64,000 bases of DNA from Rhexocercosporidium sp. MPI-PUGE-AT-0058 (Eukaryota > Ascomycota > Leotiomycetes > Helotiales), in the NCBI GenBank assembly GCA_020746875.1, contig JAGTJL010000001.1:4092001-4156000 (forward strand), in the 5' to 3' direction. This document shows positions 1-64,000 of the stretch, in pieces. The translations under genes were made by a program, and so were the position numbers. Each line of letters starts with the position of its first letter. Position 1 is the stretch's first letter. The notes under the pieces are model-generated. The model was not told where the DNA came from. It did not search any database and saw only the letters and a list, made by a program, of their open reading frames with translations.

Positions 1-41
1 TGACAATCAATTATTCGCAACGCACAATACAGCTCAACAAG

Positions 42-260
42 ATGCCGCCGACGCCAACTTACCTCATCTCCCGCATCGGCGACCCCCTCTTCGCGCTCTT
101 CATCGGTCTAGGAGCTGCTGCTACGCGGATCAATAGGGAGGAGAAGGAGCAGGGACGGAGTACGAGCCAGACGGTCGAGAGTGGGCTTAGGAGGATTGGG
201 TTGGGTGGGTGGAGGGGGGATGGACAGGGTGGGGTGGGGAGTGGTGTTGGGGGGAAGTGA
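42..260 (+). CDS. NCE101: NCE101-like non-classical export protein
   Basis: A 72-residue single-exon product. Its first 35 residues carry the block typical of the fungal NCE101 family: a YLISRIGDPLFALF segment followed by GLGAAATRINREEKE. This is one hydrophobic membrane segment (about residues 10-28) followed by a charged stretch. The yeast member was named for a role in export of proteins lacking a signal peptide. The mechanism is unknown, and assignment here rests on N-terminal resemblance only. The tail (about residues 50-72) is Gly-rich and probably not conserved. The ATG at 42 is preceded by ACAAG, an acceptable context, and a start inside the family motif is not needed. The window edge leaves little upstream sequence, so an upstream exon cannot be excluded. 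Confidence 0.75.
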   Translation: MPPTPTYLISRIGDPLFALFIGLGAAATRINREEKEQGRSTSQTVESGLRRIGLGGWRGDGQGGVGSGVGGK

Positions 261-1372
261 TGGTTGGGAGATGTGATTTAATGGGGGAGGTGAAGCGGAA
301 GAGGAAGAGGTGTTGATGATAGAGGGCGGGCGAGCTTGGGTTTAGGCGTACTGGGCACAGGGTGAGAATTGGGGGACTTTGCAACAGAAAGATCATCCTC
401 TTCGTAGGAGGAACTCGGATGACAGCTGAGCTGTTTGGTTGGTTATGTGGATGCGTAGTACGGAGGGGCGAGGCAGACAATTTTACCCTCCTTCTCAAGC
501 AGCTGCTTTGGGATTATACCTGGGTCTGGACCTACCAGTTGTTGCATACGTCTTTTCTGGAACGAGCGCCGTATCTACTTCTTTTCCTACATGGAGTATC
601 GTGCTTTAATCTGCACTGGGACATCGATGCCGGGATTCGTCTGGGATGAGGGATGTGTGGAACTGGTTGGGAATGGATGTAGCTGTACTTGGGCTGCAGG
701 AGAGGAGAGGAGATGACAGGTCGGCTTGCTTAGATACATTCCTAACTTTTGGAGAGGGGGGTGGGCTAGCTGGACTTGTTGAAACTGGAGTAGAGAGGGA
801 ACGCGACTCCATCCCTTGGAGATGGAGTCAAGATTATTGGGAGGGTTCCATGGCCAACGTTGATGCTAAAACGATGTACTACTGTGGATACCACGAAACC
901 GAAGCTGGATTGGAGAGCTATCTTGTCTACCTATTTGGTAGTGTATTTATTCTGTAACATGTCTTGACGAGGAATTGATGCCACTAAAGCTTTCTTACTA
1001 CTCTTTCATTGATCTAATCTAAAATCAGGATTGTGGAAACAAGAATTCAGTGTGAGAATGCCTTCAAAGTCAATGTAGGTTGATTTTCGTCTTGATAAAA
1101 TAATATGTAAGGTTGTAGTGGAGAAACACAAAGTCAATATATCAGCTGCTGAGGCTCGAAAGAAGGCTGTACCAAGCTCGGCAAGGCCACGCTTCTTGGC
1201 TTGAGCTTGACATCGCAACACCACACCCAGCAAACACCGTTACGCAAGACACACGCAAGCTCAGAAAGAACACCAATCCAAGATTCACATGAACTACGGG
1301 ACATCGCAGGTCTCGATGTAGTGCACGCCCATTGGCGGCTCTCAAGAGTTATTAAGAAAACAATATCAATCA
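261..1372. other. Intergenic, no gene seen
   Basis: The stretch has several short open frames on both strands, none with recognisable protein character. The first part, to about 350, is G-rich on the plus strand and continues the composition of the end of the NCE101-like gene. It probably holds that gene's 3' UTR and the COG6 promoter. Confidence 0.5.
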
Positions 1373-3996
1373 ATGTCTTCCCTCAACAGCGTCGGCGGGG
1401 GGAGCGCGAGGTCCATCTTCCCGAAAGGACCCAGCTTCACATTGGAGAACTTCTCGAACAAGGATTTCATTGTCAGGGACTTTATAGAGGATCTGGCAGA
1501 GAGTGCGGTACCTGTCAATCGGCGGTCTGGACCAGCGCAACAGGCGTTCGACTCAAAACCGCTGATTCGGACCTTTGAGAGTAAGCTCTATGTCTATGAT
1601 AGCTCTGGTGTATGCTAATATGGGGAGATGCTCTATCACAGCTTGCGAGCTTGTCGGACGAGCTGGGAGAAAAGGAGACGGATCTCCTTACATCTGTAAG
1701 GCGCGCCGAGATACAACATGACCAGACGCTCGAGACGTTAGGGAGGAAACTGGACCAGTCTATAGACTCCTTTGAGACGCTCGACTCCTCACTCAACGGA
1801 TCCAACGGTGCGAATGGGAACGATCGGAATGGACGACCAGATGCAGGTGGTAATGTGGCGGTACAGATTGGGGAACGGCTCGAGGATCTGGATAAGCAGA
1901 GGAGAAGGGCGCTGGACGCAAATTTCCTGATACAGTGCTGGTTGGAAGTCAGCGAGAATGGCCAGCTCACATCGCTAGAGGATATGATCCGGAGACAAGG
2001 CAGCGGGGAAAACAAGGTGCGGTCCGCGGTCATTGCGAGGCAGCTCATGAGAATGAGCCAGAGGTTAGATCCGGCATCGTGGGTACAGACGAATGGATCC
2101 AAGAAGACCAATGGAGTCACAAATGGCGTCGTCGGATACAGAGGGCATAATACGAGGGAGATCATAGAAAAATTCTCGGAGACTCTGGAGAAAGATCTGC
2201 TGAAGCAGTTCGATGACAGCTACCGGAGGCAGAATTTCGATGACATGTTGGAATGTTCTAAGGTTCTTCACGACTTTAACGGTGGCTCGAGTGTGGTTGC
2301 ACTGTTTGTCAATCAGCATCAGTTCTTCATTGACAGGAGTCAGTTGATCACTGATGAAGTAACGACTGATAATGAGACCTGGGAGAAGCTCGCGGATCCC
2401 GATTCGGATCCTCCTGGGGTAGAGCCGAGTCTCCAGTCGTTGATTGATGAGATTAGGGTTGTTATGCAAGAAGAATCATTTATCATCAAGCGAGCTTTCC
2501 CTTACTACGAGGTCGTCTTGACCAAGTTCATCCAGAGGATATTCCAACAGTCTATCCAGCAACGGCTTGAGATGGTGCTGGAGAAGGCGGATACTATCTC
2601 GTCTCTGGCATTCCTACGGTCACTACACGCATCCAGGAGCTACATCAACAACTTGATTGAGGATCTGAAGGCACACGGACTGACAGAGCACCCCGATGCA
2701 TGCTCGGCTCAAACAGCGCTCAGTTTGGACCAGCAATTAGACGAACTCTTCGTCCCATATCTCGTAGGAAACTCCTACATCGACAGAGAACGGAAAAGTT
2801 TGGAGGAATTGTACTCCTCGCTTCTGTTCAAGTACACCATCTATCACTCCCGGAGGAAGAAGGTTCCTACCGGATTCATGGCTTCCCTTGCCCAGCAAGG
2901 CACCCAGCTGCTTTCCTCGGCGAAGGATACCTATATCAACCGTCTTGATTCGTCGGAATTGACTCCAACTCAGAAAGCGATGATGTTGAGGGTTGCTGGG
3001 CTACGGGATACGGACAAGAATAAGAACGAAATCGAGGTCACTGACGAGGATGGAGTTTTAAGCATCCCGAATGCCAAGCGGATGCTGAAATGGTTGGCTG
3101 AAGGTGTCCGCAGAGCGCTGGAGCTGGGCAGCGGCAGTGATACTCCCAAGGATGTCTCAGCGCTTCTCAACCTTCTTCTGACAAGTATGGGTCAAGTCTA
3201 CATAGAGACGGCCCTTGATGCTGCAGCCGATCAAGCAACAGCACAGGAATCAACGAAAGCTGAACCGGATCTTGCATATCTTCCTTCCTTGCAGCCAGCC
3301 ATCACGATCACGAACATCATGTCACGCTTCATCAACACTGTTCTGATTAAACTCGCAGAATCAAATACTACGGTACGGCGAGGAATGGAGATCCAGACCA
3401 AAGCCGGAGTTGAGAGAATCGAGTCGAAAACGAACAATATCATCCGAAGTACCGTCTCAGTTGTTCTGAACTGGGTCACTAAACTCCTTGCAAACCAGAA
3501 GAAAGTGGACTTCAGACCAAAAGACAGCGATCTTGACAGTGAGAGATATCTTGAGATGCTGCAATCAGCAACATGTCAATCGATATGCAGTTTCCTCAAC
3601 CGAGTCGCTACTCTTGCCGCTCAAGCAATCGACGGTCAAAATCTAGAGGTGTTTAGCTGCGAGCTCGCTCTGAACGTACGAGATCTGCTTTTTGAACACT
3701 TCAAGAAATTCCAAGTCAACGCCACCGGAGCTCTTATGGTCACGAAAGATATCTCAAAATACGTCTCGACATTGAAAGATTGGCCTCTAACCAAGGAAAG
3801 TGAGGGAAGTGTCGAGGTACTGAGCGAGATTGGAAACTTGTTCATTATTGGACCGGAGGCTCTGCGGGAACGGTCGAGGAATTTCGCGCCTGGTGGCGCT
3901 TCGAAGAAGTTGCAGAAGGCTGATTTTAGAGCCTTTGTTTTGAAGCGCGACGATTCGGGGACGGTGGGGATACAGAGCGTCCTTGCTGGGCTATGA
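1373..3996 (+). CDS. COG6: Conserved oligomeric Golgi complex subunit 6
   Basis: COG6 is a lobe-B subunit of the COG tether, which captures retrograde vesicles at the Golgi and so maintains glycosylation enzymes. Two exons are inferred: 1373-1580 and 1628-3996, joined across a 47-nt intron (GTAAGC, branch TGCTAAT at 1612, acceptor GAG). The join restores the family segment RTFENALSQLASLSDEL. The product is 858 residues, close to the usual fungal length. The N-terminus contains FTLENFSNKDFIV and VPVNRRSGPAQQAF, both hallmarks of fungal COG6, followed by a heptad-rich region (about residues 70-130) fitting the coiled-coil bundle of COG subunits. The remaining 700 residues are helical with no catalytic motif, as expected. 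There are no internal stops. Confidence is high for family and moderate for the exact initiator. Confidence 0.93.
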
Positions 3997-4346
3997 TACC
4001 ATTGTTTGATGTTACGTATGGACACTTGAGGCGTTCGGAGGTTGGGCAGCGAGTGACTTTGAAATGACCAAACTCCGAAGTGAGAGTTGATGTATTGTAG
4101 AAATGGAGCATTTCGAAATCCGTACATCTCCCTTTTGTAGGAGATTAAATTCTAGATTACATCTTGTACAGTCACTATCGCGTTGCTTTCTATTACCAGA
4201 GTGGTGATTTTTCACATTCCATCCATTCCATCCCATCCCAAGTACACCCATATAATTCCCATGCGCCCCAGCAATGCAACGCCCTTATACCCATGTACTG
4301 TACAGCTCAGCCGATAATCCCCATCAATCATACACCCCGCAAGCCC
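3997..4346. other. Convergent 3' intergenic region
   Basis: The space between the 3' ends of COG6 and COX17, which converge. It is AT-rich with CCATTCCATCC-type short repeats near 4216-4240. No coding signal is seen. Confidence 0.5.
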
Positions 4347-4692
4347 TTAAGGAAGTTGGAATCCAAATCCCGCCATACAACTCTTGTACTTGTCGATCGT
4401 AGTCGCGCAGTCTTTCTGAGGATCCTTCGCATTACTAAACAGCATGCACTCATCGCGAGTGGCCTTCTCTTCCTTACAAACACAGCACGGCTATACCCAC
4501 GCATCAGCAAGCTGCGCAAGGTTCCAATTGGGTGGTCCGGAAACGTACCTTGGGTTTCGAGGCTTCGGAAGAGCTCTTGAGATCTACTCCTAGGTTTCCG
4601 CTGGTGGCGGTTGCTACAAGTCATTATTAGCCGGAGTTCTTGCTTGTGGAATTGCGGGAGAATTTACGCATTGAAATTGCGTCGGACGCCAT
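4347..4692 (-). CDS. COX17: Cytochrome c oxidase copper chaperone COX17
   Basis: This gene is split into three short exons: 4692-4668, 4613-4549 and 4490-4347. Introns of 54 and 58 nt lie between them (GTAAAT..GGCTAATAATGACTTGTAG and GTACGT..TATAG). Joined, they give 77 residues. The twin-CX9C copper chaperone signature is clear: KPCCVCKEEKATRDECMLF, then DCATTIDKYKSCMAGFGF. The adjacent Cys pair CC-x-C binds Cu(I), and the CX9C cysteines form the disulfides used for import into the intermembrane space by the Mia40 route. COX17 hands copper to SCO1 and COX11 for assembly of complex IV. The N-terminal 28 residues are low-complexity, Ser-rich and variable, as in other fungi. Every exon join is in frame, which strongly supports the model. 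Confidence 0.95.
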
Positions 4693-5042
4693 TTTGTGGG
4701 AGAGATCTGCGATTTGGAGACTTTGGTAGTAGTACATTCGAAGCTGGCTGGTTGTTGTGAAGAAGGAAAGTAATTGAGCCCTGGGGAATTTGTAATGGAT
4801 CGACTCATGATTATTCGCAATTCCAGAGGTACGGGGAGCGGCCTCATCGGGCTCTCAATCTTCCGCTCCGAGCCGAGGATTAGGCGATGGTTGGTGGCGG
4901 TCTTTAGCTCTATTGATTCTGGACCCCACCACACCGTACAACAACAAACTTCTTTGCTGGCAACTACCTGTGATTCTGAGTCTACAAAACACCTAGCAAA
5001 GCAAGTTCAAAAATTCTGGTCAAGCTATCGCTTTCTGCAAGT

Positions 5043-6345
5043 ATGGCAACAAACACCAAACTGTTTTCGCTCGAGGGAAAGGGCTTGAAGCTTGATACTG
5101 CGGCGGATGTAGAGGCGCACATTAAGCCTTTGCGGGAGAACGATGTCGAGGAAGTTCGATTTCTGGGTAACACCTTGGGCGTGGAGGCATGCAAAGTCCT
5201 AGGAGAGGTATTGCAGACAAAGAAGAACCTACAGGTAAATCTATTATACCAAAACTACCTAAATTCATGTGCCAATAGAATTATAGGTTGCCAACTTAGC
5301 AGATATATTTACAGGCCGGCTTCTCAACGAGATCCCGCAAGCCCTCTCCTCCCTCCTCGAGGCGCTCCTCACCCTCCCAAAACTCCACACCATCAACCTA
5401 AATGACAACGCTTTCGGCCTCAATACCCAAGCCCCCCTTGTCGCCTTCCTCTCTTCCCACGTCCCCCTCCAGCACCTCATCCTGAATAACAATGGACTCG
5501 GTCCCCACGCCGGTACTCTCATCGCAGAAGCACTCACTGCTCTCCACGGCAAGAAAGAAGAGGCCCGGAAAGCAGGCAAGGAAGTTCCCCTTCTCGAGAC
5601 CGTGATCTGCGGCCGCAACCGTCTGGAAAACGGAAGTATGACCGCCTGGGCAAAAGCATATAGTCTGCACACCGGCGTCAAGGAGGTCAAGATGGTACAG
5701 AACGGCATTCGCCAAGAAGGAATCTCGCATCTCCTCACAGATGGTCTGCGTCACGCGAAGGGTATCAAGGTCCTCGATCTCCAGGACAACACGTTCACGA
5801 TTCTCGGTGCGAGGGCTCTGGCAACTGTGGCTCCTGGCTGGACTGAGGTTCAGGAACTTGGAATCGGAGACTCGTTGCTAGGTGCTAAGGGAGGAGTCCT
5901 ATTCGCTAATGCGCTCGCCAAGGGACAAAATAAGAAACTCGAGCTGCTGAGATTGCAATACAACGACATCACGGCCAAAGGTCTCGAGGCACTGGCCGAA
6001 GCTGCGAAGGACGCCCTCCCTGCACTGAAGAAGATCGAGTTGAATGGCAACAAGTTTTCAGAGGAAGATCTCTCACTCATGAAGTTACGTGAGCTATTGG
6101 ATGAGCGGAAGGAGAAGCTCGCAGGTGATGTCGTGGTTGAAGATGATTGGGGTCTGGACAGTTTGTCTGATCTGGAAGATGATAGTGATGCTGAGGATGA
6201 GAGCGAGGAGGAAGAGGCTGAGGCTGATGAGCTGAGAGAAAAGCTTTTGGGGGACGCGAAGGAAGCTCAGGAGGAGCCGGTTACGCAGAAGCAGGACAAG
6301 GATGTTGATGCTCTGGCTGCTCAGTTGAAGAAGGCTGAGATTTAA
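5043..6345 (+). CDS. RNA1: Ran GTPase-activating protein (RanGAP/Rna1)
   Basis: Cytoplasmic GTPase activator of Ran that maintains the RanGTP gradient for nuclear transport. Exons 5043-5234 and 5287-6345 flank a 52-nt intron. The join restores the motif NLQVANLADIFTGRLLNEIP typical of Rna1, containing the conserved FTGR segment. The product is 416 residues. Residues 30-340 form leucine-rich repeats of the ribonuclease-inhibitor type, visible as repeated LxxLxLxxN units such as LHTINLNDNAFG, LQHLILNNNGLG and LKKIELNGNKFSEEDL. The catalytic-loop region includes the R-x-E-N block CGRNRLENGSM. A highly acidic stretch (residues about 355-395, EDDSDAEDESEEEE) is the usual Rna1 acidic tail. No nuclear localisation signal is evident. 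It diverges from COX17 across about 350 bp. Confidence 0.95.
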
Positions 6346-7478
6346 GGAGTGGCTGGTGGGGGAGGAGAAAGGAAAGATATACCCGGTTGTGGAGGTTAGA
6401 GTTGTCAGCTAGACTAGAGGAATGCACATACTACATACAATCCGGGTGCTCGCAAGTGTGGTAGATTGCCTATGTCCATCTGAACACTATAAATTTCGAC
6501 GTCACAAGTCGCCGCTCGTTCTAGGAGCTATAATCCTACTAGCTTGACGCCCACTGCTCATCGGATAGAATCCATGGAATACCTGCTGTGATGATGATAA
6601 TCATCCAAAGGCAAGCACTGCATGTTCTAAGCACAGAAATCCCGAGTTCTGTCTGGCTTTGCTTGCCGTCCTCGATACTAAGTCACCAGACTACACACAC
6701 ACGCGGCAGAGAGGGTAATGCTGTAGAGATGGTTCTACCCTGTTGTCAGATTCCAAAAGAAGTAATCATGATCATCTAAAAACAAACGAGGCTCGATACC
6801 AAGCCCTATATCTTCTCAACCAACTTCATTAGAACATGAACTTAGAGATAGGTTGTGGCCATGGTTCGGTTGCAGGAGCTATAGTAGCACCCAGGGATGG
6901 AAGAAGCTAAACACCAAAAAATGCACCTAGCTTGATTAAACGTGGGTGATGCAGAGGATGAAGAACCAGATAGAAATCTTGAAAAAATTGTTCCTTATCA
7001 TGAGACCAAGAAAGAAGGAAGGAGCTAGCTACCCATTCAGTTTGATGCGAGGGGAAAGCTCGATTACAGCGTAGAGGTCGATTCCAACTAGCAACTACCA
7101 CTTTTCTCCCTCGTTCCACACAACGCATGCGAATGCAAGTAGCGATGCACGTAGTGTACAAAAATTAGGAGTTGAATTGATCTACCTATGGCGCCTTTTC
7201 ACCAGAAGCACATCACACCCATGATTTCCGTCCTAGTTACCCCAAGTTTTTGCCCACAACATCGATCGATCGCCAATAACAAATGAAAAAGTCTGATTCG
7301 ATAACAGATATGAAGAAAATCGTCTCTGGTGGCGGTTTGCCGTTTCCTTTCCTCTGGGTGCTTAGTTCTTCGTGTGGAAGAAGACATCCAATATTCTATT
7401 CGTCCCAGTTTCCTCCATTCCCAGTAGCCTGTTTTCTACTCCCCAGTGCAAAAGGGTTTGAAGTCATAGCGCCGTTAT
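6346..7478. other. Intergenic, no gene seen
   Basis: About 1.1 kb between the 3' ends of two convergent genes (Rna1 and PMT2). It contains only short, unconvincing open frames and AT-rich sequence. Some of it must be 3' UTR and terminators for both genes. No tRNA or repeat was recognised. Confidence 0.5.
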
Positions 7479-9953
7479 TTAGTCCGTTACTCTCCAAGCG
7501 TCGAACCATTTCATGTAGCTGTATTGCTTGTTGGGTCCGACCATTCCCCAGCAGATTGGCATGAAGTAGATGTAGAGGCCGATAGTAGTGGCATACAGTA
7601 GACCGTAGATAGCATACTGGATGTTCTTGATCTGGTTTCTCATCATCCAGTCGACCACGAATCCAAATACGAGGAGGGCGAAGTATAGGGCGGGGTAGTA
7701 ATGATGGACGTAGGTGACACGGCCCATGGAAACGAATGGGATGTAGTGGAGGAACCAGCCGAGAACAGGGTAGAGACCAGCGTAGTGGATCTGATCAATA
7801 TCCCATTGCTTCAACTCGGTATAACCGCGTTGCCATCTGACAAGGTACCAGACAACCATCAGAGCAATGGCACCGAGTGATGCAGTCGAGCCCCAGTAGA
7901 CAAGTGGGTTGCCGAGAAGGAAGTACTTGACGATCGAATCATCCCAACCACACATACGGAGACCGACGTTGAGGATTGGCCATTGCCAGAATGCGGAAGC
8001 GAGATCATCTTGCTTATCTGGATCTGGAACCAAGGCATTGTTCGAAGTCATCATGGCAACGTTCAAATGAATGAAGTCCTGGAAGAATGGGGACTTGTAC
8101 GCTCCCGCATCAGCCGCAGGGACTACAGATTGTTAGTAATAATCTCAAATCTAGGCAACGTGATATCTTACGCTTGTCATTCCAGTGTGCCTCGACGTTC
8201 CAGTGCGTGTAAACATCCTTGGGGTTGTTTGTCTTATCACAAGTAACCTCAATTTGCTTGAAACCCCACTGTGGCAAGTTGACGTTACCGGCACGAAGGT
8301 AGCAGCCAAGGGCTGTGTGCTTGAGTCTGAAAGCGGTAGTCAAAGTTCTGATCTTGGTCTTGTCTCCAGAACCAACATCACGAACAACCTCCATGGTCCA
8401 GTGATCCTTCTCGTCACCAACAGTAGTGTTACCATAACAAGAAACTTCTCTGTCAGCCTTGGTGACTGGAGCAGCGACCTCGTGAGAGTGAAGATTACGG
8501 CCGGTTTGAGAGTGGATCAAACGTAGGACATCGCCATCAGCAACGAACTTTGGTGGAGCCTCCGCATCGTAATCAGGCTGGGCACGGTTTGGGTAAAACC
8601 ACCACTCGTTGTTGGCATCTTTGTGATGATAGCAAGTGATTTGTTGTTGGGTTGATCCTTCTGGGTAGGTTTGAACGTGAGAATGGAGAAGACCACCACC
8701 GTATCCCATGTTCTTAATAGTAGCGCGGGATCCGTATGCGATTTCGAGAGGGCTGTCCTTTCCGACCTCGGTACCTCTGAGGTTGGCCTGGAACAAGGAG
8801 CTCATCTGTGCGTCACCTGGTCCGCTGTTCTCGAGAATGGCGAAGTGAAGGACGAATGAAAGCATATAGATTCCAATTGGGATGACAATCAGGCCAATAA
8901 CTCGAGCGGCAACATGGGAAGCAAGATCGATCTAGAACAATGTTAGAAAATTTCAAACCCCGGTATTCTTGCCTAAAATTACCTTTGGCATCTTGACATC
9001 ACCAAACTTGTTCCAGAGATCCTCAATTGTGTAAAGTCCAACCATAGCAGTGACGAAGAATCCAACCCATTTGACACTGTCCACAAGTCCAATGCTGATT
9101 CCGGTCATAATGAGCCAGGTGAACCACTCGAGACTGAAGCTTTGGTTCTGAAGCCTGTGGAACTTTGCCCAGCACAAGACTGTGGTGAAGGTAAAGCATA
9201 GAAGCATGGAGTCCAGGAGAATGAATCTGCTGATGGTAGTGTAGGAGTTCTCGCACAGGACCATAAGAGTAACGAACCAAACGGCAGGGCGCTTGAAGTT
9301 CATCTCGCGAGCAGTGAAGTAGGCCAATGGCACGCAGACAGCTCCAAAAAAGGCGTTGAAAGCACGCATGAAGGTGTAGTTGAGCTCATCAGGGTATTTC
9401 TCTCCGGACTTGAACTCGAAGGAGCCATTGTAACCTGCCATGTATCCAGACAATCCAACCAGCATCTTTCCAAGAGGAGGGTGCACATCGAAGTAGAACT
9501 CTCGTTTAAGGTAGTGAGAACCGAATTTACCAAAACTATATATGATGATCAGTCAGGGGTTCTGTAGGGCTGAGGGACGGATCCGTACTGGGCTTCGTCC
9601 CACGTTACAATTGGTGATAGCCCAATCTTGTACATTCGGGTAAAGAATGCAAAGAATGTGAAGATGACTGGCGCAATGAGAAACTCCCACTCGTCCAGAA
9701 ATTGTAGCCATGTCTGCTCGGGCTGATAGAGGCATAAATGTTAGCTTCGACCCTTACAAAATATCGTCTGCTCGAAAATCTGTAGGAATAGGTCAGGACT
9801 ATGGCTCACCTTCTTCTTCTGTATCTTCTTATCATCAATCTCTACCCTATCCACGAACCCTCCATTGGCGGAGTTCGAGGGCACATTGCGCCGACGAGTG
9901 GCCTGGGTCTCAGCATCCAAGCCTGACGCAAGGGCTCCCTTTTCCGAAGCCAT
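7479..9953 (-). CDS. PMT2: Dolichyl-phosphate-mannose-protein mannosyltransferase, PMT2 family
   Basis: ER multispanning GT39 enzyme that transfers mannose from dolichyl-P-mannose to Ser/Thr of secretory proteins. It normally works as a heterodimer with a PMT1-type partner. Five exons are inferred: 9953-9810, 9722-9589, 9535-8983, 8931-8172 and 8122-7479. Together they give 744 residues, the usual PMT2 length. The catalytic Asp-Glu motif appears as [20 protein letters not shown], restored across intron 2, followed by [21 protein letters not shown] luminal MIR-repeat region covers about residues 320-510, with [19 protein letters not shown] and NEWWFYPN. That [11 protein letters not shown] form points to PMT2 rather than PMT1 or PMT4. 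The C-terminal membrane helices carry HHYYPALYF. The N-terminus is cytosolic, Lys-rich and lacks a cleaved signal. All four splice joins are in phase. Confidence 0.95.
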
Positions 9954-11612
9954 CTTGGGTGTTTATTCGGTCGCGATGAATGGCAGAACGATCCAGCAGC
10001 TTCGATATGTGGTTTGCAAGCTCAGGACAGATAGTCGAGGTCTGCGGACAATGGGAGGATGCTGGGGGAAGACGCGGCTTCGAAGCTCCGTAAACGAGGG
10101 TCAAGAAAGTATTAAAAGAAGTATGTAGCACTAATTGGCCAAGTCCAACATGTCTGCACAAGAAGCTGCAGATGGGAAAGACAACAGGAATCAGGAATCG
10201 GTCGAGGAGACTCCGGTGCTGGCTGAAGTTGCGGAAGAAGAGGAGGAGAGGAGGAGAGCTTCTGGATGGGACGTGTCGTGTTCAAGGGGTAAGGAACTGG
10301 GAGGTAGAAATGGCAGAAAGCGGCGTTGAATCTATTTCGGACGATGCAAGGATCTTTGCGGCTGGACTAGCCGAGAGAACACGTTACGACTGTTGGTGAA
10401 AAGGGGGTGGTTTACTTGTGAATACATATATTCCTTTTCCTATTTCTATCAATCATCACATTTGCTTGTCTATCTTTTCATTCAGCAGGGTCGTTGCGTG
10501 TCAGCATCATAACGGCCCTTGAGCAGCAAGCATTAGCTGTCCTCTCCCCAGCCCATTTCCACGTGATATCAGCCCAAGAAATCGGTTTCTCCAAGTCCAT
10601 CTTTCTAGCACTACAAAGATAGCAAATAGTGGAGAATTTGCAATGGGCTATCAATCCATTGGCAACTTGTAGATATGAGAACTGGCCCTGACTCAACCTC
10701 ACGGGGTAGCCAAGTGAGAGTTCCTCAACCCATCTCTTCTTCACCTTTGCTCGACCAGCGAGAGCGCAGGTGAAGTCTCACAGAAAACAAGTGTATTTCC
10801 CGTCTCCATTAGTATGAAACAAATAAGTAGCTGCATATGATAAGTCAAGTAGTGAGGCTGCTCCTATTTAGTTCTGAAGCGTAATGCTGCCAGTGCAGAC
10901 AGAGAGCAGTTGCTACCAGTAAGGAAATCAGTAGTACCTGATACCATCATGAATATGTGGAGGATGTCTCTAGGTTGTTCTGTGTATTTTGCACCCTCCT
11001 GTCTTAATCTCTAGCGCTTCTCGACATATTTGCTGCTTTCGGAGCCGAAAGATTGCGACCTTCTTTCCTTAAGATCCAAACAAGTCTGATCATCCTCGAA
11101 TCGAGGCAGTATCAAAAGTTACTCTTTCAAGCCAAAATGGAAAGATACGCTGAACAATAAAGCAAATGGTATTATAGTCTCTACTCCAAGTAGCATATGA
11201 TGGCGGTGTTCAAGGATGGGACCTAAGTCGGATGCACAACCGACCATTGTCATGCTCGATATACATCCCAAGTACGTCTCTATCAGCTCTGACTACAGCC
11301 ACCGCCCCACTACACCATCTCACCACCAAACAACCAAGCAACCATTCTTCTTCATGCCACTGCACGAACCAAGACCTTCACACTAAAGTATTTGAATCTT
11401 CGACATGATTACCCGGATTTTAGTGAGCTCTTTGGGGCTGCTCGGCAGTGTCATCATCAAGGAATTTGACAGCTTAGAAACACCTCGGTCCTGTTTTGCA
11501 TGTCTGGTGGTGTCGCCAAATATAACATCATTAGATTACGTCTGAATATACATCTAGACTGAAGTGTCTAATTACCATACGGTAAAACAAAATAGCAGTA
11601 CTTCCTGCCCAC
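9954..11612. other. Intergenic, at most a doubtful small ORF
   Basis: A 1.65-kb gap upstream of PMT2. A 59-codon acidic frame at 10150-10329 (Glu-rich, EVAEEEEERRR) starts 196 bp from the PMT2 start in divergent orientation. It matches nothing I recognise and has no convincing splice extension. The rest (10400-11600) is AT-rich with only short frames. Confidence 0.35.
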
Positions 11613-13490
11613 TCACCCAGCTCTGAACACACTAAATCCCCAACCACCACCAGCAGTCTGCACGACACCCACTCTCGGCCCAGATCCACCAACATTCTCT
11701 CTCTCCTCGAATAGATCCTCCACCTTCTCCGCACCCCTCTCTGCCCTCCTCCCCTCAAAATACGCAGCAACCAACCCAGCAACACTCAATCTTGCCTGCA
11801 CCTCCCTCGTCTCCCCCCTCGCCGCAACCGCGGCAAAAATCAACAACACGATCCCCAACAAGACCAATAAGAGATTAGAAATCAGTAGAAAAGACAATGG
11901 TACAATAGGGACTTTCGCCACCAGCATTGTCTCGCGACGTTGTGCTTGTATAGCAGCTTGGGGCGTGAATGCCGCAGAAGCAATGCCGAGTGCGATTTGG
12001 CTGTACGTCAGCGCGAAGTAATCTGCTACGCCTTGAGAATCGGTGCTGACGAGGGCAGCTATTGCGGCGCCTTGGATGAGGTTCGGGTCTCCTACTCGCG
12101 TGTATTGTTGAGAGCCTTGAATGATGTTGGTTAGGGTGCTGTTGGCAGGCGTTGCGTCGAAGCGGGTGATGCTGCCGTTAATGGAGGTGTACTTTACGTC
12201 GTAGACGGTTGTGTTGCAGTAGACTGCGAATACATCTGCTCCATGTACAGTGCTCGAGATCTCGGGATCACTCTTCAGGTCTGGATTATGGCCAATGTTT
12301 TGGTTCACAATGGCAAGTGAAGCAAAGTAGTAGGGGTTGGCCATGTCCACCGAGCCGGTAGAGTTAGACGTACCCGTTGAGTTGGTGAAATAGGCCATGG
12401 TGAACTGGTTCTGGAAAGCTGCATTTGAATCTGTGGAAATCCTTCCTTCCATTGCAAAGGGACATTTGTAATCCAGCCATTTGCCAACCGAGGTAGGGAC
12501 AGCACATTGGCTGTATACTGGTGCGCATTGTGTCTTCAAGCCCCACGTGCGAGATTGATAGTCTACATTTGCCAGTGCAGACCTAGGGGGATTGCCAACA
12601 TAGGTGAAGACGTCCTTTCCTGATGTAATAGTGTTGACTCTCATAGTAGTGGAGAGGTTAGCCACTACACTCTGAGCTTGAGGACCTTGACTCAAAAAGG
12701 TAGCTGTCGCTGCCGGATTTAGTGTACAACCACCTTGGAACGTTCTGTTGACATTGTAGCAATCCGGGATCAGTCCAACACTGGTGTTCAATGCACTCGT
12801 TATCGGGTAGACCTGAGTTAGATTGATCGTCTTGGTGGTAAAATGGAACCAAGTGTCAGCTGCAAAGACCAAAGTACTGCAATGATTTAGCTCTTGCATA
12901 CCTCAATTCTAATGAGCAACTTACCTTAGCATCAGGGCAAGAATCAGAATTGAAGTCATCAACCTCATAGGCTTCCCTTGAGATTCTTTCTTCCCCCGCC
13001 AGCCCCAGACGTACTGTATCCAGTTCCAAAGCGATTGCGGCGATCCACTGGTAATCATCTTCAGCATCAAGGAGAGCTGAAATGGCGTAGGTAGCTTGTC
13101 CGTTCCTCCACTCTGGCCAGCTCTCAAAATCTGTTTGGCCACAGGGTAAGAAATCAATGTTATCGCACACCCCACCAGGATAGGAGCGACAGTGCTGCTC
13201 CATGATGCGACTGTCGTTAGGGTTGTAGCGCTGATATCCACATATATCACATTGCCGTGAGCTGAAGCATCTGGGAGCTGAAAGTCTGGCGATCCTGCGC
13301 TGCTGGGTGTTACCCTGAAGTAGAAGATCAGGCCCAATAGAAGCGCAGAGAATAATGTCATTGGGATTGTCATGAGCGAGAAGGCAAAGAGGATATCTCC
13401 TACGCGACCGCGCATGCGTGGTCCTCTTCCAGAAACATGATGGCTATCCGATGCGCTCGCATGGACCGAATGATAGGTAGTCTTATCCAT
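11613..13490 (-). CDS. Uncharacterised fungal glycosylated membrane protein
   Basis: Two exons, 13490-12925 and 12876-11613, with a 48-nt intron (GTAAGT, branch GAGCTAAAT, CAG), give 609 residues. I do not recognise a named family with certainty. There is a short cytosolic N-terminus and a first membrane segment at about residues 31-54 (FSLMTIPMTLFSALLLGLIF). A second is near residues 99-118 (APILVGCAITLISYPVA). A large presumably extracytoplasmic domain of about 380 residues has many N-x-S/T sequons (NLT, NRT, NLS, NST). A last membrane segment lies near residues 535-560, followed by an 80-residue Arg/Glu-rich tail. Several cysteines in the large domain (CYNVNRTFQGGC, KTQCAPVYSQC) suggest disulfides. 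The layout resembles a fungus-specific plasma-membrane protein family. No enzyme motif is seen. Confidence 0.8.
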
Positions 13491-14399
13491 TTTGTCTTAA
13501 GTTATGAAGCTGCAGACGAAGAATGAATAACCATCTCGACATCGTTGACATCTTAAACTTTTTTTGCGAACTCGAAATGGTCACAGCCTGGTGCTGATGG
13601 TGGGTGGCATGTGCGGCTGAAAAGCCAAAGCTTTGTTCTGTAGACGAAAAGGGCAAAGTGTAGACGGTCTTTTGTGGACCAAAGCCTATGAGATGCATGA
13701 TAGAAAGCAGATGCAGCTAGGTGGCTTGAAACCCTCGATGGGATTTGAGAGCCAAGTCTGTGTTAGAAGCCACTTTCCCAGCCATGAATTGCCAGTCAAT
13801 CTAGATGCCGTCTTCACTTGCGTGGTGTGATCCATTCAACTATCCAATACGGGTCAAATAATGGAGCTAATCACCTTCATTCGACGTGGATGCATCTAGA
13901 TTAGCGAACTCTCTGCCGCTGTTCAAGATTAGCTACCTGGGACTAGTTTTCGATTATAGTAATGGTACCACTCCAAATAGGTAGAATAGATACCAAGGTT
14001 GTTTGCTAATATTGTATGCTTGCGAGATAGGTAGAAACAGTGCTTATATAACATACTAGAATATCGTTTCCAGCTGGAGCGAGACCTATCAGTGCTCTCG
14101 TGATACGGACAGCAGGGATGTCACAGTCAACACAGTAAATCCATTGCGGTAGAGAGTGTTTGACGAACCATGATTTCATTTGTATAACCCTACACAATCA
14201 CCAGTCCTGATGGATATACCAATATCAAACAATATGATCACCATGGATGGCTCTCTAGTACCAGACCCATGCCGATATGTCACTGAGGAATTTGTAGTCC
14301 TGTAGCCGATGCATATATTGCTGTCGTTCTCTCACAGTGATCCTTCAGACGTACGTTCGGCCGAGCCCACCTGTCTACTGACTTCATCAGCTGCCTCCC
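13491..14399. other. Intergenic, nothing recognised
   Basis: The stretch is the upstream region of the membrane-protein gene plus AT-rich sequence to about 14400. It has short open frames only and no repeat, tRNA or conserved coding block that I can support. Confidence 0.45.
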
Positions 14400-16141
14400 C
14401 TTACATCTCCAATACGCACTGATCTTCCCCAGGCGCTACTTTTGATCTTGTCCTGTGTAATCCACCAGATCATGGCGAAGGCCACGGTGAATGTCTGCAC
14501 CACGTCGTTCTTCTCTTTTATCAACTGTGAGATCTTTTCATCACCGTCCAGCCCGGGAAATTTAGTAACGGGTTCTCCACCTCTGGAATCATGGCTTGCA
14601 CGCTGACAAAGACAAAGAGGAGCGTGGATCAGTCGGTTTGCCAGCGCTCGCAGCTATTGCCTCATCAGGTGTTAAGGAGGGAAAGACATACTATCCAACG
14701 ATTAGCGAAGACGAGACGGAAGAGGAATCGCAGCGGACTGACCCAAACTATTGGCATGGATATTTGGGTTGATGTGAGTACATGGCTGCGACGTCGACTC
14801 ATCGAAGCCTATGTACTTCGCGAAATAGAAGATCGGCGGTACTGTAGGCCGACCTTGAGGAAGAAGGAGACCGAATCTGATATCCAGGTCAGTTTCGTTC
14901 CTGACCCTGTCAGTGAATAGGTGCTTACGCGAAAAGGCCTCTTTCGTAAGGTGTCCCATCAGAGCCAATGACTAACGCCTTCATCACATCAGGCCGTGAC
15001 TGATATCTTGAGGAAGATACCATAAGGTAGTGATGTGGTTAGCGAAGCAATTTCCTTCCTCAAAGCAGCTACGCGCCCTCTTGGAGATTCTGTATCACCA
15101 TAAACTGGTCTCGGCACATATGTTCATTGAGTGCTTCGTCCGAAAGTAACCTGGTGAGAATCGGAGTACGCAATCTATGTATCCCGGTCCGGCCTTGAGC
15201 TCTGGATTGCTTCCAGCGCTGCATGCCGAACTGTACGGTAGAAAGAGATGAGTTCTGCACACAACGTTGTAGAATCTTTGATTTGCCGATTTTTCCATCT
15301 TTGGCTAGTGCCCAGTTGGATGCCAGATCTCGAAATGCTCTTGCGTGCTTGCATCATTCACTGGCACAGGCCGCTAGGGAGGGTTGCAAGCTGCTCGACC
15401 TTGTGTTGAAGAGCTTTGCGGGGGATTTTACTGTTGCAAATTCTTGAAGACATGGACCTCGTTTCGTTGATACTCGTCCAACTATGAGTAGCTGGATAAG
15501 CCTTTTGTGTGTTGTCATGACCTTAACGAACTTCAACAAAGCGTGGTAGAGCTCGCTTCTCGTCCTCGTGTCTTCTATTGAGTCATTGCGGAGCAAGGCA
15601 CCGACGTGATCGAGTAGCAAACTCAGTTTAAGCATAGCAGATAACTCTGCAGGCGGCTGCTTATCAAAGCTGGCCTTCAATTCTGGACTTGGGAGTAGCC
15701 TGGCTAGCATCTGTAATGATTTGATTGTGCTCGGTTCATCTTGTCGGAGCTCTTCAATATCGGGGGTAGAAGTATTCTTTGGGCCACAATTTGCTGTGAC
15801 ATTTGTGCAACTTCGGTTTGGGTGAAGTTGTTGTCCTCATCAGAGCCCTCGTCGTTCCTCGCCCGAATCCTTTTCGTTGTATAACATTCCTTTACCAGGT
15901 TGACTTGGAGCCCGCCTAGCTTGAACATGCTTAGTTGAGTGTCCTCGAAGTTTGACTTCCGACTCATCGAACCTGGCAAGGAGTGCCCATATCCGGAACA
16001 AACTTCCTTGATCACAACAATTTCTGACCTGAGCTGCAGGGGTAGAGATCGTCTTGTCCCCAGCTCTAATATCTCTAAGGCTTGAGCAACGGGAGGAAAG
16101 AACGAAAAAAAACCAAGAGACGACAAAGAAAATGGTGACAC
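14400..16141 (-). pseudogene. Decayed E2 ubiquitin-conjugating-enzyme gene (UBE2O/BIRC6-like)
   Basis: Read on the minus strand, this stretch spells successive pieces of a large E2-domain protein, but in shifting frames with stops. Helical pieces at 15760-15360 include TIKSLQMLARLLPSPELK and SELYHALLKFVKVMTTHKR. Pieces at 15060-14930 read RVAALRKEIASLTTSLPYG, then after a 2-nt frame slip RPDVMKALVIGSDGTPYERG, the front of a UBC fold. An HPN-like INPNIHAN follows at about 14740-14765. The active-site block VCLSLLNT lies at 14671-14691 and is followed at once by two TGA codons (14662-14667), then GNSCERW, a further stop and LFVFVSVQAMI. The wing continues to about 14470 (VVQTFTVAFAMIWWI) after another shift. 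The E2 identity is well supported. The UBE2O/BIRC6 subfamily is inference from the helical N-terminal part. With several frame slips and stops, introns alone do not explain it. The 5' limit is uncertain. Confidence 0.75.
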
Positions 16142-16351
16142 AAAGTACTTATTACTCAGAAAAGGAATCCGTTATTCACTTTCTCAAAAGAAGCATCCTA
16201 CCACAATCAAGCAACATGGAGCCATAAGTTGCGAATCAGTCGTGAAAACGAAGGCCAGTATTCCACGAATAGCAGGATCAAGGTTGGAGCCAAACATACA
16301 CCGTGTTATGAGTCTCCCTCCGCGCCATCTTGGGTATTATACAAACAAATC

Positions 16352-17263
16352 CTAACCCTGTACTTTAGCGGCCAGCTCTGCCTCTCTCAGCTTCTTTAGC
16401 TTCTTCTTCTCTTTCTTCTTCAGCCTTCTACGCTCTTTGGCATCCATACCGTCATCCTTCGTGAGACCTGCCAGGCTCTTTTTCTCATCACCCAAGAACC
16501 CATTGACAGGGTTGGGAGGTTCAACCTTGGTCATCTTTGTCTCATTCACGACAGGTTCTGCTGGCTTGACATTTCCATCTCCATCTCCACCTTGACTTGA
16601 TTCATTGATAGGCTGCTTGTCCTTCTTTGTCTTGCCCGATAAAGCTTTGTCTTCTTTCTTGATCTCAGTGGTCTCCTTGTTGCTCAAGCTAACCTTGTCG
16701 AATGCTTGAACAGGAGCCTTCTCTTTGACCTCTAGCTTGCGTTTCTTCGCCTTGATCTGGTGTTTTGATTCTTCGTCGGACTTCGAGTCTGACCCTGCTT
16801 CCATCTGGGGTGCCATGACAGGTACAATATTCCTGCGACCATTGAGTTTCTTTGCCCTTCCCAAGCTTGACCGGCCCTCCTCTTCGTCACTGCTCTCTCC
16901 CCTCATTCCTCGCTTCGCACTCGCAGCTTTCTCCTCTGTATCCCTTGCCTTGCTTGCTTTTAAGCCTTTGGTAGTGAGCATTTTGGCGCGAAGGGCCTTG
17001 TTGCCTCGCTCGGCTTCGTTGACGAGGAAGTGAGCAGGTATTGCAGCTCCTACACCGAGGTGAGGAGGTTCATTTCGAAAAAGTGCGGCATCTTCAGCAT
17101 CCAATTCCTCCTGAGTCTTTTCTGGCCGTGAGTTCGAGGATGAGGCAGTCCAGGATTTGACGAGTGCTTCCCGCTTGGCCATTGCAATTGCGAGACGGTT
17201 CGAGATAACTGCGAGCTCATCCTTGGATGCCTTGGCAGACTTGAGGGATTCTTCGGGCGCCAT
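16352..17263 (-). CDS. Basic nuclear-looking protein, fungal DUF3245-like
   Basis: A single-exon gene of 303 residues. Residues 1-90 form the only folded-looking part: a helix (ISNRLAIAMAKREALVKSW), then DAEDAALFRNEPPHLGVGA and IPAHFLVNEAERGNKALRAK. The LFRNEPP-LGVGA-IP pattern resembles the conserved core of a fungus-specific uncharacterised family (DUF3245). That link is from memory and moderate. The remaining two thirds is low-complexity, rich in Lys, Glu and Ser, with acidic SSDEEE-type patches (possible CK2 sites). The C-terminal basic run KERRRLKKKEKKKLKK could act as a nuclear or nucleolar localisation signal. No catalytic motif is present. Its start faces LSC2 300 bp away, so the two genes share a promoter region. 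Confidence 0.8.
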   Translation of the reverse strand: MAPEESLKSAKASKDELAVISNRLAIAMAKREALVKSWTASSSNSRPEKTQEELDAEDAALFRNEPPHLGVGAAIPAHFLVNEAERGNKALRAKMLTTKGLKASKARDTEEKAASAKRGMRGESSDEEEGRSSLGRAKKLNGRRNIVPVMAPQMEAGSDSKSDEESKHQIKAKKRKLEVKEKAPVQAFDKVSLSNKETTEIKKEDKALSGKTKKDKQPINESSQGGDGDGNVKPAEPVVNETKMTKVEPPNPVNGFLGDEKKSLAGLTKDDGMDAKERRRLKKKEKKKLKKLREAELAAKVQG

Positions 17264-17563
17264 AGTTATGAATTATAACTTTCTCTGCCTGGAGGCTGTG
17301 GACGCGAATGTAAGTCGACTTGGAAAATGGTGCTGGTTACCTTGGTTTATTTTTATTTTTAAAAAAGAGGTTATCGCGAAAGATAACAAAATTACACGTG
17401 CTGAAAGAGCCAAGTTTTTCCGGTTCCGAAGTTCTCGGTCGCCGTAGCCAGAAAGCTCTCCATCCCGTCCCAATCCGAAAAGACCAAGAACCTCTCGAAC
17501 TCCTTCAAATCACTCCCTTTCTCTTCAATTGACGGCCTCGTGTGATTTGCACCTCCCGTCATT
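17264..17563. promoter_or_regulatory. Shared divergent promoter with CACGTG E-box
   Basis: 300 bp separate the start codons of the DUF3245-like gene (minus) and LSC2 (plus), so both promoters lie here. A palindromic CACGTG E-box is at 17395-17400, next to an AGATAAC GATA-type site at about 17381-17387 and a T/A-rich tract at 17347-17370. CACGTG sites bind bHLH factors in fungi. Function here is inferred from position only. Confidence 0.45.
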
Positions 17564-19059
17564 ATGTTCAAGCTCGCACGAAGCAGGCCCTTTGCGGCTG
17601 CCCTGAAGCCAAGCAAAGTAAACAATCCCCTGGGACCTAAAAAATCCGCTCCTGACCAGCAAGTTGCTAACAGCTCCAGGTCTACTCACCATCGAGATTA
17701 GCTGGTGTTGCACAACAAAAGAGAGCTTTGAGCATACACGAGTACCTTTCTGCGGACCTCTTAAGACAGGTATGCGATTCGATGGCTGTAGGATGGATGT
17801 GAAGCTTATATAAAACAGTATGGCATTGGTGTTCCCCAAGGCTCAGTTGCTACAACTGCTGCTGAAGCTGAAGCCATCGCGAAGAAGATCGGCGGAGATG
17901 ATATGGTTATCAAGGCACAGGTTCTTGCTGGTGGACGAGGAAAGGGCACATTCGACAATGGGTTGAAAGGAGGTGTCCGCGTTATCTACTCTCCAACAGA
18001 GGCCAAGATGTTCGCAGACCAGATGATCGGACACAAGCTTGTCACGAAGCAAACGGGTGCCCAAGGACGTCTCTGCAACTCTGTGTACATCTGCGAGCGT
18101 AAATTTGCCCGTCGCGAATTCTACCTGGCAATTTTGATGGATCGTGGATCCCAGGGGCCAGTTATCGTGTCCTCATCGCAGGGAGGTATGGATATTGAGA
18201 CTGTTGCCAAGGAGAACCCAAGCGCCATCACCACTACCTACATCGATATTCACAAGGGTGTTACTGATGATATTGCACGAAAGATCTCAACCGATCTAGG
18301 TTTCAGCGAGCAGTGTATCGAGGATGCTAAGGACACTATCCAGAAGCTCTACAAGATCTTCATGGAGAAGGATGCTACTCAAATCGAGATTAACCCTCTC
18401 TCTGAGACGTCCGACCACAAGGTCCTCGCAATGGATGCCAAGCTTGGATTCGATGACAATGCTGAGTTCCGTCAAAAGGAAATCTTCTCATGGCGCGATA
18501 CCACCCAAGAGGATGCTGATGAGGTCAAGGCTGCTGAGAGCGGCTTGAACTTTATCAAGTTGGGAGGTGATATTGGCTGCCTAGTTAACGGTGCCGGTCT
18601 TGCTATGGCCACCATGGATATCATAAAGCTGAACGGAGGAGAACCAGCCAACTTCCTTGATGTTGGTGGTGGAGCTACTCCCCAAGCCATTCGTGAGGCT
18701 TTCACCCTCATCACCAGTGACCCTAAGGTTACCGCTATCTTCGTCAACATTTTCGGAGGTATCGTTAGATGTGATGCCATCGCTCAAGGTCTGATCAGTG
18801 TGGTTGAGAGCATGAACCTCAGCATCCCAATTATCGCGAGATTGCAGGGGACGAACATGGAGGCCGCACAGAAGTTGATCAACGATGCTGGTCTCAAGAT
18901 CTTCTCTATCGATGATCTACAAAATGCTGCCGAGAAGGCTGTGCAGTTTTCGAAGGTCGTCAAGATGGGTATGTCCTACCCTTTACTTTCCATGACGATC
19001 GCTAACAATGAACAGCTCGTGACATTGACGTGGGAGTTGAATTCTCTCTTGGTATTTGA
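17564..19059 (+). CDS. LSC2: Succinyl-CoA ligase beta subunit, mitochondrial
   Basis: TCA-cycle enzyme of the mitochondrial matrix that converts succinyl-CoA to succinate with nucleoside triphosphate formation, paired with an alpha subunit encoded elsewhere. Four exons are inferred: 17564-17617, 17680-17769, 17819-18968 and 19016-19059, all in phase, giving 445 residues. Residues 1-35 ([18 protein letters not shown]...) are Arg/Ser-rich without acids, a mitochondrial presequence. Mature sequence begins near [12 protein letters not shown]. An ATP-grasp fold follows, with [14 protein letters not shown] (nucleotide loop) and EINPLSE (metal ligands). The C-terminal ligase domain carries [30 protein letters not shown] (split here for reading as GLAMATMD and [10 protein letters not shown]) and [10 protein letters not shown]. 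The last exon supplies the ending [14 protein letters not shown] usual in fungi. Confidence 0.96.
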
Positions 19060-20006
19060 GCGGTTTATCCCCTTTGATGCGTTTCCTACTGTATTGATTC
19101 CCTCGTCCTTAGATCTTAGGCGAGTATGTATAATGCAATCCGTTCTTGTGCCACCACCCACATACACTCTTTACCATTTTGCCGTGATTTTGTTGGCGGT
19201 TGTTGAGGCTTACGCTTCCTGGCTTCAAGTTTGATCCCCCTTTCCGTACATGTCTTCTCCGCATCGTTTCGGCACATTCACCACATCATGACATATCTTC
19301 AGGCGAGATGCTATTCTCCATCTGACACCCGAAGGCTGCTTCGGTGAAGTCTGCTAGTCGTCCAAGGTACTGATTTCAGCAGCAACATCGTCAATAATAA
19401 TGTACGAGTACCTACCTAGGTAACCACCAGATCATCCAATGCTGGTCACGTGTTATATGCTTTGCCTTGCGGCTCATTCCACCGATTCGACGAGGCTCAC
19501 AAGTGTAGTGCCACACCGAAGCGTCAAGGCCCGGATTTTGTTCAAGTCTCTAGGATATTCCAGTGACTCAGATGCATCCCAAAGGGGAAGACATTCCACA
19601 ATCAAAGCATCACATGACAGCCAATTTAGGCATCACCCCCTATCAAGCAGATCAACAATGGTCAATCACGAGACATGCATATCAGAGCCAAATAGTTACT
19701 CTTCCACAAGAAGTATATTAAGACACAAGTGTTCTGCTGTTATTCCGTCGTATTGTTCTGGAATCGACGGGATGGAAATTGTGGATCTCGGTTAGTATTG
19801 AGGTTCGTTCTCCCATTGTTGACAGCCTCCTATTGTCTTGAAAGTAAGAAGCGAGAGGTAGAAGCGTAGCATGTTGAGACATATTTTCAAGATGTACTTT
19901 CTCTTATTCTTTTCCTCTTCATGCAACATCATCGGAAACTTGTCCTTGTCTACTCCTTGTTCATTCACGGCCAATTTACATTCAAGACATTGGTCCCCCA
20001 GTCATC
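19060..20006. other. Intergenic, no gene seen
   Basis: The LSC2 3' flank and the promoter of the next plus-strand gene. The 19439-19795 frame is open but has no conserved character and no codon pattern like its neighbours. Pyrimidine-rich sequence just upstream of 20007 fits a fungal 5' leader. Confidence 0.5.
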
Positions 20007-20780
20007 ATGGCTTCAGACGAATTAACCGGTGCATTCAGCGCCTTGAAACTTTCCTCTCCACTACTAGTGTCTGAGGACGATTTCCTCGCATCCTTCACCA
20101 AGCTTCGCATCTCTGGCCCTGCCCAAAAAGCACGCCCTCACCACCCTCTCACCCAAGCAAGCCATCAGATCCGCCAAGACAAGTACCGCGGACCTGCAGC
20201 TCCAGCTCCAAATCTCGCCTTCAGCAACATGAATTGGGCCCAAGGCCATGATCCTTTACACCCTCTTGAAGGGTACGTCCAACATCCACCACCACCACCT
20301 CCATCAAAACCCCGCTACATTCCGAAGTACTCCGTCGACAACCCATCTCCGTATTATCTGGAGCAGGCGCCGTTCTACGATCCTCCCACCATCTCCGACC
20401 CCTTCGAGCGTCAAGCTAAAGCACCTGAACCAAAGAAACCATTCGAAGCAACTGTCCTCGCCATCTTCAACTTCCTCTCCTTCGCCAGCTCCTCTCTCTT
20501 CTCCACCACCATCACCATCCTCTGCTTCATCTTCACTATCATCAGCTTCACCATCCAGAGAGGTGTCGTCGGCCCAGTGGAGGGTATTCAGAATTATGTA
20601 GCGAAGATCAGTGTGCACGGAGTCGCCGCGCTGGTGGTGGCTTTGTACGTGGTGGCTATGTTGCCTTCGTGGAAGCGAGCTGTGGTGGAGATATTCGAGG
20701 AGAGGGAACCACTGTACCGGATCTTTATCTCTGGAAGAGAGGCGTTCGGAACTGGATCTGTGACCTCGGGTCGATTCTGA
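20007..20780 (+). CDS. Uncharacterised two-TM membrane protein
   Basis: A single-exon 257-residue product that I do not recognise. Residues 1-145 are hydrophilic and Pro-rich, with a PPPPPP run near residues 93-98 and a tyrosine-containing linker (PRYIPKYSVDNPSPYYLEQ). Two hydrophobic segments follow, about residues 151-178 (ATVLAIFNFLSFASSSLFST and onward) and 202-222 (HGVAALVVALYVVAMLP). A short basic and acidic tail closes the protein. The arrangement fits a tail-proximal hairpin membrane protein with a long cytosolic N-terminus. ATG context (ATCATGG) is good. The codon pattern is coding-like throughout. Confidence 0.7.
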   Translation: MASDELTGAFSALKLSSPLLVSEDDFLASFTKLRISGPAQKARPHHPLTQASHQIRQDKYRGPAAPAPNLAFSNMNWAQGHDPLHPLEGYVQHPPPPPPSKPRYIPKYSVDNPSPYYLEQAPFYDPPTISDPFERQAKAPEPKKPFEATVLAIFNFLSFASSSLFSTTITILCFIFTIISFTIQRGVVGPVEGIQNYVAKISVHGVAALVVALYVVAMLPSWKRAVVEIFEEREPLYRIFISGREAFGTGSVTSGRF

Positions 20781-21038
20781 GGCGGTGTACTTTTGTCTAT
20801 GCTTGTTTGTTTCCGCGGTTTGGAGTAGGTACGGGGGCGTTAAAAACGGAGTTACAAGGAGCGGGTAGGATATTGTTGTTGCTCGGTGTCGTGTGCGCTT
20901 CTGTTTTGTGTAGGGACACTTGAAATGAAATGGACCACATTTTGCTCTCACTGAAAATTATGAATCAAGGCTTTGTCACTCCTGATGAACCACTCTGCAG
21001 AATTTTTGATTTGTTTTCAGAAACACATCTACTAGCAT

Positions 21039-22110
21039 CTAGGTACATGCTAGTGACATCAAGATATTCCCTAAATGCGTAAGCAAAGTATTCAAGAGTC
21101 AGGATACCTGAGTACTCACCTCCATCAGGATAAACAACCTGCCCATTTAAGAAAACGCCCCCAGGACCAGCAAGGAACAAGATACATGCTCCCATATCAC
21201 TATCATGTCCATACCTCCCCGCAGGATTACTAGCCTCGGTACTAAGCTCACTTTTCTGTTGTTCATTACTGTCACCGGCCGTCATCTCCGACGGGAAAAC
21301 ACCAGGTGCAATGGAATTAACCCTGACCTTCGCCTCGACAAACGTCGTGGCCATCATTCTCGTCAAGTGCAAGAAAGCGGCTTTAGAAGAGGCGTAAGCG
21401 AACTGTCCGTTGCTGCTACCCTTCATGACGCCGGAAATGCTCGTGATGTTCACGATGCTGGGCGAAAAGCCAGGCCTGCTATCTCGAGACTTGGCGAGGA
21501 GGGGGAGGAAACCAGCTGCGACGAAGAATTGGGAGGAGACGTTTGTTTCGAAGGTGTCGGCCCAGGCCTGCGGGTCGGATTTCATGAGATGGTCCGAGAT
21601 GGATTGAGCAGACTGTTGGGTGTTAGATCTCCTGACTTGTGCGGATGTTGTGAGACGTTTTGAGGACATGGGAAGTGCTTACCTTGAAGTCTGGCTTGCC
21701 GTTTGAGTATTTGGTGTTGTTATCTCGAGCAATGCCTGCATTGTTGACGAGAAGATGAATTCCCTTAGATTCTTTAGACTCGACTTCCTTGACGAGTCTC
21801 ATGATCTCATCCTTCTTGGTTATATCTCCAGGAAGTCTGCGATATTCATCAGCGTACTTTGACCGAAAAATCTCAGCGGGCTAACGTACGGAACGATTTT
21901 TCCTGGTCCAGTGTTGTATTTCTCAGCAACAGTAGCCAAGGCATCCTCTCTGCGACCAGTGATATACACTTTGGCTCCATTGGCCACTAAAGTCTGCGTG
22001 ATCATGAGTCCAATACCGGTACCTCCTCCAGTTACAATTGCCGAGAAATTCGAGACGTCGAATAGCTTGGTAGCTTTCAAGTCCTCGTTGTTCGCGGCTC
22101 CCGTTGCCAT
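21039..22110 (-). CDS. Short-chain dehydrogenase/reductase (SDR)
   Basis: NAD(P)-dependent oxidoreductase of the classical SDR type; substrate unknown. Exons 22110-21890, 21836-21683, 21612-21120 and 21070-21039 give 299 residues. The Rossmann glycine motif is TGGGTGIGL (residues about 27-35). NNAG appears in exon 2 (LLVNNAGIAR). The catalytic Ser is in NITSISGVMKGSS and the Tyr-Lys pair in YASSKAAF. The C-terminal VYPDGG is the usual SDR ending. I infer a last small intron (GTGAGT at 21119 to TTTAG at 21071), which gives the ending GGNILMSLACT. Without it the frame runs on to 20965 with a 50-residue atypical tail. An upstream in-frame ATG at 22200 would add a basic 30-residue leader that could be mitochondrial. 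I prefer 22110 because homologous length is met. Confidence 0.87.
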
Positions 22111-22739
22111 ATTTCTTGTTCTGATTGGTAAACTTGGATGGATGAAACTAGAACGAAATCGAGTGGCAGAATGTTTTGATTTTGAGAATAGTTTAATCAT
22201 GCTTGTGCGTAAAAGAACAAGTCATTTATGGAGGATGAGAGTGAGATTTTATAGGTAATAAATAGACCCTTGACGCTTGCTTATTACCATGACGTCTTGA
22301 CTTTCTATATTACCTCACTCGAGGGCTAAACTCCTCATTGCAAGACAAACAGGGCTATCTATGAAGAAGAAACAAATACGGGGCAGGAAAAGAGGAACTC
22401 TGAAAAGGACAAATTGCTTATTGAGCTCCGAAAGATAATTGCCATCAAATGACAAGAAATCTGAATTGTTCTTCCCACCGGACTTCTCCCAAGTCGCAAC
22501 TGCGTGGTTATTCCCCAAGAAGCTCAAATTTGGACATCCGAATCAGCCAAACAGAATGGACTTCTACAAAGGATTCAGAAACCAAGAATCATCAGCGGGT
22601 ACATTGTTCTATTCGTTGTCAATCGCAAGTCTATGATGACAGCCTCGCGAGCCTTGTGAAGTGCATCAGCTTTTGAGCCGAGGTCCATGCCCAACAAATT
22701 CCATCCACTCTTAAATGCAGCAATCAACTCCACATCACC
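22111..22739. other. Divergent promoter region
   Basis: About 630 bp between the divergent SDR and Nudix genes. There are no conserved coding blocks. Open frames at 22315-22676 look random in composition. Confidence 0.5.
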
Positions 22740-24125
22740 ATGCCAGAAGAAGCTGCAGAAACAAAGTCGCAGAATTTGATAAGGGCATTCCAGGAAACCC
22801 TGAACGGTCTCATCGAAAACCCATATCCACACATCAGTAACCCGGAAGGCTGTAAGAAGAGAGCAAGCGTCGCCCTGGTTCTGCGCGTCCGGCCGCAGTA
22901 CAACCACTGGCCAGAGACGCGCACTGGAGAAGAGAAGGGAGCAGAAGATGCGAACCCTAGCGTTCACGAATCTCTAGAACGTTTCTTTGCTCAGGACTGG
23001 GTCCAGCATGGCGATCCCGAAGCTGTGTTTATAAAGAGAGCGGCTCGTGTTGGGGATCGATGGACCAGCCATGTGGCTCTGCCTGGAGGGAAGAGGGACC
23101 CGGAAGATGAAGACGACAAGGCGGTGGCAATAAGGGAAACATTTGAAGAGATTGGATTTGATCTCACATCTCCCCACGCTCTGTTTCTGGGTAACCTTCC
23201 GGAGAGAGTGGTGAGCACTTCATGGGGGAAGGTTCCGTATGCCAGCTCCCTTCCCCGCAAATGATCTATACTGACAGCCTGTAGTATCATGGTACTTTGC
23301 CCATTTGTCTTCCTCTGGACTGAGCCAGAGCTCCCACCCTTCAAATTACAACCTACCGAGGTCGCATCAACACATTGGGTCCCGCTCCGAATCCTCCTTT
23401 CACCTTCGTCCCGGACATATGAATATGTGGATGTATCAGATCGATTTGCACGTCGTGGTGGAGCTGTGACAAAGTCTATCATACGGTCAATACTGGGAAA
23501 GATGCGATTCTCTGCCATAAGACTGGTGCCGTCTGAATCTCTGTACTGCAGCTCGACAGCTGAGTTCTTCCTTCCCGAAGCATCAGATGCCGAGGGAGCA
23601 TCGAAGGTGTCACTGGCAAGCAGGCTATATGGTTGGTATCTCGGAGATCATGCAGGGTCATCAGAAAAGGCAAGGCCGCTCCTCCTATGGGGATTGACTC
23701 TAGGAATGCTGGCTGATTTCCTCGACCAAATGCCACCACATAACGCTGTGCAGCTGTGGTCATATCCAACTTTCACCTCCCTAGATGTTCGATGGATCAT
23801 CAGTGCTCTAACTGGACCGCTTAAGAGGAGAAACAGACAGCGTCTACAGAATACTGGCATGGAAAATCAGACTGCTGTGGACAGCGAAACAGAGGCAGTG
23901 GCCACTGGAGATAATCCGTGGTTTATTGGCGGGCTGAGCAATGGAATGATATCCCCGAGCAAGGGCATGAATCAGACACGGTCATATGCCGTGGGTGTTA
24001 TGCTGGAAGGTTATTACGACATGGCCAGAAGAGGGGTTTGGATCGCTACCAGCGTTCGGCTACTTGCGACGGCTGCTTTGGCAATACAGCTTGTCCGAAG
24101 TTACAGATCTTACAGAACAAGTTGA
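22740..24125 (+). CDS. Nudix hydrolase, NUDT7/8-like (CoA diphosphatase type)
   Basis: Two exons, 22740-23236 and 23285-24125, with a 48-nt intron. The join gives SWGKVPIMVLCPFVFLWTEP, a conserved strand of this family. The product is 445 residues. The Nudix box, GGKRDPEDEDDKAVAIRETF followed by EEIGF (residues about 118-142), keeps all catalytic Glu and the REUXEE core, so Mg-dependent diphosphate hydrolysis is expected. The preceding ALPGG fits the coenzyme A-type subgroup (inference). The C-terminal 200 residues exceed the standard domain. They include hydrophobic stretches near residues 300-320 (LLLWGLTLGMLADFL) and 420-438 (LLATAALAIQLV), suggesting membrane attachment. Fungal homologues with this extension exist to my memory. 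Confidence 0.88.
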
Positions 24126-24566
24126 ACCGGGCGAATTGGGCAAAACTTCACAAGTTGGATATTGGCGGCCGAATCACAGTGTGGCCAAGTAATTAACGAA
24201 ACGAAAGTTTGAAGCAGGCCGGCATATTCTGTGACAGCCTGTTATTCCATTCATCTGCGACTTTCCGCTCTTTTTGGATAGCAATTTCAGCAACTCCAGT
24301 GGCTGCTGCTTTCTATAGCTTCACTTAAGTGCATCAAATTGCGCATCACTCTAGTCAAAAAGGCTTGGTCTCTGAAGCTCTGAAGGGTTTACCAATGATG
24401 TTCCTTCATATATACGATGCGGTTTACGCAAGTGGAAACCCGCCAAAAGATGTATTTACAAGAATTGAAAACATGGCCCTGGCCATGGCTAGTGGCCAGC
24501 CATCAGCATACTGCATCGAGCAAGCACCTGTTTCCTTGCCGGTTCCTTCCGTGCTCGAATGTGACT
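24126..24566. other. Convergent intergenic region
   Basis: 440 bp between the converging 3' ends of the Nudix gene and the GH62 gene. Nothing recognisable is seen. Confidence 0.5.
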
Positions 24567-25780
24567 CTAGTTCTGCAGAGTCAAGAGACCTGGGCGGTAT
24601 GGGGTCTGGTCGTAGGTATACTTTCCTGGTACATATCCTTGGTACAAGAATTGCAGATTGCACATATCAATAGTGAAAGTTTGATCAGGGTTTGTTCGGA
24701 CCAAGTCGCCGTGGGAGATATCATTGGTCCATGTAGCACCACTGTTTGCCTTGCCAGCAAAAGGTTTGGATTCGGAGCCAGCGTTTACGGTCCACGCGCC
24801 ACCGAGAGAAGTAGCAGTGAAAGAGCGGAAGTAACGGCCACCGTTGCCTTGAGCCTCGACGATCATGAGATACTTGTTCTGGCCCTGGACGGTGTAGACT
24901 TGGACGGCTTCGAAGAGGTTTCTTTCGGTGTCGCTGAGGATAGTAGTGTATGAATTACCGAAGCTTCCTGGGAAGTTGCCAATAGGCATGCTGGCACGGT
25001 ATATCTTGCCATTATCACCCGCGAAGAACAGATACATGTTTGTACTGTCGCCGATAATCGTTTGGTCGATTGCACCGATCGATCCTTCGGTTACTTTTCC
25101 ATTGAAGAGAGGCTGTGATGCACTCCATCCATTTGCATTGGAGGGATTGGTCGAGGTTTTGTACGAGAAGGAAGTTGCGCCCCATTGATGACAGAGGACC
25201 CAGATGCTCTTGGGCGCAAAGTAGAAGACAGTGGGGGCAACGGCGCCGGCGTTCATGGCGTTCTGACTGGCAGAGCTCATCTGTGACCAGTCGTCGAAGA
25301 GGCCGAATACCATGGAGCCATACCCCGTCGTGGTGCCGTGGCTGGAGCCATACACGAGATGCTTGCCATTGTAAAAGGTGGTGGAGAAGTCCTTGAGGGA
25401 TACCCATCCCGACTTGGGCTGTGCCAGCGCACCGGTAGAGGTCCACTTGTATGTTGTGGGGATACCGCAAGCACGAGCACTCGTGGCAGCAGCCCTCGAG
25501 GTCACCATTGTCGTTTGAACAGGAGCCATGGTGGTGGTTGTAACCCCGCCGCCACCGCCCCCGGCACATGGAAGACATTGAGAATAGAACTCATTGCTTG
25601 TAGTGCAGCAGGCTCCAGATACACATGTCGTCGCTCCGGTCCATGCCATACCTCCGCCTACTATTGTTAGTTCTGTTTCCATAAGATCGGCTTTGAACCC
25701 TTACATTGTGCGTAGAGAGCTGCCTGGGCAGACACCACTGGAAGAACGAGCAAGAACGCGGTGCTAATGGTTTGAAACAT
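24567..25780 (-). CDS. Secreted alpha-L-arabinofuranosidase, CBM1 plus GH62
   Basis: Removes arabinofuranosyl side chains from arabinoxylan outside the cell. Exons 25780-25705 and 25657-24567 with a 47-nt intron give 388 residues. A signal peptide ([18 protein letters not shown]) is followed directly by a cellulose-binding module (CBM1), residues about 19-58: [16 protein letters not shown], then [19 protein letters not shown] Gly/Thr/Ser linker ([12 protein letters not shown]) leads to the GH62 catalytic domain (about residues 95-388). Visible GH62 hallmarks are [17 protein letters not shown] near the start, [19 protein letters not shown] (catalytic Asp region), [21 protein letters not shown] (given in part; catalytic Glu in LFEAVQVY) and NLQFLYQG near the end. 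The intron interrupts the first CBM1 cysteine codon, a feature that supports the model because it restores the motif exactly. Likely induced on plant cell wall. Confidence 0.95.
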
Positions 25781-27484
25781 TTTGACAGAAGGCTAATTAT
25801 GGTCTTGAGAGTGAAAGACTAATGATGAAAGAGAAAACATCGGATAGACAGCAACCTACCTCCCTTTATGTAGAATGTCACTCTCGTTGCAGTTGCCACT
25901 CATAGTCATCAGGAATTAATCAACCTACAACATCTAGAACAGATTTTCCGATGCAATTTGCCGCCTAAAGTGCTAGGAAGAGAGCTCTACTCCACACTTG
26001 TAGTCCTCCGTGATACGAGCGCACCCATAACGAAATAAACTTCTCTCATCAACCCAATGGTCTGATGGGGGAAGATCCATAACAGGGGCTACCCCGCACG
26101 CTGAGCAAGTGGATGGTCGATGAAAGCGAGCTAGAGATACTGAAACAAGCACAAGGACTGGTGGAAAATGCTGCATGCCAGAAGAAGCATGGAAAGACGA
26201 TGTGCCATGATGGATAAAGTAGAAATAGGTACATGTTAAGGAAAAGAAAGGAGGAGGGGGGGGGCGTTCGATCTTGGCCTCCGTTCTGCATTGGATGCGG
26301 AGACGGCCCGCCAATGCTTTTGGGAGAAACAAGCTCTGGGTCGTGTTGCTGTTGTGCCCTGCATCCGTGGATCTCGCTTGTGCCTGACTCCCTTCGCTAC
26401 ACATCCTGGGGATGCCTGACCTCCTCAATGTTTCACGATTGGTGCGCGTCGAATACAATTGCTAGCCGATATTAATAGCAGGCATCCTCTCGCACGACAG
26501 GAGGGTGCTTTGGACTTGAGGAGCACCGGCCGGAGCGATAGTATCGTACAGTAGCACGATGTGGAGGATCTCGGCTGCCACTGTAATCTACGGCAGATCC
26601 TTTCTTCTCAAGAAACCCTATTTCACCAACACAATCTATATGAACCCAGGTAGGCAGGTCTGAAAAAGTGGTCCCTGTTAGGTGAACAAACAAAACAAAA
26701 AATAGCTTGTTTCTGCCTAATTAGTCGCTGAAGTTTCTTTTGTGGTCAACCGGAATTTCATCGGAGGGCAGGCAGTTGAAGGCATGATTCTAGGCGTGAC
26801 CTTGGCCGGCATCGTCATTCTAACTTCCTTGCAAAGCTGCCGACAATTGTCAACAAAGAAAATTGCGAGTCACAGATATATTGACCTCCATTCCTTATGG
26901 ATGTTGCTGGCAGTCAGTGGCGCAGGAATCCCCATTCTCGTCTCCGTCGGTCCCCACTACCGAGAACCCCTGCTCGCCCGATGGTTGTGTGGCATGGCAC
27001 ATCTTAAGTTACACTGCATCCGCACCACTCGGTGCATCGAACGATAACCCATAATGGACCGGTAAGTTATGTTTCTGTTTCCAGAAGGATTGTGTTTATC
27101 AACCAGTCACCGTGGAAGTCTAAGATGCCTGGCTCCTGGGCCAAGGCTTAGTATTTCCCCGCATGATCCCTTTTTCCGGGGTCCACGTTGACAGCAGTGG
27201 AGCTTAAATTCCCCCAGGGAAACTCTTAAGTTGAGATGTCTGGATAAATGTTTACTTGGCAGTTTTTAATTTAGCCGTTGACTAGTTCTCGTCCATTCTG
27301 TCTTACAAGTCTTACATCTCCAAGCAATTTTCCAAGGTTGGCAAAGCAGTAGCTCATGTTTCCTATCATCATCGCATACCAACTTCCATGAATCGCGTTA
27401 CAGCAAATCAATTGCCAATACACGATGCTCAGAATGAGCACCTCTTTTACTGGAGTATCGAGGACAAAGTACGCTGGATCATCG
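25781..27484. other. Gene-poor stretch upstream of GH62
   Basis: 1.7 kb with no supported gene. GGCTAA, an XlnR-type core, is at 25791-25796, but so close to the GH62 start that it lies in the leader. CTGGGG, a CreA-type hexamer, is at 26406-26411. A purine-rich run (GGAGGAGGGGGGGG) is near 26250. Open frames at 26049-26475 and 26742-27047 have no recognisable features. Confidence 0.4.
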
Positions 27485-28373
27485 CTATGAAGCTGAGCCG
27501 AACTCTGCGTCGAGAAGCGCCTGCCTGGTTGGGCATGATGGAAACCGCAGATTTTCCCGGAGCTTGAGGTTGATCTTGGGACACAGAATCAACATGGCTC
27601 CCTCTTGTGTAACTCTTTTTAGCCAGGCAAATTCGTCCACTACTCTCCGGCGATGATCAATCCGTTCGACCTTGAAGATGCCAAGAGCACCCGCAATGAA
27701 GTCGGGCGGATCCAATTCACCCGTAAGAGCAGTTGTACGAATGCCACCTTTCCTAGCATCTTCAGTACCATATTCTAAAGATCTGGAGGCTTGCTCAGCT
27801 CTGTGCCACTGATTTCCAACACACTAGGCCTGCATTATTGCAAATTTCATAGGGGAACGCGACGTCAAGTGTGTCTTTTGAATAGCTGACTGGGAAGTGT
27901 CGTTCCAATAGTCAGAAAATCAGCTATGCAGTAATCCCCACCCTACTTTCTGCGTGTCTAAAGATCTGCTAGAGTTCGATACAAGGAACGCACACAGGAT
28001 AGGCCTTGAAAAGCTTCCCGAATCGAAGAAGACTTTAGATTGAGGGCTGCGATCGGCTTGGCATGCTCGAAGTATGCCGAGGACCTCGAAATTCCCTTCC
28101 TCCCTGGATCAAAACGGACATTACGAGGACTTAGTCCTGCAGAGAATGACCGAGAAACATGAAGTTCCTCATACATCTCCAGCAGGCTTCTCGGAGATTC
28201 AAAGACAGGGTCGTCTCATGGAGTTGAACATTGTTGTTCGCCACAATACCGAACATTAACTCGGATTCTAGCGCTCCGTCCAGTTGGACAAGATGCTCAG
28301 ATATCGACAAAGCTACAAGGATGATCAGAATTACACATGTCGATGTGGGAATGTTCGCAGAAGGACCGAGCAA
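27485..28373 (-). pseudogene. Probable gene relic, family unknown
   Basis: Three minus-strand pieces look like protein but do not join. One, 28373-28131, reads VALSISEHLVQLDGALESE and REACWRCMRNFMFLGHSLQ. A second, 28176-27958, includes RSSAYFEHAKPIAALNLKSS. A third, from about 27790 to 27485, reads IAGALGIFKVERIDHRRRVV and DEFAWLKRVTQEGAMLILCP. The frames overlap or are separated by stops, and no consensus introns connect them. The amphipathic helical character suggests a real protein that has decayed. I cannot name it. It could also be an intron-rich gene I failed to assemble. Confidence 0.35.
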
Positions 28374-28956
28374 TTCTCGACTGTTTGATTGTCAATATCT
28401 GCGCTCGATATTCGGTTCTCTTCACAGCTGCAGGAGAGTCTTACAGCACGGCAGCCATCCAATCCTCAGCTTGATTCAGGTCGGCTCTGGTCGGGTCACG
28501 CCGACCTCCTAAGAATTCAATGGCTCTTCTGTATACAAACTCCACAAATAACAGCCATTTAGGTATTAAAGAGCATGAAATGCATGCTGACTGAAGACAG
28601 CCAAGGATTATCTGCAGGTCGAACTTTTCATGTTCTTGTCATTGGTTAACCTTCACCCCGCATTCAATTGTTTTCCTAGTCCTTTATCGATGTATGCCCC
28701 GATCTAGACAGAGTTGTCTCATTTCATGCAAGAAATCCTCAATGATTAGGTAAGATTTGAGAAGTACCTACGGCCTAGGTGTGTCGTATTCCTACTGGGA
28801 AACAAAGACCAACCTCACTCAGTTCTTTCCATGGTGACGTGGTGTGAGTCAGTGAGGTGGCATCTTGTCACCGCTACTTCAATTGCGTGACGGAAACAGC
28901 GCGAATACACATAAGACCTTGATTCTCACGAAGCTGCTGGCACAATTCCCAACAAA

Positions 28957-29874
28957 ATGACTGATATTCACCACGAGAGCATAGTAACTCAAGAAATACC
29001 AATTTCCAAAATGGCTCAAGCAACAGTCTGCGTATTGTGAGCTCAACGCCAATGCGCTGGTGACCAGATAGCTAACGTATCCAAAGCTGTGGTTCATCAC
29101 CCGGAAAATCCCCAGTTCATATCGCAGCTGCCAAGTCACTTGCAATTTACTTCCATGAGAACGAGATTAACCTCGTCTATGGCGGTGGGACGACTGGATT
29201 GATGGGCGAGGTTGCCCGTACCTTGGTCTCGCTTTCAGGACCATCTTCAGTGCAAGGAATCATCCCAGGTCAGCATCTTTATTTTGTGCTTCCCTGGTTC
29301 CGTGGATGGGAACCTTGATAGGCTAGTCTAAAACGAACAATTCCAACGCTTGTTTTCAGTTTGGAGGCTTTGAGACAGATATAATCAAAAAAAATCAATG
29401 CTGAGATACCAAACAGCCCCTCTAATGCAGCAAGAACAACGCACGGACGAAACAATCAAAACAACATATGAGGGCCGCGAAATTGAGGTTCCCGACGAGA
29501 AGATTTATGGAAGGACGATGATCGTCAAAGACATGCACTCAAGGAAACAGGAGATGGCAAAACGAGTTATCTCCGGAGGACCTGGTAGTGGATTCATAGC
29601 TCTCTCCGGAGGATACGGAACAGTGGAGGAACTGATGGAGGTCATCACTTGGAACCAGGTGGGGATCCACGACAAACCTGTCGTTGTTTTCAATGTTGAA
29701 GGATATTACGATGGATTGATGGGGTGGATTAGAGGTTCTGTTGACGCTGGCTTCGTGAGGTCTTGTCAGGCTAATATCGCCATGGAAGCCAACACTGCAG
29801 AGGAATGTGGGCAAGCTTTGAAGAATTATTTGATTAGTGATGGGAGGCTGGACTTGGAATGGGCATCCAATTAG
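28957..29874 (+). CDS. LOG-family protein (cytokinin-activating phosphoribohydrolase-like)
   Basis: LOG enzymes cleave ribose 5-phosphate from cytokinin nucleotides or AMP-like substrates. Exons 28957-29036, 29087-29268 and 29375-29874 give 253 residues. The opening ATVCVFCGSSPGKSP is restored across intron 1 (50 nt, branch GCTAACG), followed by VYGGGTTGLMGEVA. The third exon has YGRTMIVKDMHSRKQEMAK and the signature loop as SGGYGTVEELMEV. The family consensus there is PGGYGT-EE, so the first Pro is Ser here. Catalytic Arg and Glu positions are kept. The second splice join is weak. A typical acceptor (TTTTCAG at 29359) leads into an in-frame TGA at 29371, so I used a GAG acceptor at 29374, which leaves an unusual linker. 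A local frameshift and reduced function are possible. An internal ATG at 29011 is an alternative start. Confidence 0.78.
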
Positions 29875-30290
29875 TACCGACTCCAATTGAAGTTAAGACA
29901 ACAGAGACACGTCGTGGACTGTGGCTCGCGGGTTAGTGGGGGAAGTGTATCTGGTGGGGCCGGCCGAGAACCTGTCCCGTATTTATCCACCCAACGAAGG
30001 ATTGTCCTCCCAATAATTCTATCACACACCTTTCCCACCGGCCCCTCTTCCGTTCCGAACTTAGGACTTTTGACTTGCCATTTACGGGTAATTCTGAAGC
30101 TGTCACATTTCTGTAAGACATATCTTCCCCGCTCCTCATATTTGTGGGGTAATCTTGTCCGAACCCTTCAAGCTTAACTACCTAGCTTCTGCTATTTCAA
30201 CGTCTGCGGGAAATCTTGTAGTCAAATTATACTATAAACATTCATTTCTCAGGAAAATTGCGCTTTATTCGAATTCTGTGACCTTCTACC
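29875..30290. other. Intergenic between LOG and monooxygenase genes
   Basis: 415 bp, probably the promoter of the monooxygenase gene. GGGGCCGGCCGAG near 29957-29969 is a GC-rich palindromic core (GGCCGGCC). No coding signal is seen. Confidence 0.45.
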
Positions 30291-32427
30291 ATGAACGGAA
30301 CATCTGCCCATTCCACCAATGGTGGTCTTGACGCGGAGCGACCATTGAAGGTTTTGGTTGCTGGAGGGGGCATTGGGGGTCTTGCAGCTGCTATTTTCTT
30401 ACGACAAGCTGGGCATACGGTTGATGTAAGCCATCCAGTGATATGAGCATGTCTTCATGTTGCTTATATTTCTGCAGATTTTCGAGTCCAGCCGTTTCGC
30501 ATCAGAAACAGGTGCAGCTATTCACCTCCCGAGCAATGTTAATGGACTGCTACGGAGAATGGGCATGATCCCAGAAGATCATGGAGCAAACCAGTGCGAA
30601 TGGGTTTCTGAATACCGACCAAATGGCGAGCAAGTATTTTTGAAGGATGTTAGAATGCTTGCGAAGATTTTCCCTTATCCGTGGCAACTCATCCACCGCG
30701 TGGATCTCCACAATGCTCTGAAGGACATCGCCACTTCTTCTAAAGGCAAAGGCACCCCGGCAGTTCTACATCTGAGAAGTAGAGTAGTCAAAGTCGATGT
30801 CGGGAGTACAACTTTGACTTTGGAGGATGGTACCTCTCACACGGGAGATCTCATCATCGGGGCGGATGGCGTGCACTCCAAAATCCGAGGAGCCTTGGGA
30901 AAAGACCTGCCACCCCCCGAGCCTTCAGGCACTAGTGCATTCAGATTTCTGATTCCCGCGGAGGCGGTACGCTCGGATCCAAAGACAGCTCATTTCGTCG
31001 AACGCACTGGAGAAATGCGACTCTTGTATGGCACCGATCGAAGAATCGTGATATATCCCTGCAAACAAAATACTCAGCTGAACTTCGTAGCCATGCATCC
31101 AGATGAGGAGACAGAGGCTAGCGCAGAGGAATGGAATCAGTCTGCTTCGTTGGAAACGATGCTGAATTGCTTCAAATCGTATCCAGATGATGTGAAGGCG
31201 CTCCTCGCCAAAGCAGAGCCCGAAGGGATCAAGCTTTGGAAGCTTCTTGATCACGATGCGCTGGGGAGCGAGAACTGGGTTCATGGAAACATCGCGCTTC
31301 TGGGAGACGCAGCCCATGCATTTCTGCCTCATCAGGGACAAGGAGGGGCTCAAGCTATTGAAGATGCAGCCGCCTTTGGGGCACTCTTCCCAATGGGAAC
31401 ACGGCCCGAGGATGTTCCCAAACGACTTGGGATGTATGTCCAGGCTCGCTACGATCGAGCAACAATGGTCCAGGAGGTCAGTCGGCAGTCAGCGTTCAAG
31501 ACATCTCGCGGAAAGATTGGCGGCAAGCCCATGAACCCCATGCATTTCACCGAGTTGAACTTCGGGCATGATGCTTTCGATAACGCGCACGGCATACTGA
31601 TGAGAGAGAGGAGAAAGGCAGCTTCCTATCAGCGGATGCCACTTTCTTTTGGCCCGACCCCAAGCCCAAGGCAGGATCTGAACGGCAGACCTCGAACGAT
31701 GGGGAAGTATTCTTACAAGACGAGCTTCGTGACGTTCAGGACGCACAAGAGCTACCTCAGCAGCTTACTTCCTAGTAACGAGTTCGCGATCAGTCCACCA
31801 GGAGGCTGGGCCACCGCTACATTTTCAGTTACGAAACTAGGAAATCTCGACTGGCTAGGTGGACGAGGATACTCTTTCTTCGGGCTCTACATCCATGATG
31901 TCACACACACCAGAGAGACTAAAGCATCTGGTGAAAATGATGCTTCAGAAGAAACAAGAGGAGACTACTTACCTGTACTGTTCGAGAATATGGCCGATCC
32001 GATCATCACTGGACGCGAAGAGATCAACTTCCCCAAAGTCTTCGCCACCCTGGAAGAGCAAACGTCTGCCTCATCGTACGCGCTCAGTGCTGGTTGGGAA
32101 GGGACGGAGTTCTGCCAAATCAGCCTCGATGGCCTGGTTGAGTCAGTTGAGGCAGAGTCTGTATTGCCAAATTCTGTATTGACGTGCAGTTCAAGCCCAT
32201 CAAGGGATGGGAAGGGTATCCAGACGCCGAACTGCTTCTCCAACCCCGCGCTGCCTTCGCAGGAGGGCGAGAAGAGATGGAAGGCTACGACGGCAAACAT
32301 CAAGTTCACCGAATTGGAGGGAAAAGCGTTGGAACATGCTTTCCCGACACTGGCAAACATTGTTGAGGGATTGAGAGGAATCAAGGTTGGAGAGATTCTG
32401 AATGCGGGAGTCCAGGCATCGGCTTAA
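30291..32427 (+). CDS. FAD-dependent monooxygenase fused to acetoacetate-decarboxylase-like domain
   Basis: Exons 30291-30425 and 30478-32427 (52-nt intron) give 694 residues in one uninterrupted frame. Residues 18-430 form a group A flavoprotein monooxygenase of the salicylate-hydroxylase type. It has the FAD dinucleotide motif KVLVAGGGIGGLAAAIFLRQ, the DG motif LIIGADGVHSKIRG and the GD motif IALLGDAAHAFLPHQGQGGA. Residues about 455-690 match the acetoacetate-decarboxylase-like fold: SPPGGWATATFSVTKLGNLD, FGLYIHDV, DYLPVLFENMADPIITGREE, then NFPKVFATLEEQ. The Lys in FPK aligns with the Schiff-base Lys of the family. The neighbouring second Lys of the bacterial enzyme is Val here, as in many ADC-like proteins. 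The layout predicts ring hydroxylation coupled to a decarboxylation or related carbanion step on one polypeptide (inference). It leads a run of catabolic-type genes. Confidence 0.9.
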
Positions 32428-32588
32428 TGATGAATGCGAAATGTATCAAAAGAAATCTTCTTCGTATCAGACTGATTAAAGTGACGTAAATTGACTTTAA
32501 ATTCAGAGACATCATCAATGGGTGATATTTTTTGATCGAACATGCCCTTCTCCTTGATTTTTTTAAGCACAGTCAAGGGCAGAAATAA

Positions 32589-33900
32589 TTAGGCTGAGCG
32601 AGCAGGTAAGACCTTGCCAATACACTCTCCAAATCCAACACCATCACCACAGACCGCCGTGAGCCGTATGCTGTCACCGTCCTCCAAAAACTTCCTACTT
32701 GAGCCACCGGCGATATTGAAACTCTCCTCGCCCCCTTTTGTCAGCTCCAACAAGCATCCATGACTCTCCTTCGTCTCTCCAGAGATCGTACCCGTCGCCA
32801 AGATATCTCCTGTATTCAGATTACAACCACTGCTTGTCTGATGCGCGAGCAGATCCCTTAAGCTCCAGTACATAGTCTTCATCTCAGACTCGCAGATAGT
32901 AGTCGCCTGACCCCCAACAATCAGTTCCGCCTTCAGCTGAATGCTGTACGTGTTGTCTGTCTTGCTGTCCGCCAGGTATGGCACCGGTTTCAATTCTTTC
33001 TGTGGCGCTGGGCATTGGAACGACTCTAACGCATCGAGCGTGATGACCCACGGTGAAATAGATGTTGAAAAATTCTTCCCGTTCAGCGGACCAAGCGGCA
33101 TCATTTCCAACCCCTGAATATCGCGAGCTTCGCTTGTTAGTTTGTCTCCTCGCTTCGGAAAGGGGTTGCGGCGTGAAACTTACCACTCCAGTCGTTCAAC
33201 AAGACAAGTCCAAAGATATGGTCATCAGCATCCTTCACAGCAATGCTATCTCCAAGTACGCTTGGCTTCCCAACAATACACCCCACCTCTAGCTCATAAT
33301 CCAACTGCTCAGTCGGACCATAGACTACCTCACCCTGGGCATTTCGGAATTGACCCCTTGGTCTCGTGACTGCCGTCCCAGAAGGAATGATAGACGACGC
33401 CCTTCCTGTGTATCCGACTGGGAAATGTAAGAACCCAGGGGGTAGGAAGCGTTTCTTCATTATGGCTTCGCCGGCATTGAGGACGTGCTCTTTGGAGCAG
33501 GAGAAATCCGTGAAGTCGCCAATGGAGACAGGGAGGTGCATGGTCACATCTTGGATTGAAGCGGTGCTTCCTGATGGGAGATCTGTTGGCTTTTTCAGAA
33601 GATCTTGGAGTAGCGCTCTTGATTGCTTCTGGGTGGATTTGGGGAGCGCTGCGAAGGTGTTCAAGGTGGGCTTTCTTGGCATTAGCGAAGAATTGTGATG
33701 ATGATGAAATCTGATCAATATACCTCCGAAAATGCTTGAGTTACTTCAGATGGAAGTGATGAGAGAAGTCCATGCTGTGCGAGCTCACCGAGGAATACCA
33801 CTGTATCCTCAATTCGTGTTGCGGGACATTTGGCAGGGTGCGCTGTGCTGCTGGCGATGCCGTAAGGGATGTTTGCGATTGAGAAGTGAGGAGCGAACAT
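32589..33900 (-). CDS. Fumarylacetoacetase-family hydrolase
   Basis: Exons 33900-33724, 33670-33184 and 33127-32589 give 400 residues. The family hydrolyses a C-C bond in beta-diketones such as fumarylacetoacetate or acylpyruvates. The N-terminal small domain (FSIANIPYGIA) and the full C-terminal barrel are both present, so this is the long eukaryotic form, slightly shorter than usual (about 420). Metal and catalytic residues are visible: Asp in IGDFTDFSCSKEHVLNAG with the catalytic His, the E-x-E pair in LDYELEVGCIVG, and Asp in LLNDWSARDIQGLEMMP, which is restored across intron 2. LNGKNF carries the Lys of the active site. It faces the CocE-type gene (start codons 484 bp apart) and converges with the monooxygenase gene. 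A housekeeping tyrosine-catabolism paralogue is probably elsewhere. Its place here suggests a pathway-specific copy. Confidence 0.92.
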
Positions 33901-34383
33901 GATGGCGACGTTTCAGAAGAACTGAATAACAAATTTCTTATTATTGTCGGGAATGAGATTCAGATTCTGTATCTAAAATATCTATCCAGACACTTCTTTT
34001 GGGACCTGACTTGCGGACATCGGACATGGTGAGAAGCTTCCAGGCTCCCCGCCAAGCTGCAGTGGATGCCCCACCTCCGAATGCCGCCCACATCAACATG
34101 GAAGCGAGCCCGAAGTCCCGCATTCTCCTACCCACTTTCCGTTTCGCCCTTTCATCACGAACCCCCCCTCCGCCTCCACATCCCGCTCGGCATCTGGGAA
34201 GGGAGTTGAATAGAGGGCATTCGGACATTAACGCGAATCCGAATTGCATGTCAGCGGGTACATTACTTGGTGGACAAACGTCATCGTCTTAATCAGATTA
34301 CACTCACATCAAAAGTAGAGCTTCAGAAGATTCATTCCAAGAACCTGCAAAGTTCAACATTTTCCGGCATAGCTGATATCATC
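33901..34383. promoter_or_regulatory. Divergent promoter between FAH-like and CocE-like genes
   Basis: 483 bp shared by two oppositely transcribed cluster genes. The centre (34080-34200) is C-rich, and GCTCGGCAT occurs at about 34185. No open frame with protein character is present. Co-regulation of the two genes is inferred from the arrangement. Confidence 0.4.
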
Positions 34384-36385
34384 ATGACTACGAACCAGAT
34401 CCGAGACCTCCTTGAGGTCACTGAGGACAAAGAAAATGGCTTGGTATTCGAAAAGAACGTTTCAGTGCCTCTCAAAGCCAGTAATCTACCAGTTCGTTGC
34501 AATGTCTACAGGCCGATCGCTCCTGAGGGGGCGAAATTCCCCGTCTTGATTACCTACGGACCATACGGAAAGGATATTCCATATGACAAGTACGTTAATT
34601 ACCATTTATACTTCAATTCGGAGAATCGATACTGACAGGACAAGTTTCTTCGCCAAGTCATTCAGTGAAGTCAACCCAGAGCACAAAAGCAAATACAGTG
34701 CCTGGGAAACTCCCGATCCAGTATTCTGGACTTCAAAGGGTTATGTCGTCGTTAGAGCTGATGAGAGGGGACTGGGACAGTCTCCTGGGCTTCTTGATAC
34801 AATGTCACGTGGAACCAGCGAGTGTTTCTTTGATGTCGTGGAGTGGGCTGCGGATCAGCCGTGGTCGACTGGCAAGGTTGGCTTGCTGGGGATCAGCTAC
34901 TATGCCGGTAAGGCACTTTTAATTACTGAAGAATCCTGGCGTTGACAGGATGCATAGGAAGTCAATGGCGAGTTGCAGCTCGCAGACCAAAGGGTCTCGC
35001 TGCCATTGTGCCATGGGAGGGTATGACTGATTACTACCGGGATCGCTGCCGACACGGTGGAATCTTCTCTAACAGTTTCATCAAATTCTGGTGGAATCGA
35101 CAGGTGATCACCAATCAGTACGGGAGACCTGGACGAGCTGCTTCGAAATGGGGAGAGGATACTGTTGAAGGTGATCTTCCGGACGACGTCTTGGCGCAGA
35201 ATCGAAATGATCAGAACACTGATAACGAGAAGAACCGTTTCTTGGATGATGAGTATTACGCTTCGAAAGAATTCAATTTGGAGGATATTGAGGTTCCGAT
35301 TCTTTCAGTGGCCAACTGGGGTGGGATCTTGCTGCATTTGAGAGGTAAGCTAATGTCATTACTTGATCAAGCTGCAGGGGCTGAAATAATATTCTAGGAA
35401 ACGTCAATGGATATGCTTGGGCGGGATCCAAGCTGAAATATCTTCGCTTCATCACAGGTCGCCATGACCTTCCCTTCTACTACAAGGAGGAAGTCGAGGT
35501 TCAGCAAAGCTTCCTAGATGCTTTCCTTAAAGACGACGATCGAGTCGGATGGTCCGTTCCCGGCAAAGTCAGTCCAGTCAGCGTAATCCTTCGAAAAGGT
35601 GACGTCGGCTTCAACAATCCCGAAGCCGAAAAGAAGTATATCCGAAGAGAGGAGTCCGCCTGGCCCATACCCGGGACGAAATATACAAAGTTCCACCTGA
35701 CACCCGAGAACAGCCTCGAGAGTACTCCTCCCTCAGTAAACAGCTCTAAGATTCTCTCATACGATGCCCTCGGCTCTCTCGACAAACCACAAGCAATCCA
35801 ATTCACATCCGCTCCCTTCGAACAAGACACCGAGATCACTGGACACGTGACAGCACATCTCAACGTCTCTGTGACCCCAGACTTCGCTTCGACATCACCA
35901 GAGAAAGAGATCGATATCTTCCTCACGCTCCGCTACATCTCTCCCACTGGAAAGGAAGTTTACTATACTGGAACAGCGGGCGATCCCGTCCCGTTGACAA
36001 AAGGTTGGCTTCGTGTTTCCCTTCGGAAAATCGCAAGCGAACATCCAAGAAACTCGCCGTATCAGCCATACCGCGAGTACCGCTCTACAGACGTACAGGA
36101 AGTAAAGCCGGATACCGTTTATGCCGTAGATGTCGAAATCTGGCCGACTAATGTGGTGGCTGAGAAGGGCGGACGAGTCGTCTTGGAAGTTAGTTCGGGT
36201 GATACACAGGGAAGTGGCATTTTCACGCATACGAGTGAAGTTGATAGGTACGTTGATATGAAATCTGGGTGGAATGAAGCTGACCAGTTCGTAGACCGAA
36301 GGAAAGGTTCTCGGGGAAGAACAACGTGCATTTTGGGGAGGGGTTGGAGAATTATGTTACACTACCAATTGTTCCTGCTAGATAG
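34384..36385 (+). CDS. CocE/NonD-type hydrolase (X-Pro dipeptidyl-peptidase S15 family)
   Basis: Alpha/beta hydrolase of the CocE type, which cleaves esters, amides or beta-lactam-like bonds. Five exons are inferred: 34384-34589, 34639-34907, 34949-35344, 35398-36247 and 36295-36385, all in phase, giving 603 residues. The N-terminal hydrolase domain shows FPVLITYGPYGKDIPYDK and VVVRADERGLGQSPG. The nucleophile elbow is GLLGISYYAG, with the Ser in GISYYAG. A helical cap region follows (GMTDYYRDRCRHGGIFSNSF). The C-terminal jelly-roll domain begins around LSYDALGSLDKPQAIQFTSA and runs to the end at FGEGLENYVTLPIVPAR. The His/Asp partners are expected near ITGRHDLPFY and IPVLSVANWGG. There is no signal peptide, so it is likely cytosolic. 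Substrate is unknown; its place between FAH-like and cupin genes suggests a pathway ester or amide. Confidence 0.92.
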
Positions 36386-36650
36386 ATAGATTGGAATGAA
36401 GCCTTTTCTGTGTGAAATCACTTCATCATGAGGTTATCTATGATTTGGGGATATGAGCAGTCGTCAGATAGAAAAGATTGGGAAGCTATGATTGTTGATG
36501 ATTTCATTCAGATTTGCCGCCTGAAGAATGTGTCTAGATACGTCAAAGAGATGTATGGGAAGGGGAGTTTTACTATCCACTGCATTCGATACAATGAAAG
36601 CCCCATTAAACTTCTTCGGAATCCAAATATCCCAAATCCTGATAGCTATT

Positions 36651-37217
36651 CTAAGCTTCGGCCTGACTCTTCTTCACCCCCTCCATGGTTCCCAAATCCT
36701 CACCCAGCTCTTTCCCGTCAATCACCGGTGGTTTCGCCTCAACAAGAACATACAACATCCGCGCCCACTCCGTCTCACTCATATTCCTCCACGCATGATT
36801 CGTCGCTCGTTGCACACACGTATCGCCCCTCTTCAAGACAACCTTGTCCCCACCATCTAGCACCAACTCCACATTTCCCTCCAGCACAACACCATAATCC
36901 AGACTCGTGGTCCTATGCATAGGAGACGTGATACCAGGCGCCATATCGACGATTCTGAGGACTGAGCCGCCGTGGATCACTAGTCCTGGTGGTGAGGAGA
37001 GGAGCGAATTGTAAGTGCTTATGTCTTTTGTTGAGGAGAGGTCGGCGGGGAATGAGGTGGTGGCGTAGCCGAGGAAGAATTTGGCTTCTTTTCCGGCCGG
37101 TGTCCATTGTGCCTCCGAGGGGATTTCCTTGGAGAGGATGGCTTTTCCCGAGGCATCATGGTCTGTGATGTAGCGGTTTAGGCCGGGAAGAGAACTGGGT
37201 TCGACGAAGGGTGCCAT
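36651..37217 (-). CDS. Small cupin-domain protein
   Basis: A single-exon 188-residue product starting MAPFVEPSSLPGLNRYITDH. A longer in-frame start at 37313 would add a basic 32-residue leader and is less likely. One cupin barrel spans about residues 85-165. Motif 1 is GITSPMHRTTSLDYGVVLEG, which has one His and a Tyr/Glu pattern rather than the full HxH..E. Motif 2 is QRATNHAWRN. Related single-cupin proteins occur beside oxidative enzymes and in secondary-metabolite clusters of fungi, where they act as isomerases, cyclases or accessory proteins. No specific reaction can be deduced. It is far too short for a gentisate or homogentisate dioxygenase. It is convergent with the CocE-type gene (265 bp apart) and divergent from the regulator gene. 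Confidence 0.88.
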   Translation of the reverse strand: MAPFVEPSSLPGLNRYITDHDASGKAILSKEIPSEAQWTPAGKEAKFFLGYATTSFPADLSSTKDISTYNSLLSSPPGLVIHGGSVLRIVDMAPGITSPMHRTTSLDYGVVLEGNVELVLDGGDKVVLKRGDTCVQRATNHAWRNMSETEWARMLYVLVEAKPPVIDGKELGEDLGTMEGVKKSQAEA

Positions 37218-37475
37218 TTTTGGGGGGGTTTGGTCCGAACAAGATGTGTTTGCTTGTGTGTTTACTTGACGTTTTTTTGAAAGGAGAAATGTAACTTTTG
37301 ATGTTGATTTCAAGATACCTCAGCAGACTGGCACGGAATGTCTCTGATTGTTAAGAGACATAATAGGCCCCACCAACGAGTCACGAAGTGGGATGTGGTG
37401 CTTTTCAAAGTCAAAATACACAGGCAAGAATTAGGACCCTGCGATGACTGATTGGTGGGCATGCTCGGCTAGGGA

Positions 37476-37487
37476 GAGGGGCCGGGC
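37476..37487 (+). promoter_or_regulatory. 12-bp GC-rich motif, copy 1
   Basis: GAGGGGCCGGGC, identical to a second copy at 41123-41134. This copy lies in the divergent cupin/regulator promoter, 276 bp before the regulator start. It is a candidate binding site for the cluster regulator or a general GC-box factor. Function is inferred only from the exact repeat and position. Confidence 0.35.
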
Positions 37488-37751
37488 CTAGGCCTGATTC
37501 AGACAGCTTTATGCACCCCAGGATATCTCCTCCTTCTTCTCCACCTCCGCCCCCTCAAAGGTGGGATTTCAATCAGCCTTCAGTCTTCGGTCTTCGGTCC
37601 TTTGTCCTCCAGCCAACAGCTAATGCAGCATTAATACTCTCCCCTATCCTCCCTGCCTCCCTCCACTTCCCTTCCCCGACTTCTTCGTCTGATTCTCTTC
37701 CTGAGCCGGTCCTGACTACGGCACCTCGACAGGCTACTGTACAGTCTAGCT

Positions 37752-40700
37752 ATGGAGCAAGCAGTAGCTGTAGTATCCGGATCTTTGCCCGCTGTCCATC
37801 AGACACGGTCTCAAGCAGCTCCGTCGCTGAGAAGGTGGGTGTCCCCGACATGTCCCCAACTCCTCGAGCCATCATTTATCTCGCAATGCTATACTAATGC
37901 CGAGATCATGCAGTGGTCCACCCGAGTGGCAATCTTTCATATCACAGGAAAGTGGCTCTGGATCTATCCCCGCCCCTTCCGGCAACCAATGTCGAATATG
38001 CCATCGGACTTACGAGAGAGCTGACCACCTCAATCGGCATCTAAAATCACATGAGAATGCTCGTCCTCACCAGTGCAGTAGGTGATTTCCAACCCCGAGC
38101 CCGCATTTTCTCGAGGCGCGTTAGCTTGAGGGGTTCCTCAAGAAGTTCCTCTTCAGATCCATCTCGAACCGTTCTTGGTTGGTACTCTGATATCGCCATA
38201 CTGACGATGGGTCACAGGGCAGTGCCAGAAAAGCTTCAACCGAGTTGACTTGCTGAATCGTCACGTGGCTACTCATGATAGACCTTCTGTTGGAGGCAAA
38301 CCAATAATCCGTAGGACGGATCGAGCTGGGCAGGCGTGTATCGCTTGTGCAGCAGCTAAGGCTCGTTGTGGGGACCAGAAGCCATGCAGACGATGTCAGA
38401 CCAAAGGCATCACATGCGAAACCGCAAACCAGACCGCGCAACATAACCAAACCTACCCTACATCCCCCAGGCAGGCATCCTCGATATCCGGTTCCCAAGT
38501 CGGTAATCCGGTTCAAGGGTCGAATGGAACAGACCATTTCCCTATCCAATCTGATCAAACCGACCCACTTCATTTTCCATCAGCCTCCAACTCATACGAA
38601 AGTGACAGTGTGCAACGGAATTTAGACAATGGCTACGAGGTAGAGAATCAGATATACGGCATTGGAACCTTGCCCGGCAATTCATCCGCACCTAATCTGG
38701 ATTTTATGACAGAGGAAATGCTATTCTTCCCGAATACTTCTGATTTTAACAACCAGAATTTAGATTTTGGTTTCCTCGACTTCAATTTCGACGACGTGCA
38801 GTTGGGCACTTCTATGAGCTACCCGAAAGAAAAATCCGGGGAGAAAGGGCTGAACCCTGAACCGACAAGAAGAGCGTCACGATCTTTACCACGCGATACT
38901 TCTCGTGCTCACGCGGCTTTCACTCGTTCTCCATGGCTCTGGACACCAGCCCACAAAGATCGCCTGCTAAATGATCAGGACAATTTGGCGGTTGACGAAG
39001 AAAATATACCGTCTACTCTAACCCCTAGTTCTACAATTTCGTTTCCTGGGAGTCAGAGCTACGAGTCTCCATCAATCGATGCCCGGTTGCGTGACCGAAT
39101 GTTCTCCTTGGTCTGCAACATGAGCAAATTCATGCAAAAAGTGCCGGACTTTCCTTCCTTGGATATTTTGAATCATGTCATCAAAGCGTTCTTCGTCAGA
39201 CAAAGTTATCAAGTCGACAACTGGATACATGTGCCCACTTTATCAGCTACAGAGTCCCACCCAGAGTTTCTGCTGGCTCTTGTCGCCGCCGGCTCCACGG
39301 TCATTTCTGTCCCAGCGATATGGAAGATGGGCCTGGTTCTTCAAGATGTGGTTCGAATAAGTATTGGGGATTTGGTATGTGCATCTGCATCCGATGGGCC
39401 CCCCTAGCTAACACTCCTAGTGGGAGAAAAAGAATAGCAACACCAGGGCACTACAGCCGCTTCAAGCGTTCATGTTATGTCTCGATACTGGACTGTGGTA
39501 AGTTCTACCCCCTCTCTGCGGTGTAGGTAAGTAGCAGAGCTGATCCGAATTGCTGCCGTCTAGGAGCGGATTTCAGCGACACATGGAAATAGCTGAAAGC
39601 TTCGGTCAGCCACTAGTTACAGTGGGTATATGTCCTTCATACAATAACGTCCTATCATGTTAAAACCTTCAGATGATGCGACGTGGTGGCATTCTTGGAT
39701 CTCCACTTGACACACACGCACTCGTGCCAAAAGAGACAGATGAAGGCCAGGTCCTTGAGTTGAAATGGAAAAAGTGGTCGCAGAGAGAATCTTTCAAGAG
39801 GTAAGTCGATAGCCAAAGAAGACAAGCAAAACTGATCTATCATCTAGACTCGTGATCCATATTTTCTTACACGATACTCGTGCATCATTGGCACTACAGA
39901 AAGGACCTCAGATACAGTTCACAGAATTATCCTTCTCATTACCCGCATCACGATCGCTTTTCCTTGCGAGCTCTGCAGTAGAGTGGAAAACATTATACCT
40001 TGAACAGAGAACCCCTCTGTGGCGGGCACCCCCTCGACTGATAGATGCGTTGCGCGAAATCACCACTCTAGACGATTTTCACGACGAGTGCGATATCAGT
40101 CTGTGCTATACAGCGCTGCTGCACGGCTTCTGGGGCCAGATTTGGGCCTACCTCGAGTCTTGCAAGTTCCACCTTGCTGGCTACAACAAGCCCGACTCCG
40201 CGCACCAGCTATGGCTCACGACACAGCACCGAGAGCTTTGTCGGGATATCGAGACATTCCAAATGAGCCTTTCAAGAGGCTCAAAGCAATCCCCAGATTT
40301 ATTCATGACGGTGGAGCTATTTCTAATGATACTCTACGTCTCCCCAGAAGAACTACAACGCTTCGCGGGAAAGGGTGGCGAGGAATCAGCTGTTCAAGTC
40401 ATTCCGTCTCTTGAACAATGGGCATCAACAGCCCACGCCAGAAAGGCAGTCTGGCATGCTGGACAAGTCTTTCGAGCTGCGGCGCAGATGCCACCTGCCG
40501 GGCTGAGGGACTTCCTAGCAATTGCTGTCTATTTTGCAAGCTTGACTATGTGGACTTATAGCCACCTGTGCCCATCAAGTTCGAGGAATGGCTCGGAAAG
40601 ACCGAAATCTCGGTTACCTCACCTCCAAGACACGACTTCACTCGCTGTTCTCGACGGTCCAGAGACTCGAGAAACACGGGCATTCATCTCTGGCCATCTA

Positions 40701-40955
40701 GATAATCCTGCTTTGACATTGGTAAAGTCTGTGGAGCCTGTCATTGAAAGTTTTGGTGGAGGCACTGCTACCACATTGAGACTTGCTGACCCCAACGCCG
40801 CGCTTAAGATTGCGCGAGATCTGTATCGCAGCAATTTCCCAGTCATGGACGGGCCGCTTCCTCCCTTGGTGGAGAATATGGGGAATCTTATGAGAGATCT
40901 GAGTAGTCTTCCAGACAGTCGGTTCTCAAGATGCACCAGCCCGGTCGAGCGCTGA
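37752..40955 (+). CDS. Transcription factor with two C2H2 fingers and a Zn2Cys6 cluster
   Basis: Seven exons (37752-37834, 37914-38077, 38218-39374, 39421-39497, 39564-39621, 39674-39801, 39848-40955) join in phase to 924 residues. Two C2H2 fingers lie at about residues 54-74 (CRICHRTYERADHLNRHLKS) and 82-102 (CRQCQKSFNRVDLLNRHVAT). The second is split by intron 2 after its first Cys codon region and restored exactly. A Zn2Cys6 binuclear cluster follows at about 123-149 with spacing C-x2-C-x6-C-x5-C-x2-C-x6-C (CIACAAAKARC, then CRRCQTKGITC). Residues 150-330 are Asn/Ser/Asp-rich and possibly activating. The C-terminal 550 residues form the fungal-specific transcription-factor domain (SGFQRHMEIAESFGQP, DECDISLCYTALLHGFWGQI). 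Its position amid the enzyme genes makes it the likely pathway regulator. Confidence 0.92.
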
Positions 40956-41122
40956 ACACCCTATTTTGAGTTCGATGTTAATTTTACATAGCCAATAACA
41001 TTTGTATATCTTGGCAACGGTGCATGATGTGGAAGGCATTGAGCTAGCCACGGGTGCCGGGCATGAAGCTCTTCCGAGCTTGGGAACTGTACCGGAGTGG
41101 GGGTGGGGTGTTGCCTTCGAGG

Positions 41123-41134
41123 GAGGGGCCGGGC
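41123..41134 (+). promoter_or_regulatory. 12-bp GC-rich motif, copy 2
   Basis: GAGGGGCCGGGC, an exact second copy of the motif at 37476-37487. It lies between the regulator gene and the small-TM gene, 247 bp before the latter's start. The surrounding sequence is GC-rich (GGGTGGGGTG at 41101). Confidence 0.35.
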
Positions 41135-41380
41135 AACACCTCCTCCTGAGGAGCCTTCGCGCAGTTGATTGGTAAAATTCAGAGAAGCATATACTTCTAG
41201 CCTAAACCTGAATATTGGATTTGGGTCTCGTTGACCACTTGACGGAACCTTATTCCTCCACAACGGTAGAGTGACACGATCCAAAGTTCGTGAAGGACGA
41301 AGGAGTCTCTCTCGATCGACACGCCACTTGATCCTGACTGTTCTAAATTATCGCTCGGACGCGGCAAGACCATCATTACG

Positions 41381-41817
41381 ATGTCGACGACAACGACGGA
41401 TAATCCCATCACACTCTCACTACAACAAACCCTCAACGACTACGAGCTCCATCTCACCGGAGCTGATAATGGTACCCAGAGCAACGTGACTGCTCCAAAC
41501 CCACGATCCAACAGCGAGCCCACTCCTCAAAACCCACCTTCATGGACGCGAAATTATCATCGGGTTCCCAACCATCGACCTCTCAACCGTGATCTCAGTT
41601 TCTTAGACAGACCGGGCGGGAGTAGTGTAGGGGAGACGATATTCATCACAATCATGTTCACTGGTGTCGCTTTGAATGCTGTGAGCTGACTCCCCATTGT
41701 TGTTTCGTTGGAAGTGGGTGAAACTAACTGCTCTAGGGCGTGGCCCAACTCTGGGGCATGACAGGAGGAAAGGTGTTCAAGGGGGTTTTTAGTTATGCTA
41801 TTGGTGGTGAATGGTGA
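41381..41817 (+). CDS. Small one-TM protein, unknown function
   Basis: Exons 41381-41680 and 41737-41817 flank a 56-nt intron (GTGAGC, branch AACTAACTG, CTCTAG) and give 126 residues. The N-terminal 80 residues are hydrophilic, rich in Thr, Asn and Pro, with several N-x-S/T sites. A hydrophobic segment at about residues 86-101 (ETIFITIMFTGVALNAGVAQ) is followed by LWGMTGGKVFKGVFSYAIGG. The splice join keeps the frame and extends the hydrophobic region, which supports a real gene. I recognise no family. It sits between the regulator and the MFS transporter, all in the same direction, but nothing shows it belongs to the pathway. Confidence 0.65.
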
Positions 41818-42394
41818 TTGAGTAGTGAAGATATGAGGTCGAGCATGTAAAGAATAAGATGGAGTTGTGTGGACGAGGCAATTCTCCACGTTACGTTACT
41901 ACTCAGTCTCCACAATGGCATCACCACAAACTGGAAGCTCAATATAGAGGCTACAAAGCTAGAGTATTGAGAGAATAATCAGTCTAATACTCGATACTTA
42001 CACCCCGAGTATGCAATCAAGACGTTACTTCGAGCTTATCATAGAAAACTGAAGCAACACACATGCCGAGACCACTTGCCGCTCCAACCTCAGGGCAATT
42101 GGTACATGGCCTCAGCTACGACGATTCAAACCACCGCAATGCCAACCTGATCCATCGAGAGTGCCAGAGTGCGGAGAAACCGGGGGATTGTGGGGTAGCT
42201 GAGACACAATGTGGGTGGGGACCGACCGTCCGTCCACCCATCCGTCCACCTCGCCAGGATCTATACATGAACCCATCACTTACCTGAAGCCAAATAAACA
42301 TCAGTCGTTTGCCAGGACTTCATATTTGCAATTGCAACCTATTCAGCCTTCTCGAGTTTCTGCCATTGGAAGTCGAGCAAACAGTCTCGCAATC
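41818..42394. other. Intergenic, MFS promoter
   Basis: 577 bp before the MFS gene. CCGTCCGTCCACCCATCCGT at about 42227-42246 is a short degenerate CCRTCC repeat. No coding signal is seen. Confidence 0.45.
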
Positions 42395-43997
42395 ATGGCG
42401 TCTGCATCTTTTGCAACATGCACTGCTGGTGACCCAAAGGTACTTCCTTGCTCTTGTTCTCCAGCCCCTTTTCACTTCTCGATCCTGACGAGTTTGATTA
42501 CAGTTCTGGCCAGCCTACATCAGACATCTGGTCCTATTCAATATCTGCATCTTCGTCTTCCTGGGAAATATGTACACCGCGGGTATAGCTACTGGATTCC
42601 AAGCTCTGGCCATGGAATTCCACGTCGATTTCTCCAAGTTGACGGATCTGATCTCCTATCCCGTGCTCGCTCTCGGTGTCGGAAATATCATCTGGACTCC
42701 AACGGCTGTGTGTTTCGGGAAGCGACCTGTTCTCATCTTCTCGACCGCTCTGTTCCTTGGATGTACGATCTGGAGCATCAAGGCGAAGACTATTGACAGT
42801 CTTCTCGCGTCGAGAGTCATTGCGTGTTTCGGTGCTGGAAGTATCGAGTCTATCGGTCCAGCGATGATCGCAGACATGTACCGAGAACGGTACTTTGCCA
42901 CAGCTATGGCATTGTTCTCCCTTTTCTTGTCTGGAGGATCGCAAGTCGGGCCCATGATCGCTGGATTCCTAATCACCGACAAAGGATGGCGATGGTTCTT
43001 CATCCTCTGCGCCATCCTCATCGCAGCCAACCTCGTCATGATGCTCTTTCTCCTCCCCGAAACTAATTATCGTCGCGTCTTGTATGAGGGTGAGACTGCT
43101 CAGGAAGCTGATAAGCAAGCCGATGAAATGGCGCAACATATCGAGAAAGGACAGGATCTCACGGCAGGAGTCCCGAACTCGGAGAACAATCGCCCATATG
43201 CTGGATCTTATTGGAAGGACCTTGTTGCGTTCAATGGCCGCGGAACTGAGGAGAGAGGATTGATGGGCTGGCCTCGTCAATTCTCGCTTCCCTTTCGATT
43301 CATCCTGGTGCCGCATGCTCTCTTCGCCGCCCTGTCGTACGGCGTCTTTCTCTCTGGGTAAATCCAAACTTCCTTCTCTGCAATGTGTAATTACTAACAA
43401 CTGAACAGTGTTGTAATCATCTCCACCCTCGCACCTCAATTCCTCTCGCCACCTCCCTACCTCTTCAAAGCATCTGGACTCGGTCTCTTCTCACTATCAT
43501 CATTCATCGGTATCATCGTCGGCTACCCCATCGCCGGACCTCTCACTGATCTCCTCTCTCGTGCTTTCGCGAGACGATCCCGCGACGAGCACCACGTACC
43601 CGAGCACCGAATGCCGGCATTGCTCGTACCCTTCATCGTCTGCCCACCCGGCCTCATGCTCTTCGCCTACATCATCTCGGAAAATAAGAGTGCCTACATC
43701 GCAGCCGTCGGCTCCGCGCTGCAGGCCGCCGGTCTTGTATTCGTTCCTTCGGTGGTGTTGTCTGTCGTTGTTGATGCTTGGCCGGAGAGTGGTTCGGAGG
43801 CCGTTGTCCTTATTAATGCTGGGAAGAACGCGGTTGCTTTTGGTATAACGCTTAGCACGCCAAAGTGGCTTGCGAGTGAGGGGTTGAAGAAGATGTTCTG
43901 GGAGATGGCTGGAATTCAGTGGGCTGTTCTCGTTTTGGCTTTGCCGCTGTACTTCTTTGGTCCTTCGTTGAGAAGGAAGTCGAGCAGATTCGTCTGA
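42395..43997 (+). CDS. MFS transporter, drug:H+ antiporter-1-like
   Basis: Twelve-TM major facilitator of the plasma membrane. Exons 42395-42439, 42504-43357 and 43409-43997 give 495 residues. TM1 begins at LVLFNICIFVFLGNMYTAGI, and TM2 at LTDLISYPVLALGVGNIIW. The loop 2-3 signature region reads CFGKRPVLIFSTALFLG. Motif C-like features are in FSLFLSGGSQVGPMIAGFL. A central cytosolic loop (about residues 200-265) separates the two halves and is Glu/Gln-rich. The second half starts at FRFILVPHALFAALSYGVFL. The pattern resembles fungal DHA1/Hol1-like carriers rather than sugar porters, which is inference. The first exon is tiny (15 codons), as often in such genes. As the last gene of the run it may import the substrate or export a product. 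Confidence 0.92.
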
Positions 43998-44353
43998 GTG
44001 TATGAAATAATTAGTGAGGGCTGGAACGCATGGTAATTATGTATCAAGTCACGAGACAGCTAGTCTGGAAAGAGTTTTGATGGGGAAAAAACAGTCGAAC
44101 TATCTTCAGTTGGTATCTTGAACGCTGTGAAATTGTGATGGCCTGGCAACAGCAATGGTGTTCGCCCTGGGACTTAGCGAGGAAGCTACCTGTAAGCTTC
44201 TATTGGCTCGCTACAACACCCCGAGCAAATAGGGGAGGCGGGCGGCAACCTATGCTACGACTGTTACCTGCAACTAAGGTAAGGTAGTTACCACTACACC
44301 AATAACATACCAACAAATCGAGAAGCCAACGTGCAACTAAGAAGTAACGCCAT
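43998..44353. other. Convergent intergenic region
   Basis: 355 bp between the MFS stop and the end of the small minus-strand exon. There is a TACCTGCAACTAAGGTAAGGTAGTTACCAC stretch near 44265-44294, with short inverted elements such as GGTAGTTACC. No gene is seen. Confidence 0.4.
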
Positions 44354-44699
44354 TCAGAATGCACTTGATCTTTCTGCCATGTCAAATGTATTCCAGTACC
44401 ATCGCAACAACATGATGGCACGCCAGACCCAGCAGTCGAAACGGTCGTCGAAGAATTGCTGGACCATGGCGTGGTAGGCGTTGAATTGAGCATATTTGGC
44501 GGCTTTGAAGGTGGCTTGGAAGGAGTGGAGGTATCTTGCCGGGAGTTCGATGGTTTCGGGAAAGGTGGTGACGATGAAGCTCGTTCCGGGCAGTGAATGC
44601 TCGCCTGGGAGGTCGAAGACGAGATTTGGTTCTTGATCTGATATGGCGTCTGAGTCTGCAGGTTGATGTTGGAGTGAGGTTGAGGTTTTTGGCTTCCAG
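44354..44699 (-). CDS. C-terminal exon of an unrecognised small protein
   Basis: One minus-strand frame has good protein character for about 100 residues: FDLPGEHSLPGTSFIVTTFP, then ARYLHSFQATFKAAKYAQFN, then DDRFDCWVWRAIMLLRWYWN, ending MAERSSAF and a TGA at 44354-44356. Tandem stops in the same frame lie just upstream (near 44737), and no ATG occurs between, so an upstream exon or exons must exist, probably within 44700-44900. I could not find a splice pair that gives an in-frame start. The amphipathic, aromatic-rich end suggests membrane association. The family is unknown. The two competing frames on the same strand are rich in Arg/Pro or Ser/Thr and look like shadows. Confidence 0.5.
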
Positions 44700-44940
44700 G
44701 TGAGATGGAGAATGGATCGAAGGAATTGTTCTCATCAGAGATTCCAGAAGATGGATATCATGGTCAGTATACAATTCTCAGACCCCTTCACCAAACTCTC
44801 ATTCATCCAAGAATTGAAACCTTGAAGGCTTCCATTCATATGTACATGCTGCTTCCTGGACCCGTTTTTTCCATGCACCGACTCAGCGCCATGCAAGGTA
44901 AACGCCTAGATGAACCTTTATCCTGCCCAGAGCTCAATGT

Positions 44941-45823
44941 TCAAATTTTCGGGAAGATATAAGTACCACTACCAATGGCCGCCTTAATACTCTGATCCTC
45001 ATTCAAGAACCCCTTCACAGCCGCCCCAACCTTACTCCCAGAAATCAACCCCGCGACCATATTCCCAAACACCACTCCCGCCGCCGGAGTCAAATGCGTC
45101 GAATCCCCCTCAGCTAGATCATAAGTCCTCGCATTCGCCTCTCCAATCGCATTCAGATACTTCATCGAAGCAGCATTCAAGTCAATCACAGCCGCTTTCA
45201 GATCAGCTGCGGCTGCTAAAGTGGCGTTCACCTGATCGACGAGATCGGGCTTGATGGCTCCGCTAGAGTACTTGCGTCGGGATAGAGAAGTGACGAGGAT
45301 GGGTGTTCCGCCTGCGATGGTGACTTGTTTAGCGAGCGATTTTAGGTTGGATGTGAATTTTGCGACGCTGATGTTCTTGTCCGCTTTTTGGTCGTTGTGA
45401 CCGAACTGTGATTTCATCCGTCAGCCTTCTCTTCTCCTTTAAATCTCCTTGTTGTGTAAATGGACGGGAGGATATTTTGGGATAAAAGGATCCCTTAGAA
45501 TGGATACAGAAAATGGTATTTACCTGAATGGTGACGTATGGTGTGTAACTTCCCGCATTCTTCTTGACAGCAGCAATCACATTCGCCCAATCGCCTCCAG
45601 AGACAAAGCTCTCTGTCGTAGCGCCATTGTGGCCGAAATTCGTCCCGATTGCACCACCGACGAGTGTCGTCAAAAATCCATTTCCCCATCCACCTCCTGA
45701 AGCTGTGGTTGAGTCTCCAGCGAGGAAGAAAGCTGGTGGTTTGGGTTGCTTTTTCACTGTGGTGATGGGTGATGAAGCAGCGAGAGCAGCAAAGCCCATC
45801 TGGTATAGAAGAGAGGCACGCAT
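44941..45823 (-). CDS. Secreted rhamnogalacturonan acetylesterase-like SGNH hydrolase (CE12)
   Basis: Removes acetyl groups from pectic rhamnogalacturonan I. Exons 45823-45524 and 45405-44941 with a 118-nt intron give 254 residues. A short signal peptide (MRASLLYQMGFAALAAS) precedes block I, FFLAGDSTTASGGGWGNGF, whose Ser in GDST is the nucleophile. Block II Gly is in GTNFGHNGATTESF, block III Asn in QFGHNDQKAD (restored exactly across the intron), and block V in EGDSTHLTPAAG with the catalytic Asp and His. The length matches the rhamnogalacturonan acetylesterase family. A start at 45859 would add MGLLPFPDLYKN before the signal and is less likely. With the GH62 gene it indicates plant cell-wall use. 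Confidence 0.92.
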
Positions 45824-46294
45824 GTTTTTGTATAAGTCAGGAAATGGTAGAAGTCCCAAAAATTAAATACAAGTGAAGGAATAAAGGCGACAGAAATTGA
45901 GCTCAAGCAAGGGCAGGGGATGAGGTTCAATATCAATCTGAACTCGCGAATATCGGCATTAGACACGAATATAACGAATGCAAAAATCGATGTTCTGAAG
46001 TTAAACAAACAAGCCACGAGTCGGGGAGATGATAATCAGTATAAGTATCTCAAGCGAAGCGACTGAACCCACCAGGGGATAAATTCTGATTGGCGGATTT
46101 GCAGAATAAACATATTTTCCTTGGCGAAGTTAGGGATTGAGGGGAAGGGTAATCGAGATATCCCGCTTGCCGAAACTTTATCGACTATGCTGATCTCTGG
46201 GATTTCTTCTCGGGTTTCTTAGGCGAGAATGGCGAGTCTGAGATGCGAGATTGCGTCAGAGGGTGGACCCTTGGACGGGATGTGAGGAGAAGTT
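45824..46294. other. CE12 proximal promoter
   Basis: AT-rich sequence directly upstream of the acetylesterase start. No open frame is supported. It leads into the CreA-type cluster at 46295-46325. Confidence 0.4.
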
Positions 46295-46325
46295 GCGGGG
46301 AATTTCTCCGGGGAAAATACTGGGG
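46295..46325. promoter_or_regulatory. Cluster of three CreA-type hexamers
   Basis: Three SYGGRG-type hexamers lie within 31 bp: GCGGGG (46295-46300), CCGGGG (46308-46313) and CTGGGG (46320-46325). They are 472-502 bp upstream of the rhamnogalacturonan acetylesterase start. Closely spaced sites of this type are bound by the carbon catabolite repressor CreA/CRE1 in ascomycetes. Repression of the esterase by glucose is a reasonable inference but not shown. Confidence 0.5.
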
Positions 46326-46497
46326 TTTGTTGATAATGTCACGTGGATAGGCAAAACCCCCTTTCCGAGACGAGGAAGACCTCGGGAGGCGAAGGGTTCA
46401 TTTTAGCGAGGGAGATACATTCAAAGTCATGGCAAAATTGCAGAAAGTATATCCACACAAAGTCACAAAGGTACAAGATATAACGAGGTAGGCAATG

Positions 46498-46983
46498 TTA
46501 TATTATGGTATCATCTTCCGTCTCCAACCATTCCTGCGCCCTAACAACGAGGTACAACGTAACCATCCCGATCACGACCGGCGTGACCTTCGAGCCAAGG
46601 AAAGACATCGCAAACCCCAAGAGCCATAAAGCAAACATCAACACTAGGAGGACCATGAGCCATCTCAAGAACTCGGCCTCGAATGTCTGCGGCTGCGGTT
46701 GTTCAACCACTGAATTCTGAACCGAAGGGTGTCTGACCTGTCTTGAACCGGCTGTGAAGTGATCCTCGTAGTGAGTCTCAAATTGTGGGGTTGGGTGGTT
46801 GGGTGCGCGGTAGTTGTATGCTTTGAACTTCTCGTCGCGGAGGGCCTTTGCTTCTGTGGTGTAGGGACTCCAGAAATAAGGCTGGGTGCGGAAGCACCTG
46901 AGGTTGGACAGGTTGGGGTCGAGGAAGGCGGTGCAAGGCGTTGCGTGGGCGTATGTATAATATCCGGAAGCTGGTGTAGACAT
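46498..46983 (-). CDS. Uncharacterised protein with C-terminal membrane hairpin
   Basis: A single-exon gene of 161 residues, starting MSTPASGYYTYAHATPCTAF. The first 95 residues are hydrophilic with many aromatic and Pro residues. Two hydrophobic stretches, about residues 107-129 (LRWLMVLLVLMFALWLLGFA) and 132-149 (KVTPVVIGMVTLYLVV), form a probable membrane hairpin. The tail is acidic. No family is recognised and no signal peptide is present. The coding character is convincing, but function is unknown. Confidence 0.68.
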   Translation of the reverse strand: MSTPASGYYTYAHATPCTAFLDPNLSNLRCFRTQPYFWSPYTTEAKALRDEKFKAYNYRAPNHPTPQFETHYEDHFTAGSRQVRHPSVQNSVVEQPQPQTFEAEFLRWLMVLLVLMFALWLLGFAMSFLGSKVTPVVIGMVTLYLVVRAQEWLETEDDTII

Positions 46984-47660
46984 GCTGAATGACTGTTGTT
47001 TGATCGGTTGATATATTGACGAGTAAAGTAAACCAGCAATTGGTTTGATAAGTGAGTGTGAAGCGTTGAAAGTGACGCCGGCGTCAGTAAAATGGGGGAA
47101 AAAGTGGCAAGGGAGGAAAGGAAAGCAAAAATCAAGTGAGTAGAGCGAAGAACTAGATTGTGGAATGATATAAATGTTCTAAGGGTTGGACAGTGGGCTT
47201 GATATATAGGCAAGCCGTCTTTGTCAAGTGCAACAACAAAGCAGTCTTTGTTGACTTTGCTAGAACAACGCAATTGTTATCTCGAGGACAAGAGAGTTCG
47301 ACAATGAAAAAATTATCTCAAAGTAGAACAAGAGACAGAACAGTTCAACATCAATTCCTATGTTATTGATGCCAGAGCCTTTTGTGTGTCTCTTTCATCC
47401 TTCCTCGTCATTAGTCCCTGCTCTCCATTCCACACAAGTCCCAATAAACAGAGCAGAACAGCAAATACAACGTGAGTACAAGAATCTCGACACCCCAGTA
47501 TCCCATATCTTGTTCTGCATCCGCGTTGATCGCAGGGTCCTAGCACTTCTGCTCCCCTCCCACCACTTCTCAGCTCCCTAGCTATTGTTCCACTATACTT
47601 TATAGTTCCAGCAGTAGCTTTCATACACCAGCTTCATACCCAATCCAACACACATTCAAG
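46984..47660. other. Divergent promoter region
   Basis: About 680 bp between two divergent uncharacterised genes. No conserved block is seen. The pyrimidine-rich stretch 47560-47655 fits the 5' leader of the downstream gene. Confidence 0.5.
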
Positions 47661-49505
47661 ATGTGCCACATCTACGACTACTCTGCCTGCGGGCACAGAG
47701 ACATCGACCGAGCATCCTGCCGAAACCCCAACCTCGTGACTGATCCGTGCAAGCTGATCTTAACTAGCTGTACACTCCCAAGTGAGTGCTCAGGCTGTCG
47801 AGAGGCGTACCTCCGCACGGTAGTCAAGCGATCCAGTGTTATGGATTTGGCCCGCGAGGCAACTCGTGCAGCATTGGATTTCTCTACAGCACCATCTCTC
47901 TTCGCATGGCCTGAGAAGGCTGTAAGGAAGCAGAAGCTGTCCAGGAGAGGGCCACTGAGTAGTGATCATCTCGAGTGTATCCCTGAGAGCCCAACAATCG
48001 TGAGAGAGGAGAGAGGCTGGAGTCCTGGGCTGAAGAAACCTCTTTCCTGCCAGCCTACGATAGCAGACACTTGGATAGACTCCTACTCTCATGTGGCCTC
48101 AGCACCACCAGCACCAGCAAATGCGGTCTCGGCGGCGCAGCAGATGGAAAGCCTCCCTCCTTCTCTCACCATCTCCATCCCGCAGCAGGTAAGAGGCCCT
48201 CCTCCCCAGGTCATCACCACACCGCAGTCCTCGATAAGAGCTCCCCCTGAGGAGAGCTCGACACCACAGCAGCTCCCTAGAGCACCCGTCGTCGAGACTC
48301 TCTCCACCCCGCCACCTATAGTGAGATCTCGACCGGTAGTTGATCGCAGCAGCAATCGGCTGAAGCCTCGAGACCGCTCAGCGAGACTTCGAGATGCCTT
48401 CCGAGGCACAGAAACATCTCACACCCCAGCAGTGGCACCACCCACCATCAAGCGGAAGCCTATTCCCTCCTACCCAGCCTGGACTACTCTCCCTTCCCAA
48501 GTCGGGGAGCGGACGAAGGAGGCCGGCGAGGTCTGGAGTAAGACACAGACAGATTGGAGCCAGAGACAGACAGCACATACTCCAACGCAGGAGCTCTTCT
48601 TGACCACAACAGTGAAGGAGATCCAGCTAGAGGAGGGCGGGCTACCGTCCTGTCTCCAACCCGGCGACCTGTCACAGGCGAACAACCTCTCGCGACTCTC
48701 GACGATATTCAACCTGTTCAGTGAGACAGGCAGAGAATCGTCGGTCGAGTGCGAGACTCGTGAGCCTGCTGATACCGCCACCCATACCTACACCGCCTAC
48801 CCCGGAGCTACAGCCGTGAAGAGCACCTCAGAAATCCCGACACAATCCTACGCAGCCCATGAGGCACATAGAAATGTGTCGGTCGAGTTCGTCGATCGCA
48901 AACCCACGGCTGCTTCCACACCCACACCCACCATCTACGCCACATACAACCCCGTCCCTACGATGAAGGGCACCTCACAATTCTCGGCACATGTGCCGAT
49001 CGAGTTCGAGGCTGTCGCATCGAGCAGAGACAGATCCCTGACTATAGAGAAGAGCCTCACAGAGAAGAGCCTCTCTGAGATCTCGGAATTCTTCCACATT
49101 ACCCCCAAGTCAGGTCAAGGATCATCGGTTGAGCTCGTCAGTGCCAGCTCAGCCAGGAAGCCATCTACCACCTCCGCCATCACACTCAACCAGGCAAAGA
49201 GTCTCTCAGAGCTCTCTGCGATCTTCGACATGGAAACATGCGAACCGCAGATCGAGCTCGAGGCGCACTCACGCCTCATGACACCAGCACAGCACTGCAA
49301 GACGGGAGCGCGGTTGAGCACGGCCAGATCCTACGACTGCTACAAGCAGCTAAATTCTACTGCGGAGCTGGTCTCTAGTAGTTCAGAGACCACCATAGAC
49401 AGCATTCCACAGCATGAGCTGCCGAGCTTCAGACCACTCTCGGCGATGAAGTTCAGCGGCACTGCCCTGGAGGGTGTCTCCGGGAATTGGTCCTGGAGCT
49501 CCTGA
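47661..49505 (+). CDS. Large Ser/Thr/Pro-rich protein with N-terminal Cys/His motif
   Basis: A single exon of 614 residues with no named family. The N-terminus MCHIYDYSACGHRDIDRASC has the C-H-x(n)-C-G-H arrangement seen at the start of many fungus-specific proteins, followed by further Cys (PCKLILTSC, ECSGC). It may bind zinc. The rest is low-complexity, rich in Ser, Thr and Pro and presumably disordered. It holds repeated themes: TPQQ/PPQV segments at about residues 165-215 and degenerate repeats of the type SLSELSAIFDME, LSRLSTIFNLFSETG and SLSEISEFFHITP at about 350-545, each followed by SSVE(L/C/F). These repeats suggest short binding motifs presented by a scaffold. There is no transmembrane or enzyme feature. 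Confidence 0.75.
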   Translation: MCHIYDYSACGHRDIDRASCRNPNLVTDPCKLILTSCTLPSECSGCREAYLRTVVKRSSVMDLAREATRAALDFSTAPSLFAWPEKAVRKQKLSRRGPLSSDHLECIPESPTIVREERGWSPGLKKPLSCQPTIADTWIDSYSHVASAPPAPANAVSAAQQMESLPPSLTISIPQQVRGPPPQVITTPQSSIRAPPEESSTPQQLPRAPVVETLSTPPPIVRSRPVVDRSSNRLKPRDRSARLRDAFRGTETSHTPAVAPPTIKRKPIPSYPAWTTLPSQVGERTKEAGEVWSKTQTDWSQRQTAHTPTQELFLTTTVKEIQLEEGGLPSCLQPGDLSQANNLSRLSTIFNLFSETGRESSVECETREPADTATHTYTAYPGATAVKSTSEIPTQSYAAHEAHRNVSVEFVDRKPTAASTPTPTIYATYNPVPTMKGTSQFSAHVPIEFEAVASSRDRSLTIEKSLTEKSLSEISEFFHITPKSGQGSSVELVSASSARKPSTTSAITLNQAKSLSELSAIFDMETCEPQIELEAHSRLMTPAQHCKTGARLSTARSYDCYKQLNSTAELVSSSSETTIDSIPQHELPSFRPLSAMKFSGTALEGVSGNWSWSS

Positions 49506-49832
49506 GACAGCAGACTGGGAGGAAGAGGGGGAACTCCGGGCAGATTTGATTTCTGAGCGAGCGAGCGACTGCTTACCCGTTTGCGTTACTGATAGCGTGT
49601 TACTTGCTTTCCATTTTTAGAACATTTTGCGTTGGTAGGCCAGTCTGAAATTAATACATTGAATATTCAACCGCTAATGCAAATACTCCCAACTCCCGAA
49701 TGTTACGTGCTTAAAATTCATCTATCCTTTTCGGCAGCTGCATCGATCTGTAGTGGTACAGCATCGCTCGTTCGCAACCATTCACCATTGAATGCATTGA
49801 TGAGCCAATTATTTAGTTCTACGAGCTGTTAG
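49506..49832. other. Convergent intergenic region
   Basis: 327 bp between two converging genes. It is AT-rich with no recognised element. Confidence 0.5.
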
Positions 49833-52550
49833 CTATACCCCATCTTTGTTGGCATTTGCGATTGACTCACTATCGTAAACAATCCTGTTGGCATTGTGGA
49901 AGTATATTCCATGATCACTGTCAGGGAAAACGTGGACATCGTAATTCTCGACGCCGGCTAGATCCAGTCTGTCCAATAGGGTCAGGGTGTTTTGCATGTG
50001 AACGTTGTCGTCTGCAATTCCATGCATAACCAAGAATCTGACATTCTGATGCAATGCAGTCATGTTACTGATAGTCGAGTTGTCATATCCACCCGGATTA
50101 TGTTGAGGTGTGTGCATATATCTTTCGGTGTAGATGGAATCGTAAAATCTCCAATCCGTGACAGGCGCGACAGCCATTCCGTAGGAGAAGGTCTGTCCAG
50201 CGTCTTGCTCGAGAGTCTTCAACGTCATGAACCCACCGTATGACCAACCCCAAATAGCCATTCGGGAAGCATCAACGTACTTCTTCTTGGCCCATATTTT
50301 GGCAGTTTCGATTTGATCGCGAGCTTCGTAATATCCGAGATTGCCACGAATAATCGTTCGAGCCTTTCTTCCGATGAATCCAGTACCACGGCCGTCGACC
50401 GTGACGACAATGTAACCAAGGTTCGCAGCCACATAGGCCTGAAAGTCAACGCTGAAAGTTTTCGTTACAGTCTGAGACCCTGGTCCGCCGTATAGGTAGA
50501 AGAGCACAGGGTACTTCTTCTTCTCATTGAAGTGCGGTGGTCTTCTTTCGACGACTTGGAGCTCAAACCCATCAATGTTCACTGTTGAGAAGATCTTGTG
50601 GGGCAATTCATATTTCTTGGCCATGTCTGCAAGTCCCAGATTCTCTTCAATGGCTTGCGTATAGTGATCAGAATTGCTAGGTGTGCTGATCACCTGTTGC
50701 CATGGGATGTTTGGTCCGTCATAATCCAACAGAGCATAGGCTGCACCGCTTGAGAAGGAGACACCATAATGACCTTCCTTGGAAGTGTCGGTAAGGGGTT
50801 TTAGGTCCGTCCCGTTGAGGAATACACTGTAAACGTGGCGTTGGATGGGGGATTCCTTTGTTGCAACGAAGTAGACCAGATTTTTCTTCAAGTCAACAGC
50901 TGAAGGTGCATCGACGACCTCCCAGTTACCAGATGTAAGCAATACTGGCGTCGGATTATCCAAGGGAGTGAAGTATCCAATATGGTCGTAGTTCTCATGA
51001 ATGACGGTATCGATGTAGCCGTCCAATGGACGACCGTTTTGTGGATCTGCTGGAACGTATTTGGTCTTCTGAGATACCTCGAACCACCCCCCATCAAGTT
51101 TCTGAACATCTTCAGTTCGCACCGTCTCCCCAGTTCGAGTGGCGACATCAACAAGGACAACTCGAAGAACATCGCTCTCTCGATTTGTTTCTCGGATTAG
51201 TGCTTTGCCAGTTGATCCAGCCCAAACTACTTCGGTAATGAGCAGATCATTTGGCGCAAAAGATCCCGCAATCTTGACTTCGAAAACGTCGCCCTTCGCA
51301 ACATCATAGAACTGAAGGTCGACGGTCGGATTTGGGGCACCAGCTTTAGGATATTTGATCTCTCTAACTTCCGGATAGTTCTCCTCGCCGGGTGCTGGTT
51401 GGACTCCACTAGGTCGAGAAACGAAGTATTGAATGGGATATTCTGGCACCTCAGACTCGTTGGTACGCAGAAATGCGACGTATTTGCCATCTTCAGCCCA
51501 CCATGTTGCGCTATTGGCTTGGAAAACTTCCTCCTCGTATACCCAATCAGGGACACCGTAGAACAGGTTTGGACCACCGTCTGTAGTTATTTGGGCAACC
51601 TTCGTATCAGATAGCTTGCGGAGGAAGAGGTTGTTATTTCTCGTGAACACCACGGCATCGCTCTGTGGGCTCCAGCTAGCCAATTGTATCCTCACATCCG
51701 GATTCGCGGGGTCCAGAGCCTCCGCAGATTGTGTCTCAACATCGAAGATCCAGTATTTCGCATAGAAGGAGTGTCTCCAGTTCGATTGGTAGTCGGTGGC
51801 GATGAGAACCTTCTTCAAGTCCTTGCTAGGAAATACTTTGCTGGGAGAATGTGACTGGTCTCCAACACTGAATCTCCCACTTTTCATCAAAGTCTTTGTC
51901 CCCTGAGTGCCTGCTTCCGTACTGGTCCCTCTAATATCTTCGACAACCAAGTAGTCCTTTCCAGCAGCATTATGTTCGAGTAGCAGCCCATCCTCTCCAT
52001 TTGCGCCCTCTATCCAGCTGATACCATGTTTTGTCGCCCTCCAAGACCCGTCCATGACTTGGTCCAGAGTGACTTTCTTCCCAGTCCCTGTTGTCGCAGT
52101 TGCAGCAGGATCGTGAGGTTTCGAGGAGACGTGTCGGTATGATTGTCGTCCTAGGAATACAACCAGGGCAAGCACCCATGCACCAATGAACACTCCGCCA
52201 ACTATCCACAGTAATCGTCTGAACTTCCTGTCTACTGTCTTCCCGGTCGCATTTTTCAAAAAGGGTCCAGTCTCGAGATCATAATCATCTTTCTCATCAT
52301 CATCGTGCGAGCTAGTCGCATGCTCGTTGTCCGCGTATCCTCTCGACTCGCTCCTCGGAGGAGGGAATTTGGGAGTGACCATTGTCCTTTTCTCGTCTTC
52401 AGCTTCCACCCGTTGACCAATGCGCTCAAATACCAGGCTCGTCGTCGATGCAGAGGAAATGGAATCTTCGGACTTGCGGCTAGACTCGAGGGGGATGAGG
52501 TCTGTTGTATCGTTGCTGTGCCCGGCCATGATCGCCGATAAGGGTTTCAA
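49833..52550 (-). CDS. dapB: Dipeptidyl aminopeptidase B (S9B, type II membrane)
   Basis: Serine peptidase that removes X-Pro/X-Ala dipeptides in the vacuole or late Golgi. It is a single exon of 905 residues, the usual length for fungal DapB. The cytosolic N-terminus (residues 1-110) is Ser/Asp-rich. One signal anchor follows at about residues 112-134 ([20 protein letters not shown]). The beta-propeller region includes [20 protein letters not shown], with the double-Glu motif that binds the substrate N-terminus. The catalytic domain has [13 protein letters not shown], the Ser elbow [10 protein letters not shown], the Asp in [12 protein letters not shown] and the His in [10 protein letters not shown]. 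Several N-x-S/T sites lie in the luminal part. The next ATG (residue 8, [11 protein letters not shown]) is an equally possible start. Confidence 0.95.
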
Positions 52551-54522
52551 GCTCCCTTTCGAGTTGACAAAGCCAATTCCAGCTGGAGATGCATGTACAA
52601 CCTATCAGATTTGTCTGCTTCTCGCCATACGGGGAGGGAATGTACAGATGCGGGTTTCATGAACAATGAAGCTATTGAGAGCCTCTTGTAGATGTACAGA
52701 GTGTACAGAGAGGTGTTGTCTTTGTCCAGAGTCTTGGCGGGATCATCCCGAAGTCTAAATTTGGCCCAGCTGAGTCCAGGCTCCGGGGTCGCTTCTTTTC
52801 AACCCCTGATATTATCCCAGCAATCCGAATGACCATTTCTGACATTCAGGAAGTGCTTCTTTCGTCCACATATTCATACAAAGTTCTAGAAATAGGAAAT
52901 GCAATCTAAGAAGTCTTCTCGCCGAGAAAATACTTCGAGCCTATCAGAACTCAGTAAGGAAGGAAGGGTGCAGAAGAGTAGTCATTCATTTAGCCAGCAG
53001 CTTAGCAGCACGTAAATCAGTGGGAATGCATCTTCATTCGTTGTTTCGATCTTGGCTATCATTTCACCTACCTTGAATCTCTTCAAAAGCAGTGCCATGC
53101 TTCTTCAAGAATTCAAAAAGGATGTTCTTCTCGTCATTGTCTCTCTTCTCTGCAACAGTAGCCTAGGAGACGTTCTTCATTTTTCTCATTAGCATGCCGA
53201 TTGTTCTATACCCTCCCTTAGTCTTTCATTCCACGATATCTTTGACTTGGCAATCTATCCACCAGGTAGGATCTCTTCTACGGGATGTTGGACGAGAAAT
53301 CAGCAGACGGCATGCAAGCGCGCAAATTCAACCTCGAATACCATGCTCCATGCCTTGACACTGCTTCCGGAAGGAGGATTCCTCTCAATCCGTTTCTAAA
53401 GAGTCTAGCGAAACTATCAGCTATGTATTCTCATACAAGGAGCAGCCGATGATTGACTTCCATTCTACTGGAGGAAAATTGCACCCTCCGCAAGACACTC
53501 AAAAGTCTAGGTCGGTGACTAGATGCTCACGCCCCCGAAATACTCTATATGCTCTCCTTGTTGCCTCGAGTTCAAGCTGTAGCTATCGACGGCATGCATT
53601 GTGAAAGCTACAAACCATTCCCAGTGTTCCTGGTCATGACGGCAACAGGATTGATCTGACCAAAATCATCGTGCTGAGGTCTGTCACCATCTCGGCTTGA
53701 TCCTGCTTCCTGTACCTTCCGGGATGGTCTGTACCAACAGCTTCTAGGATTCTTAGAAGATCTTTCTGTTAGTTCCATACCTTGAATCTGTTCGCGCCGA
53801 CACTCATTAGACTCGTAGAGTCATTTCTGCTTCGATACCGGCATCTCAGGAATCATCTCGAAAAAAGCAGCCGAAGCCAATTCGTGTCGGAAAATATCCC
53901 CAAGTCTGGCCATCGTGGGGTGCGCGAGCTGGCTTCACAAAAGGTTAGCTATCTCCACAATCCCAAAGCTTTGAAATTGTAGGAGGAATTCGCACAACGA
54001 TCTATCCATACCTGGAGAGAAGACCTGCATCCTCGGGAAAGGCACAGAGGGGTAGCGAGCCGGCAGAGCTCTTTATTTCGGAAGTAGGGGATTCGCCCCT
54101 CTCCGTGGACTATGTTTCGACGATATAGACTTTGGTTTGAATGTTTCTATACGAGCACCATAACCAGGAGAGTCGACCATGTAGTCTATCTCTGTGGCTC
54201 CAAGCTTGACTCTCATGTGCGTTAAACTGGGGGAAGTTGGCGCACCTCAAGGTGAATTCTCTCCATCATGAAGCCTTCAAGTCCGACCGTCATATTCTAC
54301 TTGACATTATCGTATTTTCTCTAAATAAAAGCGGAAGAGAGACGGTAACTGCTTACTATTTATTCCTGCTTAAGCACGAAGCAAGCTCGAATCATCAAAC
54401 CTTCTTGCCTGTGGATCATATTGGCTGCCTAAAACACAACTACCACCACTTCCCCATCTCCACCCAGCAAGAAACCATCCTTCTGATTCCCTCTCCTCAA
54501 CCGAAAATACACATTTTCCCCA
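52551..54522. other. Gene-poor stretch with possible gene relic
   Basis: About 2 kb without an intact gene. Near 53500-53640 the plus strand briefly reads LDAHAPEILYMLSLLPRVQA and VAIDGMHCESYKPFPVF. This looks like a piece of an LRR-type fungal protein, but stops lie on both sides. The open frame 53782-53982 has no recognisable features. The rest appears to be non-coding. Confidence 0.35.
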
Positions 54523-55957
54523 ATGCTACTCATCGATCTTCATCAAGAAATCATTGACCTCGTAATTGACTTCCTCGGGTTGTCAGGAGAACCGCGTGAT
54601 CTGTGCGGACTAGCTCTTTCATGCCGCACCTTACATCGCTCGGCCCGGTCCGCGGTCCCAAAATTTTTATCTCTCTATCGACCTTCAGTTCAATTCGATC
54701 TTTTCCAGAGGACACTTGATGAAGATCCCACTTACGGCAATGGAGTTCGTTCGCTTACCCTCCATCGTCCCAATGTTGTCGTCGAAGGTGGAAGTCATCT
54801 CACGCGAGAACAACTTGAGGCGTTTCTCTTGCGATTTCCTGATGTCCGGTCGCTACACTTAAAAGAACACTATGTGCCTGGATCGGGAGATTCCATTCTC
54901 TTTCAGTGTCGTAATCACTGGAAATCTTTGAGGGAGCTCAGTCTTAGCGATCCAAAAATGACTTTATCCGACTTGTTGGAAATGATAGCCTTACCCCAGC
55001 TTCGCTATCTAAATGCTGCACACTTGAACTTCATGGATATTCCAAGAGATCTGAATATTCCTTTTCGGCGGTCTGAACTAAGATCTCTTGATCTTCGATC
55101 TTCAAGGGTGGAAGTCGAAGTACTTGGAATAATTCTTCAAGGCATTTGGTCTTTGCGAATACTGCGCTACAAGATGCCGCGTCGCAGTGGCAGCATGGCG
55201 ATGAGCTCCGCTGCACAGCTCAATATCGATTACACTATATACAAATATCGAGCCACATCGGCCCTGTTGAACTCAGCCAGCACACTGACGAGACTGGACT
55301 TCGGTATTCAATCTCGACGAGGTCGAATCGTCCCTGACTCTGAAATGATAGACCTTAGCAGGTTCATTGCCCTCAAAGAACTCAGAATATGTGCTTTGTA
55401 CTTCTTCACCGCGATACGCGGTGGTGTGAGAGCAATACCCAGTACCCCGTCTCGTAATGGCCTGTACAGATTTTTGCCACCAGCCCTTGAAGCATTGCAG
55501 GTTCGTGTAGCCCCGTAGACTAGAGAAGAAGGGTCACTAACTTCCTCACTTTTAGATACAGTTTCCCAGCGAGACGGGGGTTTTCTACCGAAATCCTATC
55601 CGAGGATCACCTGAAAGAGATCGATTTGTTCAGAATAACATGGACGAAGCTCTCTACGAGTGGATCACGGAGTTTGCGATCCACAAATCGGAATCCTTAC
55701 CATCACTTCGATCTATCTGGATGGTGGAAAGTCAGCACAGCCCCAGAATGAACATGGTATTCGATCTTGAAGCATGGGATCCGCCGTGTCATGTCAAAGA
55801 GTTGTTTGATGAAGCTGGGATTGATTTGAATGTCCATGTGAGAAAACCAAGAACGTCGACGGTGAATTTTGTGAGTCTCTTCTCATGAGCGCTGCTCCTC
55901 GGCCAACTAACGATTGGACAGAAAAAAATAGAGCTACCGGATATCTTTGAAAGGTAA
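54523..55957 (+). CDS. F-box-like / leucine-rich protein
   Basis: Exons 54523-55500, 55556-55870 and 55922-55957 give 442 residues. The N-terminus reads LHQEIIDLVIDFLGLSGEPR, then DLCGLALSCRTLHRSARSAV. This is an F-box-like helical motif (about residues 4-48) that would contact Skp1 in an SCF ubiquitin ligase. Irregular leucine-rich repeats follow (VRSLTLHRPNVV, VRSLHLKEHYV, LRELSLSDPKM, LRYLNAAHLNF, LRSLDLRSSRVE, LTRLDFGIQSRR, LKELRICALYF), typical of the large fungal F-box/LRR-like families. The last exon is only 11 codons (KKIELPDIFER). The first two splice joins are well supported by frame; the last is less certain. Target proteins are unknown. Confidence 0.8.
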
Positions 55958-56379
55958 GTTGGTGTTGCGGGGAAGAACAAGGCATCTTCGTTCTTCCCTT
56001 CGATTGTGGTTTGGAGGACTTGAAGGAGAGGGTTGAAATTTCTGGATGGTTTCTCGGCGCTGTACATTTGGAATGCACATCTCAACCACTGAGCCTGCTA
56101 GCTCGTAATGGATCTCTTTGTCTTCAATTGCAGTAGCGGAATTAGACAAATCCTTGATGAAAGACAGCTAGATAGCAATAATAATGCTTCTAATGACTGG
56201 TTGGCCAGTGAAGTGAATCGAAACCCCTACGATCATATCCGACTTCTTCGTCTTCAGCCCCCACTTTTGTCAACGAATCACATGTCGTACAACTACTCAA
56301 ACACCTGGGCTGAGCTTGAAAATTTTTGTGCCTAATAAGTAACGAGATAACAGCCTTTGAGCATCATCAATCACATGAG
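55958..56379. other. Intergenic upstream of tRNA gene
   Basis: 421 bp between the F-box-like gene and the tRNA gene. Short frames on both strands lack protein character. Confidence 0.45.
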
Positions 56380-56395
56380 GCCCGCTTAGCTCAGG

Positions 56396-56447
56396 GTATG
56401 TTTGGTCATCTTCAGCGTGTTCGATACAGCGTCTAACAGCATTTCAG
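56396..56447 (+). other. Spliceosomal-type intron inside the tRNA D loop
   Basis: 52 nt starting GTATGT and ending CAGCATTTCAG, with a CTAAC branch-like sequence at 56432-56436. Length and all three signals match the mRNA introns of neighbouring genes in this window. Removal gives the D arm GCTC-AGGGGTA-GAGC, a normal form. The boundaries carry a 7-bp direct repeat CAGGGTA (56392-56398 and 56445-56451), as expected for insertion of an element with a target-site duplication. Confidence 0.65.
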
Positions 56448-56467
56448 GGTAGAGCGCATCACTTGTA

Positions 56468-56477
56468 TCTACAATCA
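56468..56477 (+). other. Canonical tRNA intron (3' of position 37)
   Basis: 10 nt (TCTACAATCA) between A37 and A38 of the anticodon loop, the normal nuclear tRNA intron site cut by the tRNA splicing endonuclease. A one-base shift of the boundaries is possible. Confidence 0.75.
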
Positions 56478-56533
56478 ATGATGAGGTCGCTAGTTCGAAT
56501 CTGGTAGTGGGCAGAGACGTCTGTTCTTCCTCC

Positions 56534-56538
56534 TTTTT
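56534..56538 (+). terminator. RNA polymerase III terminator
   Basis: A run of five T on the plus strand, 20 bp after the tRNA discriminator base; TTTT also follows at 56543. Confidence 0.7.
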
Positions 56539-56893
56539 GCCCTTTTGTCTGAGCATCTGCAATCCAAAAACCAATTGTGGTGTTTGTCTCTTTACAACCA
56601 GCCAAATAAATGCCTTTTTTTTGCTCCGACTTCTTTGTGCGCTCAGGAATCCGAACTCCGTTTCTTGATTCTCGGTACAGGTTCTGATTTGTTAATCCCT
56701 GAAGTCTAGCTCGAACACCGCCGCATTCCTAGCTCAGGGGCTCAAGCGAGCTCCGATTTGCATCTCCTTCCTTCCCTTTCATTACTCTGTTGTCCTTTCA
56801 TCTTTTACTGGACTAACTATAGTCGCTTGCAAAACCGGCTTCCCTTTTCCTGGCAATTGCAAAGACTCTTCGCTTACCCTGATTTAGCGTCCC

Positions 56894-56921
56894 CTAACCG
56901 CGTCTAACCAGATACGGTTAG
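56894..56921. repeat. Short inverted repeat
   Basis: CTAACCG (56894-56900) and CGGTTAG (56915-56921) are exact inverted copies around a 14-nt loop that itself contains CTAACC. It lies at the start of the AT-rich stretch. It may be a terminal element of a degraded transposon or chance. Confidence 0.35.
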
Positions 56922-57166
56922 GCCGGTCCATCCCTACGAGCCTTTTAGAACAATCTGGAAGAGATGTAAAATAATATGCTTAGAAATCGTTTCTAGAGGC
57001 TATAAAGTAACAGGGCAAATAATATACTAAAACGATATATTAACACTAGCTTCCTCAAGCCTCTCGTTATCAAAGTTATAAAAATATAATACAAGATCTG
57101 TAATGCTACTGATTGATCTCTGCGAAGGCAAGTTGTGTAAAGAGAATCGATTAAATATGAGGAGTA

Positions 57167-60100
57167 TTATATAGCGCCTGCACCACGAAGGAGATTCACG
57201 ATATCGAAATAGCCTCCTCCTGCTGCTGCTTGGAGTGCTGTTCGTCCCTCCTTATTCGGCTCCGCCGCTGCATTAACGTCGGCCTTCTCCTGAAGCAGCC
57301 GCTCTACAATAGCGAGGTGGCCTCCTCCGGCTGCTGCTTGGAGTGCTGTTCGTCCACCCCAGGGCGCCGCCGCTGCATTGACGTCGGCCTTCTCCTGAAG
57401 CAGCCGCTCTACAATAGCGAGGTGGCCTCCTTCGGCTGCTGCTTGGAGTGCTGTTCGTCCATCGTCCTTCGTCGCCGCCGCTGCATTGACGTCGGCCTTC
57501 TCCTGAAGCAGCCGCTCTACAATAGCGAGGTGGCCTCCTCCTGCTGCTGCTTGGAGTGCTGTTCGTCCCACCCAGGGCGCCGCCGCTGCATTGACGTTGG
57601 CCTTCTCCTGAAGCAGCCGCTCTACAACAGCGAGGTGGCCTCCTCCGGCTGCTGCTTGGAGTGCTGTTCGTCCATCGTCCTCCGCCGCCGCTGCATTAAC
57701 GTCGGCCTTCTCCTGAAGCAGCCGCTCTACAACAGCGAGGTGGCCTCCTCCGGCTGCTGCTTGGAGTGCTGTTCGTCCACCGTCCGCCGCCGCTGCTGCA
57801 TTGACGTCGGCCTTCTCCTGAAGCAGCCGCTCTACAACAGCGAGGTGGCCTCCTTCGGCTGCTGCTTGGAGTGCTGTTCGTCCACCGTTCGCCGCCGCTG
57901 CTGCATTAACGTCGGCCTTCTCCTGAAGCAGCCGCTCTACAACAGCGAGGTGGCCTCCTTCGGCTGCTGCTTGGAGTGCTGTTCGTCTACCGTACGCCGC
58001 CGCTACCGCTGCATTAACGTCGGCCTTCTCCTGAAGCAGCCGCTCTACAACAGCGAGGTGGCCTCCTCCTGCTGCTGCTTGGAGTGCTGTTCGTCCATTG
58101 TACGCCGCCGCTGCATTGACGTCGGCCTTCTCCTGAAGCAGCCGCTCTATAATAGCGAGGTGGCCTCCTCCGGCTGCTGCTTGGAGTACTGTTCGTCCAC
58201 CCCAGGGCGCCGCCGCTGCATTAACGTCGACCTTGCCTGTCTCGAGTAGCAGCTGGAATATGGCCTCGTGCCCTCCCTGAGCTGCCCATAAGAGTGGTGT
58301 CCGACCGATACTGTCCTTGGCATCGACGTCGACCTTGCCTGTCTCGAGTAGCAGCTGGAATATGGCCTGGTGCCCTCCCTGAGCTGCCACTAACAGTGGT
58401 GTCCGACCGATACTGTCCTTGGCATTGACGTCGACCTTGCCTGTCTCGAGTAGCAGCTGGAATATGGCCTCGTGCCGTCCTTCAGCTGCCTATAAGAGTG
58501 GTGTCCGACCGATACTGTCCTTGGCATCGACGTCGACCTTGCCTGTCTCGAGTAGCAGCTTAGCTACCGCCTCGTGCCCTCCCTCAACTGCCCACGATAG
58601 CGGTGTTCGGCTATATTGGCTATCCTGCAAGTCCGGATCAATACCATCCTTTGCAAGTAACAGTTTCACCGCCGGATCGTACCCATTCCCTGCGACCCAA
58701 GACAGCGGTGTTAGACCATATTGGCCTTTTAGTATGTACTTATACTCTTCTCGATTTGTTATCTCGTAGCGCTCTATTGCTTCTCGAAGTCTCTCTTCTG
58801 CCTTTCCATACTCTTTCAAGTCTCCTAATATTAGTGCAACATTCCATATGCTTGTCGCCTTGTCCATGTGATCTCCGAGCTCTGCTTTCAAATGCTGGTG
58901 TACTTGAATATTTTTCTCCCAGCTTCCTATATCTTCCTGGTCTTGCGAGTCTTCTGGCAGATCTTCCCAGTCCCAGACGAGCAAGAAGTCACGCGAGAAA
59001 TGTAATGTTGATTTCGAAACTTCTGGTTGGCCAAAGCTTCCACTCTCGTTTAGAGGGCTGGCTGAAATCACGACTATAGTAAAGTAGTCCCCGCATAACC
59101 TAATAATTGCAGGCTTTAGCGCTCCTTCCAGAAGACATACGACGTCACCCCTTCGGACAGATTTCGCTGACACTTGAAGAGACCAATCCCTCGAGGTCCA
59201 AGCTGTACTTTTTGACGTAATGTTAACGCTCTGTCCGTTGTCTGTTCTAACTGAGGATAACTGGCCAAGAATGCAACCCTTGCCCTTGATCACCGCCTTT
59301 GCGCCGATAGCTTTCACGAAAACAGCTGTACCGAGAACGAACCTGACAAGTCGCTCGAACAATTCTTCCCACAAGATCGTGTAATCAGGCTGCAGTCCAG
59401 CCTTAATAGGATCGTCGGAGCTCATACCAAGCAAGGCGTATACCTTATCACGAGGGTTAGAAGCTTGGCGGGAATGGAACATATCTACTAGCTCAGCTAA
59501 AGAACTTATTTTCAAGGAGTATCTTTCCTGGGAACTTGTTGTATATTTTGGTCGAAGGCCAGCTCGTTCAATCAAGTAAGTTAATGAAGGAAGACTTCGT
59601 AAAGCAGGAAAAGAGGTATAGGAAAGCCTCTGTGAAGTTCGCAGTGATTTCAGTCCTAGGCAGAACGCATATCCATCAATCTCCGTGGAACCATATTTTA
59701 TGACGACATGTCGAGCTGCGGCAACCTCTTGAACGACCTAAAAGAATTGCGTTAATATTGTCTTGCTGTTTTGATTGAACGTCTTCTCTTACCCATATCC
59801 GCTGGAACCACTCTCGTTGAAGCAAGTGAAAAATTGCTTCTTCGTTCACTTTCTCATTCAAGCCTTCAGTAGACTCCTTATAGGCAGCACGCTGTATATC
59901 CTCGAGTGCTCCATCTACATTACCTACCGTCTCCCCAAGCCAAACAAGCACACGGTGCGCTTTGCTATAGATTATTGCCATAAGCTGAACTTGTTGACCT
60001 TGCTCCTTCAAGTCTTCCTGGTTGATACAGATAGCATCCACCCATATGATTCGCTCCAGAGAGCGATCTCGAAGACGCAATAGCGCTTCGTGAAGGTTTG

Positions 60101-60338
60101 TGGTGACCTTAAACTTTTGTTCCGTGATAAAGATAGTATAAGGCTTCTCGTTTCCGCCCTATGTATAGGATAAAGCTTCGTACTGGTGGGTACTTCTTCG
60201 CATATCTTGTAGAGAGTACTCGAAGAGTTCACATTGTAATCTGGTCCTTTCCGTGCTCTCGTTTCTACCTGGCATCAACCGGAGCAGGCGAATATTATCA
60301 GCGCCTTGGGGAAGCGGTGTATAATCATACCGAGACAT
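57167..60338 (-). pseudogene. HET-domain / ankyrin-repeat gene with two nonsense codons
   Basis: HET proteins drive heterokaryon incompatibility, and HET plus repeat domains form fungal innate-immunity-like receptors. Exons 60338-59793 and 59737-57167 (55-nt intron) would encode about 1039 codons. The HET domain opens MSRYDYTPLPQGADNIRLLR with YEALSYT, then IIWVDAICINQEDLKEQGQQ, VLVWLGE and WFQRIWVVQEVAAARHVVIK (restored across the intron). A middle region (VRRGDVVCLLEGALKPAIIR) and about 14 ankyrin repeats follow. Two stops interrupt the frame: TAG at 60161-60159, where HET proteins have Trp in SYxWG, and TAG at 58492-58490 inside an ankyrin repeat where sister copies have Trp (TPLLW). Both are TGG-to-TAG changes in a CCA-to-CTA plus-strand context. 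Splicing does not remove either. Truncated ORFs might still be expressed. Confidence 0.87.
57225..58250 (-). repeat. Tandem near-identical ankyrin-repeat units
   Basis: Nine copies of the core coding for VERLLQEKADVNA (plus-strand CTTCTCCTGAAGCAGCC core) recur at spacings of 105, 108, 105, 105, 105, 105, 108 and 102 bp, that is 34-36 codons. Nucleotide identity between units is very high. Differences concentrate in the 2-5 codons between the Ala run and GRTALQAAA, the ankyrin beta-hairpin tip. Three further units of another type (LLETGKVDV, TPLLWAAQGGHEAIFQ) follow at 58225-58570. This is the pattern of recent unit duplication and shuffling. Confidence 0.9.
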
Positions 60339-61615
60339 GGTGGAAAGAGCTCGCATACAGAAATGTATAAACGTGTATTTGGGTGCGCGTAGCTTTCTCG
60401 TGCTGTCAAGTGCACGATACTTAGCTGCTGCTGGCAATGTAGAAGGGTCAACTGTGAGTTGTAATGTTGCAGCCTAATGCATGATCGCTCATATATTGCT
60501 TAGTAATATTGTTGGCTGAAGACGGGACAATACGCTAGGCTCAGTAAGGCATAGTTCTTATGATTTCCACTTTCAGAAGCAAGGATACGATACGACCGAG
60601 AAATGGCGCCGCCCTCGAGGGGGAAACCGGTTCTGCAAGCGACTGTATTAACCATGAATCTTGACCGAGTGTGCCTCTCTTGCTGACTGTCTAGCTTTTA
60701 TATCTCGCTTAGCCTTCTCGGGTCTCACTCTCCATCAACCCCGTCCCTTCACATAACGGAGTTCCGTCTATGTGGAAAGGCAAATACAAGAACCCCCTGT
60801 CCTACGACAGCTCCAAGACTTCCAGATGTTTATTTCAGGCTTGCAACTGTGCTTATCTCGCCATAGATTGGGGGCATTAGGCTTGGGGGACACTGGGTAG
60901 GTAAAAGTAATCATCGAGATCTTCGAAGTGGAAGGTGGTGCGATGAGCAATGAGGCGAAAGCGCTTGGAGATGAGGTGCTGGTAGCGTATCCCCGCCTCC
61001 CAGACCTCCAGCGACTGATTGTTCATTCGAATCTAGCTTCGATCGTCGTAAAAGATCTATCAGAAGTGAGCAGCAAGCCAGCTGAAGCGTCTTATTGAAT
61101 AGAACCGCAAGTGCATTCTCGCTTCTCGTCAAGGGTAATTTTGAGCTGATCTTAGAGGGATCGCGAAAAGAGAAAAAACGATTTCTGAGTTGCGAAGTGT
61201 TTGATCAAATACGTTCAGTAGACTTCTGAATGGCCGCTCGAGCCCAGAACCTTTACATTAGCATAAAGACAGCATTGCCGCAAAATGATGTCTTGCAGGG
61301 TAGAATGTCAGGGCTCGCCAGGGTACGAAGCCCGTAGACTCAGCGGGCTCAGCGGGCCGAGTCGCTAATTCTTCTAGCGAGGCACCTGCTTCTTGAGAGA
61401 CTTCTACAATCTTCACTCGTTCTTCCTATACATTCACCTGTTAATACATCCAAAACACCCCCATTTGTATCTAGCTACAGATGGAAGAATTGTTACTTCG
61501 GGATATCTCGATGAACGGCACTCAATAGAAGTCTAAATTATCCCAAATCAAAACAACAAGCTACTCCGTACATGACAGCAAACCTTCTAATTTCCCTCCA
61601 AGATATCGAAAAGAA
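60339..61615. other. Intergenic, nothing recognised
   Basis: 1.28 kb upstream of the HET gene and downstream of the SDR. CAGCGGGCTCAGCGGGC at about 61341-61357 is a short 9-bp tandem (CAGCGGGCT). The open frames, mostly on the minus strand, have no conserved features. Confidence 0.45.
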
Positions 61616-62632
61616 TCACGCCATGTTCAAGTACCCTCCATCAACAACCATCGAAGTACCCGTCACATAACTCCCAGCAGGACTGACCAGAAACAAAATA
61701 GTGTCTGCAACCTCATCCACATCTCCAAAGCGCTTGAACGATGTACTATCCGTCGCCGCATTTCTGAATTCGGGGCTGACGGAGATTGCTCGTTCAAGGA
61801 GAGGTGTGTCGATGGGACCGGGACATACGGCATTGATACGAATCATCGAGCCTCCGTATTCGTTTGCTATTAGAGAGGAAGTTAGTAAAGTCCTTATTTG
61901 GGAGACTTCGGAGGGAGGAGGTGGGTGGGGATGGGGGTTGAGCCCTACCTGCAGTCTTAGTGATACCAATGGCAGCAAACTTCGAAGCATTATACTCGAC
62001 CGATCCAGGGGGTGGCAGGATCCCAGCAACCGAACATACATTCACGATTGCTCCGCGTCCGAGTGTTCGAGATCTGGTCGTTCCTTGAACAACGACAGGG
62101 TCTTGTTTGAGCATCACCTGGAGAGCAGCTTTCGTGTGGTACAAGACACCCCTTGCGTTGGTGTTCTGGATATTTTCGTAGGCTTCCAAGTCATTGCCTG
62201 CAATGAGACCAGTCTGAGCATAGATCTGATCGATTCATGTCAATAAAATTCAAGTCATGAGGAAATGAAGCATGTTCTCACCCCTGCCGTCGTCACGCTG
62301 TAATCGATTCTTCTGAACTTAGCAACGGCGGCTAGGAAGAAAGCATCTACGCTGGCCCAGATCCGTACATCGACGTGTGATGCAGTAATAGAGAATTTGG
62401 GGTTCGTGGCCACTTGTTTGGCTTGCTTTGCTGTTTCCTGGACGCCGGGCTCGTTGAGATCTCCTAGAGCTAGTCCTTGAACTCCGGCTCTGGCGAAGGC
62501 CAGTGCCGTTGCTCTGCCCATTCCACTGGCTTCAAGAGGTTTAGTAACACTGGTTTTTTCAACTTGGAATACAGAGAGTTCCTCACCTGAGCCAATGATC
62601 ACTGCCGTGCCTGTGAGGTTGAAGTTAGACAT
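61616..62632 (-). CDS. Short-chain dehydrogenase/reductase (SDR)
   Basis: Classical SDR of 269 residues from exons 62632-62587, 62529-62282, 62213-61949 and 61866-61616, all in phase. The Rossmann motif is split by intron 1 and restored as GTAVIIGSASGMGRATALAF. The adenine-binding DV is in ASHVDVRIW. The usual NNAG is replaced by VTTAG. The catalytic Ser is in NVCSVAGILPPPGS, and the Tyr-Lys pair in VEYNASKFAAIG. INAVCPGPIDTPLL and SYVTGTSMVVDGGYLNMA complete the fold. The substrate is unknown. The end DGGYLNMA is typical of fungal secondary-metabolism or sugar/alcohol SDRs. The intron inside exon 3 to 4 is 82 nt and pyrimidine-rich. It is not adjacent to the main enzyme cluster. Confidence 0.92.
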
Positions 62633-64000
62633 GTTGCGAGGGGTTCGGAGAAAAGGCTGGGAAATTTAATGGTGATATTTGCTTCTTTGTGGAAGTTTGG
62701 ATTGTGGTATATGTTGATTTGAGACTCTTTTCAACCTGCGGCATGGAACATTTATACTTGATTTCTTCCCTTGAACAGCTTACCAACTCTACTTGCCTAC
62801 GCAGGAACCCGTTTATAGATCTGCCCGCCAAGTACCTCATAGGGCTGAGTACTCTTACGACATAGCCAATGTCGTTGGTTGAAATGCGACGAGACATTGA
62901 TCGTATTCAAATTGTGGAAATCTCTCGCACTTTTCTGAATTGAGTCCAGGATGTCAGGGCTGCCGCGAGGCTGAGAGCCATCGCATTGCCACATCTCACA
63001 TCAGCCAATCAGTTTTGTCAGAACACCACGCCCACATTTTGCGGCGAGCCAGTCAGACCAGGTAACATTGTGACGACTCCGTTCCCAAATCAGATACGGT
63101 CCGTGGTCGTTTGGATCACCTGAACAGTGCTCACGGGTGAGTGAGGTCACTGGGACTCAGGCGGCCTAGCTCTTGCTATCAGCCGCTGACTTATTAAGAT
63201 TATATTTGCTTGCAAATCGAATCGAAGTGACGAAGGTACCAAGAAGAGTGGCAAATACTTACTCTCCAGATTAGTGAGTGAGTCGTGGAGCTGCTGCCAC
63301 TTTTTTTGACCCGTATTGTCGTTACTAATGCCGCCATTTTCTCAACTGTGAAGTGTGAAATAGCCCGAGAAAACAAAGAGCGAGAAAGAATATGTGGAAG
63401 TCGTATCGCCCAAACAAGAAATTCCAGTCTTGATTCACAAGCTTTCGTGGCGTGTCCACCAGTACTTGGATTTATGCAGCAGAACAGACCGCGCTTATTT
63501 GATCTTCAGGACCCAGAGAGACGGAACTCCGATGCTCGACAACAGTCTGCAGAAGACGAGTTAGTGACATTTGAAAAGGAAACCTCCGCCGAGCACGGAG
63601 GAGGATGATGCTAGGGCGAGTGAATGAAAATAGGTCTGACACTGCCACCTGAAGTCGTTACCTTGCCTCATCACGACCATAGGGGACCACGAAGAGTATC
63701 TCCGTATGATGGTAGACTAATAGTGTCCCCCAAGGGGATTTTCATACCCCGTTACAACACATAATTCGACGGAACATCGCAGCACTAAACCGCTCGAACG
63801 CATCCTATCTTCACGTAAAAGCAATACACATGAGTTGGATCTCCCACCCGACCCGACCATCGCATCACTCTAAAGAGATCAGTGCCATTGATCTCTTGGA
63901 CGAGATAGTTACATATTTGCACCTGTATCAAGAACGCTGGACCTCGTCCCAAAATACAGTCAGGAACGTAGGACAACCGGAATATTGTACCTGCCATACC
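62633..64000. other. Terminal 1.4 kb, no gene seen
   Basis: The region holds the SDR promoter and further sequence with only short frames (63285-63608 plus, 63785-63997 minus), none with recognisable motifs. It may include the flank of a gene beyond the window. Confidence 0.45.

Follow-up and report, generated by a model that had tools for sequence, protein, structure and literature searches.

We find that the tRNA-Thr(UGU) gene at 56380-56513 on the forward strand of the window (the whole 64,000-nt stretch of DNA analysed here) consists of three exons and two introns, the first of which lies in the D loop and carries the signals of an mRNA intron. Judged from its sequence, the gene very probably works and holds a U2-type spliceosomal intron, which would be removed by the spliceosome from a pre-tRNA made by Pol III; the same genome has at least 32 introns of this kind, in 28 tRNA genes. 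Nuclear tRNA introns are described as lying after position 37 and being cut out by a dedicated endonuclease, and to our knowledge tRNAs are not thought to use the spliceosome. The introns reported here resemble the canonical (37/38) introns in interrupting nuclear tRNA genes, and differ from them in that the canonical ones have one usual position and are removed by endonuclease and ligase.

The first-pass annotation had proposed a tRNA-Thr(UGU) whose D loop holds a 52-nt insert bearing spliceosome-type signals (GTATGT, CTAAC and TTTCAG), precise removal of which would leave a tRNA, together with an additional ordinary intron of 10 nt in the anticodon loop; direct reading and ARAGORN bore out each of these points (Table 1). 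Given the unspliced sequence 56380-56513, ARAGORN returned no tRNA, and with 56396-56447 taken out it returned tRNA-Thr(tgt) with a score of 110.9. The Rfam tRNA model aligned to the unspliced gene over model positions 9-63 only, at 17.1 bits against a cut-off of 29, and neither ARAGORN nor Rfam reported a tRNA when the intact window was the input, because the insert breaks both models. Group I and group II self-splicing introns were considered as an identity for the insert and rejected, given that it measures just 52 nt and that no Rfam family reached its own cut-off in the window. The element AGTTCGAATCT lies in the T arm, which has no interruption, and we take it to be the B box from general knowledge of Pol III promoters.

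Table 1. Positions of features in the window and, in the last two rows, in the split U6 gene (numbered within locus L141).
Feature	Position	Strand	Basis
Exon 1 of tRNA-Thr(UGU): acceptor 5' strand, D stem, start of D loop	56380..56395	+	read directly, ARAGORN
D-loop spliceosome-type intron, 52 nt	56396..56447	+	ARAGORN score 0 to 110.9 on removal
GTATGT, 5' splice site	56396..56401	+	read directly
CTAAC, branch-point-like	56433..56437	+	read directly; CTAAC in 15/32 such introns
TTTCAG, 3' splice site	56442..56447	+	read directly
Exon 2: remaining D arm through anticodon loop, anticodon TGT	56448..56467	+	ARAGORN
Ordinary anticodon-loop intron, 10 nt	56468..56477	+	ARAGORN; ends placed by eye
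Exon 3: anticodon stem 3' strand, variable loop, T arm, acceptor 3' strand, discriminator	56478..56513	+	ARAGORN
AGTTCGAATCT, presumed B box	56492..56502	+	sequence
TAATAAG, TATA-like element starting 47 nt upstream of the tRNA, 6/7 to AAATAAG	56333..56339	+	motif
TTTTT, Pol III terminator-like run 20 nt downstream of the tRNA	56534..56538	+	sequence
mRNA intron, succinyl-CoA ligase beta gene, 62 nt, GCTAAC..CAG	17618..17679	+	spliced alignment to P0126
mRNA intron, succinyl-CoA ligase beta gene, 49 nt, without YTRAY	17770..17818	+	spliced alignment
mRNA intron, succinyl-CoA ligase beta gene, 47 nt, GTATGT..GCTAAC..CAG	18969..19015	+	spliced alignment
mRNA intron, dipeptidyl aminopeptidase gene, 52 nt, GTGAGT..GCTAAC..TAG	49819..49870	-	spliced alignment to P0002
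U6 intron 1, GTAAGT..ACTAAC..CCAG, 50 nt	L141: 1474-1523, directly before CAATTTGAAACGATACAGAGA		by eye
U6 intron 2, GTAAGT..GCTAAC..ACAG, 49 nt	L141: 1558-1606, within GCATGGC/CCCTGCAC (slash marks the junction)		by eye

Across the source genome assembly (62.7 Mb in 60 contigs), we identified 32 spliceosome-type introns in 28 of 86 resolved tRNA loci. Loci were collected with the Rfam tRNA model (58 matches, 49 above the cut-off, with 63 of 2658 candidates scored) and with B-box and T-run patterns, the matches of which were picked for analysis by eye (39, 16 and 23 of 26, the remaining three being already in the set; for one pattern search the loci were taken among the matches listed, of 124 in all). 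A total of 96 loci, the window included, was given to ARAGORN. At each locus, intervals with a GT donor, a YTRAY motif ending 3-35 nt before the intron end and a terminal AG were removed, one or two per trial, and ARAGORN was run on the remainder. Such motif-defined removal restored a tRNA or raised the score at 27 loci, 26 of which scored 0 unspliced under the same settings, the other being L033, which rose from 110.3 to 116.8; one more locus, L066, was added with a relaxed filter (spliced score 108.3). Under a wider setting in which an anticodon intron may reach 80 nt, L045, L053 and L062 were called unspliced as other tRNAs (104.7, 100.5 and 106.2), and their spliced scores lie above these calls (111.8, 118.9 and 109.0). 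Two removals tied in score at L045 and at L106, and there the pick was made by motif.

Of the 96 loci, 85 could thus be resolved, and spliceosome-type introns were present in 28 of these; the other 11 were left out as not settled (L037, L054, L061, L069, L072, L074, L078, L082, L084, L100 and L101). Among the latter, the tRNA-Gln(CTG) gene L054 offers a sole motif-like removal, a poor fit that scores 105.0 and places the 3' site immediately after the branch motif. A further 41 loci, not tRNA-like by eye, were checked later, and motif removal restored no tRNA in any of them; ARAGORN identified L095 as a tRNA-Gly(CCC) gene free of spliceosomal-type introns and found no tRNA in the other 40. L095 is counted in the 28 of 86 and not in the promoter and terminator counts below, which cover 84 loci. 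The ARAGORN labels of L068 (SeC) and L112 (Ala) were reread from their loops as Leu(CAG) and Ser(GCT), and among the 57 genes without such introns four (L049, L065, L073 and L077) have low scores and doubtful labels. The census, which lacks Asn, His, Phe, Tyr and Val among other isotypes and is biased by the way loci were found, gives counts that are a lower bound, and its proportion of one third is not an unbiased rate, because it draws on the scored candidates and listed matches specified above.

The introns are spread over the whole tRNA. By our own placement the D arm holds the most (ten), followed by the acceptor stem together with positions 8-9 (nine) and the T arm (seven), while the anticodon arm and the variable region hold three each. 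Ordinary introns co-occur in 19 of 27 interrupted genes. Four genes (L059, L104, L110 and L112) have two spliceosome-type introns each. L104, a tRNA-Gly(UCC) gene at G000:C23:812980-813400, carries an ordinary intron as well, making three, and its paralogues L102 and L103 have one spliceosomal-type intron and none, respectively. Genes with two or three introns contrast with the statement, in an excerpt of a paper from 2021, that a eukaryotic tRNA gene can have no more than one intron (PMC8450103).

All 32 introns begin with GT, and their 5' site is GTAAGT in 16, GTAAGA in four, GTAAGC in four, GTATGT in two (the two Thr(UGU) genes described here) and another sequence in six. Branch motifs are CTAAC (15), CTAAT (six), CTGAC (four), TTAAC (three) and others (two), with none in two introns; YTRAY is present in 30, and in all of those the distance from the branch A to the 3' end is 10-15 nt. 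The 3' ends read CAG in 22 introns, TAG in eight and AAG in two. Lengths have a median of 53.5 nt, 30 introns falling within 50-59 nt and the remaining two measuring 66 and 89 nt. Since the filter itself demanded GT, AG and YTRAY, it is the preference for GTAAGT, the narrow branch distance, the narrow length range and the paralogue comparison below that are informative. For comparison with mRNA introns, a scan of the window by motif for intervals of 45-64 nt yielded 26 against about 24 in shuffled sequence, no clear excess, and mRNA introns were therefore placed by homology, with GT..AG boundaries only permitted. Four were placed in this way, three of them containing GCTAAC, in genes for a dipeptidyl aminopeptidase 94% identical to an Oculimacula yallundae protein and a succinyl-CoA ligase 96% identical to proteins of Rhynchosporium agropyri and Hyaloscypha variabilis. 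These identities indicate that the DNA probably comes from a helotialean ascomycete. The possibility that the tRNA introns form an introner-like family was rejected, as BLAST of intron against intron gave matches of 8-14 nt only, many of which are splice motifs.

The boundaries of the introns were examined independently of the motifs. Deletion of every interval of 40-100 nt at the 23 single-intron loci (237,234 intervals) placed the motif-defined interval among the top-scoring ones in 15 of the 23, against 115 of the 237,234 intervals overall; at the other eight loci, the window Thr gene among them, a different deletion scored higher. Independently of ARAGORN, limits come from paralogues that lack the insert and share the mature sequence, which are present for Glu-CTC (L079), Gly-TCC (L103), Ile-AAT (L004) and Ser-GCT (L039). 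Presence and absence between paralogues bounds eight inserts, and with the motif not required a GT..AG placement fits all eight and is the sole placement in five; the script gave no placement for a ninth insert, which interrupts the acceptor stem of L059 and stands outside this comparison. Under a strict rule of GTRNGT..CTRAY..YAG, 9 of the 1,790,320 window intervals of 47-60 nt on both strands qualify, corresponding to a chance of about 2.5e-4 for a match with 3 nt of slack either way at both ends, and 18 of the 32 tRNA introns conform to it.

Splicing by the spliceosome ordinarily goes hand in hand with Pol II transcription, and several of the inserts interrupt the A or B box or precede the A box. 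Both points speak for an alternative in which the introns are spliceosomal and the tRNA is processed from a capped Pol II precursor; a Pol II transcript had also been raised as a possibility by the first-pass annotation. The signals flanking the genes, however, are those of tRNA genes without such introns. An AAATAAG-like element (at least 6/7, 20-65 nt upstream) precedes 45 of the 57 tRNA genes without such introns, compared with 5.6% of random stretches. In 13 genes the first intron is inserted no later than nt 12 and shifts the A box, or most of it, about 50 nt downstream; the element is at its usual distance from the 5' exon in 11 of these 13 and from the displaced A box in one. It is also found in 10 of the remaining 14 interrupted genes. 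The transcription start thus appears to be fixed ahead of the 5' exon. At least four consecutive T residues lie within 50 nt downstream of all 27 interrupted genes and of 55 of the 57 others, against 13.7% of random stretches. We infer that the upstream element and the T-run terminators together fit transcription by Pol III. Avoidance of T4 runs inside the introns is not clear (2 of 32 against 14.8%).

A further argument against a Pol II precursor comes from a U6 snRNA gene of the same genome (L141:1448-1655, on G000:C1 near 767328), which by eye and by alignment contains two introns of the same spliceosomal type (Table 1). In fission yeast, an mRNA-type intron is spliced from the U6 RNA, itself a Pol III transcript, according to an excerpt of PMC10484740. 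We therefore regard a Pol II origin of these tRNAs as quite unlikely. Two other U6-related loci were noted in the genome: L140:1501-1609 (G000:C12:3467522-3467630) is a second U6-like gene, intronless and diverged in sequence, and L142:1501-1555 (G000:C1:868279-868333) is a fragment corresponding to the final exon of the L141 gene and its T run, and starts approximately at the exon boundary. An insert of about 50 nt is absent from SRP RNA and from the 24 5S rRNA matches listed (22 above the cut-off, spanning 118-122 nt, with 47 of 3014 candidates scored), so not all Pol III genes are affected.

The inserts might instead be ectopic introns of the tRNA endonuclease, recognised through bulge-helix-bulge (BHB) structures as in Cyanidioschyzon and archaea; an excerpt of PMC4090602 records non-canonical tRNA intron positions in nucleomorphs and a red alga. 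Pairing at the junctions speaks against this. The full central 4-bp helix forms at none of 31 spliceosome-type junctions (0.5 expected), and near pairing, with at least three of the four central pairs, occurs at four, compared with 3.6 expected from re-dealing, which is the level of chance; among canonical introns of the same genome, full pairing is seen in 4 of 57 and near pairing in 24 of 57. Such an origin would also leave GT..YTRAY..AG without explanation, and the introns do not lie at the eukaryotic 37/38 position, being in the D loop in the window gene and over five regions among the 32. An endonuclease origin is accordingly very unlikely. Chance-level BHB pairing, introns of the same kind in a U6 gene and the spliced U6 of fission yeast make the major spliceosome the best candidate for the removal of these introns.

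The first-pass annotation had likewise considered a dead gene copy, and two tRNA-Gly(GCC)-like loci (L061 and L069) suit an explanation by dead or dying copies with random insertions, their 5' halves being changed with the B box and T run intact, so that by eye they look decayed. The Thr(UGU) genes do not follow this pattern. A search of the genome with the window gene revealed one other copy, also split, on contig C56 at 78% identity. After splicing, the two mature sequences are identical at 72 of 72 positions; their D introns, at the same site, agree in 29 of 55 alignment columns, making them about as diverged as the flanks (35 of 61 positions agreeing upstream and 24 of 60 downstream). No uninterrupted tRNA-Thr(UGU) lies within BLAST reach, because the spliced query matches two places only, both from nt 16 on. 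Similarly, each of the four tRNA-Ala(AGC) genes found is split in the T loop, the more diverged fourth gene (L118) at the same site as the others, and no uninterrupted copy was found, BLAST matching at three places over nt 1-57 only. Split genes are also identical to unsplit paralogues when mature, and removal at the splice signals gives whole tRNAs, as it never does for decoys: none of 592 put through the same procedure (400 random window pieces, 96 reversed and 96 wrong-strand loci) yielded a tRNA. Dead copies are therefore highly improbable as an account of these genes. The probability of an assembly or contamination artefact is negligible, as the interrupted genes lie on many contigs, their inserts differ from each other and some share their mature sequence with uninterrupted genes of the same assembly.

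Returning to a spliceosomal intron in a working Pol III gene, we envisage that Pol III would transcribe the Thr gene from a start set before exon 1 by the upstream TATA-like element and would terminate at the T run. Its ends and branch site would mark the short intron for the spliceosome, which would excise it from the pre-tRNA, whereupon the tRNA could fold and have its ends trimmed, and the ordinary anticodon-loop intron would be cut out last by the tRNA endonuclease. For the genome as a whole, we think it likely that spliceosomal introns have invaded nuclear tRNA genes in all arms, with recent gains still visible as presence or absence between identical paralogues, that tRNA-Thr(UGU) and tRNA-Ala(AGC) can be supplied only if the major spliceosome acts on Pol III transcripts, and that some pre-tRNAs need both splicing systems.

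Parallels exist for other structural RNAs. mRNA-type introns occur in the nuclear rRNA genes of ascomycetes, which are transcribed by Pol I, and a title from 1993 names an mRNA intron in the 18S rDNA of deuteromycetes; these likewise sit in non-coding structural RNA, although in rRNA rather than tRNA. The introns of fungal U6 genes, found in this genome too, share with those described here a small structured Pol III RNA as host, the GT..CTAAC..AG signals and a length of about 50 nt. U6, however, acts within the spliceosome, and reverse splicing is the presumed origin of its intron, near the catalytic nucleotides, according to an excerpt of PMC10484740, whereas tRNAs are no part of the spliceosome and are hit in every arm. 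As of 2017, no small structured RNAs other than U3 and U6 were known to be interrupted often; the introns of fungal U3 snoRNA are normal spliceosomal introns but lie almost only in one 5' stem-loop, and U3 is not a tRNA (PMC5832005, in excerpt). Ectopic introns of nucleomorphs, Cyanidioschyzon merolae and archaea occupy the D, anticodon and T arms, as here, and in archaea several may occur per gene, but in archaea and C. merolae recognition is through BHB motifs, which are unsupported here (PMC4090602 and PMC8450103, in excerpt). The nucleomorph and Cyanidioschyzon cases are listed as exceptions in an excerpt of PMC4090602, with Cyanidioschyzon splicing ascribed to BHB motifs. Topic searches of open-access PMC, a collection outside which lie most subscription papers and all bioRxiv preprints, brought up no description of nuclear tRNA genes with spliceosomal introns, as judged from the search listings.

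In this fungus, then, tRNA production appears to require the machinery that splices mRNA. If so, translation would be tied to the spliceosome, and uncapped Pol III transcripts would be a potentially broad class of spliceosome substrate. Identical tRNA genes with and without an intron of about 53 nt in one genome also offer an unusually clean system in which to study intron gain. ARAGORN under the census settings called only one of the 27 interrupted loci unspliced; tRNA finders miss split genes, and the tRNA sets of related fungi may therefore be undercounted.

Three minor observations were made alongside. One of the loci left out of the census, L037 (G000:C59:2214997-2215152), is tRNA-Gly-like, was called a tRNA under the wider ARAGORN setting only and by eye has a 71-nt anticodon-loop insert starting GTGTGT. 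The five tRNA-Lys(CUU) genes found (L019, L020, L023, L025 and L028) are directly followed by a CAAATCCCGAGG-like sequence able to pair with the acceptor 3' strand CCTCGGGC. Finally, window positions 57212-58594 contain tandem arrays of 105- and 102-base units that by eye encode ankyrin-like repeats in an ORF on the reverse strand; opposite this ORF, the other strand has a long open frame too.
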